Shown here: piece after piece, positions 1 to 64,000 of the stretch | Numbering within the stretch: the first letter of the stretch is position 1 | How the letters are laid out: every line of letters begins with the position of its first letter | Origin: Pyrrhoderma lamaoense | Lineage: Eukaryota; Basidiomycota; Agaricomycetes; Hymenochaetales; Hymenochaetaceae | Reading direction: 5' to 3' | DNA: 64,000 nucleotides | Assembly (NCBI GenBank): GCA_002794735.1 | Contig: NBAZ01000011.1 | Location: 620,001-684,000 of the forward strand | The notes under the pieces: generated by a model | Told to the model about the DNA's origin: nothing | Database searches by the model: none | What the model saw: the letters and a program-made list of their open reading frames with translations, nothing else | Made by a program: the position numbers and the translations under genes

Positions 1-2308
1 GAGCTTCCTTCTCATTTTCTCGGTCAACATAAATCATAGACATGCGCTTCAATTCACTCGAGAATGGGAATTCCACTTTCAAAATAAAGCGTTTCGGCCC
101 GGTTTCGTCGTCTACAAATTGCACTTTCTCAGTAATTACCTCTCTTTCGGGTGCTGAATCTTGTCCGTCGTCCTTTTCCGATTCCTGTGCTATGGATCGT
201 CTACTCAAACCAAGCTTCATGGCAAAAACTTCAAGAGCAACCTCGGTAGGATCACCTGTCGATGTCCATATTCCTCTTAGGTTCTTCCTAACGCTGTCGT
301 ACGCATAAATATATAGAAACAAAATACAGAAAAGCCTTTAGTACTTACGTAGCCACATTACCTGAAGAAGGTCAGCTAAGAATAAGTAAAACTGATTTCA
401 GAACTGTTGCATACATAAAGACGCAGCATATACCGCTCTTTTTAGTGCTACTTCTAGCCTAGTAGGGTCTACTTCAGGGCCGTCATCGTTCTTTCGAATA
501 ATGCCCTTAGGCTCCAATGCGTCGGCACCAGTTTCAGCAGTTAACTCCAATCCAGTAACTGACCCATCGGGAACCCATAATTTCCTCACTGACATTTTTC
601 CTATAATTTAATTTGTAAGTGAGTTATATATCACTGATGACGGCGGGGCATATTTACCGAGGGTCAGAGTTCCGGTCTTGTCGCTACAGATATCCGTAAC
701 GCCACCTAGATTTTCTAGAGCATCAAGTTTGCGGACGATAACGTGTTGATTCGCCATTTTCCGAGTTCCAATAGACATCGTTAGGGTCAGAACGGCGATA
801 AGAGACTCAGGAATAATAGCAACAGCGGTCGCAATAGCATAAAGGGCAACTTCGTTCGTGATATGCCATCGGGACGCGCTAAATACGATAATAGCTAGGA
901 TAAATGCGCAGCCAAATAGGATATAAGCTAACTTCGAAAGCTTCATCTGAAGCGGTGTCCCTCCGTGAAGACCTCTGATAATTATGAGATACAACGTATT
1001 ATATAGCAGTAAAGAAAGGAATACGTACAACCATACTAAAATTTTGATTTTAACTTGGGAAGCAAATCCAGATGTGTCTAAGGAGCTATCGTTAGTCCTT
1101 TTCATGGCTTTAGCGATTTTCCGATCTGATAAATTTTTAAGAATAGTGAGTCGTGATACAAACAGCGATTTCAGTGAGCTTACTTGGGTTTTCATTCCAG
1201 TAGCTATAACGATTCCAGTTCCTCGACCTTTCGTCACAATAGTTGAAGAATAACAAAGGTTTGTTCTATCTCCTATTGGAATATCGATATCTTCTTCGGG
1301 AAAGGCTTCAATAGTTTTCGCAACTAATCCACAGGGTTAGCTATCCATACGCATATTGATTTGGAGGGGTGTAAATACTAACTAGGTAGGGACTCTCCAG
1401 TAAGTAGTTGCTCTGAGACTTCTAAATTCGATATACTCATCAAGCGTAACTGGGAATTAATAAAAGTCAACATAAAATATGGTAGAAATGGTATGTACAT
1501 ACATCTGCTGGAACGACATCTATCATCGTGGATGAAATCTTTAGATGATCTAGTAGCGCAGAGAAAAGAATTGGTGTTTACCTCCGGTCTTGATCATGAC
1601 AATGTCCCTAAAGTGCGATCAAAAACTTATTAAATGGACATTTTAAGCTACTATCACTGTACAGATACCTGGAACGACGTGCTTAGCTGCAACAGTTGTA
1701 CTCTGACCGTTACGGAGTACACATGCTGTTGGTGAAGAAAGCTGGCGTAATGAGTCCATTGTCTTCTCCGCACGATATTCTTGGAAGAATCCAACTCTGT
1801 TTTCCGACTCGTGAGATGACTTGACATTGGAGCGGGATAAATATGACATACCCAGTGTTTATAATAATAATGACGGCGATGACTGATCCCTCGATGAAGT
1901 CCTGAACACCAAAACTCAAAGCCAATGTTGCTAGTAGTACCAATGTCAGAGCATTTGCTATCAACCACTGATAAGTATAAAAAATTCTCATTTAGCTAGT
2001 GAATAACACTTACCAACTTGGCGCAACAAGACAGAGATAACAGATACTCCACTTTCTCCCTCAAGGACGTTTTCCCCATAAGACTCTAGCCGTCTTACAG
2101 CTTCGTTCTTTGTCAAACCATCATTCTTTGCTGTCCCTAACTCGACAAGTATATCAGATACTGTGGTGATATGAGCTCTTGGGATAAGTTCAGTAAAGTC
2201 ATGGCATTGCGGTGGCACAGATACTGTTTGTGTCGTGTTTGTACGACTTCCAAGGGGTACACCTCCATGCTTTGCTTTCTCGGTCTTGTTAAAAAGTTGT
2301 AAAGGCAT
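1..2308 (-). CDS. P-type cation-transporting ATPase, ENA (type IID) like, 3' part outside window
   Basis: An ATP-driven cation pump, probably of the fungal Na+/K+ efflux (ENA) type, in the plasma or an internal membrane. Visible in order: an N-terminal cation-ATPase segment starting MPLQLFNKTE (start codon at 2308); two TM helices around ALTLVLLATLALSFGVQ and SVIAVIIIINTG; the actuator stretch VGFFQEYRAEKTMDSLRQLS; the TGES loop (LLTGESLPS, about 1390-1420); further TM helices; and the phosphorylation motif CSDKTGTLTLG (about 650-690). Short introns interrupt it, for example before KMSVRKLWVPDG. The nucleotide-binding half and C-terminal helices lie beyond base 1, so the gene is truncated by the window and not by mutation. 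The QEYRAEKT and DKTGTLTLGK stretches fit ENA better than SERCA or SPCA, but I cannot exclude another type-II pump. Its promoter must lie in 2309-2932. Confidence 0.85.
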
Positions 2309-2932
2309 GGTCGTGAGCTAGTTCAGATCTTGAACATTGCCTTTCACATTTCTTTGCACGCCTACTGTATTTATATTCCTTCAGCTCTTCGATAAAGTCT
2401 TAGAGTTTCTTGGAAGCCGGTACTTTAAGTATGGATTACAAGAAATTGCACCCTTACTTTTGATATGGCAAGAATTGGGATGACGGAACATTGTCTTAAT
2501 AATCCTTAATCAATTTGAATGAATCTAAACGAATCCAAGTCTTTTCGACGAGAGGGCCTGAGTACTTAAGTAGATTCAGCGCGTTATAAGATGCAGAGCA
2601 TAAAGTAAAGGCAGTTTGCAGTCCATTTACCTTGCAGTCAGATGTTCCGGATGATATAGGTGCACGTCTTGGCTTCAGGGGATGAAAGGTGCCAAGGAAA
2701 AAATAAGATTCTTGTCTAAAAACCAAACTTGAAATGTACTCTTGGCCAAGAGCTTAGGGGCTTTGGTTGTATCAATTACGTCGTCGAATAAAAGTTCTAC
2801 TCCATGCTGGGAATGAAACAAACATGCTAGAGCTCTTCCACTTCGTGGCCGTTGAAGTAATTAGATATTAAAATGTAAAAATACTAATACAGAAAGCTTG
2901 CAAGATAGAAAAACCAAAACAAGAAATGAGAG
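2309..2932. other. Intergenic region between RPB7 and the ATPase
   Basis: AT-rich spacer of about 620 bases. It should hold the 3' end signals of RPB7 and the promoter of the ATPase, both on the minus strand. A 76-codon open frame at 2496-2726 shows no recognisable family and no supporting exon partners, so I leave it uncalled. Confidence 0.4.
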
Positions 2933-3669
2933 CTAGTCTATAACACCTAAGTGATCTTCCTTTATCGTCCCGATAGCAAACTATCAGAGCAGGTCAGGCA
3001 CGATAACACAACTAAAAAAATGGGGTGACATACAATCTCCGTAGCGTCTACACGCGTTCCGACTATTTTTAAACGGACCTTCGTGTTTTTTTCAATGATC
3101 TGGTCTTCAGAAGCAAATGAAGGTGGATTTGAATTAGGATCAAATTTCATGTCTGGATGTATAAGCTGAGATGGGTAACTTTGTCAATGGAGGACCTATG
3201 TTATGACATAAAATCCTTACTTGGTGCGAGACAAATACAGTAAGTGGACCAACTTCTGCGAAGAAGCCCATCTATTTGAAGAACCAAAGAGTTTGTGTTC
3301 AAATGAGTCCATTTGCAACAAATCTTCTGACATACCTTATTAACATTGTTTACAACACCATCAACGACCTCTCCCTTGAATGGTTTGAAAACAATAGCAC
3401 GGTATCTGGTTACAAATTCAGCTTGACCACTCCCAGGTAAAACCATCCCTTTCCCAATGTCAAGTACGCTGACAACAGCGATAATATACCCGAACTGCCC
3501 AGAGCAAGTACCTTCTACATCAGCATAAAGTTTTGTTTCGAGGAACTGTAACATCCTCGGCCCAAAGTAGGACGGATGTAACAGAATAGTGTGTGTGAGT
3601 TCTTTCTAGTTATAGGGTAGGTAAGTCTGCATCATTCCCAAGGGTTTTTTGGCTTACAATAAAAAACAT
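2933..3669 (-). CDS. RPB7: DNA-directed RNA polymerase II subunit RPB7
   Basis: Subunit of the Rpb4/Rpb7 stalk of RNA polymerase II, in the nucleus, acting in initiation and mRNA handling. The family's full path is readable across four introns. Exon 1 is only four codons (MFFI, 3658-3669). After a 52-nt intron comes [18 protein letters not shown], then [20 protein letters not shown], then [20 protein letters not shown] (the SHS2/tip domain junction), then [17 protein letters not shown] (OB/S1 fold), then [19 protein letters not shown], and finally [15 protein letters not shown] with stop at 2933-2935. Length is as expected for the family (about 170 residues). The tiny first exon decides the start: the internal ATG at 3554 would cut off the conserved N-terminus. 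No frame problem is seen. Confidence 0.93.
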
Positions 3670-3997
3670 ATTTTATCACCGCAAGTTAAGCATTGAAATG
3701 GTACACAGGTATGCTCTCAACTCTGTTATTGGTGGTGCATGTCCAAATTCTTACACGTGACATAGGTTTCAGATCACAACCAAATTTGAATTATGTAATG
3801 TGCATTTGCAAGTTCTAAGTTATATTTGTAGTTAAGTATATGTGTTCCCTGCGTAAATAGGCTCAGAATATAACATAATTATCCTAAATTCTTACAAGGT
3901 CCCAGGAAATTACCGTAAGTGAGTTTTTCAGAGAGTCTGAGTGGTATAATCGGCTTTGTAATAGGTTAAGATCTCGTTGTCCTGATATTCCTTCTCT
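3670..3997. other. Intergenic region upstream of RPB7
   Basis: About 330 bases, AT-rich, between the RPB7 start and the 3' end of the methyltransferase gene. It should carry the RPB7 promoter. No gene or RNA recognised. Confidence 0.4.
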
Positions 3998-5074
3998 TCA
4001 TTGAATTCGATCTGATGTCAGCATTTGGTCATTCCAACGTGCCGTCCACCACCTGCACATAGCCTTACAGACACCAAGATCGTTCGGATTCAGTTTAGTC
4101 GTGCGCCAAACCTCTAGCTTTCCCTGCCATACATCGTTCGGAGAACCCTCTTCGAGTACGAGCCCAGCATTTTCTGCAAGTCGCACAAAGTTGCTGCAGA
4201 CGTGTGGTGGGGTATACGTCCCACATGCTATGTATGCTCGTGAGTCTGCATCAACAGAAAGGAGCTGTGTAAGGGAGGAAAGTATGACGGGGTGCGAATT
4301 ATGAAAATGCAGAAGATCGGACATAAAGACGACGTCGAAGCCCTTCGCTCGTCCTACAGTCTTTAGATTATTGCTTTATGGTAGTGTCAGTTTATGAGTT
4401 GAACTGAGTATTATGATACTCACAGTACAGGTGTTGCATCTGTGCCCCATTCATGTCCTTCACAAATAACTGTACATCCAGGTGAAATCAGTCGTTGATT
4501 AGCCGAGAGGTTTATACGAAGATTGGCAAGAAGAGATTCATCAGGGTAATCCGTGATTACTACCAGAGAAGGACTGCCCTGGGGAAGTGTTGCAGAAAGA
4601 ATAGAGGGCAAAGCGCATCTGGAAATAGTTGTTTAATTATGCTCGATATACAAAACCTGATTGTTCCCTCACCCTGCGCCTAGTTCGACAACTACTATAG
4701 AATCAAAATGAAAGCCGGCGACGAGAGCAGATGGTATGCATACCTGTTTTCCCTTCCAATGGTATCAATCCTAGCTCTATCCTTTCCGCGATTAAGAGTG
4801 ATGGAGAAAACAACTGGTCCGCGAGTAGAGTTACGGGCTATATTATTGAGTGGTATAAGTAAAGATCCCCATCGACAACATTAAGAAGATTACACACTAC
4901 GCCTTCCTGCCTAATCAATCAGTAATTTGTCGATTGAGCGGTACGCATATTTAGCAAAATGTGAAAATGGCTCGCCTTAGGTGGGATATTTAAAACGAGA
5001 TCACCATATTTGACGAGGTCATTGTCGTGAAAGTTTGCATATTCTTCTCCAAACATACTAAGGGAGTCACTCAT
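3998..5074 (-). CDS. EFM7/NNT1-like SAM-dependent methyltransferase
   Basis: A small seven-beta-strand methyltransferase of the family annotated as nicotinamide N-methyltransferase-like / elongation factor methyltransferase 7 in fungi, expected in the cytosol and probably acting on a protein substrate. The start chosen (ATG at 5074, MSDSLSMFGEEYANFHD) fits this family's short N-terminus. Then follow LVLNIPPK, LLADQLFSPSLLIAERIELG, the SAM-binding motif TVVVELGAG, the post-motif VVITDYPDESLLANLRIN, GHEWGTDATPVL, and GFDVVFMSDLLHFHNSHPVI. It ends WNDQMLTSDRIQ with the stop at 3998. The conserved frame needs a GC-AG intron after IPPK and a 9-nt microexon (4898-4906, EGV) before PVTLLADQL. The target residue cannot be told from sequence. 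The gene diverges from the UstYa-like gene at 5598. Confidence 0.8.
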
Positions 5075-5597
5075 GATGTCTATATCTCGTAAGTCTATAC
5101 TCGATATCGACATGATTTTGCTATTTGAAGACTTTCCACCCGCACTAGTTCTTTTTTTGTAATGTAGAGTTGAAGATTGGGCGGACACTTGAGAATACAA
5201 GCAGCTTAATTTGCGATCTGCAAATCACGTAAAAGCCGTTATCAACTTGTCGCACGTGGCAATCTATACATATATCTGTCTGAGATATTAGATAAGATGA
5301 TGATTTATAAAACAAAAATTTCATCATTTTCGTCTGCCATACTACTTTTGTCTACAAGGAACTCGTAAGCCTAGTATCCCCAAAACATCTCATCTCATCA
5401 CAAGATGCACGTCCCCACGAATACCAATGGAGAAGCTCTGGAGAATTGATATAAGCCTGCGAGCTTGTCGCACAGATAACGAACTTAGACTTCTTTCGCG
5501 TCAATAGCATGGGAAACATTAAAACTAATTTGAAAAAGAAATTTTTTACACAAATGAAGCTCCATAACCGACGGGTTATACCAAATTGTCACCCGCA
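5075..5597. promoter_or_regulatory. Divergent promoter region
   Basis: About 520 bases lying between the starts of two genes transcribed away from each other, so it must carry both promoters. An ORF at 5145-5327 on the minus strand has no family and was left out. I could not identify specific factor sites. Confidence 0.5.
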
Positions 5598-6287
5598 ATG
5601 ACCAGTCTAGTAAGGCGCTACACTCAGAACAGATCTATCCTGGCTAGCCTCACTCTAGCTTTCACTCTACTGAATTTCTCGTCCTTTATATTACCATACT
5701 TTGCGTCCGGTTTTAAATGTGAGTTGTAAGTCTCCCAGTGGAATGTACTCCTTACATTTGTCTGGGACAGCTATAAAGGTGGCAGAACTATGGACTGTCC
5801 CAGGCCTACGTAGGGCAGCTCTCACTCCAGAAGAAAGTGTGCATTATCGATTGGATACAGTAGCTGGAGCCGCTGAATGGCAAGCTAGTCAGCCCCGTGG
5901 AAGGGGCGTTGTCTTTCCATACGGTGATACCGAACCTTATAGGATAACTATGTTTCATCAGGTCTGCTTGGCTTGATCTCATCATTATTCGGAAAGTCTA
6001 AGTATGAAATACCCTAGCTCGACTGTCTTGCAACTTTACGAGACGAACTAGTTGCTCGTGGGGAAGATCCAGCTACTCCTCCTACGTCACGCGCTCACTT
6101 TTGCCTTAACTATATGCGCGAGACTTTGACTTGCCAGGCAGATAGTCACCTTGAGATGGTAAGGTCAGAGTACGGAGGGCGAGCAGTACTACCGTATACT
6201 ACCCGCACAGATTGTATGGATTGGGAGCAAGTTTGGAAATCTGCTGAAAAGGAATTCGATAGATGGGTGAAAGTAGAAAGTGTCTAA
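5598..6287 (+). CDS. UstYa-like (DUF3328) protein with degenerate His motifs
   Basis: A 193-residue protein in three exons (5598-5718, 5771-5961, 6018-6287). UstYa-family proteins are membrane-anchored oxidases that oxidise or cyclise peptides in dikaritin RiPP pathways and also occur in other fungal secondary-metabolite clusters. Residues about 14-36 form one TM helix near the N-terminus, as usual. The central and C-terminal landmarks are present: MFHQLDC (residues 102-107), HFCLNYMRETLTCQADSHLE (131 onward), and DCMDWEQVW near the end. The family normally carries two H-x-x-H-C motifs. Here the first reads HQLDC (second His replaced by Asp) and the second RAHFC, so both are altered. This resembles a divergent or non-catalytic partner. 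No frame break is seen. It is the left edge of the possible peptide-biosynthesis block. Confidence 0.82.
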
Positions 6288-6433
6288 ACGGTTGTCCTTA
6301 TTATGAGTACTAACAGTCTAGGCTTTCCGTTAGGGTCACCTTTACATTTAGAGTCAATTTGAATACATCCCATAAAAAATAAGAATATAACAATATGCTA
6401 AAATAGTACATATACAGAACACAAGAAAACAGT

Positions 6434-7866
6434 CTAAAGCACTCGGCTTGTCTCGACAGTTTGAGTTACTCGTATCTATCGTTTTGCGTAAGATTTATGA
6501 AATAGGATTTATGTTGCAAAACTTACACGTTTGTGCATTTCAAGGTTTTCTGCGTAGGTCATATCTTCTCCAATGTCTATCGGATCTCCATGGCTTCTTC
6601 CGGATTCAAGATCCTCCGTGTCTTCTGGTATTTTGCCTTCACCGTCAAATGGCTGATACTTTTTCGTGGGATCGAAATCTGAATCCGTAATATCGCTAGA
6701 TGAAACAGTTGTATCCGTCATGCTATCTTTAGTTGCCGCAAAACTGCTGAGCGTGAAGACTGGACGAGGAGGACGAGAATTATTACGGCGCATAGGACTG
6801 CGCACGTAAGCACTGGACCCGTTTGAGCGGTGACCACGATCTTTTCCAGCTGCAAAAGTGGAAAGCACTTCTCCCGACGCATATTCCACGGCATCCGTGC
6901 TGAGACCGAGACCTACACGAACAATAATCAAAGAAAAAACGATACCGATCATCTGTGTTACAGCATCAAGCATTATGTACTGTGCAAAGCTCCCGGAGAG
7001 GTAAAGACTCAGAAGTATGATTAAGCAAGCAGAATAGATACTTCCGGATTCAATAATGATCATTGCGCAGGGAAAACACTCTTTGTCGACGTATTGGCTA
7101 AGGCAGCTGACATACGTCTATGCACATAGAGAATACGAGCGGCAATAAGAATTGTGCATGAAAAGTTGGTAAAGAGGGTTAAAGAAAAGAATGACACTAT
7201 CCAATCCTGTAGCTCTGTGATAAAGACAGGAGCCTCCGGAGAGGCTCGAGCAAAAGCCTGGAGAGCACCAATACCAACGCCAATAGAAGCAATAAAACAA
7301 ATAAGGATAGGAAAACAGATCCTCTTGTCTCCACCCCAGATGAGATACAGGCGATACCACTAGAAACATCTCATTAGCATATAGCTAATACTCTAAGCTG
7401 AAGGCCTCACCATAAATCCATCACCAACTAGTGTTTGCATACAATAGGCAGTGCTCTTTAATGAGTATATTGCGGTGTTAACTTCAGAGAAATACTTGAC
7501 AGCATCAGACTGTTCAAGATAAGCAATCATAACCCGCTTAAGATCACTACCTGTAGGAGAATAAGGTGCATAACGTATCCCACACAAGGTCAACTTTGGT
7601 GACAGTTTATACATACCAACATGAACTGTTGCCAATACGAACATAACACAGGAAACGACTAACATGGGGCGATTTACCGGTTCCCGCTTGGAGCGACGTC
7701 TATGTATCAAGACATAGATCTAAAATTTCTTCATACTTAATGACTATTCTCAACGCTTGATATGTAAAAGACTCACCGAAACAGAGAAAAGAAAGGCGAA
7801 GAAACCATATAAGATACACTCAGTGAAGAGAGAAACAATCGACACAGCGTCAATGCCAATAGTCAT
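6434..7866 (-). CDS. Multi-pass (about 7TM) membrane protein of unknown function, basidiomycete family
   Basis: A polytopic membrane protein of a family common in Agaricomycetes but without a known role. Exon order from the start at 7866: MTIGIDAVSIVSLFTECILY, then an FFAFLFSVS helix, IHRRRSKREPVNRPMLVVSC (cytoplasmic loop and next helix), YSLKSTAYCMQTLVGDGFMV, a helix around YRLYLIWGGDKRICFPILI, IVSFFSLTLFTNFSCTILI, then SIYSACLIILLSLYLSGSFA and TQMIGIVFSLIIVRVGLGL. A hydrophilic, Ser-rich cytosolic tail follows. The reading frame runs on to a TAA at 6509. A good donor just upstream (GTAAGT after HKR) joins instead to a last exon IRVTQTVETSRVL ending at 6434, which I prefer because the tail matches what I recall of this family. 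I cannot assign a ligand or substrate. Confidence 0.65.
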
Positions 7867-8952
7867 TGAGGCAACAGCTTGGACGTGGTGGTAAAGCTCA
7901 AAGGAAACAGGGACGAAGTAGTACACCGAAATTATAGCAGATTAGTCTGGGCGCCGTTTATTTTATTACGGTAAAGGGAAGCCATTGCCGATGAGAGTGG
8001 GATTCTCATTATAACCGCGGAACTATCTCATCAGACCGAGAAATCATTTGATGCTCTGCTATACTGAACAGTCCAATCTACTTTGATGGCATCATTGCAT
8101 TGTCACTCAAATTCGCATCTTTAAACCTTTTTTCGGATTTGTAGACCAACATAAGACCTCTTCATGTGTATGTACCAGGCACCCCATTCCTATCTAGTCA
8201 TGTTCCTCCATATTGATGAGTGTTCTAGTGTCAATAACTTGAGCGTAATCTACTATATAATGTGATTGGAAATGTGTCTCCAAGTGCTATATAAACAGAT
8301 GAGTTAACAGAGACGAACTATGCTACATGTTAGCAGTTACACCACACAAGGTGAAGTATTTATAGACTCCGCTCCGTTATTCTCGACCATAACTTCCCTT
8401 TATAGAATTGCGGCTAGCTCCATGTGTATGAACATGAGTCAAAAGATTTATTTGATTAAATATCCAACTGTCATTGGTTGTAAACTTTCCATGCCAGTAG
8501 AAAGAAAATCAAACGTGTGTGAGTGAGTTTCATGTCTTCTAATTCCCAGTGCTGATGCGCACCATAACAACTTAGATTTTGAATTTAAGATTTGAGTACT
8601 GATAAAGGTACCCATCGACAAGGCGGACATAAGTCGCTGTCCGCCTGATATTGTAGTGCTGATGACACCTTCCGTTCCTTATGATATTCATATAAGAATC
8701 ATATGAGGATAGGAGGTGTATCTAGTTTTCGTTGAGGACACTACTCAATCTAGTATAAAACAGGAGTCTATAGTTTATTATCAGATCTTACTACGATGTA
8801 CTATTTGATGATAGCGCCTTGTGTGTGACCATGTAATATTTTATATGGGCGTGATTCACAATTGTTGATAATAGATAATTATCTTTACCTCTATAATTAG
8901 AATATATGTTTCACGAATAGATTTGGTATAGCGCCCTATAGTATAACTTGCT
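7867..8952. other. Intergenic region, nothing recognised
   Basis: About 1.1 kb, AT-rich, between the 7TM gene start and the MFS gene end. Two overlapping short frames (8320-8526 plus, 8448-8630 minus) show no family resemblance or coding bias that I can see. It should hold the promoter of the 7TM gene. Confidence 0.4.
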
Positions 8953-11151
8953 CTAGACTTCTATCATTTTTGGGGCCCTACCGATGCCAATTTTTCCGTT
9001 TCCTTTGACTTCGATCGTCTGTTCAAGCCGCCCGCTATTGCTAATGCGAGGGCGCTCACACACATAGAGACCTATACGCGATATAATCGGGATTACGTGG
9101 TCGTACATAGTATAGGAAACGATTAGAATAATGCCAAAAAGTGGAGAAAATAGATGATACAAACACCGCAGAATGAGGCAGGTTTTAACCAGTTTTCATG
9201 ACCTTCAGAACCAAGAAGAGCTCCAGTAATAGGAGGGCCTAGAAAAGACGATAAACTGTTAGATGGTTGTACCTCAAGCATCCGAGAGAGACACAATGCT
9301 ATGAGCAGAAAAAGGTAGCTCTATCTAAAGTTGAAGTAGTATGGGATAGAAGCTGTAGAGCGATGCATACCAATCAAACTTCCAATACCTAAATAAATTA
9401 GTAGGTCAGTGTCTATTACTGCCTAAAGCCTCTGCATCGACTCACCTCCAATGCCAAAGCATACGCCAATGCGTGCTCTACATGAACGTGATTAAAAAAC
9501 TTGTAGGCCAAAGAAGCCATCAAAATACGAACCCAACCTCGGATACGTTCCGAGATAAGTTAGCTAACATTGGTCCGAGGAGCGAGATACCTGATCACCA
9601 CATGCTTTATCGTAAACGAGATCCGAGCGCAGGATAAAATCGGATATACCCACAAGCACCAGAAAAGAAGCCACACAAGATGGACATAACTACCGCTCCC
9701 ACTGGTCCATTGACAGCCGCAGACAGACAGAAGATCAGGATACCGCATGCTGCCGTACAAGGCACGATTACAGTGAAGACACCCGTACGGTCGACGATCA
9801 GTGTTGGTAGGATACGTCCGAAAGCACTTGCAGCATTCAAAATAGCAATCTAAGGGGAGAGGGTCATTCCTTTATACATTTTCCATTGATAATTCCACTT
9901 ACAGTGTAAAAAGCTAGTGTAACACTAACACCGCGTCTAACTGCCTCTAATTGAATGTAGAATGTAGGGAAAAAAACACCAACAACAAGAAGGAAAGTTC
10001 CTATACACGCCACGGCGTATGTCTCATCTTTAAAAAACTCACGCCAATATGCGACTCGACCTACGAATCCCTTTGATTCTTGAGGTGGTAGACGAGTTCG
10101 CATCATTACATTTGCCGCAGCAAGTAAGACTAAATTCATAAACGCTGATGCTCGTACTCCCCATGCAAAGCCAACTTTACCATGTATGAGTTGGTTAAGC
10201 ATTATCGGGTGTATGATGCCACCGAGAGATGATGCTGACGCAACAATACCCATAACAAGTGATCTTCGCCGTTTGAAATGATGGGCAACGACCCCTAGCG
10301 CTGGAACATAAGTAGATCCAATGCTTATACCAAGTCCAATGCCCTGTGCTAAAAAGAGCTTCATATGTAGTTAGTGGCTTTGACATGTGAATATGCAGTC
10401 AGTTTATTGTCAATTACCTGATACCAGTGATTAGGCTGACAAATTGATATCATAAAAAGGCAAAAAACAAAAAGTATAGAGCCTGCAAACATAACATGAT
10501 GGCTACTTTGAATGTGATTGTCTGTTCGAGAGAACGACGTTACGCCACTTACAAGTATCCAATATCCATAGCATAACCCGAAAATATGCCAATGCTGAAG
10601 AGACAGAATGTCTGAGCGCTCCCTATCCAGCTATCTCATTGGCTAAATAACATATTCTGCACTGAGTATGGGAAGTGAATTGCTTACCTAATTTGCGATG
10701 TAGAAAAAGACGTGAGGAATTCGCGAACGTAAAAATCTGTTATGGGAAAGGCTAAGTAAAACACAAATAGCGACTGAATGAAAGGAATTTACCTTCGTAT
10801 ACACCGAAGCTATTCACGTAACTACTTTTCCTGAGTACGCCTCTGCGAAAAATATGTGATTTTATACTTACCCTGACGTGCAAAATACAATAATATAACT
10901 GGCCCAGACCTTTAACGATTCATAGATAATAACATACTGCCTAATTTGACTCACGCTCCAGCTAAGGTGCTCCATGCTTTTAGACCACCATCGAGAACTT
11001 CCGTGGCTTGAATATTCGCCTTATTGTCATTTTCACTACTACATTCCTTCACAATGCCATCACTGATGTGATGACCTTTTTCTAGCTCAGCGGGTACCTC
11101 TTTCTCCAGAGATTCTCGACGGGATCCAGAGGCCTTGTCGTGGTGCACCAT
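8953..11151 (-). CDS. MFS transporter, monocarboxylate-permease (MCT) type
   Basis: A 12-helix major facilitator of the fungal monocarboxylate-transporter-like group, plasma membrane. The start at 11151 gives a hydrophilic, charged N-terminal tail (MVHHDKASGSRRESLEKEV) ending in LDGGLKAWSTLAG, the family's usual lead-in to TM1. Clear landmarks are GIGLGISIGSTYVPALGVVA, HFKRRRSLVMGIVASASSLGG (the loop 4-5 signature with Arg/Lys), WREFFKDETYAVACIGTFLL, and NAASAFGRILPTLIVDRTG with SILCGFFSGACGYI in the second half. At least nine introns cut it up, and some exon edges between 10400 and 10900 and the last exon (stop at 8953) are only approximate. The substrate is unknown. Lying between two UstYa genes and beside a repeat precursor, it could export or import a pathway product or precursor; that is inference only. 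Confidence 0.78.
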
Positions 11152-11661
11152 TTTACAGAGTGTGAGTAGCGTCGTAGGAGCAAAAGCTGCTATCTATCCA
11201 GAGGTCAGTCACTTCAACATTCTATTAAATACCCGACTGAAGTTCCTTGATGTGCGGTAGAATGATCTATTTTGAGTTCGGAGATTCCAATGAGACGGCA
11301 CTTAGTTATCCTACTCAAATATGCGTATTACAATTTATGTGCACAGGGGCATGAGATTATGGCCTGTCGTCTCGTATGAATCGACACTAACTAGCATTAT
11401 ACAGATCGAAGAGGTTGGAGTTGGTCAAACTACAGTTTAACAGTTACTCATTGCTAAGAGTTATCGCTTACATAATACATGTACTTCTATTGCGATGATT
11501 TTCATGCTGTAGCATATTGATCAATTTACATCACCGCGGCCGCATTTGACCATGGGCTTTCCATAAACCTCATGACATTCATAATAACCAATATCAACAC
11601 AGCTTCGGAAAACGATAAGTAGAAAGAGGGAATTAGATGGGACTAATGACTACTAGGTCCC
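11152..11661. other. Intergenic region between repeat precursor and MFS gene
   Basis: About 510 bases, AT-rich. It should hold the MFS promoter and the 3' end of the precursor gene. A NotI-like GCGGCCGC block lies near 11537. No gene recognised. Confidence 0.4.
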
Positions 11662-11675
11662 TCAGAAAGACTCTT

Positions 11676-12300
11676 CTAATTCGGCACGGCGGAATGATTC
11701 CTCAAGTTCTGCCCGGGTCTGAATGCCTGTTCAAGTTCGGCTTTTATTGTAAAGTAAGTTTCGAACTCCTTATGTATAAAAACCAGATTTACCTCGCTTA
11801 AAAGACTCCTCAAGATCAGCACGCGGTTTGAAACTTTGCTCAAGTTCTTCACGACGGAAGGATTCTTCTAACTCTTCTCTTCTCTTGAATGACTGTTCAA
11901 GTTCATTTCGTCGGAAGGACTCCTCTAATTCAGCTCGTGCCTTGAACGACTGCTCCAACTCGGAACGACGGAAAGATTCTTCTAATTCTGCTCGTGGCTT
12001 GAATAACTGTTCGAGTTCAGCACGGCGGAAAGATTCCTCTAGCTCGGAACGACGGAATGATTCTTCAAGCTCTGTTCTTGGCTTAAAAGACTGCTCTAGC
12101 TCTGACCTACGGTACCCAATCTCAAGGGGCTCTGCTAGTGCAATGCCGTTTAGTCAGTGCATCCCTGACTATTTTAAATAAGTATCCATACCGCGCTTAA
12201 AGCTCTGTTCAAGTTCCTTTGCTTCAGGAGCAGGTACTGCTACAGCGATAATGGATGGGACAAATGCAAATGCTGCTATGAGGAGCTTGAAGAAGTTCAT
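11676..12300 (-). CDS. Secreted Kex2-punctuated repeat precursor (candidate RiPP / KEP precursor)
   Basis: Predicted secreted precursor of about 170 residues in three exons (12192-12300, 11793-12134, 11676-11740). Residues 1-21 are a clean signal peptide (MNFFKLLIAAFAFVPSIIAVA). The rest is almost entirely a tandem of 9-10 residue units of the form x-E-L-E-(E/Q)-S-F, each closed by RR, KR, KPR or KAR. The first mature unit differs: AEPLEIGY followed by RR, the only one with Tyr and Ile. Kex2 in the Golgi cuts after KR and RR, so multiple copies of a short acidic peptide ending in Phe should be released. This is the layout of KEP proteins and dikaritin RiPP precursors. In exon 3 the repeat frame is lost after FRP by one base at the CCCGGG near 11712-11717. 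In the repeat-preserving frame the stop would be at 11662. UstYa-family genes lie on both sides. The final function is unknown; a plain secreted structural or signalling peptide is possible. Confidence 0.72.
11765..12128 (-). repeat. Tandem coding repeat, about 27-30 nt units in 57-nt pairs
   Basis: Inside the precursor gene the DNA repeats in units of 27-30 nt, organised as a higher-order pair of about 57 nt. One unit codes ELEESFRR and its neighbour ELEQSFKPR or a variant. The start of each unit varies most (S, T, A, N or E before ELE) while ELE and SF are nearly fixed. This points to array growth by unequal crossing-over plus selection on the peptide core. Confidence 0.85.
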
Positions 12301-13486
12301 AACGTATATCTTTGATAAATCAAAAATTTAACCAGAAGTTATAATAGAGGTAAAAATGAGAGGTTGGGCTGTATAGTAAAAAACGATCTCCTTTTCTACT
12401 TTTTCTACGTCTCGCTTTTTGTCCCTCCAATGCTATCGCTACATTCAAATTTCAAAATCGCACACATTTAACTGTGTCACGAGAGTTCTTTTGATCAATA
12501 GAACCTCATTGCGCTTGTACTTCTTTCCGTGGTGAATGAACCCTCGAGCTTTGTGAGTTCATCTATCATGTAAATCACTTGGCCCACGCTAATATAAATT
12601 TTCTTCTTACATCACCAAAAGGAAATCCACATTTGATGATGCGACTCAATCAGTTCCTTGTAATTTTAGGGGTTCACCCGGAGATTTGAACCGGATTAAA
12701 GGTCATAGTACTCGAAAAATGCATATGGCCATGTTGCCTCATGATGATTATTCATAGTGCGGGCATGTCGTGAGGAAAATATTTAACATCGTTTTCGCGA
12801 AATAAAATGTCTTGCGATATCGCTTTCTAGCACAATGAGATAAAACAATAAAAAACACAGAAGTTGCTGAGTTTTTATGCCGAACGCTAAAATCAACCTC
12901 TATACTTGGCTCTCTAAGGGCCTCGTGAGAAACCATGTGTCCGCTTTTTTGCCTAAGGTTGTGAAGTGCATTACATACAGACATTATAGAATTCCGCACA
13001 ACTAGGAATTATTTTAAGCCAGTGAATCCAATTCCTGAATCTCTTGTATTTTGATCAGAATTTCAACAACTCTTTGGGCTATTTATGCACTGCCTTGGAG
13101 TAACGCTTGAATTGAGCGTATGATGTCTTTAAGGAGGATGAGTCTAGTTCCTTGTGATACCATACATTTCTATCTTTTATCTCACGAAAACCAGGGGTTT
13201 TACTGATAAGGGAGAAGTCAAAGATTATGAGAAGCATTACAACTAACCGCTCACTGTAGAAGAACTGGATACGAGGGCGCGCGAGTTTGACGCCATAGTA
13301 AAGTGGAGACATGTTGCCTACCACAGACTTCTTTTTCTCATTAATTTGATTTCGGGAATGCATCGGATCAGTCGTTGGTTTAACTTCCGGTTCACAAGTT
13401 GAGACGCTGATAGAGAAGCACTTTTAGCACGAGTTTAAGCAAGTTACAGGATAATCCGTCTTCTGAGTTTCCCAAGTGCTGCTAGC
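12301..13486. promoter_or_regulatory. Divergent promoter region between repeat precursor and UstYa-like gene 2
   Basis: About 1.2 kb between two genes transcribed outward: the repeat precursor (minus) and a canonical UstYa-like gene (plus). It must hold both promoters and could coordinate them. Minus-strand frames at 12748-12999 and 13079-13363 carry no recognisable domain and were not called. Pyrimidine-rich stretches near 12390-12430 lie upstream of the precursor start. Confidence 0.5.
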
Positions 13487-14398
13487 ATGGCTAGCATTAA
13501 TCGTCAATCTATCCTTAACCTATCTGTAGTTATCAGTCTCCTGCTAAACTTCGTACTGTTTTGTGTTCGAGTTTACTCAGGTTCAGCGTATTTAAGGGGC
13601 CCTGCGCCGGAGTATCTGAAGGATCAATATCAGTATAGTATGTATACAAAATCTTTTGAGATGATATGCGATTTCATTCAGAGTGATTTTCAAAATAGCA
13701 TATACAGGAGACGATTATCCAGAGCACTTGCCGTTACCCTCAGCACCCTTGACACAGATTCGAGTCTTTAATCTCTCCCCTTCCAATTTTCCTATCTCAG
13801 GTCCCGAGGCAGATGCGCAATGGAGTTCAATATATCCACCTGGATATGGATTTGTGCGTCTTTCATCAAGTCTACCCCAACTGAAGATAGGAATGGCGCG
13901 ACAGATAATCGTCTACTGTGCACTGCTCTTTATCACCAGCTTCATTGCATACAAAAGATGGCGATGTTCTTGAACGATCCCGTAGCATACAGAAAGATAC
14001 TTGGTGTCGGTGAGTTTTCCAGTTTGTTCTTATGATTAGCTGCTCAACCGCATACAAGAACATCAACAACATTGTCTCAACTACCTGAGACAAACTACGC
14101 TATGCCGTTCCGATCTTACTCTTGAGCGCTTTGACGAGCTAGAATCCCAAATTTTTCTATAGCAAGTTTAAGAGCTACTCTAGAACCACGCGAAGATGGC
14201 TATGCTGATTTTAGCAGGTCTATAGATTTGTCAGTCGCTAGTGGGAGACAAATTGTTCGTGTTTGCAGTGATGCCCAGATCCTATATAATACTGCCGGAA
14301 GGAACTATATTGAGTGGAAATCTGGTTGGAATATTAGTTCTCCGTTTGAAGGTGCACATGGGCAATACGGGCACAACGGCAAAACTTTCAGACTTTAG
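13487..14398 (+). CDS. UstYa-like (DUF3328) oxidase, canonical HxxHC motifs
   Basis: Membrane-anchored UstYa-family protein, the type of enzyme that oxidatively modifies peptides released from dikaritin precursors. Exons 13487-13637, 13708-14009 and 14059-14398. The N-terminus has one TM helix (LSVVISLLLNFVLFCVRV), then GPAPEYL, a luminal part with PISGPEADAQWSSIYPPG and YGFVRL, then YHQLHCIQKMAMF (first HxxHC) and EHQQHCLNYLRQTTLCRSD (second HxxHC), and IVRVCSDAQILYN near the end. Both His motifs are intact, unlike the paralogue at 5598. As read, the frame slips by one base between YGFVRL and YHQLHC (candidate sites CCCC at 13875-13878 or GG at 13890-13891) and again at the T-run 14152-14156. 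Both are homopolymer positions, so I treat them as probable sequencing errors. The gene ends only 93 bases from the convergent RidA gene. Confidence 0.8.
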
Positions 14399-14491
14399 AA
14401 TATCAAACCCAGTTATTTCTTGTGCACATATACAAAATAATAAATTTGGTGATTGCGAAACACTCTCGTAAAATACAAATAAGTCAAAACA

Positions 14492-14996
14492 TCAGTTACC
14501 CGGGATTTCAGCAATACATTCTATCTCAAAGTCAGCTCCAAGCGGGAGGGAAGCCTGAGTAGATTATAAGCAGATAAAAAAGGTTTAATTCACGAAAAAT
14601 AGCTTACTACTCCAACGCATGTGCGTGCCGGCATTCTGTCTTTATCAAAAAATTGGATATAGATCTCATTCATAGGACCAAAGTCACGATCCATGTTTCG
14701 TAGATAGCAGTTCGCCTTGACAATATGTTCCAAACCAGATCCTGCTGCTTTAAGCACCTTTTCCATGTTTTCTAAAGCTGTCCTCTGGTGAGATTCAGTA
14801 TCAACATAGATAAACTCCTAATTGAGATAAAAGATACAAGTCTTACCGTTTGTGCCTGCACTCCGCCAGGAACTATTGTTTTAAGATCATGCAAAACTCC
14901 GATGTTCCCAGAAACATAGACATAACCTCGAGAGATAGTCGCCTGAGAGAAGACAGGCATTGGCGGGACCGCCTCTGGAGTGTAGACAACTTTCAT
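14492..14996 (-). CDS. RidA (YjgF/YER057c/UK114) family enamine/imine deaminase
   Basis: Small soluble protein of the RidA superfamily, which hydrolyses reactive enamine/imine intermediates. Some members in biosynthetic clusters act as tailoring or cyclising factors. It starts MKVVYTPEAVPPMPVFSQAT, then SRGYVYVSGNIGV, GGVQAQT, TALENMEKVLKAAGSGLEH, VKANCYLRNM, the signature MPARTCVGV with the conserved Arg, and ASLPLGADFEIECIAEIPGN. Two introns are present (between AQT and RTALEN, and after CVGV). Length (about 125-130 residues) is normal and the fold looks complete. It converges on UstYa-like gene 2 with a very short gap and shares a 160-base divergent spacer with the gene at 15157. Membership of the neighbouring biosynthetic block is possible but not shown. 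Confidence 0.88.
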
Positions 14997-15156
14997 ACTT
15001 GGCTGATAGAGTCTGAAGTGAATTTGCTAAGATGAGAAACCGCCAAACTTGGTCTTCTATATATTCTGATCTTTTCGCACATGCAACATCAAACCCTCAT
15101 TTCTACATTTCTTGTTTGAGTTCGCTTTTGTTCGTTCGTGATATTTCATCTGCACT

Positions 15157-16220
15157 ATGAGATTAACTTCTCCGTCATCATCAGATAGCTCTTCAACTGA
15201 TGTAGAACGATACTCACTGCTCCCAATCCGGGACTCTGAGTCTCCAGAACAAGCATTAAAGTACTACGAAGATTCTAGTGCCAGTGAGTCAAATCTCTTG
15301 ACTTCTAATGAAACTGAATTACTGAATATCTGACTAGAAGCTACGCACAAGGACAAAGCGCCAGTCTGGCTTCAGCTGTGCGCCTTAGGGGCGATTCTCC
15401 TTGCATTCCTATCGGTATTGTTCCCATTCTCCCGCGGAAACCCGGTACCATCATATTCGAATGTAGTTTCTCAACCCGCCTTCACTTCACGAGCGGATCG
15501 CCTTGCTTACGCAGCTTCTCTTCCCCGACCCAATCCTTACATCGGGCTTGACCGACTTAACTCTTCCATATCTCAAGCGACGCTTCCTCGCGCGCTCCCC
15601 ATTTTCCCACACGTCTTCGCACCAGTTTCTCGATCCGAGCCGCAAAAAGTATATCCCACCGACGGACGAGCAAGACGTACTTTCAATGGCGTTGTCAGCC
15701 CAGGTGAACCTCATGTCATTATTAACAAAGATGTGAGCATCATTGTTTTTTTAATTTTTCATGTTTCCTTATCAACAAGAAATTAACTACTTCTTTTTAG
15801 GTAAGTATGATAATGCAAGTTCGAGTTCAGGATCATAATCTCGGACGCTGCACTATATCCGCCCTGCTTCCTCTCGCTTCTTCATCCGAATTGGCGGAGC
15901 AGAATCGTTCTCTCTTCCTTGGATCATCTGCATTTACCCTTGATGTCTGGTTATTGGACGCGGATAAAGAACTTGATCTTCCTAACCTCTCCTGGTTGAC
16001 GAGACCTCCTCGCACTTCCCTATTAAGTAAGTTGGATATACAGGAGGGAGGAGATTCTCGTACTACGGAATGGAACTGCGGTGCTGTTGGATCGCTAAAG
16101 ACGTATGAAATCGCTTGTCCTCCGAGTGGTGGGGACGAGTGTCATTTAGATTTCTGGCAGGAGCAACCAGAAGTTATTCCTCGAACGGCATTTGTTGTTG
16201 TTCAGAAACCCTCTATATAG
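15157..16220 (+). CDS. Single-pass membrane protein of unknown function
   Basis: Three exons. The short N-terminus is acidic and Ser-rich (SSSDSSSTDVERYSLLPI). One TM helix follows (WLQLCALGAILLAFLSVLF). After it comes a large, probably extracytoplasmic domain with RPNPYIGLDRL, HVFAPVSRSEPQKVYPTDG, NKD joined over an intron to VSMIMQVRVQDHNLGRC, WLLDADKELDLPNLSW, and a C-terminal WNCGAVGSLKTYEIACP with several Cys. I recall similar type-II single-pass proteins as abundant hypotheticals in Agaricomycetes, possibly related to But2-type C-terminal domains, but cannot name a function. The first intron acceptor is the AG before CTACGCAC, which keeps the frame. Nothing links it to the peptide block other than sharing a divergent promoter with RidA. 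Confidence 0.7.
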
Positions 16221-16867
16221 CGTAATTGTAAGTAACTGCTAAATAATATGAATGAATTATACAAGCACTGTTTCAGTCTCTCTCCTCATCGTCAGTGTAA
16301 CGCCTTGCTTCCATTTAGGGCCGAAAAGAAAGGCGTAAACTGCGTAAGGGACAACCAAAGCTAGTAACGAGGATCATAATTTTCCCAGACTTAGAACCCC
16401 CAGTCTAGTGTTCACTCTTTTCAGTCCTTCCAAATATTAGATCTAGAGCTTAACATTCAGTGATAACGTAGTATTCTTCCTTCACTTAGGCGTGATCATA
16501 ACGGAGTTGAAGTTGGCCTGATGGTCCGTTTATATGACCAATAGTCTTGAATAAGGTCCCCTTTCCCCTTGTCTTCTACCTCCGCATTCTTCCTAGCATT
16601 TTTCTTCCACCTTCAAGCTCGTACGCGATCCACTAGTGCATCGTACGTATACTCGACAGCACCTCTCTGCCTTGTCCACTCGTACTCCTCATAATATGCC
16701 GACGGCAAGTCCGACTTTCTCACAGGCTCGGCGTTCATCTATACCTTCAGAGGTCAACAGACAGGTACGTATTGTCTAATCCATATGCGTGCAATCGAAA
16801 TGATCCTAACTATAACTTGCCTCTGCAAATTCAAATTACCTTTCTTTCTCTCTTTCTTCTATCTCGC
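16221..16867. other. Intergenic region with pyrimidine-rich promoter
   Basis: About 650 bases. The part just before the next ATG (about 16840-16866) is strongly CT-rich and has no AG acceptor, which supports a promoter rather than an intron there. An ATG at 16698 opens a short frame (MPTASPTFSQARR) but no acceptor follows that could join it to the downstream exon. Confidence 0.45.
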
Positions 16868-19800
16868 ATGTCTGATACTCAAATATCCCGTCCATTCCCT
16901 TCACGCTCACCTGTAAAACGGACTCGATCAAAGTTGCGTAAGGTAAACTTCAGGAGAAATGAAGAATCCGATGCGCCTGTACCAACTATTGAGAGGAGTC
17001 ATATAATGAACATAAAGCACAACGTTCCTCTATATGAACCTCATTTCACAATGAGAAACGGGAAGAAATATCATATACTTCCTAAAACCGAAGTACCATT
17101 TCCTCGAAGTTATGATCGCCTAGTATTGGATCAGTGGGTTGGCAGTCACTTTCTGTTAAAAAGGAGAAAATTCTGACTGGGCCTTCAGCGAGATATGGGA
17201 AGCATTGTTTCATCAACAACTGACTGGTGGTATATGTTTTCATAAATTCGATGAGCCTCCCACCGTAGTGTAAGGGTAATACTTCTTATCTAAAGATATC
17301 ATCTAACAATAAGACGACCTGGCTCAGACTTGAGTTAGGATGTGGTAAGATATATTCCTATTTAAATTTTTCCGTAACATATTAGTCATGTAATTGCCAT
17401 GCAGGTACCGGCACATGGACTTTGAACGCGAGTCGGTCTTGGACGGTAAGTTAATCATATGAAACTTCATTCAAGGACCTTTGAAATAATCTATTATGTG
17501 ATAATATCAGAACACGAAATTTTATGGTGAGCTGAAAGCAGTTTGAGAAGATAGGGTATCGAGTTAAAATGTGTTATGAAAGGGTTTGACATCGCTCCAA
17601 TTCAGCCAGATTTATACAGAGCGGAATCGGAACTATCCAGTCGTGTGACTTGGGTGACTGGTAATTTGTATGTAGATGGTCCACTTTCAGTTTCCACATC
17701 ACTGACATCAAGCTAGTCTTGAAAAATTACCGTTTCCTGATAATTTTTTCGACTTCGTGTTAGTTCGAGTCTCTATGCATTTGAAAGACACTCACAGTAC
17801 TAATTACGGATGTCCAAAAAGATTTTCAAAACGGATAATGTCAGCAGTACCTGAAAACAAGGTCTGTCTGCTCAATCTCAATACTAGATAATGATGAATT
17901 TACAACTAATATTATTCTTTCAACCTAGCTGCTACAAGTCATCGAAGTACGTATAACCAATGAGTATATACAGTTATCAAACTTATCTCTTCACAAGGAA
18001 ATTCTCCGTGTTATGAAACCGGAAGCAGTAATTGAGGCAAGTCTTCTGATATTCGGATACCACTCACTTGGCAACTGATTTTTGTATTCTAGATATTCGA
18101 AGAAGACTTGTTTGTTCCTGGAAGCCGGAAAGAATTCAGCTACTACGTAAACGATACGACTTTTAATTACAACCCTTCTTCAACTCCAAGGAGTCCTACA
18201 ATGCCAACTCCAAGTACTAGCTCGATTTCATATTCAACTTCATCGGCATCACATCCATCACTTCAGACTCCTAGGGAAGATCAAGTCACCCCAGAGTTGA
18301 ATTTCAATGTGGAGATACCAACTGTACAGCAACCCTGCAAGGATCAAGAGACACCGAAACGTTCCGAAACTATCAATGCAAAGAGCATAAGTAACATGAA
18401 CTCGGCGTCAAGTAATCTTGAGACTATTCCGTCCTCTAAATCTGACATATTCAAGGATCTATGTCAAAATTTAGATACTTGTAGCCGATCTAAAACTCTT
18501 AAGGACAACGCTCTGGTACTTCCCCTTCCCGGAGGTCGTAAACGAAGTATTTCCGTATTACAACCAGAAAGGAGGCTGGAGGATGATCAGACGAAACGAT
18601 ATCGTCGAAGAAGTTTGACTACTAGTCAAAATAATACAACAAACCGGCACTCTCTTGGCTGGGAACCCATCCAAAATCCTGGTGACAGGCGCTTTTTAAG
18701 TCCAGAAGAGCCTCCTATGTTGTTACCTGCAACCCAGAAGAAAAGTCCTTCTACAGGGCAAACGTCCCAAAGGTCTCCCGCAACAACTGGGATTTCACCT
18801 ATCTCCGGTAAATTATGTGATGACTCAAAAGAGAACTTACCCACAACCATCGAACCGAAAAATCAAAATGGAGGCTTGCCTAGTAAATACGCAAATAGGA
18901 GAAGCTCATCCTACCCAGAATTCCAAGTTCCAGCCGCTGAACCCTTAAATCCTCGAGACCATTCTCTATTGGAAAGGATATATAATGAGATGTTCGCAGC
19001 TCGTTTCATCAACGTGAACCCGCTCTCTGTGTTAGTGGCACAGTTGAGTATATTCTTCAGCGGTAGGTCTGTCATAAAAATCACATCTCCAGATTTAACA
19101 TTTTTATATAGGTGTTAGAAGTCATGCTTCTTTATCAATCGCATTCCCTCCAAAACCGTACAAAAACGGTTCTCCAATCTCTTTTGATTCGAGGGAAACT
19201 ACAAAGCGAGATTCCGCTCAGCCCCTGGAAGAGGGGACGTAACACCTGTCGAACGTCGACCCTCGAGAAGGGGCATACATAGTTCGCAGAATGATACTCT
19301 TCATGCAAACGACAAACCGACGCAAACCATTCCCACGGACAACAATCAATCAGCTGCCGTACCTCATGGGAGATCTAGACACCCCAATATGTTCATAGAT
19401 ACAGTTGTTGCCCAGCAGCATTGTAAAATCAACTCAGTCCGTCCAACAAAATCTCCAACTATTGTGCCCAATTCCATTGGTTCGGTAAAAAACACCGTCA
19501 ACACTTCTCCAAAAGCTTCAAGAAGGGAAGATTATCCGACTTCTCCAGTAAAACCTTTTGACATTAATCTGAAAACTCTGCATCTACACCTGTCTAGTCG
19601 AATCTCAGAGATACTTGCGTGCTCTGAATCAATGTGGGAATGGGTGTTGGAGGAGCAAGAACGGACCCGTAAGCAGTACGAGGAAACCGGGGAAACAGCG
19701 TCTCAAAATGACAGTGATCAGTTGATGGCAGCCATTAGAAGCATGTAAGTTTTTGAACTTCGGATATCTAGGATATAACTAACATACCTACTTTAATTAT

Positions 19801-20121
19801 AGGACGCGAGCGGAGTTTGATCAGTGCTTATCCCGGTTTAAAATGTAAAATTTCCTCCTCTTCTTAGATACACACTACTAATCCATTTTACTAATTAGGG
19901 ACATGGATGATAAAATTGCTCTCGAGTATGCCTTGAGCCAGTATCTGCATATGGCACCTGGCATAGAGTTAGATCAGAGTGCAGAACGGAAAAGTTTTGA
20001 TGCAGCTTGTGAGGCTTGGGATGCGAAACATGGTTCCGATAGAACCGGTGATGATTATATGACAGAAAGATTTCTTAGTCGATATATTCGCGTATTTACT
20101 GCGTTTAAACCGCGTTCTTGA
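16868..20121 (+). CDS. SAM-dependent methyltransferase-domain protein, long basidiomycete type
   Basis: A large protein with an N-terminal methyltransferase fold followed by a long low-complexity region and a conserved C-terminal tail, a common Agaricomycete architecture. Order: MSDTQISRPFPSRSP; YDRLVLDHEIWEALFHQQ; the SAM-binding motif VVLELGCGTGTWTLNAS assembled over three short exons; GFDIAPIQPDLYR; RVTWVTGNL; VSMHLKDTHS; and EILRVMKPEAVIEIFEEDLF. Then comes a Ser/Thr/Pro-rich stretch of several hundred residues, IYNEMFAARFINVNPLS, LHLHLSSRISEILACSESMW, and the last exon AAFKPRS-like end (stop at 20119-20121). I start at 16868 since an upstream in-frame ATG (16772) adds a hydrophobic leader unlike the family. 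One frame break occurs at CCCC 19222-19225 (one C apparently missing). Substrate unknown. Confidence 0.75.
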
Positions 20122-20897
20122 TGTACATGTATGTATTTCGTGTATTTGTACACATGTATCCATTGTCCTACAACTGTATTCGCTTAGTATATATACTCTT
20201 GTGTTCAACTTGTCAGATGTCACCTTGAACCTGATCCTCTATATAGACTATCACAGTTAGTAGCGCAGTGTTGAATCCCAATATCCTTACAGTAAGTGAT
20301 CAGATTTGCATGCATATTCGCATGACTTGATTTAGGATTCAAGCACTTTGTTAGTAGGATTTGATATTGCGAGTTGAAAAAATCAAGCTTCTTGCGGGAT
20401 AGAAGCTGGAATGGGGGTGATAGAGAGACACGCCCATACGGCCATCTGTGTCTTATCGATTCTTCGCACCCTGCTTATGACTAGTAGTCCATCACCAGAA
20501 AATAGTAATTAATCTGAAAGAGGTCACGTGGGTTCTTCTATGCTTGACACAAACATTTACATCAGCAAAACAACTTGGGCTTGCATTTTTATTACACTAC
20601 ATACAATTTTACTTCTAAGCCGATTCCACATACTTAAAATTAATTGAACGCCTTATTCTCGACGTATACAATACTTTCTGGTATTTTCTAGTAAATATAC
20701 CTAATCACCGATAAAACCATCCGTATAAATGCTGTGTAGCGCCCACAGATTTACGTCTTTCGTCAGATGCTAATCCCAACTGCATACAGGGACGTTAGGA
20801 TACAGTGCTAGGGTTCACACAGCTTGTATATTGAAGTTTAGTGATATAAATTAAATGTTCTCAGAATCCGGATGTTCGCCTGTTTTCATCCTCACTT
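20122..20897. other. Intergenic region, nothing recognised
   Basis: About 780 bases of AT-rich sequence between two plus-strand genes. It should hold the promoter of the TPR-kinase. No RNA gene or repeat found by eye. Confidence 0.4.
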
Positions 20898-23101
20898 ATG
20901 GCAAGAACGAAGCAGACAGCCAGACGCTCCTGTCTGAGCCAGTCCGCTTTGGCTGCTCTGGGTAAGGCCAGGAAAGCAGCTACGGACGAACAACTCGTTC
21001 GTATTCGCCCGAAAGCTGTTGATGCTCATAAAAAGTCACTTCGTAATCGACCTCGCCCAGAACGTCAGCCCTCACTATCATCATCATTATCATCATCGGA
21101 CACAGCTGTGGATGAGTATCCATTAGTGGGTTATACCAGCTCTGATCCCGACTCCGAAGATGGAAAGAAAGTTATAGCTCGTGTCAGGTCACTTGCTGCT
21201 AGCCCGAAACTAGAAGCATCCGTGACTATTGATGATTATCTAGTCTCACACGAACTTACTGCCTCAGCCTACTGGTCTCGGTACTATCAACATGGTAAGC
21301 TCGAAGACCTAGAGAACGCCGTCCGTCTCGATCGAGAACGAATTGGTCTAAGTGCTAAACACCCGTTCTCGGATAACGGAACAAGCCATGCACAGGTGCA
21401 AATCAACCTAGGGGTCGCATTGCTCGATCTCTATTCACATACTCGTCAAGAGGAGACGCTAGCTGAAGCCGTTACTTTAATGGAAAATGCTGTTTCCTCT
21501 CTGTCACGTACCCCACCTACGCTTAATGAGAAGGGCTCGGATAAGACAAAGGAGCATAGCACTGTACTTTCGCGCGCCATGGCAAACCTAGGCTACGCAT
21601 ACCGTGAACGTGCCCAGAGGAATGGCGATAAAGCGGATCTTGATCGTGCTATCGATATGCAGGAAGAAGCGATGATGCTCGTTCCACAGGATCATCCGGA
21701 ATGGGATACTGAAGTACTCCAGAACAGCCTGGCAAGGAGTCTCATGGCTCGGGGTCAGCCTCGTGATATAGAACAAGCGCTGGATTTGATGAGTGCTCGT
21801 CGCCGGGTATTGGCGGAGAGTGCCGATGAGATACCATTATCACAGAAGGAGGTCTGGAGCTATAGTTATGATCCCGAAGTTGGATTACCGGGTATGTGCC
21901 AAAGAGGTATCTTGTTTTTTCTTGTTGTATCCTTTACTCAATATTATTGTGCAGTTCCGGATTTGAGCAACCTTGTCAGACGATTGACGGCATACCCAAG
22001 TGGATGCGGTGGATACGCCGATATTTTTATGGGAGAATGGAACAGAACTCGAAGGCACAAGCAGAAAGTTGCGATAAAAGTATTGCGCTCGCATGCTATA
22101 GATGTTAAAGATAGCAGCGTCGGCGAACGTGTAAACAAGGTTGGCAAGATATCCTTCCTGTCTTACTCATACTCAAACGCAATAGATGCTTCGGGCAGAA
22201 ATACGGATCTGGCACAAACTAGAGCACCCGAATATTGTTAAATTACTGGGGACGTCGAGAGGTTTTGGACCTTACACATCTATGGTATTGCCCTGGTATG
22301 GGAATGGTTCTTTAGCTTCATTTATAGGAAAGCATAAATCATTGATTTATACGGAGCGGCTGAGATTGGTGAGCTATCCCATACGCTCAATTCTATCCAT
22401 TTCTTATTGATATCTTTTGTAGATCCGTGACGTTGCATCGGGGTTATCGTACTGTAAGTGTTGATGTTTGATCTGGTTACATGGTAGGAACTAACATACT
22501 GAACACAAAATATAGTGCACTCCAACGCGATCATCCACGGGGATCTGACTAGCGTCAGTTTGCAGTTTAACAATTTTGAATACTTGACTAACCAAAATTC
22601 TAGGCCAATATTCTGATTGATGATGATCACGGTGCCTGCCTATCAGACTTCGGTTTATCGGTGCTCGCGAAAGATTTTGAACTTCCGAGTATATCTCGAT
22701 TTACCTCCGGTGTCGGAGGTTCGGTACGCTGGACGGCACCTGAGTTGTACTCGTTCTCAAACAATGCTACTCCACGTCTTTCTTTACATAGTGATGTGTA
22801 TTCCTTCGGTTCTGTCGCGTTGGAGGTATGTTAAAATCATTCATAAATCAATCTACTAGATCTCAAATGATCTCCTCCATAGGTTTTCTCTGGGAAAATC
22901 CCATATCATGAGGTACAAAATGAGCTAGAAGTACTCTTAAGATATGTCGTCCCTGGTATCCTACCTTCGCGACCAACAGGAACGACGGGATTAATCGAAG
23001 ATGCTCATTGGAACTCAATTCTTCAATGTTGGTCAAGGGATCCACTGACAAGACCAGCGAGCAAGGTCTTGGGTGCAATGTTTGAGCCTGTTGAAATGTG
23101 A
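20898..23101 (+). CDS. TPR-protein kinase (TKL-like) with histone H3-tail-like N-terminus
   Basis: A 623-residue protein in seven exons. The first exon (20898-21891) codes MARTKQTARRSCLSQSA: after Met removal the first eight residues ARTKQTAR equal the histone H3 tail, including the K4 context. A basic, Ser-rich linker follows, then TPR-like helical repeats (residues about 115-320: LENAVRLDRERIGL, LGVALLDLYSHTRQEETLAEA, ANLGYAYRERAQRNGDKADLDRAI, NSLARSLMARGQPRDIEQAL). The kinase domain runs from about 338 to 620: Gly loop GCGGYADIFMG, catalytic K373 in VAIK, IRIWHKLEHPNIVKLLG, catalytic loop HGDLTSANILI (HGD replaces HRD, D474), DFG at 492-494, RWTAPE and SDVYSFG. HGDL-type kinases of this kind are expanded in Agaricomycetes. 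A complete catalytic set suggests activity. The H3 mimicry could recruit or bait H3K4 readers or methyltransferases; this is inference. Confidence 0.85.
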
Positions 23102-23669
23102 TACTTGTAAGAAAAAAATATGGAATGGTCCCAGAGGAACTGGTGTTGTGTATCGTCTAAGGATGTAATATTATTATACTATAACAAAAAATTGTAATAT
23201 TACGCATTCTCTCATTGGTTAATGTGTTTTATCTTACAGATGTTGACGACGTTTTACGTAATGGTCTGCTATGCTTATCCAATGCGGATGGAGTCATAAT
23301 GGAATCTTTAATAAAGTCTTTTAGGATGGCTCGCTGAAGCGGAGGACCAGGGGGGTATCGGCAGAGGCCGGCATCTGCGTTTGGCATGATCTTAGCACTG
23401 GTAAGACGATCGTCAATGGGTGGCGATCCGATAATTGTACCATATTAGGATGTTCAACCGTGCTGCTGGTACGAGTACTTACCCACGCGAGCGCATCACC
23501 CTTTATCTACGGTCTATTAATGTCTTGATTTCCATGTGCATTTTTTGTGGCACAAAACTAGAAATATATATAATCTACTTTACCATCCCTTTCTTCAAAC
23601 GATAATTGCATTTTACCCTCACAGAAAAGAGAGTTTAAGTTAATCCCTTAAAATTCTCTGGAACGGGAC
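23102..23669. other. Intergenic region, promoter of ABC transporter
   Basis: About 570 bases. A TATA-like AAATATATATAA block lies near 23561-23575, roughly 100 bases upstream of the next ATG. A G-rich patch (near 23340-23370) stands out from the AT-rich surroundings. Nothing else recognised. Confidence 0.4.
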
Positions 23670-26600
23670 ATGCTAACTCCAGAGGCTGGGAAGTTGCTTT
23701 ATATTCCACCATTACTCTCGGCAGTTTCTTTCGCCTACATCTCCTGTGTCCTTTTTTATCGCTATTTTTTCATAGCCAAGCCAAAAGACCAAGTGCAGTG
23801 TTTAACACTTCTTAGGAACCTTCATGACCTATTGAAGGAGGTGGATGGCTTAGCTATACTATCGTTCAGGTGCTTGAGACTTGCATGCACACTGGTATTA
23901 CTTTCGTTGGAATTGTACAGATGGAATGGAGGTCAAACCTCTGAAGCATGCATCTATCAGATACTTTTCTGGGTGAGTTCTATTCGCATAGTCATTTTTG
24001 ATAATAAAATCCTGAACTCTTGCGTTTATTCTTGAATGCAGTTCTACGCTTCAGTCTTGTCAATGTTGACCACTTTCTCCCCTGTACCTTGGAGAGACAT
24101 TATTTCGAGACAGTTGGCTATTCTTCTTTTCTCAGAGTTTGTCGTCTTTTTCGTTCTTGATGTATGGCCATATGCGACACTCTATCTGGAACCTTTCGAC
24201 CCCCTTTCTAATCCATTAACATGGGTCAGACTGTCTTTAATTACTCTTGGTGGTCTGGTGATCCCACTTGTGATGCCACGACCTTTTCGGGCAACAGCTG
24301 TCAATGACCGACCTAGCGCCCAGAAAACCGCAAGTTTGCTATCTCGTTATAGCTATAGCTATCTGGATCCAATAGTATACCATGCATTCCGGGTTCCAGA
24401 TATTAAAATTGAGGATATGCCACAGATACCAGGTGAGGGAAGAATAGAGGTCCTTGCTAAGCGTGCCTTGGACGCTCTCGACCCGGTAAAAGTTGGGAAG
24501 AGACATATGTTCTGGGGTACTTGGGAAACTTGGAGGAAGGACTACATTGGTGTTCTAGTCTGGCTTGGAGTACAGGCTTTGACTGAGTTTATAGGACCAT
24601 TTGGCACTCAGAACCTATTAAAGTACACTTTATATTACATTTCTCCGGGTTAGAGATATCTGATGGCTCTGTAGGTATTTAGAATCTGGTGCCCATCCAT
24701 TTAATCTGAAGCCGTGGATATGGATTGTGGTTCTTACTGCTGGCCCGGTCATAGCTGGTTGTTGCTCTACTCAATACTTGTTCATAGGTGTACGTTTATT
24801 ACACTCCTTTATTGTGCGCATTTGTTGAAGGTGTTATATTAGACCCGAATCTTCGTAGAGCAGCAAAGTGTTCTATCCTATGTCATTTTCCATCACGCTC
24901 TCCGAATTCGGATGAAGAGTACCATTGAAGCAGAGGAAGACAAGACAAAGAAGGCTGAGCCATCCAGAGAGCCATCTACGACAACTCAGTCGTCAGCCTC
25001 AACTACTGATGTGTCGGAATCTGAGGTATCAGACACAGAGTCAACAGCCGTTGATGACTCGTCAGAAGAGACCATAGTAGCTGAAAAGAGTAACAAGCCA
25101 AAGGCTGATCACCTTCTAGGAAAGATAAACAACTTGTTAACGACCGACCTGAACGCAATATCGAACTCGTATAATAATCTAACACTGAGTATGGTCAACA
25201 GCAACTTGTAGGGAAATAACTTTAATGATAGTCCTCTTCCTTAGGTGCCACAGTTATACAGTTTATCTTATCGATCTATTATCTGTACATCCTGGTTGGT
25301 TGGAGGTAATTGGGTTTAACTTGGTTTTGCACTCTTCGCTGACATCTTTATTTTTAGTTCTCTCGTTGGCTTGACCGTGATGATCATCTTATCCCCTGCC
25401 CCCGCTTTTATGGGTAAACAAATGGTAAAGATACAACAAGTGAAAATGAAATTTGTACGCCTTTCCTTTCTTTTTTTAAACCTCAGCTATTCATCGTTTG
25501 TAATACTAGACCGACAAGCGAGTTCAGGCGGTGACAGAAGGTAAGAGTCATTTCACACCTCGCCTTATAATCTAATGTTTTATATCACTAATAATACGTA
25601 TTAGCGCTGGGAATTCTGAGAATGATCAAGCTCTTTGGCTGGGAACCTTATATGATGAAGCAGCTTGCTCAAAGGCGTGGTGAAGAGTTGCGAGAATTGA
25701 AAAAATTCAGGATTTTCCAAGCTTTACTCAACGTCTCGAACTCCTTGATCCCTTTACTCGGAAAAATCAGTGTCATTTCTGTATATGTGAGTAATTCCGT
25801 GGTGATGTTGTTATTATCCGTAATGATATATGAATTTGATGTTCGGTATCTGTAGACCCTTGTTTCTAAGGGTGACTTGGAGGCGTCCAGAATATTTACT
25901 GCACTCATGGTACGTGGTTTTTCTGGCTATCATATCTTATTCCTGAGACCAATGGTTTCATTTAACATATCATAGATTTTCTCCATGATGGAAGAGCAGT
26001 TGTTCGGGATTATGTATGCAATCCCGGGTTTTTTGAGGGGTAAGGACTTTGGAAATAAAATAAAATTAGCAACTATATTAACTAAGACCTGCTAAAGCCA
26101 AGGTTTCGTTTGATCGGTTCACTGAATTTTTAAATACGGTTGGCTTCTCTTGATTGATCTGACTTATATCTAGTACTGTACTAACTCAAAGAGAATTTCT
26201 ATTTGTTTCCTTGCAGACGGAACTCATCAGTGAAGGGAACTCTTCGGAGACTTTCAAATGTCCTGAAGAACATGCTCGTAGTATAGGCTTCAAATCGTGT
26301 TCCTTCTCATGGGAAGCTTTCGATGACAGTCTAGAAGGGAATGGCAAATCGCCAGAAAGAAGTCGGCGGTCCAAATCTCGAAAGAAATTCTGTCTACGTA
26401 TAGATGATCAGCTTCTCTTCAAACGGGATCATATCAACATCATTGTTGGTCCAACTGCGTCTGGAAAGGTATTTTACATAGATGAATGAATGAAGGCATA
26501 TGTGATTCTCATTAGACATTATCTAGACATCTATTCTTATGGCTCTTCTCGGAGAGATGTACTATAAACCTCATGGTCCTGATTCTTGGTACAACCTGCC

Positions 26601-29600
26601 CCGGGAAGAGGGGATTGCATATGCACCTCAAGAGAGCTGGGTACTGAATAGGACTATTAAGGTATAGTTTGTCCGAGTCGGAAATCGTCAGAATAATCAT
26701 GACAAACACAAATTCATATAGGATAATATCATTTTCGGAGAGCCATTCAATGAAGATCGTTACAAAAAAGGTAATGGTTCCTTCATGATGCAATAAAGTA
26801 GATTTAACTCATCACCATATGATGCAGTTCTCTATCAGTGTGCATTGGAGAAAGACTTGGACTTATGGGAAGCTAGAGATCTTACCGAAGTTGGAGAAAA
26901 AGGTCTTACCTTAAGGTTTGAACATCATCATACCGTAAACAAAGTCATACAACTAACGAACAATTCTTTGATTAGTGGTGGCCAAAAGGTCAGATTCATC
27001 TCTAACAACGTTGAGCTATGTGTTGATAATTTTTATTAAGGCACGAGTTACTTTAGCGCGCGCACTGTACTCATCATCATCTATCATTCTCCTTGACGAT
27101 GTTTTAGCTGCGCTTGACGTTCATACTTCAAAATGGATTATCGATAAAGCTCTTTCTGGAGAGCTTGTGAAAGGGCGTACAGTGATCCTTGTCACACACA
27201 ATATTGCATTGGCAGCGCCGATTGCTGCTTATGTCGTTGTTCTCAGCAGGAATGGTTCAATCTCAGCCCAGGGCTCTGTTTCTGATGTACTTCAGACAGT
27301 CACGTCTCTCCGTACACAAATGGAGAAAGAAATAGAAGAAGAGACCGAGAACATTGAGCTTGAGATAGAAGAAAATGGTAAAGACAAGGAGGAAACCAAA
27401 ACTGACACTGTTGATGCAAAGAAGTCGACAGGAAAGCTTGTTCTAGAAGAGGAGAAAGCTATGGGCCGCGTTGAACTGAAAGCAATAATGTTATACGTTA
27501 GCAGTGTTGGGGGCTCTTTAATTTGGGCCGTGATTTTAGGCTCTAGATTGGCAGAACAAACTTTCCAGTTAATGCAAAGTTGGTTTGTCGGATATTGGTC
27601 AAATCAGTATGCAACTCATCCGGCCTCTGAGATCCCGGTGGTCAGGTCAGTTGTACCAATGGAAACTCGATTATATATGTTCCAACCGTAATTCTAGATA
27701 TGTCATCCTGTTTGCACTTGCAAGCATCGCAAGTTGCTCCACTGACTTTGGCGCTTCGTTGTTCTGGGTGTACAAAACAAATCGAGCATCAAAAATTATT
27801 CATGATCAATTGATAAAAAGTGTTTTTACATCCACCTTCAGGTCTGTCATATACTTCTATCCTCTGTCTATTTTCTTACTGTCTCTCATAGATGGCTAGA
27901 TATAACACCCGTGGGGAGAATTACTACAAGGTTTGAATTAGTTTATTCTCCTTTTCAGCTCGTAGCTCATGGTGCTGACACGTTCATGGAAGATGTACAC
28001 AGGATATGAATACTATCGATGACCAACTCTCTTTGTTTGCAAGGATGTTCATATCAATTACAATTAATCTCATATGCCTCTTCTTCTCTTCGGTTGTCAT
28101 GGCTGGTTGGTATGCTTTAATATCGGGTCTCACTGTCTTTATACTCGGTGGAACTTTGGGCAGAATATACCTAAAGTGTCAGATCAGTACTAGAAGAGAA
28201 ATGAGGTGTGTACTTCTTTCTGAATAGTAATACATGGTTCATGAACATGGTTCTAGTAATGCTAAAGCCCCTGTAATGACACTCGTCGGAACAGCCTTGG
28301 CGGGGCTCTGTAAGTACTACTCACCGTACGGGTTGACCTATCTAATTCTCGATAACTAGCTACAATACGAGCATATGGAGCGCAAACTGCTTTCAGTGAC
28401 GAACTAAAGGAGAAAATCGATATCCTATCACGCTCATCTTACTGCTTCTACGACATCAATCGTTGGGTCTCGATTCGTATGGATACCCTAGGATCTATTT
28501 TCTCTTGTATTGTCGCTTCCTACCTTGTGTTTAGTGGGAAATTGGAAGCAGGTTTTGCTGGGTTTACTATTTCTGTCGTATTATCCTTTTCCCGTATGAT
28601 CTTATATTGGATACGCATCTATAACTTGCTAGAGATTCAGGGTATGTTTGAACTTATTAATGCCGTGTGCAAACACTTAAAATCTTTCCTTCTTAGCTAA
28701 TAGGTAAGTTACTACGAAAGTTACTCCTTAAGCGCGTTGTTTTTAACTGATCTTACCTACACCTGAAGTCTTGAAAGAATGCTTGATTTCATGCGGATCG
28801 ATCATGAGCCAGAGGCCACTGAAAATGGAAAACCCCCAGCATACTGGCCTTCTAGCGGCGATCTTAGGGCTGAGAAGCTTAGCGCAAGATATTCTGACGG
28901 TAAGCGATTTTGATTCTATAGATTATAACCGAATCCTAGGTAGCTGATTTTCATCGTTAGATTCACCTGAAATTTTACGTGAACTCGACTTCCATATTAA
29001 ATCCGGTGAAAGAGTGGGAGTTGGTAGGTATAGTACATATATCTCGTATTTCAGCCGGTTAATTAGCATTATATTTTTTATCTTCTAGTCGGAAGAACTG
29101 GTGCAGGTCTGTATTTTCTATTACAATTATTCACTCGGCCTTGTTGCTTACGTAAATTATATTTCATTTTAGGCAAGTCTAGTATTGCCTTGGCGTTGCT
29201 GCGTGCTATCAAAACCACCGGAAAGGTGTACTATGATGGGATTGCGACAGATGAGATCAATTTGGATGCCTTGAGAACAAATATTACTCTGATACCGCAG
29301 CAGCCCGAATTGATCCATGGAAGTCTCCGGGAAAACCTGGATCCCCTTCAACTTCATGATGATGCGACTTTGTATGATGCATTAAACAGCTCAGGTTTTT
29401 ACAGTATCAAAGAACTAGAGACAAAGAAGGGTGAATCTAGTGCTTCTACATCACATGCTGCACATGACGCACCTGCAGAAGGCAGTACTGAACATAGAAA
29501 TGAACATGAGCACGAATCTAAAGTCGACCTCGATACAATGGTAGAAAGTGGAGGCACGAACTTCTCCCTTGGACAGCGGCAAATAATCGCACTCGCTCGG

Positions 29601-30029
29601 GCTATAGTGAGAAGGAGTAAACTCATCATCTTGGACGAAGCTACGGCGGCCATAGGTAAGCAACGGATTTGATGAATAATGTATGTTACTTAACTCCATT
29701 TCCTCTCTAGATTACGATACAGACGCGGCTATACAGAAGACACTGCGTTCGGAGTTCAGTAAAGACACGACACTTATTACAATAGCCCATCGCCTACAAA
29801 CCATTATTGATTATGACAAGATTGTGAGAGCACTTTTAATTGTGAATGTCTATCCGGAGGCCTAATAATTCTATAGATGGTTCTAGATGCGGGCCAAATT
29901 GTAGAATTTGATCAGCCAGCGCGACTTCTTGAAAATGAGAATGGACATTTCCGTGCACTAATTGACGGCAGCGAAGAACGAGAATTACTGCGAGGAATGG
30001 CTGCTGAAGCAAAGAAAGTCGTAGTGTAG
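23670..30029 (+). CDS. ABCC (MRP/YCF1-like) ABC transporter, full length
   Basis: Full-size ABC exporter with TMD-NBD-TMD-NBD order, over many short introns. An N-terminal hydrophobic extension ([16 protein letters not shown]...) precedes TMD1 with [20 protein letters not shown], typical of ABCC proteins. NBD1: Walker [19 protein letters not shown] (split by an intron after GK), Q-loop [12 protein letters not shown], signature [17 protein letters not shown], Walker [13 protein letters not shown], and the H-loop VTHN. TMD2 follows a Lys/Glu-rich linker. NBD2: Walker [20 protein letters not shown]-loop [18 protein letters not shown], signature [19 protein letters not shown], Walker [14 protein letters not shown]-loop IAHRL, and tail [15 protein letters not shown]. 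As in many ABCC proteins, NBD1 has D after Walker B (degenerate) and NBD2 has the catalytic E. An acidic, Ser-rich insert (about 24910-25120) sits in TMD1. It probably exports conjugates or xenobiotics. No frame break found. Confidence 0.88.
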
Positions 30030-30540
30030 GCCTTCGATGGTGTAGTATTATCTACTCTCTTCCATATGCGCATACATATTTCTAGATTACTGCTCAAAAG
30101 CTAAACTTTATACTGATAAGACACAAGAAAATATATCACCGATTTTCCCTTCGTTTGCGCCTCGACTCACTGTTGGAGTACTTGTAAAGTAATATTCGCT
30201 TAATGGACTGAATCACCCTTAAAACTTCCTGCCAAGACCTTCGGGAAAACACTATGAAAGATTCCACCAATCAAATACAGGGTATAAGTCAGATGCACAT
30301 GATCGACATGGAGGTTATTTTGTTCCCGGCACCCGAGTTCTTCAATGCTGAGGCATGTTTTGTTTCGCGAACTGCGGAATTGAGGACGTCTTGGTAGCAG
30401 ACTGAAAACGGCGGCCGGTACTGGACATGTTTGAAGACTCGTTCTACTTCTGAGAGAATATAAAAGAGACAGAAACATCATGTTTTCTTACAGACAAAAA
30501 CACAGACATAAGAAAAGCTCACCACTGCCTAGGACTCATC
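30030..30540. other. Intergenic region with promoter of the intradiol dioxygenase
   Basis: About 510 bases between two plus-strand genes. It contains the TATA element listed separately. A short minus-strand frame (30200-30481) is not supported as a gene. Confidence 0.4.
30459..30466 (+). promoter_or_regulatory. TATA box of the intradiol dioxygenase gene
   Basis: TATAAAAG, 75 bases before the ATG at 30541. The spacing and perfect match to the consensus fit a core promoter of an inducible secreted-enzyme gene. Confidence 0.6.
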
Positions 30541-32116
30541 ATGGTCAAGAACGTAGCCCTCTTTTCACTGGCTTTAGCATTTATCGCTCAGGTCACTGGT
30601 AAGTGTGTAGTGTGACTAGCCATAGCTACACGCTGATTCTAGCATCATCAGCTCATGGTGCACCTCCCACTGGTATCGAAATGCTTCGGCGCCGTGAATA
30701 CAACGCTCTTGTCGGCCGTTCTCTCCAAAAACGTTGCGGTGACGTCATCCAGAAACATAAAGCTAGACGCATGGCAAAACGGAGTTTGTCTGGCTACGAA
30801 ACATTTACGAAGCGTGACAGCAACGATTCGGTGTGTATCCTAACCCCGAGGTTACCCAAGGTCCATACCATATCCTTGGGGAACTTGTGAGACAGAATAT
30901 CACCCAAGATCAAGGCAAGTCTTAATCACCGGTTGACAGTTGGCCGAAAAATACTTAGATACTGTTTATAGTGGGCATCCCGTTCGAGGTTGACGTCGAC
31001 TTCATTGATATCTCCACTTGCGGCCAGTTTCCGTAAGTTTCGAACGATTTCTGATATATTATACGGATAACTGAGATTTTCAAATTATGCAGAAAGTTTG
31101 GGTTGATAGCTGGTCTTGCAATGCTACCGGTGTATAGTCAGTTTGCCTCATTCCTTCATGTTTATGAGTTACTTACTTTTCAAAAGCTCTGGTTATGAAC
31201 AGGCTAGCAGTGAAGCTAATACGGGATCGGGCAGCAGTACTCCTGATATGAGCATGAGTGACGTCCCGAGTGGGTCTATGGGGGGTACACAACCCACTGG
31301 CACTGACAGTGGATCATCGTCTCAAGAAAGCGGAGCATATGCTGGTGCTGATAGTCCCGACTCTTCTATCGCTGGAACTGGTCCGGGTGATAATGATGTA
31401 GGCTTAAGCTTGATTCTTAGTGTCAAAAGCCATGTATATCTGACTCTTCTGTCATTCATAAGAACTTCCTTCGTGGCACTTGGCAGGCAGATGATGATGG
31501 CCATTTAACTATGTACTCGATTGTCCCGGGATGGTACTCTGGCCGTGCTGTCCATTTCCATATTAAAGTTTATACTGAAGACAACGGCTCTATTGCCGAT
31601 AACGGGACTTTCATTGCGGGGAGTGCGGTTCAGTCAGTGGTACCTTCTATTTAGGACTTCTTTCTCTTTTGCTGATCCCCTTCCTTTCGCAGTACTGGGC
31701 AATTCTTCTTCGAAGATGAATTTATGGAGAAGGTTGGAAATGTTACGCCCTATAGTACCAACACTATAGAACGATTATCAAATGACGATGATCAGTGGTA
31801 TGCTTACCAAAATGTGTGTTGTTTTTTCTATTGCCTTTTTTATTGTGAACTGAGTATGTGTGGTAACGAAGGCTGAGGGATACTCCGCTACTTTGGATAT
31901 TGCTTATGTTGATGAAAGCGACATCACCGCCGGTGTTATTGGGTCTATAACAGTTGGATTGAACTTGTTCGTGTTTATTTCTTGATTTATCCGTTTGGTA
32001 ACTAATATCTATCCTATAGAACTTACGAAAGTCCTGAAATCGCCAATTACTGGTGGTCTGGAAGTAGCGCGATTGCTTCATCCACTTCAGCATCTGAGGC
32101 ATCTACAACCGCTTAG
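30541..32116 (+). CDS. Secreted intradiol ring-cleavage dioxygenase family protein
   Basis: Fungal extracellular protein of the intradiol dioxygenase superfamily, non-haem Fe(III) enzymes that open catechol-type aromatic rings; secreted members are linked to breakdown of lignin-derived phenols. Exon 1 codes a signal peptide (MVKNVALFSLALAFIAQVT). Then come a propeptide-like part with KR sites, EVTQGPYHILGELVRQNIT, GIPFEVDVDFIDISTCGQFP, VDSWSCNATGVYSGYEQ, a Ser/Gly-rich insert (31200-31400), FLRGTWQADDDGHLTMYSIV, the iron-ligand segment GRAVHFHIKVY, AVHTGQFFFEDEF, and YESPEIANYWW. A GC-AG intron follows QDQ. Two one-base frame breaks are needed: at CCCC 30844-30847 (just before EVTQGPY) and at the splice edge near 31032 (after GQFP). 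Both fit the window-wide homopolymer pattern, but real decay cannot be excluded. Confidence 0.82.
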
Positions 32117-33511
32117 AACAACATGCTCATGATAAGGTAGCGAATACACTTAATGTAGATTAGAGATAACGATCCTTCGGCTTAATGTAAAGAAACGACT
32201 TTTGTAATTTATAAGGGAAATCAAAGAATATACCTGTTCCTTTAAGTATTTTCCGCCTTTAGATACGAAGTTCATTAGAATCTAAAACTGAAATGTAAAG
32301 GAGGTTTATATGATGATAAAAGACATCGAAAAACTCCGAAATAGCATCGCTCATATCCTTATGTAATCACTTTTTCTGGCTACATCCGTTAGCATCACAG
32401 ATATTGGATACACATCAAGTTACTCCTCAACAACGACATATGGAACATGCTCTAATTTACCATTCGACTATCTCATTCATTCTATATAATATTAAATGGA
32501 AGACTGGAAGATCAAAATATACTAATGCTATAAGCGATCACTACACTCACTGAACAGAATCTCCGCCTGGCCAATCTACGGAATAGTCATTCAAGGAATC
32601 TGTATCCTTATTTCAATAATCCAATACGCCGCAAACGGACAGACGAACTTGAATATCGGTAGAATTATCACTCCGACTCAAAGAAGAAGGTGAAGATCCC
32701 AAGATATTCTTTACATACTTGCTCCACTCACTTAGATGCGAAATTTTCGGGTTGGCTTCTTATGACTTTACGCGAGATAGAATTTGACATCCGCGAGCCT
32801 CTCTCTTCCCCTCAAAGGCCTACCTCAATCGAAAGAAATCGTTTCCTTCCGATTAAACAATGATCCAGCCCTCCGATCGACATCTCGCGTTCTGATCATC
32901 CCCTGTTTAACATCCCTCATCAATCATTTTCTTTGGAGGTTAATCTTAATCTCTTCGGGAGGGTCTATCCCCGACACAGTCGAGCCTCTTAATCTTCCAT
33001 CAGTACTACATAGACCTGAATCAGCACAACTACTTCTGTATTGGAAAGGCGGAGCGACAGCACACATTGAATATGCCAAATATCTTACTTTACGTTAGAT
33101 TTGCGCCTCTGTCGTATCCCAAAAATATCGTGGTTCTCACACGCTCTTCATCAGTACCATGTTATGGATGCATACTCCAATGAAAAGCTGCACCTTGAAA
33201 AGATATGTACCTTTGACTGGTGCAATAGATATAAAAATTTGAAATAGATCTGAAACCATAAGTGATAGCAGGTTCTAGTCCACGGAAGATACTATTGCGC
33301 GCTCTGGTATTGACAGCTGTTAGAAATTGAGCATAATATCACCTCTTGCGGAATATCTGAATGAATAGGTGGTCTATAGCTACGGAGACAGTATCATTAC
33401 AGTTGAACTTGAAGATTGGTATAAAGCTATAGACTACCATCTTCATACCCCCCAACTCACTGCCATCACTCAAGTCCAACCCCCAGTACCCCCTCTCATC
33501 TTTTAAGTAAT
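32117..33511. other. Long intergenic region, no gene recognised
   Basis: About 1.4 kb. It contains a 104-codon plus-strand frame at 32784-33098 (MTSASLSLPLKGLPQSKEIV...) that I do not recognise; it has no convincing exon partners and its C-rich start resembles an exon fragment. It could be an eroded gene copy. The last part should be the promoter of the next gene. Confidence 0.35.
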
Positions 33512-36500
33512 ATGTGCGTAGGAAATCGTGCGGGAGTTGCTTCTCACTATGTTAATGGGCAGCTTCGCTCGTTATACGAGAATGCTCTTCACTGTGCAGC
33601 TCAACATGGCTCTGGTCTCAAGCCAAAATCGAGTATCATAGAATACGCAACATGTCTTGCTGAATTCTATGGGCCTGGGAAGCACTCTCATCATCGTGCT
33701 GCTGTAACAGACCTTTTATTCTTCGCAAAATTTGGTCAGCCACGTCTTGAATTTGTTTGCAACCATGAGGTCGTTTTGTTCCTGGAGTTGCAAAGCGGTC
33801 ACTATAACAAAGACTACCTAAAGGGCAGCTCGAAACGGTTAGTCTAGCACTACTTGACGTTTGATTTAATCCACTGAACATCTTGCAGCGAGACATTTGT
33901 AGATGTTACCCTCGCCTTCCGTATTCCTTTCAGTTCTCACACACTAGAGAACTTCCACTGTCATGCCATCGGGAATGCAGATGGATACACAACGATCTTA
34001 CATGTGCTGTCAATGGAATGTAAGTGTCGTTAATATCCTATGGCTGGTTTGTTTTGACTGAATATATATATAGCTGCCATATTTCTTCCGGAACACTCCG
34101 AGACCTCTGTAGTAACTAACGTATCCTCACTTGTCCAGTATATTTCAAAATACTATCTGCCTCTCCTTCGTCGAGCTGGACATCACGTTTTCCACTCTCT
34201 TCCAGACTTTGACAATCTCACGGCTACCACAGCTTATATCGATTACTCAACAGTCAAAACTCGCTCGCTCGCTACTGATCTTATCCATAACATACGCGTC
34301 GAAGACATCAATACATTCTTACGTGGGACATGGCTTCAAGCGGCTGCCTTTGTAGATGAGTTTGGTCTTTCCGAAGACACTGTTGCGAAGAGCTTCCTTG
34401 CCGAGCTACGATTCCCAGTAGTTGACGCCGTGAACATGCACATGCATCTCATTTTTGGTCCTCTGCATGTTGAGCCTCTGTGTAATCGAGAGGTCATTCT
34501 ATATGTAGATCTCCAAGACATTCATATCTATACTAACGGACTCAATGGGTAAGCGAGAAATATACTAACTATGGTATCATAAACTGATTCAGCATAAATA
34601 ATTAGAGCTCCTACATCTGAGTTGAGAGATTGGAAGATTGCTTTCGTTGTAGATGTTAAGTTAGAAGAAACTGATGAAGGGTGCTCCAGACGCGTCATTC
34701 TTGACCTTGAATGTAGGCAATATACATCTTACCTTGATACTCTGATTCTCACTGATAATGCTCGATATTAAGCGGCACGTTTCTGTGAACACCTATCGGT
34801 ATTTGGGGAATACCATGACGCTAGCATGCTCGTACGCATTAAGACTATATTAATCAAGCAGTTTACTACGTACTATCTCAGTATTTTGGAAAAAACGGAG
34901 ACAACGATTATCTACCATCACGACATAAGAATTCATGTAGATACCAGTGTCAAATCACTGTCCGAAGATGAAGTCGACCTATACGAATGCACGTGCATAG
35001 ATGAAGGCTCATGCGGGCACAGAAGCAGCGTGCACTGGGGTATCATTGAGCAGAATATTATTAGGAGATCCCACCCTGGTGATTTTGACTTTGTCATGGC
35101 GCTCACTCAGAAATCTATCAATGCGCACTTCAAAACGCTATGGGACTCATCCTGTCGCACATACGATCTTTCTGCGTCCCTTCGTACCTGGGAGGATTCT
35201 GAGTTTGAAAGGCAGACCTGTCTATCTAACTACTCATACTGCCATTCCGATCATGGAGAAGAGATATTTTTCTCTGCTTCTTTCTCTGCACCCAAGATTC
35301 AGCTTAATTGCAGACCGGGTTCCTATGGTGTTATCTTGTACATCCATCTCAATGAGGGGTACTTCCAAGTCTTAGGCTCTAAGAGAACCCTCCTTCCTGG
35401 GTAAATCATTTCAATTCCCTGTCTGAAAATAGTTATCTGATTTTGATTTTTTCTTAAGCTCGGACAAGAGCTCCTTCTCCCACTGGCGCCTCGCATATGA
35501 AGTTGATCTTAAGCTCCGAGAATCTTTCGACAGCTCAATCTCTAGTTCCATCTTAGAGAGACTTGGAGTTAAGCACGCAACTGGATTTAAACAACTAGTT
35601 CTGGCTTTGTCTAGTAGGTCTATTTAAATAACTGTGATATAACCTTGACTGATATAATGTAATATAGCCGCGAAACTTAATCTCTCTCTTTCGACTATTC
35701 CTGGTTTGTTGGACGGCACTGACTATCGGTCCATTCGTGCTCGTCGTGAGGCCCTTGAATACTACATGCATAATGGATATTTCCCGCTTTTAAGACGCTC
35801 TCACTATCATGTTCTCTACACGATACCTAAAGACGTTCCTCAACTACACAATCTCGATCGATTTATGAACTTCAAATTCGAGATTATTCCATTTATCTAT
35901 TCTTCCGAGAATCACTATCGTCAAGGCCTTTACGGTAGAGACAGAGCCATATTCGACCGCAATACAATCGTCATCATGGGCGTATCTGATGGTCGTGATA
36001 TTTCGTCTCTAACGATCTCGAGAGAGATGAACTGGGTGTGTGGTTACGGAAAGGAGATCCCTTATGGTACAGTTTGCCTTTCTCGTAAATCTTTCCTTGA
36101 TTCGCATCTACTTGTACTTTTGGAGAGGATAAACCGAAAGACGACAATCATCCCAAGCTTCTCTGGAGTTACTGATGACGGCTGGGTCATTGAGTTAACG
36201 AACTGGAGTGAACACAAGATTAAGAAGAGCCAGATTTGTAGATGGGTTGAGCGGAAAAATAGTCCCTTGGATAACCTAGAATTTGAGTGGAACAACCGGG
36301 ACACCTGGAAGTATGAACATGAAGGAGACGTAAACACCGGAAGATACACTACTGAATGTAAGTTTCATCAGTTCTCATTAACGTCCTTGGCTAACTATCA
36401 GAAGGTAAAACAACCAATGTTCTATCCATTCCAACAAGTCGCTCCTCGTCCTCTAGTATTATACTTAGAGGAGAGATGAAGATGTCCCTTTCTTATGAAG

Positions 36501-37303
36501 GTCCTGGAGTTGATTGGAGGTACGGCAGATCTGTTTTATATATTACTTGTTCGTAGGACTCATCTCCATACAGTGGTACGATCTCTGCTTCATGGGCTGC
36601 AGTCATCACCTTCATATCCTCAGCTGCTGGGTTGCAAATACACGTGCACGCATCGGATCTTGTTCCCAAATTCCACAAAACATCTTTGCCTAAGGGAAGC
36701 GCTGGGAGCACTATATTTGAAGCTGCTTCCGCCCAGTTCAAACGTGTCTTCCCCGGTACAATAGACTGTACAGAGATTGTGCAAGAGTTGCGTACTCGAT
36801 TCGAAGGCTTGTGGACCGGTCTCAATGTTACGTCTCATGAGTTGTGTGTTGCTCGGCCAGTATTCACTCGTAGGGGTGATATTCTTTTAGAGCTCGCAAT
36901 CCGGTCACAGGCTTCTACCCACAACCTTGGACCACCAAGCTCATTCAAAAACGGATACTCATTGAACAAGAAGCCCAGCACGATAAGTCTTAATGGTGCT
37001 AAGCCTGTTGAGATGAACGGTAATGGAAATGCCACTAGCGAGTTATTTCGAGGTGAGATTATACTCAGAAATCATAACGCTCCTGATCTAATCAGTGCTT
37101 ATGTTTTTAGTCTTTCGAAAAGTCGGAGACACGATTTCTGGACATTCTTCTATCTCTCGTATGTCTAGTTCCACGAAAATCAGCTCCACAGTTGTCAGCC
37201 AGGAAACCGAGGTGTTACAGAGCTCATCCGCCGTTTATAGTCACGGCAGCGAGGTCAAAGAGGAAATCAGTGGTGTCAGCATCGGAACTGTCGCAACAGC
37301 ATG
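33512..37303 (+). CDS. Large protein of unknown function with three to four internal repeats
   Basis: Multi-exon protein of roughly 1,100 residues, likely soluble, of a type I recall as hypothetical in Agaricomycetes. A domain of about 250 residues recurs. Each copy has a stretch of the form REV(V/I)L(F/Y)L(E/D)LQ-G (FVCNHEVVLFLELQSGHY at about 33750, LCNREVILYVDLQDIHI at about 34480, SYGVILYIHLNEGYF at about 35325), followed after an intron by a DVTLAF / AFVVDVKL / AYEVDLKL strand, then a helix with Y-Y-LPLLRR or YFPLLRR. The C-terminal part differs: MKMSLSYEGPGVDW, then SGTISASWAAVITFISSAAG, an FPGTIDCTEIVQELRTRFEG segment, and a Ser-rich tail. Frame slips by one base at 36465-36466, about 36519-36520 and the A-run before 37116, all at homopolymers. 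No catalytic motif or known domain seen; the beta-rich repeats suggest a binding or structural role. Confidence 0.6.
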
Positions 37304-38188
37304 AAAGCATGTTACCTAATCCTAATTGCTGTTGTTGCCTTGGAATGATTTACTGAGCTATCCCCTGTTTCATTAATCTGCTTCTTCTGTTTCATCCTCC
37401 CTAGTACTGTGAATCTTTTAAATATTGAGAGTAGTATATTTTCTTGTAGTCTTCAATGTATAGTACTTTTTCTGTCATCTTGGGTATGCATAATTAAATG
37501 ACATTAGTAAGTTGTCTCGCGATAAAACGTGTACTCGGAATTCGGATCGGTGTTCAACACATTGTACGAATTACTTAAGGGATGTAGAGAGATTGTAGTA
37601 TTTTTCAAGGTCATGGGACGACATAAAGGAGGCTGGATCAACATAAGGACCCGAGATTTTTGCATTAATTTTCGACGTGTCGGTCTCTGGAAGTAATTAT
37701 CGTCTTCTTGTGTTATTTATAGCGATTAATTATCCTCTGGAACTCTTTTGTGATAAGATTATGAATAAGAGAGCTTCGTTTCGAAGTGGTATAACTCTAA
37801 CATCGGAAGATTATCGCGTTGTATCTTGTCTGCCGAGAAAGCAACGTTTTCGGATCCGCACTTTAAAGCATGTCTGGTACCACGAACTTAGTATTTTCTT
37901 TCACTCCTGCTTTGTTTCACTTCAACGCTGTGTAGTGAGGTTCTCGTATGCGGAAACATCTCGGGATTCAATGAAACGCATCTACCAAAGGCTCTTCTGT
38001 ACGCAAGCTAAGGAGACTCTTCGCTTGAAGCCTGGTATGTCCAGCAATAGACATGTTCTTGCTGAACAAAATTCTTGGACTGCCAGACGTTTCTCCGAGC
38101 TCGTAGAGGTATAAAACGCAATCTGGACATCTCAAATCGCCATCGACAAAACAGTTCCAATCTAGGTCTTGGTCTATCCGTTTAAAAG
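37304..38188. other. Promoter region of the GH7 cellulase
   Basis: About 890 bases upstream of a highly expressed-type secreted cellulase gene. A 145-codon plus-strand frame (37677-38114) is open but has no family resemblance and overlaps the TATA box region at its end, so I regard it as chance. Carbon-catabolite-type sites would be expected here; I cannot point to one with confidence. Confidence 0.4.
38110..38116 (+). promoter_or_regulatory. TATA box of the GH7 gene
   Basis: TATAAAA, 79 bases upstream of the ATG at 38189. Position and sequence fit the core promoter of a strongly induced fungal cellulase. Confidence 0.65.
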
Positions 38189-39601
38189 ATGTTCCGTGCT
38201 GGTGCTCTTCTCGCTTTCGCTCTAGCTGCCGTTGTACGCGGTCAGCAAATAGGCACAAACACCGCAGAAAACCATCCACCTCTCACCGTTCAGTCTTGTA
38301 CCTCCGGCGGTAGCTGCACAACACAGTCTCGCTCTGTTGTGCTCGATTCGAACTGGCGCTGGCTTCACTCCGTTCAGGGATACACGAACTGTTACACAGG
38401 AAACACCTGGGATACTTCTCTCTGTCCCGACCCTGTTACTTGCGCTTCCAACTGTGCGCTCGATGGTGCTGACTACGCAGGAACTTACGGTATCACCACG
38501 TCCGGCGATGCATTGACCCTCAAATTCGTAACTGGTTCCAACGTCGGATCCCGTGTATACCTCATGGCAGACGAGTCTCACTACCAGATGTTCCAGTTGA
38601 AGAACCAGGAGTTCACCTTTGATGTAGATATGTCTAACCTTCCTTGCGGTCTCAATGGTGCTCTATACTTCGTTGAGATGGACGCAGACGGTGGTTTGTC
38701 CCGCTTCAGCGGTAACAAGGCTGGTGCGAAGTACGGAACCGGTTACTGTGATACCCAATGTCCTCACGACATCAAGTTCATTGACGGAGAGGTATGCACT
38801 TTTCATTAAACATTATGTGATACAAATCTTAGTTCTGTGATATAGGCCAACGTTCTTGGCTGGGCACCCTCGAGCACCGATTCGAACGCTGGTGCTGGCC
38901 AATACGGAACTTGCTGTAACGAAATGGATGTCTGGGAAGCTAACTCTCAAGCAGCCGCCCTCACCCCCCACGTTTGTACAGTACAAGGCCAGACTCGATG
39001 TGAAAGCAGCACAGAATGTGGCGATGGTGACGAACGTGCCGATGGTCTCTGTGACAAGGATGGTTGTGATTTCAACTCGTTCCGTATGGGAGACACTAGC
39101 TTCCTCGGTGTTGGCAAGACTGTTGACACAAGCAAGAAAATCACAGTTGTCACTCAATTCGTCACAGCCGACAACACCACAACAGGACCGCTCACTGAGA
39201 TCCGTCGTCTCTACGTCCAAAACGGTGAGGTTATCCAGAACTCCAACACTAACATCCCAGGCATGGCAACATTCAACTCCATCACCGATGACTTCTGTAA
39301 TGCACAAAAGGAAGCATTCGGTGACACCAACTCCTTCGAACAGAAAGGTGGTCTTAATGTTATGGGTGAGGCATTTGCTCAGGGTATGGTCCTCGTCATG
39401 AGTATCTGGGACGACTACGCAGTCAACATGCTCTGGCTTGACAGCGACTACCCAACTGATGTTAGCCCAAGCCAGCCCGGTGTTGCCCGTGGCCCTTGCG
39501 CTACTTCATCTGGTCAGCCCAACCAGGTTGAATCCCAGAGCGGAAGTGCCTCTGTCACTTTCTCAAACATCAAGTTCGGACCCCTTGGATCGACTTTCTA
39601 A
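38189..39601 (+). CDS. GH7 cellobiohydrolase, no CBM1
   Basis: Secreted retaining cellulase of glycoside hydrolase family 7, cutting cellobiose units from cellulose chain ends. 452 residues in two exons (38189-38791 and 38846-39601). Residues 1-18 form the signal peptide ([18 protein letters not shown]); the mature protein begins [17 protein letters not shown], so an N-terminal pyroglutamate is likely. The catalytic triad lies in NEMDVWEAN: nucleophile E227, D229, acid/base E232. Many Cys in the expected places form the disulphide set ([30 protein letters not shown]). The exo-loops look present ([14 protein letters not shown]), favouring cellobiohydrolase over endoglucanase. The protein ends right after the catalytic domain ([13 protein letters not shown]), so it has neither linker nor cellulose-binding module. 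Codon use is more C-rich at third positions than in neighbours, as for highly expressed genes. The frame is intact. Confidence 0.96.
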
Positions 39602-39916
39602 ATGCACAGTTTCTGCTTGGGATTTTATGTCTAGTTTCCTTGGGTTGTTTGTATGTTACCTAGTTTAGGATTTAGGTTACTTGTAAAGGTTTCATTGGAT
39701 TATTAGACTGAAACAGCAATACTATGTCCCTTTCCCACTCACAGACAAAGTTGCAACTGATATATGAGTGCCTGTTTATATTTGATACTTGAGTATCAGC
39801 CGATATGATATCCTTTTTGGTAAGCTTTATCACATGAAGTTCGAAGTCAGGTAGCACATAGTCAGGATTCAAGTATTCTCAAATTTCTACTACTATCTAT
39901 TGACAAAAAGATACAT
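39602..39916. other. Convergent intergenic spacer
   Basis: About 315 bases between the 3' ends of the GH7 gene and the NFX1-type gene. It should hold both polyadenylation regions. A short minus-strand frame at 39672-39872 is not supported. Confidence 0.4.
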
Positions 39917-42900
39917 TTACATATCATCGTTTTCCCAATTATCTGGAACATCATCCTGAGTATCTTGCTCGGGGACACTTGCAGCGGGTGGGGAAGGTTT
40001 TCTTAACGGAACAAGCCTAGAAATCGAACGAGCGTTATCTGTAGTATTATCTGTTGTAGCATCCCATGCAGAACCTGAATTATGTGGGGCTCGACTCTGT
40101 GGAGCACTGCCAGAAACAACTGACGTCCAGCCTCTAGACGATGGTGTATTCGTGTTGTTACCACTGGGCAAAGCGTTATTAATTGCCAAAGCAGAACTAG
40201 GTCGAGTTGTCGGTGCGGATGGAGTCGTTAACGGACTCGACGAACGTAGAGTCGGATTTGTTACTAGTTTACCAAAGTTAGGTGTTGTGGTGGGAACACT
40301 TGCTGAGAGTAAAGGTTTGGGTATCCGAGTATCAAGACGGCGGATAAGCTGAACACTGAAGTAAAAATGAAAGTTATTTACGGATGTATGATGCCTTAGG
40401 AGAAAGTAATGGCAAACAAACCTTCGTAAAGGTTCCTGGTCTACCATCTGAGTATCTATACGGTATATAGAAGCGAGCTGAAAGCGATTGTTAGAAATAT
40501 AATTTGATTATTATTTATGATAATATACTAACATCATGGACAAATTTTCTGCGGGCTTCATGCATGTGAGGAAGCACTTGCAACTTCCTCTCAGTGGAGA
40601 CGAAGCTAATAACCCAGGTTTAGTACAAACGGGATCATGAATAAGCCAAATCAGATGACTCACTCGGAGAACGTCTTTTCAACCATGGTGCAAAACTTCA
40701 TATTTGCTTTTGCAAAAGCAATCAGTTCACTAGGATATGTTACTGCTCTTTCTCCGTTTCTATCACGGATTTCCTGAGATATCCCGAGAGCCTCGGCTAA
40801 TCGTGCGTTGCGCTTTGCCATGGCGCATTCATTAGTACATTTTAATACTGTCGCCTGACGTCCACCAGGGTTTGAGGTTGAACGTCCGCAAAGACTTGTC
40901 TGCTGAATACGCCCGCAAGCGCATCGGAGAGTGACTTGAGCTTGACACGGCTCTTCTTCGGAACAAGAGGCGGGAGCATGACAAGGCGTTGTACAACCAT
41001 GATGCGCTGGTAAACTATAAGGATGAATTAATTTATATTTTCAGTCAAAAACGTAAAAGTATAGGAGAATGTGTTTACCAGAGCTTTCGAGGTTTTCCGC
41101 ACTCTGAGGTGCAAGGCCCACATTCACCACCGTGGCAAGATCTATCACAATGATGATAACCACAGTCTAGAAGTCTGAGTAATTTATTAGAACATATATT
41201 CATTGATATGAGACACATGCCACAAGTTCTATGCTTACTTTCCACAAGTTGAACCACAAGAAACTTTCTCTTGAGAGCATCTTTTGCAAGAAGTCAACGA
41301 AAAGAGCGAAAATGATAAAAAAGCAGACCTACCTAATATTCTGTACGATTGATTTTCCGCATGCACAAGTTTTTGATGTTAAGAAAGGACAAGGAGGACA
41401 TGGAGAAGGATCTTCATGACACATGTGAGGAGACTTCTGGTGCCCACAAGGGGAGGCGGCCGTGAACATGGATAGGTACAGCTTATTCGAGTGCCACAAG
41501 GGATGGTGGTTCTATGATGGTCCGACCACAATTGCAAACCATCTGCAGTTCAGTTCAGTGTTAATGGTATCATTTGATTATTTTCTAGTCTTTACCTCTT
41601 CAAATGAAGAACGCAAGCAAGGTGGGCAGGGCCCACGATGATCCCGCTCTTCACATTTATGGTTACCACACCCAAGAGGTTTACCACATATTAGATCGCA
41701 TTCATGCCAGTGAGCTTCTTCGCCAAAGTCTTCCAGACCCTGTTGAGTTTGACGCTTCTTTCCCTTCCCACGTGCTCCGCCACCGGTGAGAGCCGCTAGG
41801 GGACAACATGCACGATTGCATTGATGTCTTCCACAAGCACGCAGAGAAAAACAAGGTCGGTCACAAAGAACCTGGAATATATCGCTATCACCCTTTGGAC
41901 GGGTCTCGTGGCAAGGCACAGCACGGGTTGTAGAACCGCATCGACAGGGTATGATCAGTGATATAGAACAAGGGGGACATGGGCCGTATGACCTGGATAG
42001 ACGATTTAATGGTCAAGATATGGTATCGGTGATTATTGAAAAGATAGAAAACATACAAGGCACGGAACAAACGTGGTCGCATCCTTTTAGTGCTTTTTTA
42101 CAGATGCTTCCACAAGTAGCTATTGGATCAGTACATTTAGTACGATGGCCACTTTCGAGCTCTTGCAAGGGCTTCTTCCACATGGACAATGAGTGATCAG
42201 TGAAGGAGATCTCGGGCACTGTGGAGACCGTGTAGATGGAGGGTGGCATGATTCTTCACATTTATGTATTTTACAGTCGTAAAGTCTAGAGTTTAGAGAA
42301 TGTCAGCATTCGAGTACCTTTTCTTTTAAGATTTTACGTACTGTCCACAAGGGTTTTCACAAGCAAATTTACCATCCCATTCTTCCAAAACACCATCGTC
42401 ATTAACCCTGGAACTATGTAGTTCCTTTTCGTCCATACATTTGACCTCTCGTTTCGTTTTACCACAGTAACACGGGGCTTCCTCCACGACTGAACATTCC
42501 TGACAATTTCCCGGATGACATACGGATGAACAACGATGTCGAGTACAGTTAAGAGTACGATCACAGACTTGACCACAAGAGATGCCTACACCAGGCAGTA
42601 ATTCTCCGCATCGGAATGATTTAGTTTGTCTATTGCAATGACAGCGTAATTGAATCGTAATTTGACATGGAGGACAAGGCCCGGGATGACATAGGAGGGG
42701 ACACGAGTGTGAGCAAGCTCGAGGTCTTGAACAAGGATTTCCACAGCTATGCGGTGTGGCAAGTCGAGGGGGGCGTGGATCTGGAGTTGATCCACAGAAG
42801 CATCTAGATATGATGAATGATTATTAATTAATAATTTGTATGCTATGATTAACGAAAATTGTACTCACAAATATGCAGGAGGTACCTGCAAACGTTTTCG

Positions 42901-43745
42901 CTGACAACCAGGACACCTCCAATCCCTTGCTTTCCTGTCTCTCCACGTGCACGGTAGGCATCTTGCATATCTTTAACTGATTTGGATGCCCACGATTTGA
43001 TACATTTAAGATGAAAGGGAGTATAGCAACACTGTGTGTCTTCAGATTCTTCATTATCTGTTTTCTCTATTATAAAGTTTTAACATGATACGCCTTGAGT
43101 ATAAAGAGCATATTCCTTACTAGATATGTTACTTGGAGAACAACTCCACATGGGTTGGGCAGGATGAATCGAGTTGAAGCAGATGGGACAATCAACGTAT
43201 GGTGGGGTGCGAAGAGCATCTATGAGCCTGTTCGTCAATGTATCCGCCTTCGCATCGCGAGCTTTACTGGCTGCTACTCCGTCATTTGGCGCTGATTCTC
43301 GCGTTTCTTGATTTTCGGTCAGTTTCGTATTCATCTGTTTCCTTTTACTACCACCACGATGCTCTGATGCCCAACCCCCTCTCCCGCGTCCACTTGAACT
43401 TGCATCAATCCGAGGGGACTTTTGGGTTTCAGAAGAGCCCCGTTTGTCTCCATCCCTTACGCCATCAACCCGTACACCTCCACCTCCACGGCCACGTTTG
43501 CTAGGTTTACCTCTCCTCTTAGTAGTGTCAGCAGCACTAAGAGATTCCGGATTATTGTTTGATGAATCCAAGTTCACTGGGTGAGCATTATCTCGCGCAT
43601 TTGGTGTTCTCCGGTTCCGTGTTCTTCTCTTTGGCCCATCCGTGTCATGAGCTGATGATCCTGGCTGCAAGGAGTCTGCTGTATGAGATATTGAGTCCAG
43701 TTCGTTACTATGGGATATTGAAGTAGATGAAGAAGGTGCGGGCAT
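39917..43745 (-). CDS. NFX1/FAP1-type zinc finger protein (RING-like, NFX1 fingers, R3H)
   Basis: Homologue of human NFX1 and yeast FAP1. In yeast FAP1 interacts with FKBP12; NFX1 proteins act as nucleic-acid-binding regulators or RING-type E3 ligases. N-terminus (start 43745): Ser-rich and basic, with an Arg/Gly-rich stretch (RGRGGGGVRVDG). A RING-like Cys cluster starts at PPYVDCPICFNSIHP and continues after an intron with CCYTPFHLKCIKSW and WRCPGCQ. Then come many NFX1 Cys/His fingers in separate exons (PHSCGNPCSRPRACSHSCP, CHPGPCPPCQ, CHPGNCQECS, CGQVCDRTLNC, ACGRHQCNRACCPL, HECDLICGKPLGC, CDRSCHGGECGPC). Near the end is the R3H region (SFVSTERKLQVLPHMHEARR, then RKFVHD, then LIRRLDTRIPKPLLS). 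A Ser/Thr/Pro-rich tail ends DNWENDDM. Length and order are as in fungal orthologues. Confidence 0.88.
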
Positions 43746-44362
43746 TCAAGAGATTAATGTAGTGCAATGGAAGGATGATATAACAGATGTAAGTAAGCCG
43801 AAACTTTTGAGATATTTAATAGTACTATGATCGGCACCGATTCGGCTAATGACTCATCCAGATTTGACTCAATAGAACTGGTATTTATTATAGATTATAT
43901 AGTATCCCACACTAATTTTCTATTTAGACATCGGGATATTTGTAATAGTTACTTGAGAAAACTAGCTTAGCTACTTTTCTTATAACAAAATAGGCTGTCA
44001 GTGGTAGCAAAAACTTAAACAAGTTCTTACGACGTAAACTATAAGTTTTTTAAAACTTATAACAATTATCATTATAAATAGACTTGATAAAGTTTACAGT
44101 CTTGCAATCTACAAAGCAAGCGCCCAATGTTCAACATGTTAGTTACTACATATACAAATACTTCAAGTGTGCAGAAGGCCCATTCTAATAAAGACCTGTT
44201 ATCTTTTAAAAGAATAATCATCTTCAACAATGTAGCCTATTTGATCAGGGTACAAAATTTTCTAAAATCTAGTGCATTCAGTACAACCAGTTAATTGTGG
44301 TTTTCATTTAAAATGAAATACAGATTTACATTACAATATATACATAAAAGATCATAAGCAGC
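43746..44362. other. AT-rich intergenic region
   Basis: About 620 bases, very AT-rich, upstream of the NFX1-type gene and downstream of the NFKBIL1-like gene. It should hold the promoter of the former. No gene seen. Confidence 0.4.
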
Positions 44363-45133
44363 TCACTGGCGTGCAACTTTCTCTGCTTCTTGTATTTTCA
44401 TGAGGGTCATGATCACAGCGTCAATACTATCCTTAACTTCGTCCTGCTCCACTTCTGATACTCGGGCTATGACACCTTGCAATTTATCTGGGTGCCAACG
44501 AAGGAGGGATGCCCTAAGGCGTTCTTTACGAGTAATTTTGTTCCCTTCGAGGGTTAATGATTCGAAGAGAAAGTCAGAAATCTTTTTTTGGTCGTGAAGG
44601 TCATCAATGCTTGTTGGAGGTGTTAGGAGTGGCCATGGGATCATCTTGTAGGTGACTGTCTCGTATTCTTTTGTAGGAGAACGTGACATTAGTTTCGTCC
44701 ACGATTCCTCGTAAGTATCCCATCGTTCTCGTATGCGTCGTTCAGTTTCCTCCTTTTCAACAATTTTACGTACCCACTCCGTTCGTACAGGATCTCTTCT
44801 ACCATCCTTGTCACGGAGCATACCACCCTGCTTCACCCAATATTTTTCACCAATCAATGCTTGCTCCCGTTCTCTTTCCTCGTACAGCCTGCGTCTCTGG
44901 TCTGTTTCTTCTTGACATTTTTTCCATCTCCGTTCCTTCTCCTCGTCCTCTTCGTTATTGGTTGGATGAGTCTCTGCAGAGGTTCTCCCAGTTGACCTTG
45001 ACTCGTTCGTAGAAATTTCGAGAGCCCTGAATTTTTGCTCAAGTGTAAGTGGTACACCATTTGGGAAAGCGAAGTAGCCTCTGTTGGAAGAGGATGGCGA
45101 AGGGCCACTTTGTTTAGTGGGAAGGGAAAACAT
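44363..45133 (-). CDS. NFKBIL1-like protein with C-terminal J-like RWHPDK helix
   Basis: An intronless 256-residue protein. The N-terminal half is low-complexity, then a highly charged helical region (ERRWKKCQEETDQRRRLYEE onward) with coiled-coil character. The C-terminus has WPLLTPPTSIDDL and RKERLRASLLRWHPDKLQG, the conserved end of NF-kappa-B inhibitor-like protein 1 relatives; the HPD tripeptide resembles that of DnaJ domains. Fungal members are uncharacterised; animal NFKBIL1 is connected with mRNA processing. An upstream frame overlaps the start, but the ATG at 45133 gives a natural N-terminus (MFSLPTKQSGPSPSSS). Confidence 0.7.
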   Translation of the reverse strand: MFSLPTKQSGPSPSSSNRGYFAFPNGVPLTLEQKFRALEISTNESRSTGRTSAETHPTNNEEDEEKERRWKKCQEETDQRRRLYEEREREQALIGEKYWVKQGGMLRDKDGRRDPVRTEWVRKIVEKEETERRIRERWDTYEESWTKLMSRSPTKEYETVTYKMIPWPLLTPPTSIDDLHDQKKISDFLFESLTLEGNKITRKERLRASLLRWHPDKLQGVIARVSEVEQDEVKDSIDAVIMTLMKIQEAEKVARQ

Positions 45134-45332
45134 ATCCTAGGCGGTAATAGAACTCCAGGTGTTGAAAGTAGAAGACGCGCATCGAACGCGTTGACCACAC
45201 ACGGGCACGTGCAACATGATGACTATGATGTGACGTGACGTTGTGACATTTGTATGTAACTCTGATGCTTCTCATGTTGCGCGAATTACATTTGACACAA
45301 TCATTTTTAATTTTATACAATTACACACGAAC

Positions 45333-47446
45333 TCAATATTTACTAAGAAGCCATCCTTCACTTGAAACAGCTGGGACAAGACGCATGATCTCTTCGTATC
45401 TCTTATCGTCATCCCATCCAATAGTCTGATCCTCACGCAGAGTAAGAGCCTCTCTAACACTCTTTGTTATACCCTGCTCAACTCTCAAGGTTTCCTCTTT
45501 TACTCTTTCCAACCAGTTCCTTGCGACTTTTCTCTGTTTATCAGAAAGAGAAGGTTCTCTGTAGCACCACAAAACCCTGTCCGTTGCATGTGTCACATAA
45601 CCTGCAGATGGTTGACTTGAGTTTATGCATCCCTTTATGTATTTAAAACTAACCTTTAGTACGCTGGCGAGCTTGTTCAGGAGTCCAGCGAATCTCATAT
45701 CTCAGTACAGGAAAACCACTGGTAGTTAGATCCTTTGCAAGCATGCGTACGGGTAAGTGCACCTGTCCATCACTTAATACTTTCCCGAACAGTTCAAAAC
45801 ATGCTTCTGGTGCTGCATTCTCTGGTAATCGTGGGTAACAAGAAAGAAGAGAATCAACGCGATCTTCGGGATAGTAGCGCAATAGGTTGGACCTCACATC
45901 AGGGGCGGATTTGATAGGATGTGCAATAGCATATAGGTACCATTCCTCTGATAGATCTCCTACAACTACTGAAGCCACTCCGGCTCGGCGAAGACCTGCA
46001 GCAAATTTACCTGAGCGTTGCCATTTCATAGGCTCGCTCTTTAACCACTCTCCGTCAAAACATCCCGAAAAGTGCCGAGAATTCCAAGTGCTCCCGAGTC
46101 AATGGCATTTGTGATTGACTGCCACGGAGTTTTAACGGGATCTTTTAATATAGAGAGCGCTTCCGAGGAAGTGTGGTCGATGTTCAATGTCTTGCATAAC
46201 GATATGAATTGTGGCTTAAGCTCCATTCTTGTTTTCGGCGATAATCTACCATGGATGCATGAGCAACAGAAATGAGTGTGATATCCGTGGCATCATTGAA
46301 CGTACACAATTGCATTTGACTGAAGTACCGCACTTCGGAATGGGCTTTCTGACCGTTTGGAAGGTGGGAAGCATAATGCAAAATCTGGTGCACCGAATGG
46401 GCACCTTAATATAATCAAGATATCTAAGCGCAAGTCCTTAATGTCAGATCCGAGTAAATGTAAAAACTACCTGCAGATAATCCAGTCACTTGTATATCCT
46501 CCGGGTCACCTGGTGGAGAGTTCAATATATATGGTCATATGTATCCTGAAAGATAACATTACCCCCAAATGATGAGATATTTTCTTGTATCCATTCAAGA
46601 GCAAGCCATTGGTCCTTAAATCCGAAGTTTCCGTCCACCTTCGGCTCATCACAAGCCAGGAAACCAAATGCTGAGAGTCTGTATCCAATATTTACATATA
46701 CTTCACTCCGCTCCTCTGAAACGTACTGAGCCTGGGCACTGATACCATGGGGCGACCCGAACTGAAGAAATCTACGAAGGAAGTTAGTACTTAAGATAAT
46801 AATTTAATAGACTTCTTCTGAATTACCCCCATGAATGTAAACTATAACAGGAAACTTTGACTTGTTTTTCTTGAGATCATATTTTGAAGGTGTTACTATG
46901 TTCAAGAAGAGGCTAAGTTGAAGAATTTCAGTAAGTGTGTGAGTTATAAGTATAACTATAGCTTTGAAAATACTCACGGATTCTCCGTTGGCTTCCCAAG
47001 ACCAACTTTATCTTTTACGGGAAGGCCTACACAATCAATGCTTCAGACTTAGGTCATTACAAATATATGAGCATGCCCGGCTCACCTGCAGCCTGACCAT
47101 CCTTTTCAGGTTGACACGCGTCTTGTAGGCGCTGTTTATAAGTTTATGATACTTCGAGCAGGTGAAAGGACCACCTACAAGACGATTCATGGATATATTC
47201 CTTGTTCTCATATCGAAATTCAAGGGTAAAGGCTTCGGATTCTCAAAGCGTGAAGGTGGTAGAGCATATGGAATCTCTGTACATGGGTATTAAGCATTTA
47301 ATTCCGAACCAAATCAACTATAATCAAGTACCTAAGAACGCTATTGCCCCATTTCTTGCTCGCCCGCCAGTGACAGGTCCAAACTTCGTCTCGACTGTTA
47401 CTCTTTCAGGTCTTGCTGCAATTTCTTCTGAGAGGTGAGTAGCCAT
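45333..47446 (-). CDS. Type-B carboxylesterase/lipase (alpha/beta hydrolase)
   Basis: Serine hydrolase of the carboxylesterase type-B family; no signal peptide, so probably intracellular. It starts MATHLSEEIAARPERVTVET (47446), then FGPVTGGRARNGAIAFL, EIPYALPPSRFENPKPLP, the oxyanion-side strand with FGSPHGISAQAQYV, VYVNIGYRLSAFGFLACD, GNFGFKDQWLALEWIQENI, and the nucleophile elbow VTGLSAG (G-x-S-x-G, Ser in GLSAG). Later exons include WQSITNAIDSGALGILG, WLKSEPMKWQRSGKFAAG and VVGDLSEEWYLYAIAHP. The end is GWDDDKRYEEIMRLVPAVSS with stop at 45333. At least seven short introns occur and exon edges around 46100-46480 are approximate. The substrate is unknown. Confidence 0.82.
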
Positions 47447-48157
47447 GGTGGGGATATATCACTAACGAAGTCGAATCCCTGCGAAATGGTTGCTTACATC
47501 TAAACGAGTAAATGATGATTGCCGGGGGCCAACTATCCCCAGTATCTGAAAGATAAGAGTTCTCTCCGATCACAGCCACTACGTAAACCCCGGATAACGG
47601 AACAGTACCCCATCCACATGTAGTGAATGTGTATTACAATTTCACATCTAAATTATATACTTCACTTAGTTTGTAACTTTATCTTATTATATCTCTTGCA
47701 CAAGAACACCAAAAAAATGCCATGAACTGAGTGTTGTAGAAAGGAACATCGTCTACAATAAATATGATACTAGGGTATTGTTTATTTTTAGCTTAAACTT
47801 AGTGCTTCGTTTACATTTTTAGAACCGGCTTCAGCATTCAACAAACAACGAAATCATAAGGCCGTTATATCATATTACAGACTTACGCTTTACATCTTTA
47901 AATATATGAAAAGTGGGAAAACAAGGATATATCCACAGAATCTTTTGTCCCACACCATCACCTGCTTTATCTAAGCTATTATTGTCTAGCTCCTAATTAT
48001 ACACTGCCGTACTAGTCTCCACACGGTTGTAAACCCGAGCTTAGGGAACTTACTCATTCGATAAGAGATTGTCGTAAATTATAATAAACTTGCAAGCAGA
48101 AATCAGTACTATAAATAATACGTATGAGAGTGTTTCGGCTCAAGATATCACTCATGT
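47447..48157. other. Intergenic region upstream of the carboxylesterase
   Basis: About 710 bases, AT-rich. It should carry the esterase promoter and the 3' end of the urea carboxylase gene. No further gene recognised. Confidence 0.4.
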
Positions 48158-51100
48158 TTATTCAAAAAAGACAAGTATTTCCCCTGCAGATACGACCTGT
48201 CCCTGTTTTATACCTTTCCCGAATCCTACAATTCTTCGCCCAACGTTCTCATCTCCAGCCTTGACAGGTATCTCAGTTTTCATAGCTTCAAGAACTAAGA
48301 TAACCTGATCTCCTGAAGTAACGACTTCACCCTTGTTTGCACTTATTTTCCAGATAACGCCAGGAATCGCCGCAGTGATTGACCTATCTGTTATGGCTGA
48401 AAGGAACGGGTGACTAAAACGTCTTAACAGGAAAAGTTATTGAAACTCACATGGATCATCTACTTCTTCTGGTAGGCTTCCTTCTTCATGGACGATACTT
48501 TCACGCCATTCACGACTAAGCACTAATTCTCTTTGATGTTTTCAACGAATGAGTCTTCAATCTAGGTGAGATATCCGTACCTTTCTTCTTCATGCTTCAC
48601 TCCAATCGATTGGCGCTGCAGAAATATGGAAGTTTCTTCTCTGACTGATGAAACAAACTCCAAGTATTCTTTCATCGGAAATGTCTCTGATTTTATCTAG
48701 TTCTGATGAATATCGTTCTGCATAAGTTGTTATGCATTTTCAAACCTTAAACTTATAACGACCACTGTCAAATTCTTTTTCCATCTTTAATAAGGTGTAT
48801 CGTTAAGAAATGTCCTAGTCCTAATGTGACATTGCCACTTACTTGTAAATACTCTTTCTCTGTAACGGGTTCAAATTTGACCTAGCAAGTGTAGTGTGTA
48901 TATGAGTGATGAACTACCTAAAGTAGTGATACCTACTTGATCAAATGGTTCTAGCAACCATGGCTTCTCTGCAGAGAAATCTTCACCTTTCCCCAGGGAT
49001 TCCAAGTAGGAAGAGTACGACCGAATAACTGGTAGCCCCCAGGTGACTCTATAGGGTAAATTGCCGCTACGAGACCTGCAATGCCTACTGCACCCTAAAA
49101 TGTCTTTAGTCTCTGCGTTCCAAGAATCTGAGTTTGTACCAAGTTCAAGGACGTACACGAGGAGTATAGGTCCTAGACGGATTCATCTTCTGAGCAACAA
49201 GTCGGCAGCGGGGATCGACCTTTGTTATCTGTCAGTAGCCTCATATAAGAAAGTAGAAACAGTAATAATTACAGGTACTAAAAAGGGGCATGCAAGATAA
49301 AATCCTACTCCAAAAACAAGCTAGGAATTATATCATCTTTAACTTGGACATGTACATTTAGTTTACTGCTCACCCATTTCGTAGCTGTCAGTAGTTCAAG
49401 AACAGCTTTGGATCCCCCTTCGATACCATTGTTGGTTGCGAGATATTCCACATTGCTTGGGAGGTACACGGCTTTACTACGAGAGGATTGCATATATCTT
49501 TGTAAGGCCTCTTTATTCCATTTATCATCTAGCACAATTGGGAAACTCAAAAGTCTTCCTGGAAAGCTCATATCTTCAATAGATTCTGGGAGAGACTCTG
49601 CTGCTTCCACCAGACGCTTCAAAAGCTCATCCTGGGCAATTTGATCATGATCATAATGCACCTTAATAACATAATAAAACATGAGATATCTCTTTGTAGA
49701 GAACTTTACCCTTCTTACCATTGTAGATCGAATGCAAGGTGCTAGTTCTTTAACTCCCGGAAGTTTATTATTTCGTATCAACGTTTCAAGGGCATGAATA
49801 CGAGCTCTGATCTCAAAATCGAGATGCAAGTCACCATATTCTATTAAAATGGCAGAATCACCAGCCTACAAATTGTTTTAAATATGTCAAAAGGCACGAA
49901 AACGGTAAAAGGGAAAATTTACCTGACGAAAAACGGCTTTAGGTCTTCTCCCGGAGGATGGAATGACATGTAGCACTGGATTCAAGGACGCTGGTGGATT
50001 GAGTTCTTTGCCTAATAGAGGTATCGGTGGAGCATTGAATCCTATACTGTACGCAAAAATAGTCTCAAGCCAAGTATTGATATGATTCTCAAGCTCTAGT
50101 GCACTATTATAGTCTACTCTTCTGAACTGGATAGTATCTCCAGGTCGGATTTGACCAAATTTCCATCTGCATATAAGTATGTGTATAAGTTCCAGCACTT
50201 GATTATAAGTTAAATAGAGTGAATCGTACTGGTCTGCACTCGCAACTGTTGTAACACACAGATATCCTCCCATACTTGGTCCTTCAACAGTGAGAATGAC
50301 TGGTGTATCACCATTCAGATTGACGGAACCAAGAGCATATCCATTATCAAGAATATTGGAGGGATGAGAGCCCCTTCTCCCCCATTCGGACGAGACCATT
50401 CTATCATATCTCCGGAATCCGTTTCGAGTCTGATACCCATACGATTACTTGCAGTACCAACTTTCCATCTTCTGGAGTAGAAGGAATCAATCCCAGATGA
50501 GGTCAGAAAGTCGGTATCATCGTGTGGACCAGGGAGAGAATAGATTGTCCAAGAAGAAGGATATACTGGTATCAAGCTGTTTGGGATGCAAATAAGTCCT
50601 TCATTTTGATCAAGTTCATTCGAGATAATGCGGATTTGATCATCAGCTCGTAAACATCTTCCCTAAATTAAGTATGTAAAGAAAAAGAAGAGTCACAAAA
50701 TAGGCGAATAAGCCATACTTGATGACCACCTGCCCTAAAGTAGTTGATTTCGACCCAAGATATTCTGGAATATCGGGAAAACCGCCTCGAACTGCAACAT
50801 AAGCTCTTAAACCCTTACTTAATTTATCCCGATCCGGGGATGGCCCTCCAACTGTAAGCGTACTGCCAGCAGGGATTATAATTCTTGCCCACATAGAAAC
50901 TTGATTTGCATCCACAAAAACGGAGGTCGGGGATCCGGTGACTGATACTACAGCTGACACATGAAATAATGCCTTAAAATATAAGCTACTACCACCACCT
51001 GATGTGATAACTAGCTCAAGTCCCTCGCATTCTGGTGTGTTCCCGCATATAATATTTGCTGCTTGAAAGCAAGCCAATCCATTGGACCACTTGCGGGAAT

Positions 51101-53115
51101 ACCGAGACCCTTATCTCGTACAGGAAGAGCTTGTACACTGGTATTGAGACCTGGAGAGAAAACTGTGAATGCGCTTTTTATTCGTTAAAAATACTGTGCG
51201 AATTTACTATTATAATCCGTACCTTGGAACATACGAAACCCCGCCTGAGTCAACCCACATTGTTGTAGCTCTTCCCTCTCGGAAAGTAGTTTCTTTCAGT
51301 ACTTGCAGCAAGAAATAGATATTATTGGTAGGTCCTTGAACCATTAACTTATCTCCTTCAGACTGAGTGGACGCTTCTCCTTTCTCATCTGGAGACAGTA
51401 TGGAAATCAGCCTATCGATCACCATGTCGCGCGAATTTCCTTTAACAATAAGCTTCGCAATCAGTGGATCATAGAAGCCTGAGACCGTTACACCTGTAGA
51501 AATCTTCATCTTCAAATTGTACTAATTCCTTTCAAAACTGATAAAGGAAGAATTATTTACCCATGTATCTACTCTAATATTACTCTGTTTCTTTGGAAGA
51601 ACTACATTTTGCAGAACGCCGGGAGATGGAGAAAATTTGTTGGAGGGTTTTCGCAGTAAATTCTTGTTTCAATAACATGGACAGAAGATGGAACTTGTTC
51701 GAATTTGGATTGGTCTAGAATCCCAGGGAGAAGTCCATTTGGAGATGAGGACTCTTGCTCTAGTATACCTTGATCTATCATCATCTCGACAATATCAAGC
51801 CGTCAAAGAGCATTTCGGTAACTCCATGCTCAACCTGGTAGATATCTAAGTCAGAAAAGGCACAAACAGAGGAGGTAAAAGTGTGATAACAACCTGCAAT
51901 CTTGTATTCATTTCAAGAAAGTAGAAGTTGGCAGTGACGTCATCGACAAGAAATTCGACAGTTCCTGATTGCGATCAAAGACCAGACATAAACAATGAAG
52001 ATATTTGGCAGTTTGACAACTCATAAGCTCATGTCTTGTGAAGGAAGATGAGAACGAACCGGCAGATTTATAGTTCAATTGCTTTGCTAAGCGGACGGCT
52101 GCGTCACAAATCTTCTTCCTTAGTTCTGTCCACGTCAAGTCAAGTCAGTATTTTGACAACTTCATATTTCTAGAACTATACCCGGTCGGTTCTGAAGGAA
52201 GGGTGAAGGAGCTTCTTCAATTATCTTCTGGTGGCGTCTCTGTACACTACATTCTCTTTCGCCCATATGAATGACATGTCCATTACCATTTCCGAATATC
52301 TTGTTTTAAACCAAAGCGAAGTACATTGTCAGAGAAAGTAGCATTTTTTAATCATGGATTAGTTTAACAAACAAACCTGGATTTCGACATGCCTACATGA
52401 TTCGAAGTATTTCTCTAAGAATACACCGTCATTACGGAAAAGTTCCTATATAAATGATGTGAGTTAGTCTTCCCCTTGCTCAATGTCGACATCTGACAGA
52501 CAGACCCAGGCACGCCGTTGAGTTTCTTCCATCCTGAGTTTCAGTTCATCCTCTCCATAACACACAGCGATTCCCATTCCACCCCACCCGCAGTAGCTTT
52601 TATCATGACCGGATACTTCAATTCCTCAGAAATCTTCAAAGCTTCCTCCACTTTATGGACTAATCCCTCAGAACCAGGGACAACAGGTACCTCAGATTCT
52701 ATCGCAAGAGCACGAGCTCGGTGTTTAAGCCCCATATCACGTATAACCTGAGGACTCGGCCTAGAAGTCCAATTTTCTTTGAGGCTAGCAATTCAGCAAA
52801 ACTAGACGACTCCGCTAAGAAACCATATCCGGGATGCACTAATGTTACCTTCCGTTGCTGACAGATTTGTACAATAAGTTCTGCATCGAGATATGCTTTC
52901 ACGTTAGATGAGCTGGTTTCATTATCAGGAATGAGAGGATACAGTGCTACTGCCTCGTCTGCGAGGAGAACGTGAGGGGATGTAGCATCTTCCTGTGTGT
53001 AGATAGCTACAGTTCGCAAGCCAAGATTTCTTGCTGTTCGTAGTATCCGAACCGAGATCTCTCCACGATTGGCAACTAAGAGCTTGTGCTTTGAGTAGAG
53101 GCTTTGATCTAGCAT
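48158..53115 (-). CDS. Urea carboxylase (biotin-dependent), no fused amidase, with several one-base frame breaks
   Basis: Biotin-dependent enzyme that turns urea, bicarbonate and ATP into allophanate in the cytosol; in yeast it is fused to allophanate hydrolase (DUR1,2). Domain order from 53115: biotin carboxylase ([84 protein letters not shown]); its C-terminal part ([40 protein letters not shown]); the KipA/AHS2-like domain ([35 protein letters not shown]); the KipI/AHS1-like domain ([27 protein letters not shown]); and the biotinyl domain with EAMKTEI, ending [11 protein letters not shown]. No amidase domain precedes or follows. The conserved frame needs one-base corrections near 52758, 52582, 51796, 51632, 50371, 49093 and 48991, nearly all in G/C or A/T runs, and one is a gain. 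I judge these as sequencing errors; a true pseudogene is the alternative. Confidence 0.85.
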
Positions 53116-53720
53116 ACGAGTTTGAGCCTTAATGGGTTCTTAACAGTAAAGAATCATTGTAGGGAAGCATTACTGAAGGATGTCCATTTTATATAGGTGT
53201 GTTTTATACCGTAATTCCCTGATAAGATAAGAGGTATATAATTGTCGCTGTCATGCGACTCGGAACTATATGTACTACTTAAAAAAGCACGACACTCTCG
53301 TTAATCATCAGGAATAGTCAAGGTTCTGTGTAAAGAGAGTTTCAGGCTAAACTTGGACAAACCACGAGGTCATTTGCTAAATAATAAATTCTTTCCATCC
53401 TCGGTTAAATATTCGATTATGTGATATGATTTGCAAGTGCCCTCCGTCTCAGAGGACAACGTTTGTAATCAATTGTAGTGTAAGTATTGATAGATTATTG
53501 TGCAACAAATAATAAAACAATTAATCTATAAAACAAAATCCGAAAAAAAAACATGCAAGAAGATATACTCAAACGAAATAGTACAATTTACATGATTTGT
53601 GGTTATAAGACATCTAGGATGAAGGATATAAAATTAATATAATAAAAGTGTGATTTCGAGTGATATCAATAAGGGTAATCCAAACGCAGATCTATATCAC
53701 GCGATAAGGAAAGTTGAGGT
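53116..53720. other. Intergenic region
   Basis: About 600 AT-rich bases between the urea carboxylase start and the 3' end of the zinc-cluster regulator. It should carry the carboxylase promoter. Poly-A stretch near 53545. Nothing else recognised. Confidence 0.4.
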
Positions 53721-56700
53721 TCAATCTTCAGATACGAAATTTGCCCAATTTTCAAGGACTGGAACAGTATCCTGAATTCCTTGGACCCCTGTTTGTTGTA
53801 GAAGTGAATGCCAAGTGTCATTAGTTGTCACACTGTCAGCTTGGAATAGCGAGAAGGCATCGAGTATGCTAGGTGGTGAAGGTGACGTATTTGGCGGATT
53901 AGGGGACGACGCGTCTTGTGATGTACCCGAGAACTGCCGCTTCTACTTTCTGAGTGCCCGTCATATGGACTAGCAGCGGTACCAAACTCATACTCTCCGT
54001 TTGAACTATAATTAGTACGCCCGTTTTCAGGAGATGATGCCTGGAAACTTGTTCCTGCGGAGCTTCCAGTATGTAATAAAGAAGGGTCTTGATGCCAAAC
54101 TTGCTCACTATAGGGTTGTCCATTGTCTTGGAATGGTTGGAATTGAACACCACTCTCAAAGAAAGTTCGAGTCTGCCCATCACTATCCATTGTATCGAAA
54201 TGCGCTTGATTTGCCTCAGCCAACCATAAATTTGCTTGTGAAAATATGTTATTTAACTCTCTGGAACTATCGTGAGACTGGCCCGATTGGGTAGAAGCAC
54301 TAGGGCTTCCTGACTTCCCCCTTGATCCATGGATGTCTTTGAGTTAAAAAAGTCTGTTAGGTTCAACGTAGTGCTTGTATCTGCTCCTCGACGTTTGATC
54401 TATCATTTTGGAAAGCCTTATAATTCGATGTTTTGGACATTCTCTCGACAGTAGCATCCATAGAATTAAGGTTGGGTTCTGGATAATTCAAAATGGGACT
54501 TCCTGGAACAGTCAGAGGTAAAGGTTTACTGCCACTAGAATCAGCGTAACGCTGATGAACGAGTCGAGTTGTACCGCGCAAGATCAACAGCTCCTCTTCT
54601 GCATCATCCAGTTCCCCGCGAATAATAGGCATCGCGGGACTTTGCTCATCTGAGCTCGGAGATGAAGCTGTGCTACATCTTGGCGCTGATTATTATGTAT
54701 AGCCGCTGCTTTATTGTACAACCGCCTAAGCATGGCCTGTGTATTATTAGCCATGGTGAACCTTTCATGCATGGGTCTATTACTCACAGTACCGTGCTTT
54801 ATAGCAGGATGCAAATTGACTCTTTCGAATAGCTCAAGGGATCGTTTAAGCTCCAAGAATGCTTCTCGAGCAAAAGTGATATTTTTACACCTTATTGCCG
54901 TAAGAGCAACGATAACCTGTATAGGCACGAAAAGTTGTTAATATGAGATAAATAGTAGTTTATAAACCATAGTTCACCGAACAAGAGAGTGCACGCGACC
55001 ATACAATCCATGTCCGTAGCATGAGAAGCGGTGCGGCCTTATAACCGCCTCTTACAATTTTAATCAAGGCGAGAGATGTTTTATATGTTGCAAGAAAGGA
55101 AGGGGCAAATGGGCAGGCCATCGGATCATTCGGGTATTCGAGTAAGGCACGGGCAAAATAATTCCTGTGTAACCCATGAATAGCTTAAAATATATGTTTA
55201 TTGATAATTTCATCCATAATGATAGCACAAATTTCACTCACTTCCTTCCCTCCACCACACGAAATTTGTGGATGTAAGAATCTGAAGTCTCCAGAGAAAT
55301 CGTTATTCATATTCTTTGGTGATTATGTACATACGGATGAACCTTGAAGTCCTGTATGAGACGATCAAGTTCCATCACTTCTGAATATTTCAACGGTCGA
55401 GCACGGCATAATTTCGTCACCACATGGGATAGTACATCACGGGAGTATCGATATTTCCATTGCCAGACTTGGTACCAATAAGGAAGTGTTATGTTGATGA
55501 TGGTCTTTATTCACTTACCACTCTCAACGGTATTGCCCTCATCGTCTATTGTTGCCCCGTTGTCATTTGGATACTCGCAATCAACCATGTCTGAAGTAAA
55601 CTGTGGAGGTCTCCCTGTCATCATAGTCTTTGGTGTGCATATTATTAAACAAGTATGGGCTTCATGGACTTTTACTCGTACCTTCCATTGATCGTGACCA
55701 AACAATTCCCAAAACACCCGTCTTCGTCGTTCAACTGTCCTTGCATCAAGCTTCCACCTCGCAGGATCTCTGTCTATCGAAGTGGTCAGTCCAAACTGGT
55801 GATAAAGAGTATAAAAGAGAACTAACGAAGTCCAATCTATATAAACGCTCTTAGTGAGTATGGACAACACACGAGTAGATAGATGGCTTACACTGGACGC
55901 GAGCAAGATGGCAAGACTTAGAGATTTATAACAGGACTCGTGAAAGTTTTTATCACACAAGTAAATTGAGAAAGTGCCAATCTGTACTAAGGCTTGGATA
56001 GCCGATAATGAGCCATATTCAAGCACAGAATGTATTCCAAGGGCAGCCTTGCGAGTTGATGATACCTAAGCCCTTCCGAGTTTACTACTGGATGAGTCAG
56101 ATCCGCGACAGATCCGTTGGAGAATACTGCATAGAGTAAGGCGAGGTCATGTATATGGCTTAAATTTAAAGAAGAAGCTGAAACCGGCTTTAAAATCCTT
56201 ATAGAAGATTGGCATTAGCTCCGTCTGGACATGGATCTCTCCACAGAAGACATAAACCAAGATATATTCCCGAAGAAAGCTTCGACGAGCGCCGACGCAC
56301 GCTGATATGGTGGGAGAAACGACGCCAGTTGCACAGCATGTGCTTCTTTTGTAAGATACATAGGCACAAAGGGCCACATGTTGCTTGCTTGTACAACGTC
56401 GAGAGGAAGAGACACTAATCCAGGATTCTGCTTTAATTGATGGGCCATTGGGTCGTACACATCCTAATGAAATACTAATACTGGTCATTGATGAATGGAG
56501 GGTATGAAAACGCATAATCTTACTATCAATAGAGATTGCTAAAGATAAGATCAATTATATGAGTGTGTACTACTAAGAGATGATACGAACCTCTACCGCA
56601 GGTGCACCTAGATAGCGCATTGCCTTATTTTCATCAATGGTTAGGGCCCCAAATGCGTTTCGCATTTCATCAGCTTCGGAATCCTCATCTTGCATGACAT

Positions 56701-57244
56701 TAGAAGCAATAATTCCTTGTTTTACTGCCAGCTTTTCGGGAGCTAAGAGTGGGTGTAACTGCCCACATTCTATCTGAAGGGCATCTTCTAACATGCGAAT
56801 TCGCTCACTCATAGCTCGTAGCTTCTGAGATGTGTTATCCTCATTTGCCACAGAGGGTATCGACCTACTGGGAGTGGAGTTGCGAGATGCTTTCCACTTG
56901 CATCTTTGTTTACACCTGAAATGATCTTAGAACATTATCGCCTTACAACTGACAATACTTAATTTACCTGTAGGGCAGATATGCTTGCATCCGCGACGCG
57001 TGCATGAAGAACATGGCACCTTGACCACCTTTAGTATTGAGTAACTTTAGCAACGATGTTTCTCAAAGAACCTTTTTATCACATTTAAGTTTCAACCTAG
57101 CATTTATCAGAATCGGTGAAACAAGCCTTAGACTTCAAATGGAATTCACCTTCGACATTCTGCACACGAAATCTCCCCAGTTATTCGTTTCAATTGAAGT
57201 TCTCGGTCACGAACGCGTCGAAGTTCCAAGCCCGGTGTATCCAT
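53721..57244 (-). CDS. Zn2Cys6 transcription factor with fungal_trans domain
   Basis: Nuclear DNA-binding regulator of the zinc binuclear cluster family. The cluster is built over three exons: GEISCAECRR, LKLKCDKK, VPCSSCTRRGCKHICPTG, giving the six Cys. After the linker come a coiled-coil-like segment (LRAMSERIRMLEDALQIECG), the fungal-specific TF middle homology region (VERRRRVFWELFGHDQWKV, MTGRPPQFTSDMVDCEYPND), and a Ser/Asn-rich activation-type C-terminus ending LENWANFVSED at 53721. Start taken at 57244 (MDTPGLELRRVRDRELQ); an upstream exon joined at an AG near 57269 is possible. The frame slips by one base at CCC 53926-53928 in the C-terminal tail. It lies directly upstream of the urea carboxylase gene on the same strand. 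A regulatory link is conceivable but not shown; no target can be named. Confidence 0.85.
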
Positions 57245-58153
57245 CAGACTGCTTGTGCCTTCGCTGGACCTATTGGTAGAAGGGATTGATGACACTCAAA
57301 GAGAAATGTTCTCTGAACTCCCGAGGCATATGTATTTTAGTGTGTCTCGGCGGCGAGTATAATGAGTACATCGGCACGGCCAGTTCGTCGATCACTTGCT
57401 AATAATGTTTTTGCACAGCCATAAATATGTTAGCGAGCACTGGAATTACTGCGCACTTAATGATGCATTCAAATATGCAGTGTAAGTACTTATGTGACAT
57501 AGGCGTTTGCATTGATCTTTATTGAGTTCCTTGACGATGCGCTCATCGTTATCAATGCTCTTACCATTGAAGTACAAATAGGTATGTTTTTCAAGTTTTA
57601 GTGTTGTTAATAAAGTTTGTTTATACGAGTTTTATACATTCAAAGAAGCCACAAGTTCCAAAAGTGCATTATATGTACATTATTTTTCAAGAATTGAGGG
57701 GTATTTGAAGAAAGTTCCGGATTTATAATCTTCTAACAGAAGTAAGAGATCTGAAAGTTTTGTTGTCAACTTACGACATCAAGGCAAAGAGCGCTCACTG
57801 CATAAAAGGTTTAGACAAAAAGTCTACGCTTAATGAATTGACAAAATTATATTATTACAATAGGATCCTGTCTCTTGTATCGGTGCGAAGAATTGTTGCA
57901 TGTAATCTTAGTAATGAATAAAATCCTTGATAGACAAATTGTTGGCATAAATCTCCGGTGCTTGCTCACGAGGAGCCGTAATTTGAAAATCCTTTCATAT
58001 GTCAAGGTGCTTTTCTTAGGCATATATGTTACAGATCTGATAAGTAAATGATAGAAAATTACATTTATTAATTTAGGATGACATCAAAAGGATTCACAAA
58101 AAGGATCTCAAGACAGTATACTATGTTCCTCACGAGTTCACAGAGCGAGAAAA
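57245..58153. other. Intergenic region upstream of the transcription factor
   Basis: About 900 AT-rich bases between the start of the transcription factor and the 3' end of the SDR gene. No ORF with family resemblance and no RNA gene seen. Confidence 0.4.
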
Positions 58154-59360
58154 TCAACAAGACGCCCTTTTTGTCAAGGACCAATCTAGAAGGGCATCTC
58201 TTCCCGCCTTTTCCTTGAGTAAGGAATCCGATAGTTTCCAAAAATTCTCGCGCAAAGTCTCGTCTTGTGCCTGTCTACTTTCACCGCCCCAATTCCCCGG
58301 ATCTGTGATATATATTCCCTGTAACTTCTTCTCTTCTATCTCAGAGGAGGTCGCCGCCCAAAGTGTGCTCAAACTCCCTTGTTCTGGACTGCGCATGAAG
58401 GGAGTTGTGATGGTCTTTAATGCAGTGCCCAGGGCAACACCGTATGCTTCTTTAAACTGATCTTGTTGTTCTGTATGCACAGCTCCAGGGTGTGTGGCAA
58501 GAGCATAAATGCGTGAATCGTCTTCTAGAATGTGCGCAGATAGCCAACGTGTGAACAGTATGTTGCCAAGTTTGCTTCTACCGTAAAGCGAATTAGGTCC
58601 AAGGGAATCATCATTTATCTCCTCGAGTGATGAAAAAGTAGTTGAATAAGGAGTCGCGATGTGAAGAGATGAAGAAAGCTGTATGATACGTGGAGCTGGG
58701 GATTGATTTAACTTGGCTGTTTGGCGAATCAACGGAAGAAGTCGATTAATGAGAAGGATATGCCCGAGGTTATTAATCTTAAGAATCAATTATAAGTCAT
58801 TCAGTGCGTGGCCATTGTTAACCAAATAAACATACACTAAAGTGGCGTTCAATGCCATCATCCGAAAGACCATAAGCGTTAACGCCAACCCCCGCGTCCG
58901 CTACAAGCTGTCAAGAACGAGGTCGTCCACATTAACAGCTGTATTTCATCTCTTTGAAAGCATAGATGACTTACAATATCAAGACGAGATTCACCTTCTC
59001 TGATTCGATCTGCTACTTCACGTACATTCTTTAAGTTTCCCAAGTCAATGCTGATAAACTCGATATCCGCTCCTCCTGCGGCTTCATTCTGAATCTTCTT
59101 TATAGCTTCATCTCCACTTTCTTGCTTCCGAGAGAGTACCAAAACACGGGCATTTGCTTTTGCAAGAGATTTTGCAACTTCTAGACCGATCCCATGGGTA
59201 CCACCCGTAACCAATGCTGTCTGCAGGAACGTCCTGGCCTTGAGTCATTTCTACAATATTTTGTTTAGTGATCTGTACGTACCCTTCCATCCAAGTTTGG
59301 GACATCATTCTGTCCAAACGGGTTGAGGATTTCACTCAATGATTCAATAACTGAACCCAT
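58154..59360 (-). CDS. Short-chain dehydrogenase/reductase (retinol-dehydrogenase/WWOX-like)
   Basis: NAD(P)-dependent oxidoreductase of the SDR family, about 330 residues. It starts MGSVIESLSEILNPFGQNDV (59360). After one intron comes the cofactor motif TALVTGGTHGIGLEVAKSLA (TGxxxGxG) with LVLSRKQESG following, IEFISIDLGNLKNV (the Asp-Leu pair of the second nucleotide contact), then ADAGVGVNAYGLSDDGIERHF where the family has NNAG, then INNLGHILLINRLLPLI, the catalytic Ser in RIIQLSSSLH, and Y-x-x-x-K in LYGRSKLGNILFTRW. It ends LLDWSLTKRASC. ADAG in place of NNAG alters the Asn of the fold's core motif, an uncommon substitution. The alcohol or ketone substrate is unknown. Confidence 0.87.
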
Positions 59361-59639
59361 ATTTGATCGAGAAAGAGGTAATAAGAATGCAGGGGAGGGG
59401 AGTCAAGAATGATACTTTATATACTTATGTTTATAAAATGCATGATCTAATCGCACGCGGACTTCATTATTATGACAGTTATGACAGTGACACTAGCATT
59501 CATCGATTGTGGAGCTATTCCGTTTCCGAGACGGTGGTTTAAGCGTCCCTAATTGTGGAACATTGAACAAGAGCACAACCCACTTACGGCACTAAGAGAC
59601 ATTGACGCGACGTATTATTGAAAATACAAATTTTAAATA

Positions 59640-59711
59640 TCTCTGGTAGTATATCGGTTAGTACACGCGCCTGTCACGCGCGAAAGCGGGGTTCGATTCC
59701 CCGCCAGAGAG
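59640..59711 (+). tRNA. tRNA-Asp (GTC)
   Basis: A 72-base cloverleaf. The acceptor stem TCTCTGG (59640-59646) pairs with CCAGAGA (59704-59710), with discriminator G at 59711. The anticodon stem CGCGC/GCGCG holds the loop CTGTCAC with anticodon GTC. The T arm carries GGTTCGATTCC (B box). No intron. A run of T from about 59722 fits an RNA polymerase III terminator. It lies alone between the SDR gene and the glycosylase gene. Confidence 0.95.
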
Positions 59712-60074
59712 CTTTCTTACATTTTTTAAATATCTTCTCTACTACATCGTTCTACCTCAATATGATTGGAATGAACCAACTTTGTACTATTGCAGGATCT
59801 GTGTTTCTGATAGTTAGTGTATAACCTGATTAAGAGAATTATTCTCAAAATGAGTAATAAAAATTGTTATACAGTTATTAATAATGACAACAAAGTCAGC
59901 TCCAGCCTTATTCTAGTAATCCGTCTCAACACCGCGTGAGAATCTCAGTTATTATATACAAACATTGAAGCAATGATTTGCAGTACTCGTTCAGTGCAGA
60001 ACTTTATATATATTTTTCAAGCAACTCTTACCATTTGCAACTACAAAAAGACACACGTATATATTGATTTTCTC
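59712..60074. other. Intergenic region between tRNA-Asp and DNA glycosylase
   Basis: About 360 AT-rich bases with the T-run terminator of the tRNA near 59722-59727 and the promoter of the glycosylase gene. No other feature recognised. Confidence 0.4.
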
Positions 60075-61958
60075 ATGGCAGTAACACGTTCTGCGACACG
60101 ACGTTTCTCAACAATTAGTTCTGACACAGCAAAGGCTCCGAGACGCAAAGGGATAAAGACGACAACAGAAGAAAAGGTCAAGATCTCAAGAAAGACTTCT
60201 TCGAAAAAAACAAAAAGCAGCACTAGCAAGATAGAGCAGAGTCAAGATGTGAACGCCAGCCCCAAATCACAACTTGAGGCAACAATGGAACGTCCAGTAT
60301 CTTATTCTACTTCAACAGAGTCTTTCTTGCCAGCAGTCCTATCATTCTCATTCAAGGATGCTAAGCAGCACCTCGTCACAGTCGATCCTCGATTTGAGGA
60401 TCTTTTTTCTAAGATGCCTTGCCGACCATTTGAACAGCTTGAACGTGTTGATCCTTTCAGGTGTGTTTTCACTTATTAGCATACGATGACGTAAGATTCT
60501 TAAAATCACAAAGGACTTTGTGTACCTCTATTCTGTCAGTTACATACTTTACTATCACGTTGAAATCAGACTTATCATAAACCCTTTTGTCAGAGGGCAA
60601 CAGATTTCGTGGTTGGCAGCGCGCTCTATTACGCACAAGTTCCGTAGACTGTTCAACCCTTTACTTCCTGAAAAGTTAGATCCTTCTGGGTGAGCAAACT
60701 TTAGCATGATAGCATACTGAGGCCTTATAATAACCCTTCAATCAGTACGTCGGACTCAGATGCATTCTTTCCAAGTGCAGCTCAAGTTGCAGGAAAAGAC
60801 ATCCCAACACTTCGAACAGCGGGTTTAAGTCAGCGGAAAGCGGAATATGGTACTTATCAAGCCCTTTCTTCTTTCTTTATAAGACAGATCTGATATCGTA
60901 TAATACCACACTAGTTCAAGATCTTGCTAGCAGATTCGTGGATGGGAGGCTCTCTAATGAGAAGATACTTAAAGCAAATGACGAAGAGCTTTATGAAATG
61001 CTCACTGCGGTTCGTGGTATTGGGAAGGTGCTTTGCATGCAGTATCACAATATTTTAAGTACTAATTCTCTTGAAACTAACAGTGGACTGGTGTGTTACA
61101 CGCTTACTTCTAGGTATAGCTTCTGATAGCCTCTAGTTGATATGTTTGCAATATTTTCACTACGTAGGCCAGATATCTTACCTGAAGGTACATGCTAGAA
61201 CGGTGATTGAACAAACATTCGACTGACTCTTTTATTAATATATTAAGGAGATCTCGGGGTGCAACGAGGAATCATTAGGTGGTTCTTATCTCTTCATTCT
61301 CCAAAACATGATTATTCTATATCTCCGCGGAAGCTGCCGAAAGAACTCAGTGAGAGTGAAGAAGGCATAGCAAGTGCCACTGAGAGTAACATACAAGATC
61401 ACCTGGTGGGCGGTGATGTATTGGAGGACTTATCTGTCCCTCCCCGTGCTCTGACTCCAGATGTAGTTCCGTTTCCTCCATTGCCTCTTCCTTTGACCCC
61501 GAAAACACCTGTGAGAGGTAGAATCAAAGATAATGTAGGAAAGAGATCACTGGTAGATAAATTAGAAACGGAAGCCCCTCTCCCTCCTCCTGCCTTCACT
61601 CCCTCTATCAAAAGAACTCTTGGAAGATCTTTACCTGCTAAGTATGTGCCGCCGTCACTACCCGAAGGCCTTACCGTTAGTGAGTTGATGAATCGATTGG
61701 ACGGAAAAAAGAAAGTTGCGAAGTACGTCTTGAATATTTGTAATATATCTCACAATGAGTTACTCATAATAACAATTTCGATTTCAGGAAAGCTTTCTTA
61801 ACACCGAAGGAAATGTCTGAGCTCACTTCTATTTGGCAGCCTTATCGCAGTCTAGGTAAGCCTTCTTTAGTTTCTTCATGTGTGAGATTTGCGAATGATT
61901 CCACTTCTTTAAAGGTGTTTACTACATGTGGGCCTTAGCTGAAGGCTCTAAATCTTGA
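60075..61958 (+). CDS. HhH-GPD DNA glycosylase, AlkA/Mag1-like (3-methyladenine)
   Basis: Base-excision repair enzyme of the HhH-GPD superfamily, removing alkylated purines in the nucleus. The start (MAVTRSATRRFSTISSD) gives a basic, Ser/Lys-rich N-terminal tail. Then come DPRFEDLFSKMPCRPFEQLERVD, the conserved TLCTSILGQQISWLAARSI, KFRRLFNPLLPEKLDP, LRTAGLSQRKAEYVQDLASR, the helix-hairpin-helix AVRGIGKWTVDMFAIFSL, and the catalytic-Asp region LPEGDLGVQRG. A Pro-rich insert follows (PPLPLPLTPKTPVRGR), then LPEGLTVSELMNRLDG and the end WQPYRSLGVYYMWALAEG. The conserved frame requires two tiny exons: 21 nt at 60514-60534 (TLCTSI) and 7 nt at 61084-61090 (TGGACTG, coding WT). The catalytic Asp is the D of PEGDLG. 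The family's usual LPVGD reads LPEGD here. Confidence 0.9.
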
Positions 61959-62221
61959 TTATATCTATGTTTATATCAATGGAACCCAATATTAGAGCAT
62001 ATACTAATCATAATATTTTCGTTTAATCACATTATTTGATAGCTTTCGAATGATGACGATGAGAGTCTAAAGAAAATGGCAAAGATTGATGTTAAAGGAT
62101 TTCAATACGTCTATTTATATACACAAGATCCCAATACTATAACCACAATTAACCTCAATACATTTCCAGGACTAGATAATAGTGTATCTATCAGTAATAC
62201 AAAGGATACTGCAAAACAAGT

Positions 62222-64000
62222 CTAAGGTAGATCAAAAAATTCATTTAGTTTATCACTGATTATAGTAATTGCTTTCTTCATGGTATCAAACTAAGGACGA
62301 ATATGGTTAACTCCATACTAACGGCCAAGAGTATCTTACTCACATCAACCAAGCTAAAAGCGATGCGCAAGTGGCCCTCAGTCTCTTTCTGGATATCCTC
62401 TGAAGCAGCAAACATCCAGCCAGGACCAATAAGAACGCCAGCATCAGCGATCTTTTCCCATAGCTTCATCTCGAGCACAGCTTTATCTTGAGGTTTGAAC
62501 GAAGGATGATTCTCAAAATGAATCTTCATCTACTCACCGGGAACATTAGCTGAGTAAGAGGGGAGAAGAATGAATATAATAACTAACCCAGATAAACATT
62601 CCCGAAGTAGGCGGAACGAAGCTAAAAATGGATTGATCATCTGTCATGTATTTCTCCGACGTAGTCTGCCTCGATGCTATCACTTTAGGGTATGCCACAA
62701 GAGCTGTGCAACCAGCCCAAGGTCCCTGGGCAGAGTAGGCTGACTGCATATTAAAATGAGAAGAGAGCTCATCGATAAAGAAATCTCGTCGTTGCGTATA
62801 TTCGGAACGTAAACCTCTCAGCCAACGGATATACCCAGTATATCCCCATTGTTTCGTTAGTAGTTGAGCAATCACAGACTGTATTCAAAGTCTAAGCTCA
62901 AGCAGATATTTGGAGCCGATATTTTCAAAACCAGTTGACTCACCTGACCGAAACCACAAGGCGCCTGGGTAGATGTCTCACCCTGGCGCTCAAAACGTTC
63001 CGCGAAGACTTCATTACAAGTGAACCAACCGAGCCGGGATCCGGGAGCAATTGTCTTAGAAAAGGAGTCAAGACGCACGACGCGTCCTTGGTAATCAAAT
63101 TTGAGGAAGGACGGCGCGAGTTTCGAGAGAAACTCTGAGTCTCCATCCTTAGTCTTCGGATAGGAACGAGATGCTCGTGGGACGTATGGGTCTTGTTGTA
63201 GAAAGAAGTACGGGTCGTCCTCAATGATAATTACATCATATTCTACGCATATATCGTAGATCTCTTTCTTCCTAGTGGCTCCCATAGTTGCACCAGTGGG
63301 ATTCTGGCCTACTGGGACCGTGTATAGGACATGAGGCCGAGGAGAACCACGTATTTTTTCATCCCATTCTGCTAGAACCTTTCGAAGATCGTCACTTCGC
63401 ATCCCTTCTCCATCGATTTTAACGGAAGCAGGAGCAACACGATGAGGTCTCGCAGAAGCAAGTGCTGAGGGATAAGTCCATTCTTCGGTCAGAAACATCT
63501 CACCAGGATTACACAATGTCTGAATCGCTTTCCCGAAACCGTCTGTATTTCCTGCATGTACAAGTATGGTTACATCGGAATATTGTGGTTGATATACACG
63601 CGATGTAAATGTCCTGATGAAATTCTGTAGAGGCACAAGACCTTGAGCTGTTCCATATTGGAGGGCTATCTCGAGTGAAACAGCATCCTGTGGGCGCGAG
63701 GATGAATATTTTGGAATATCCATATGCTCCGTACGTTCCCCCTTCGAAAACAACCTCCAAAACCATGATACACTAGAATCCGAAGACGTTGAGGGAGTAA
63801 GGGCAAAAGAATCGGAAACCAAAGTCTCGGCAGTCAAAGATGCCAAAGGGAAGTATGCAGGAGAGGGCATACCGCCAGCTAAACTGATGATGCCAGGTTG
63901 GCCAAAGTACTTTGCTAACCCTTTCAAGGGGGATGTCTCCCGAGCCTTCGAAAGCTCTGACAAATGGTGCGAAAGGTCGATAGCCTTGGGAAGCTTCTCA
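62222..64000 (-). CDS. Class-I aminotransferase, aromatic/2-aminoadipate (ARO8-like), N-terminus outside window
   Basis: PLP-dependent aminotransferase of the ARO8/kynurenine-type group, transferring amino groups of aromatic amino acids or 2-aminoadipate. The frame is open to the window end (LSKARETSPLKGLAKYF near 63930 is preceded by further coding sequence), so the first exon(s) are missing. Landmarks: IISLAGGMPSPAYFP, YGTAQGLVPLQNFIRT, NTDGFGKAIQTL, the substrate-side VPVGQNPTGATM, IIEDDPYFFLQ, and the PLP lysine in LDSFSKTIAPGSRLGWF. Then CGFGQ is joined over an intron to SVIAQLLTKQWGYTG, FSFVPPTSGMFIW, VLIGPGWMFAA, HLRIAFSLVD, and the last exon FDTMKKAITIISDKLNEFF (stop at 62222). No frame break in the visible part. 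Confidence 0.9.

What the first reader, a model, noticed from the sequence alone, without database searches (positions are those of the whole stretch)
5598..14996. Candidate undescribed dikaritin-type RiPP locus in a basidiomycete
Seen: a signal-peptide protein made of about 14 Kex2-bounded repeats (11676-12300), two UstYa/DUF3328 genes (5598, 13487), an MFS transporter (8953-11151) and a RidA-family gene (14492) within 9.4 kb. Known: dikaritin pathways (ustiloxin, asperipin, phomopsin types) combine a Kex2-processed repeat precursor with UstY-family oxidases that cyclise the released cores. Inference: this block makes a modified peptide from the x-ELE(E/Q)SF core. I do not recognise the core, and few basidiomycete cases are worked out. 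The 7TM gene between may be a bystander.
Basis: partly seen in the sequence, partly recalled or inferred. Interest (0 to 1): 0.88.

Follow-up and report, generated by a model that had tools for sequence, protein, structure and literature searches.

The report
Fungal locus for modified repeat peptides
A mushroom-group fungus carries a gene for a secreted protein made of about 14 near-identical short peptides beside a pair of copper-oxidase-like genes, one of which belongs to a conserved branch that has lost most of its metal-binding residues, so the block may make an undescribed modified peptide with a two-part enzyme.

Summary
On the minus strand, 12300-11676, lies a three-exon, 171-aa protein with a signal peptide (by eye) and 14 in-frame units: 13 x-(E/D)LE(E/Q)(S/L/A)F plus AEPLEIGY. 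Among the 13, synonymous change is near saturation but amino-acid change is low. It starts 1.19 kb from a divergent canonical UstYa gene (UstYa-2, 13487-14398); UstYa-1 is at 5598-6287. Nine of 14 units end in a clean dibasic site; four end in KPR/KAR, so 17-mers as well as 7-mers are expected.

The precursor had no relative in a capped search of 5.8 billion proteins, and no second copy was found in its own genome. UstYa-1 belongs to a conserved Agaricomycete branch (49 rows examined) that has lost three of four copper-binding histidines but keeps both cysteines. Elsewhere in this genome the same kind of pair, plus a But2-like membrane protein (here 15157-16220), recurs in one duplicated cassette where no repeat precursor was found.

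So the pair plus But2-like gene looks like an old module, with this precursor beside one copy. I favour a dikaritin-like pathway, possibly with a victorin-like Leu-Phe cross-link, about 50%. Product, modification and co-expression are unshown. DUF3328 genes near basidiomycete repeat precursors are already in print.

The parts
11676..12300 (-). Repeat precursor gene (KEP): exons 12300-12192, 12134-11793, 11740-11676; signal peptide (by eye) plus 14 in-frame units
   Evidence: no homolog at E <= 10 in a capped search; no second copy found in the genome
11662..11712 (-). Two further repeat units (AELEESF-RR, AELEESF) lying in another frame than the modelled last exon; described only
   Evidence: the interruption may be an assembly error, by analogy with UstYa-2
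13487..14398 (+). UstYa-2: canonical UstYa/DUF3328 protein, HQLHC and HQQHC motifs; window copy interrupted twice in frame
   Evidence: an intact version exists as P0001
5598..6287 (+). UstYa-1: exons 5598-5718, 5771-5961, 6018-6287; UstYa family protein with degenerate copper motifs (HQLDC; RAHFC)
   Evidence: (P0012 differs at 1 of 193 residues)
15157..16220 (+). But2-like membrane protein (one TM segment by eye, weak PF09792 domain; exon model approximate); matches in this genome lie only beside UstYa pairs
8953..11151 (-).
   Evidence: MFS_1 43 bits for 9864-10370
6509..7945 (-).
14492..14996 (-). RidA/L-PSP family gene; probably housekeeping
   Evidence: none noticed by eye in the C5 cassettes, not searched there

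Best explanation
A basidiomycete locus that works like a dikaritin pathway. The precursor enters the secretory pathway and is cut by Kex2-type proteases at RR/KR (strong) and perhaps KPR/KAR (weak), giving xELE(E/Q)SF 7-mers and 17-mers. UstYa-2, anchored in the membrane with its copper site in the lumen, oxidises the core; UstYa-1, which has lost most copper ligands, is its non-catalytic or substrate-holding partner, perhaps in a heterodimer; the But2-like membrane protein assists. The likeliest chemistry is a cross-link between the C-terminal aromatic residue (Phe, or Tyr in one unit) and the internal Leu, both kept in every unit, as in victorin. Shown: the genes, the repeat constraint, conservation of the degenerate UstYa branch, and recurrence of the three-gene cassette in this genome. 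Inferred: cleavage, topology, the partnership, the modification, and that the precursor is the substrate.
For: Repeat cores constrained at protein level: pN 0.13 against pS 1.06 over core positions 2-7, 13 units; all 13 have L, E and F at the same places, and AEPLEIGY keeps L-E-x-x-aromatic. Precursor and UstYa-2 starts are 1,187 bp apart and divergent. Two independent UstYa-1-type/UstYa-2-type/But2-like cassettes in this genome. UstYa-2 keeps all four His, the motif that CctR needs (PMC12435403, passages read). The degenerate branch is a supported group (46 rows, 100/97); a helical hairpin carrying the altered motifs is predicted (mean pLDDT 80.2, pTM 0.59). Kexin-type P-domain hits are present in the genome. 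UstYa and UstYb are both needed for ustiloxin (PMC6514808, passages read); victorin is cyclised between C-terminal Phe and an internal Leu (PMC9233826, passages read).
Against: No repeat precursor was found in the nine scanned stretches near the other UstYa genes, so the module can probably exist without one. Agaricomycete KEP peptides reported in PMC9769878 are linear and minimally modified, and only 103 of 1680 (6.1%) Basidiomycota KEPs have DUF3328 genes nearby (PMC7329392). No Tyr in 13 of 14 cores. Tyrosinase hits lie on another contig only and no S41 peptidase was found. No shared promoter words above background. UstYa-1 is separated from the precursor by two unrelated-looking genes. No expression data for the precursor.
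Confidence: 0.5

Rival explanations
1. The repeat protein is an ordinary Kex2-processed repeat protein that releases linear acidic peptides (signal, surface or defence peptides); the UstYa/But2 module next door acts on another substrate and the adjacency is incidental.
For: KEP peptides detected in four Agaricomycete species were linear and minimally modified (PMC9769878, abstract); the module occurs on C5 with no precursor found nearby; 13 of 14 cores lack Tyr.
Against: Divergent neighbours 1.19 kb apart, about 0.004 expected by chance for 5.3 precursors (rough); UstYa hits lie at only three independent places in this genome.
Confidence: 0.35
2. Both UstYa genes and the But2-like protein form a module acting on a core from elsewhere (an unlinked precursor or another metabolite), and the local repeat gene is a recent arrival that uses it occasionally.
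For: The degenerate branch gave 49 hits while the precursor gave none in the same database; the two UstYa kinds sit on apparently shared contigs in two other assemblies.
Against: No other substrate gene was recognised in the scanned flanks of about 14-15 kb, though only repeat precursors were looked for.
Confidence: 0.1
3. The repeat is not a peptide precursor but a secreted structural or coiled-coil-like charged repeat protein.
For: Highly charged, regular 19-residue period; 5 of 14 boundaries lack a clean dibasic site.
Against: Units of 9 and 10 residues do not fit a heptad; signal peptide, Pro in three linkers, and RR/KR after 9 of 14 units fit processing.
Confidence: 0.05

Closest known systems
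Dikaritins (ustiloxin, phomopsin, asperipin-2a)
   Same: Signal-peptide precursor with Kex2-type repeats, DUF3328/UstYa genes adjacent, a transporter gene nearby
   Different: Acidic core without Tyr in 13 of 14 units; no tyrosinase or S41 peptidase found in the locus; one UstYa lacks copper ligands; basidiomycete host
Victorin pathway
   Same: Core ends in Phe with an internal Leu, the pair cross-linked in victorin according to PMC9233826 (passages read; the victorin paper itself was not held)
   Different: The victorin core was not compared letter by letter; no evidence here of chlorination or of any toxin activity
Basidiomycete Kex2-processed repeat proteins (KEPs) with or without DUF3328 (PMC7329392; PMC9769878)
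   Same: Architecture and host phylum; 103 of 1680 Basidiomycota KEPs have DUF3328 genes within 15 genes
   Different: Core without a homolog in the search made; accompanying degenerate UstYa branch and But2-like gene, which I did not see described in the listings or in the passages read
CctR and DUF3328 binuclear copper enzymes (PMC12435403)
   Same: UstYa-2 keeps HxxHC(x)nHxxHC and an N-terminal hydrophobic helix
   Different: UstYa-1 keeps only one of four His; CctR is a homodimer, whereas a heterodimer is proposed here

Membership tests
Dikaritin | Secreted precursor with repeated cores between Kex2 sites | tested here: met
   14 units, 9 with a clean dibasic site; signal peptide judged by eye only, cleavage not shown
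Dikaritin | DUF3328/UstYa gene next to the precursor | tested here: met
   UstYa-2 starts 1,187 bp away
Dikaritin | Aromatic residue in the core available for cross-linking, typically Tyr | tested here: inconclusive
   Phe in 13 of 14 and Tyr in 1 of 14 units; 65.6% of DUF3328-linked repeat sequences contain Tyr (PMC7329392)
Dikaritin | Oxidatively modified, usually macrocyclic product | not testable with these tools
   needs LC-MS/MS
Dikaritin, ustiloxin/phomopsin branch | Tyrosinase and S41 peptidase in the cluster | tested here: not met
   tyrosinase hits only on contig C1; no S41 hit in the genome; both searches go exon by exon. Asperipin's four listed genes include neither (PMC6514808), so this does not exclude dikaritins as a whole
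UstYa/DUF3328 copper enzyme, UstYa-2 | HxxHC(x)nHxxHC motif | tested here: met
   HQLHC and HQQHC
UstYa/DUF3328 copper enzyme, UstYa-1 | HxxHC(x)nHxxHC motif | tested here: not met
   HQLDC and RAHFC; same loss across the branch. Still a PF11807 sequence member
Victorin-like | Cross-link between C-terminal Phe and internal Leu | not testable with these tools
   both residues present in 13 of 13 ELE units (the unit pattern required them, but it left out only AEPLEIGY); the bond itself is inference

The most novel reading that the evidence does not exclude
Mushroom-forming fungi use a two-part UstYa enzyme, one canonical copper subunit and one dedicated subunit that has lost three of four copper ligands, with a But2-like membrane helper, to modify secreted repeat peptides; this locus pairs it with an entirely new acidic core carrying a Leu-Phe cross-link.
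Probability: 0.25. Interest if true: 0.75.

Novelty: new variant of a known kind. Interest (0 to 1): 0.52.

Why it matters
In the papers I opened I saw no characterised basidiomycete DUF3328 peptide pathway. If the degenerate and canonical UstYa proteins form one enzyme, that would give a reason for UstYa genes coming in pairs in such fungi, and would give genome miners a marker (the degenerate motif plus a But2-like gene) for finding such loci. The predicted masses make it directly testable.

Tried and rejected
Precursor homologs: none at E <= 10 (only the 7,996 candidates sharing most words were scored, and candidate length is limited, so a distant repeat gene in a sister species could be missed). 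Own genome: beyond the locus only one weak C9 hit with three internal stops (E 0.02); I looked at 400 bases of it and scanned it for repeat precursors without a hit. Collections: no UstYa-2 relative in genome contigs and no UstYa-1 relative in viral contigs. Solved structures: no UstYa relative by sequence (three chance-level hits at E 0.6) and no fold match at E <= 0.001 for the UstYa-1 model. The UstYa-2 model was weak (pLDDT 60.6) and I did not use it. Shared promoter words of 10 bases: not above random stretches of the window (for the six pairs 11 to 100 of 100 random draws reached the observed count). The But2 family search of the genome rang nowhere, controls included, so it shows nothing; the three places come from the protein query, whose counts are lower bounds. 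My first UstYa-2 model bridged two stretches as introns; P0001 is continuous there, so those two 'introns' are artefacts. Synteny in other species could not be tested on DNA. Paper searches: DUF3328 with heterodimer gave none; of 8 papers holding at least two of But2, UstYa and DUF3328, one held But2 and UstYa, once each, and no DUF3328 (PMC5915685, listing only). Three listings were cut: 20 of 7,799, 25 of 1,089, 10 of 481. These searches cover the open library only.
Full report
WHAT IS THERE. The window lies in a 30.65-Mb, 72-contig genome, at C11:620001-684000. The named relatives of UstYa-2 come from several Agaricomycete genera: Phellopilus, Amylostereum, Sanghuangporus, Gymnopus, Hermanssonia and Pyrrhoderma. 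In the tree P0001 groups with the Pyrrhoderma noxium protein P0008 (100/99); Pyrrhoderma and Phellopilus are Hymenochaetales, Amylostereum is Russulales. So the host is probably one of the Hymenochaetales. The precursor is a minus-strand gene of three exons (12300-12192, 12134-11793, 11740-11676; introns of 57 and 52 nt), 171 aa. After a signal-peptide-like start (judged by eye) come KELEQSF, AEPLEIGY and twelve more ELE-type units, 14 in all. Two more units lie in another frame at 11712-11662.

BOUNDARIES. Units are of two kinds that mostly alternate. The seven Q units (xELEQ(S/L/A)F) are followed by KR, KPR, KPR, KAR, KRR, KPR and RPG; the six E units (x(E/D)LEESF) by RR five times and KR once. 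This gives the 57-nt, 19-residue period seen. Clean dibasic sites follow 9 of 14 units (AEPLEIGY included). If KPR and KAR are cut poorly, 17-mers such as SELEQSFKPRTELEESF will be released beside 7-mers. That Kex2 can cut after Pro-Arg in some substrates is recalled.

CONSTRAINT. Between the 13 ELE units, changes at core positions 2-7 are largely synonymous (pS 1.06, pN 0.13), while position 1 varies (pN 0.58, pS 0.74). The pattern that picked the units required L, the second E and F; the printed protein shows that it left out only AEPLEIGY and the tail after RPG, so the contrast is not a product of the choice. The pS values are above what a corrected estimate could use, so this is a contrast and not a rate, and the units are not independent.

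UNIQUENESS. No protein with E <= 10 was found for the precursor among about 5.8 billion (candidates capped at 7,996), and Pfam gives nothing at E <= 0.1. In its own genome no second copy was found.

THE TWO USTYA GENES. UstYa-2 has HQLHC and HQQHC. The window copy is interrupted twice in frame relative to P0001, a database protein from a 1,534-base contig; 266 of the 267 residues of P0001 lie in exact matches to the window's three frames. So an intact copy exists and the interruptions may be assembly errors. P0001 and P0012 read as spliced proteins, which fits transcripts, but I do not know how they were predicted. UstYa-1 has HQLDC and RAHFC: of four expected copper-ligand His it keeps one. 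P0012 agrees with its three-exon model at 192 of 193 residues. Among 51 UstYa-1-type rows (49 hits, the window and the C5 copy), two (P0058, P0060) fall outside the main branch of the tree. I dropped them; by the printed columns, P0058 has all four His and P0060 two. In the remaining 49 the first His of motif 1 is kept in 48 of 49, the second in 0 of 49; in motif 2 the first His is kept in 0 of 48 and the second in 1 of 48; the Cys are kept in 49 of 49 and 48 of 48. P0012 and P0013 are near-copies of the window and C5 rows and are counted. All 13 UstYa-2-type rows keep the His wherever they have letters (one row lacks motif 1). The tree used 61 rows (P0013 and P0057 left out, the window protein standing as P0012); 46 UstYa-1-type rows group with 100/97 support, while the labels as a whole need two changes because P0058 falls with the UstYa-2 side (midpoint root). 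The UstYa-1 model, from an alignment of 35 of the 49 hits, has two long helices (100-120, 128-148) that carry the altered motifs (mean pLDDT 80.2). In CctR, alanine mutants of the motif His and Cys were inactive and the enzyme works as a homodimer (PMC12435403, passages). Hence UstYa-1 is unlikely to be a normal copper oxidase, yet the branch is conserved, which fits a partner role. The heterodimer is my inference.

THE CASSETTE. The seven UstYa hits in the genome lie at three independent places: this window, contig C5 and contig C6. The C5 cassette is present twice, as inverted copies 96.8% identical over 5.9 kb, so I count it once. It holds a degenerate UstYa-1-type gene (39% identical to the window's), a canonical UstYa-2-type gene and a But2-like membrane gene. 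The But2-like protein query matched only this window and the two C5 copies (lower bound). C6 has a single canonical UstYa. Ten stretches were scanned: the window and nine of 9.5-10 kb covering C5:1034500-1093300 and C6:1187600-1217300, about 14-15 kb beyond the UstYa genes. The only precursor-like repeat between dibasic sites was the one reported, apart from its own antisense frame and a Glu-rich charged protein in L041; a looser period scan also flagged low-complexity stretches in L011, L013, L036, L040 and L041, among them a short KPRQE(V/I) run in L013 that I did not take for a precursor. The scan reads stop-to-stop frames and could miss a precursor split by introns.

OTHER SPECIES. Equal contig lengths suggest that UstYa-1-type and UstYa-2-type genes share a contig in Phellopilus (P0002 and P0014, 221,050) and in an unnamed assembly (P0010 and P0029, 72,969). 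In Amylostereum, Gymnopus, Hermanssonia and Sanghuangporus vaninii, and for a second pair of hits in Phellopilus (P0004, P0048), the two kinds lie on contigs of different length. Contig identity is inferred from length only.

NEIGHBOURS. MFS_1 and L-PSP domains are confirmed; neither is specific to such loci. Tyrosinase hits occur only on C1, S41 peptidase was not found, and kexin P-domain hits occur on C8 and C4.

READING. UstYa-2 can be expected to be an active copper enzyme facing the secretory lumen, where Kex2 also acts. Victorin is cyclised between C-terminal Phe and an internal Leu (PMC9233826, passages); here these residues are kept in every ELE unit, which gives a concrete prediction of -2 H per core. 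Against this stand the linear KEP peptides of Agaricomycetes (PMC9769878, abstract and passages) and the low rate of DUF3328 neighbours in Basidiomycota (103 of 1680; PMC7329392, passages), a rate that also shows that this arrangement as such is not new. I put functional linkage at about one half.

Noticed in passing
L011 4012-9900 and L012 81-5975 (contig C5): Inverted near-duplicate of 5.9 kb, 96.8% identical, carrying the UstYa/But2-like cassette; the UstYa-1-type frame looks interrupted in the L012 copy.
   Followed up: partly
window 13860-13910 and 14106-14165: Two frame interruptions in UstYa-2 relative to the intact database protein P0001, suggesting small assembly errors in this genome; other frame breaks in the window should be read with that in mind.
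   Followed up: partly
window 15157-16220: But2-like membrane protein gene whose matches in this genome lie only next to UstYa pairs (window and the duplicated C5 cassette).
   Followed up: yes
L013 4717-5373 (contig C6): A lone canonical UstYa gene; no degenerate partner or repeat precursor was found nearby.
   Followed up: partly
window 24036-29672: ORFs that look by eye like an ABC transporter of the multidrug type.
   Followed up: no
window 608-2317 (minus): P-type cation ATPase gene (E1-E2_ATPase domain in 608-1336).
   Followed up: no
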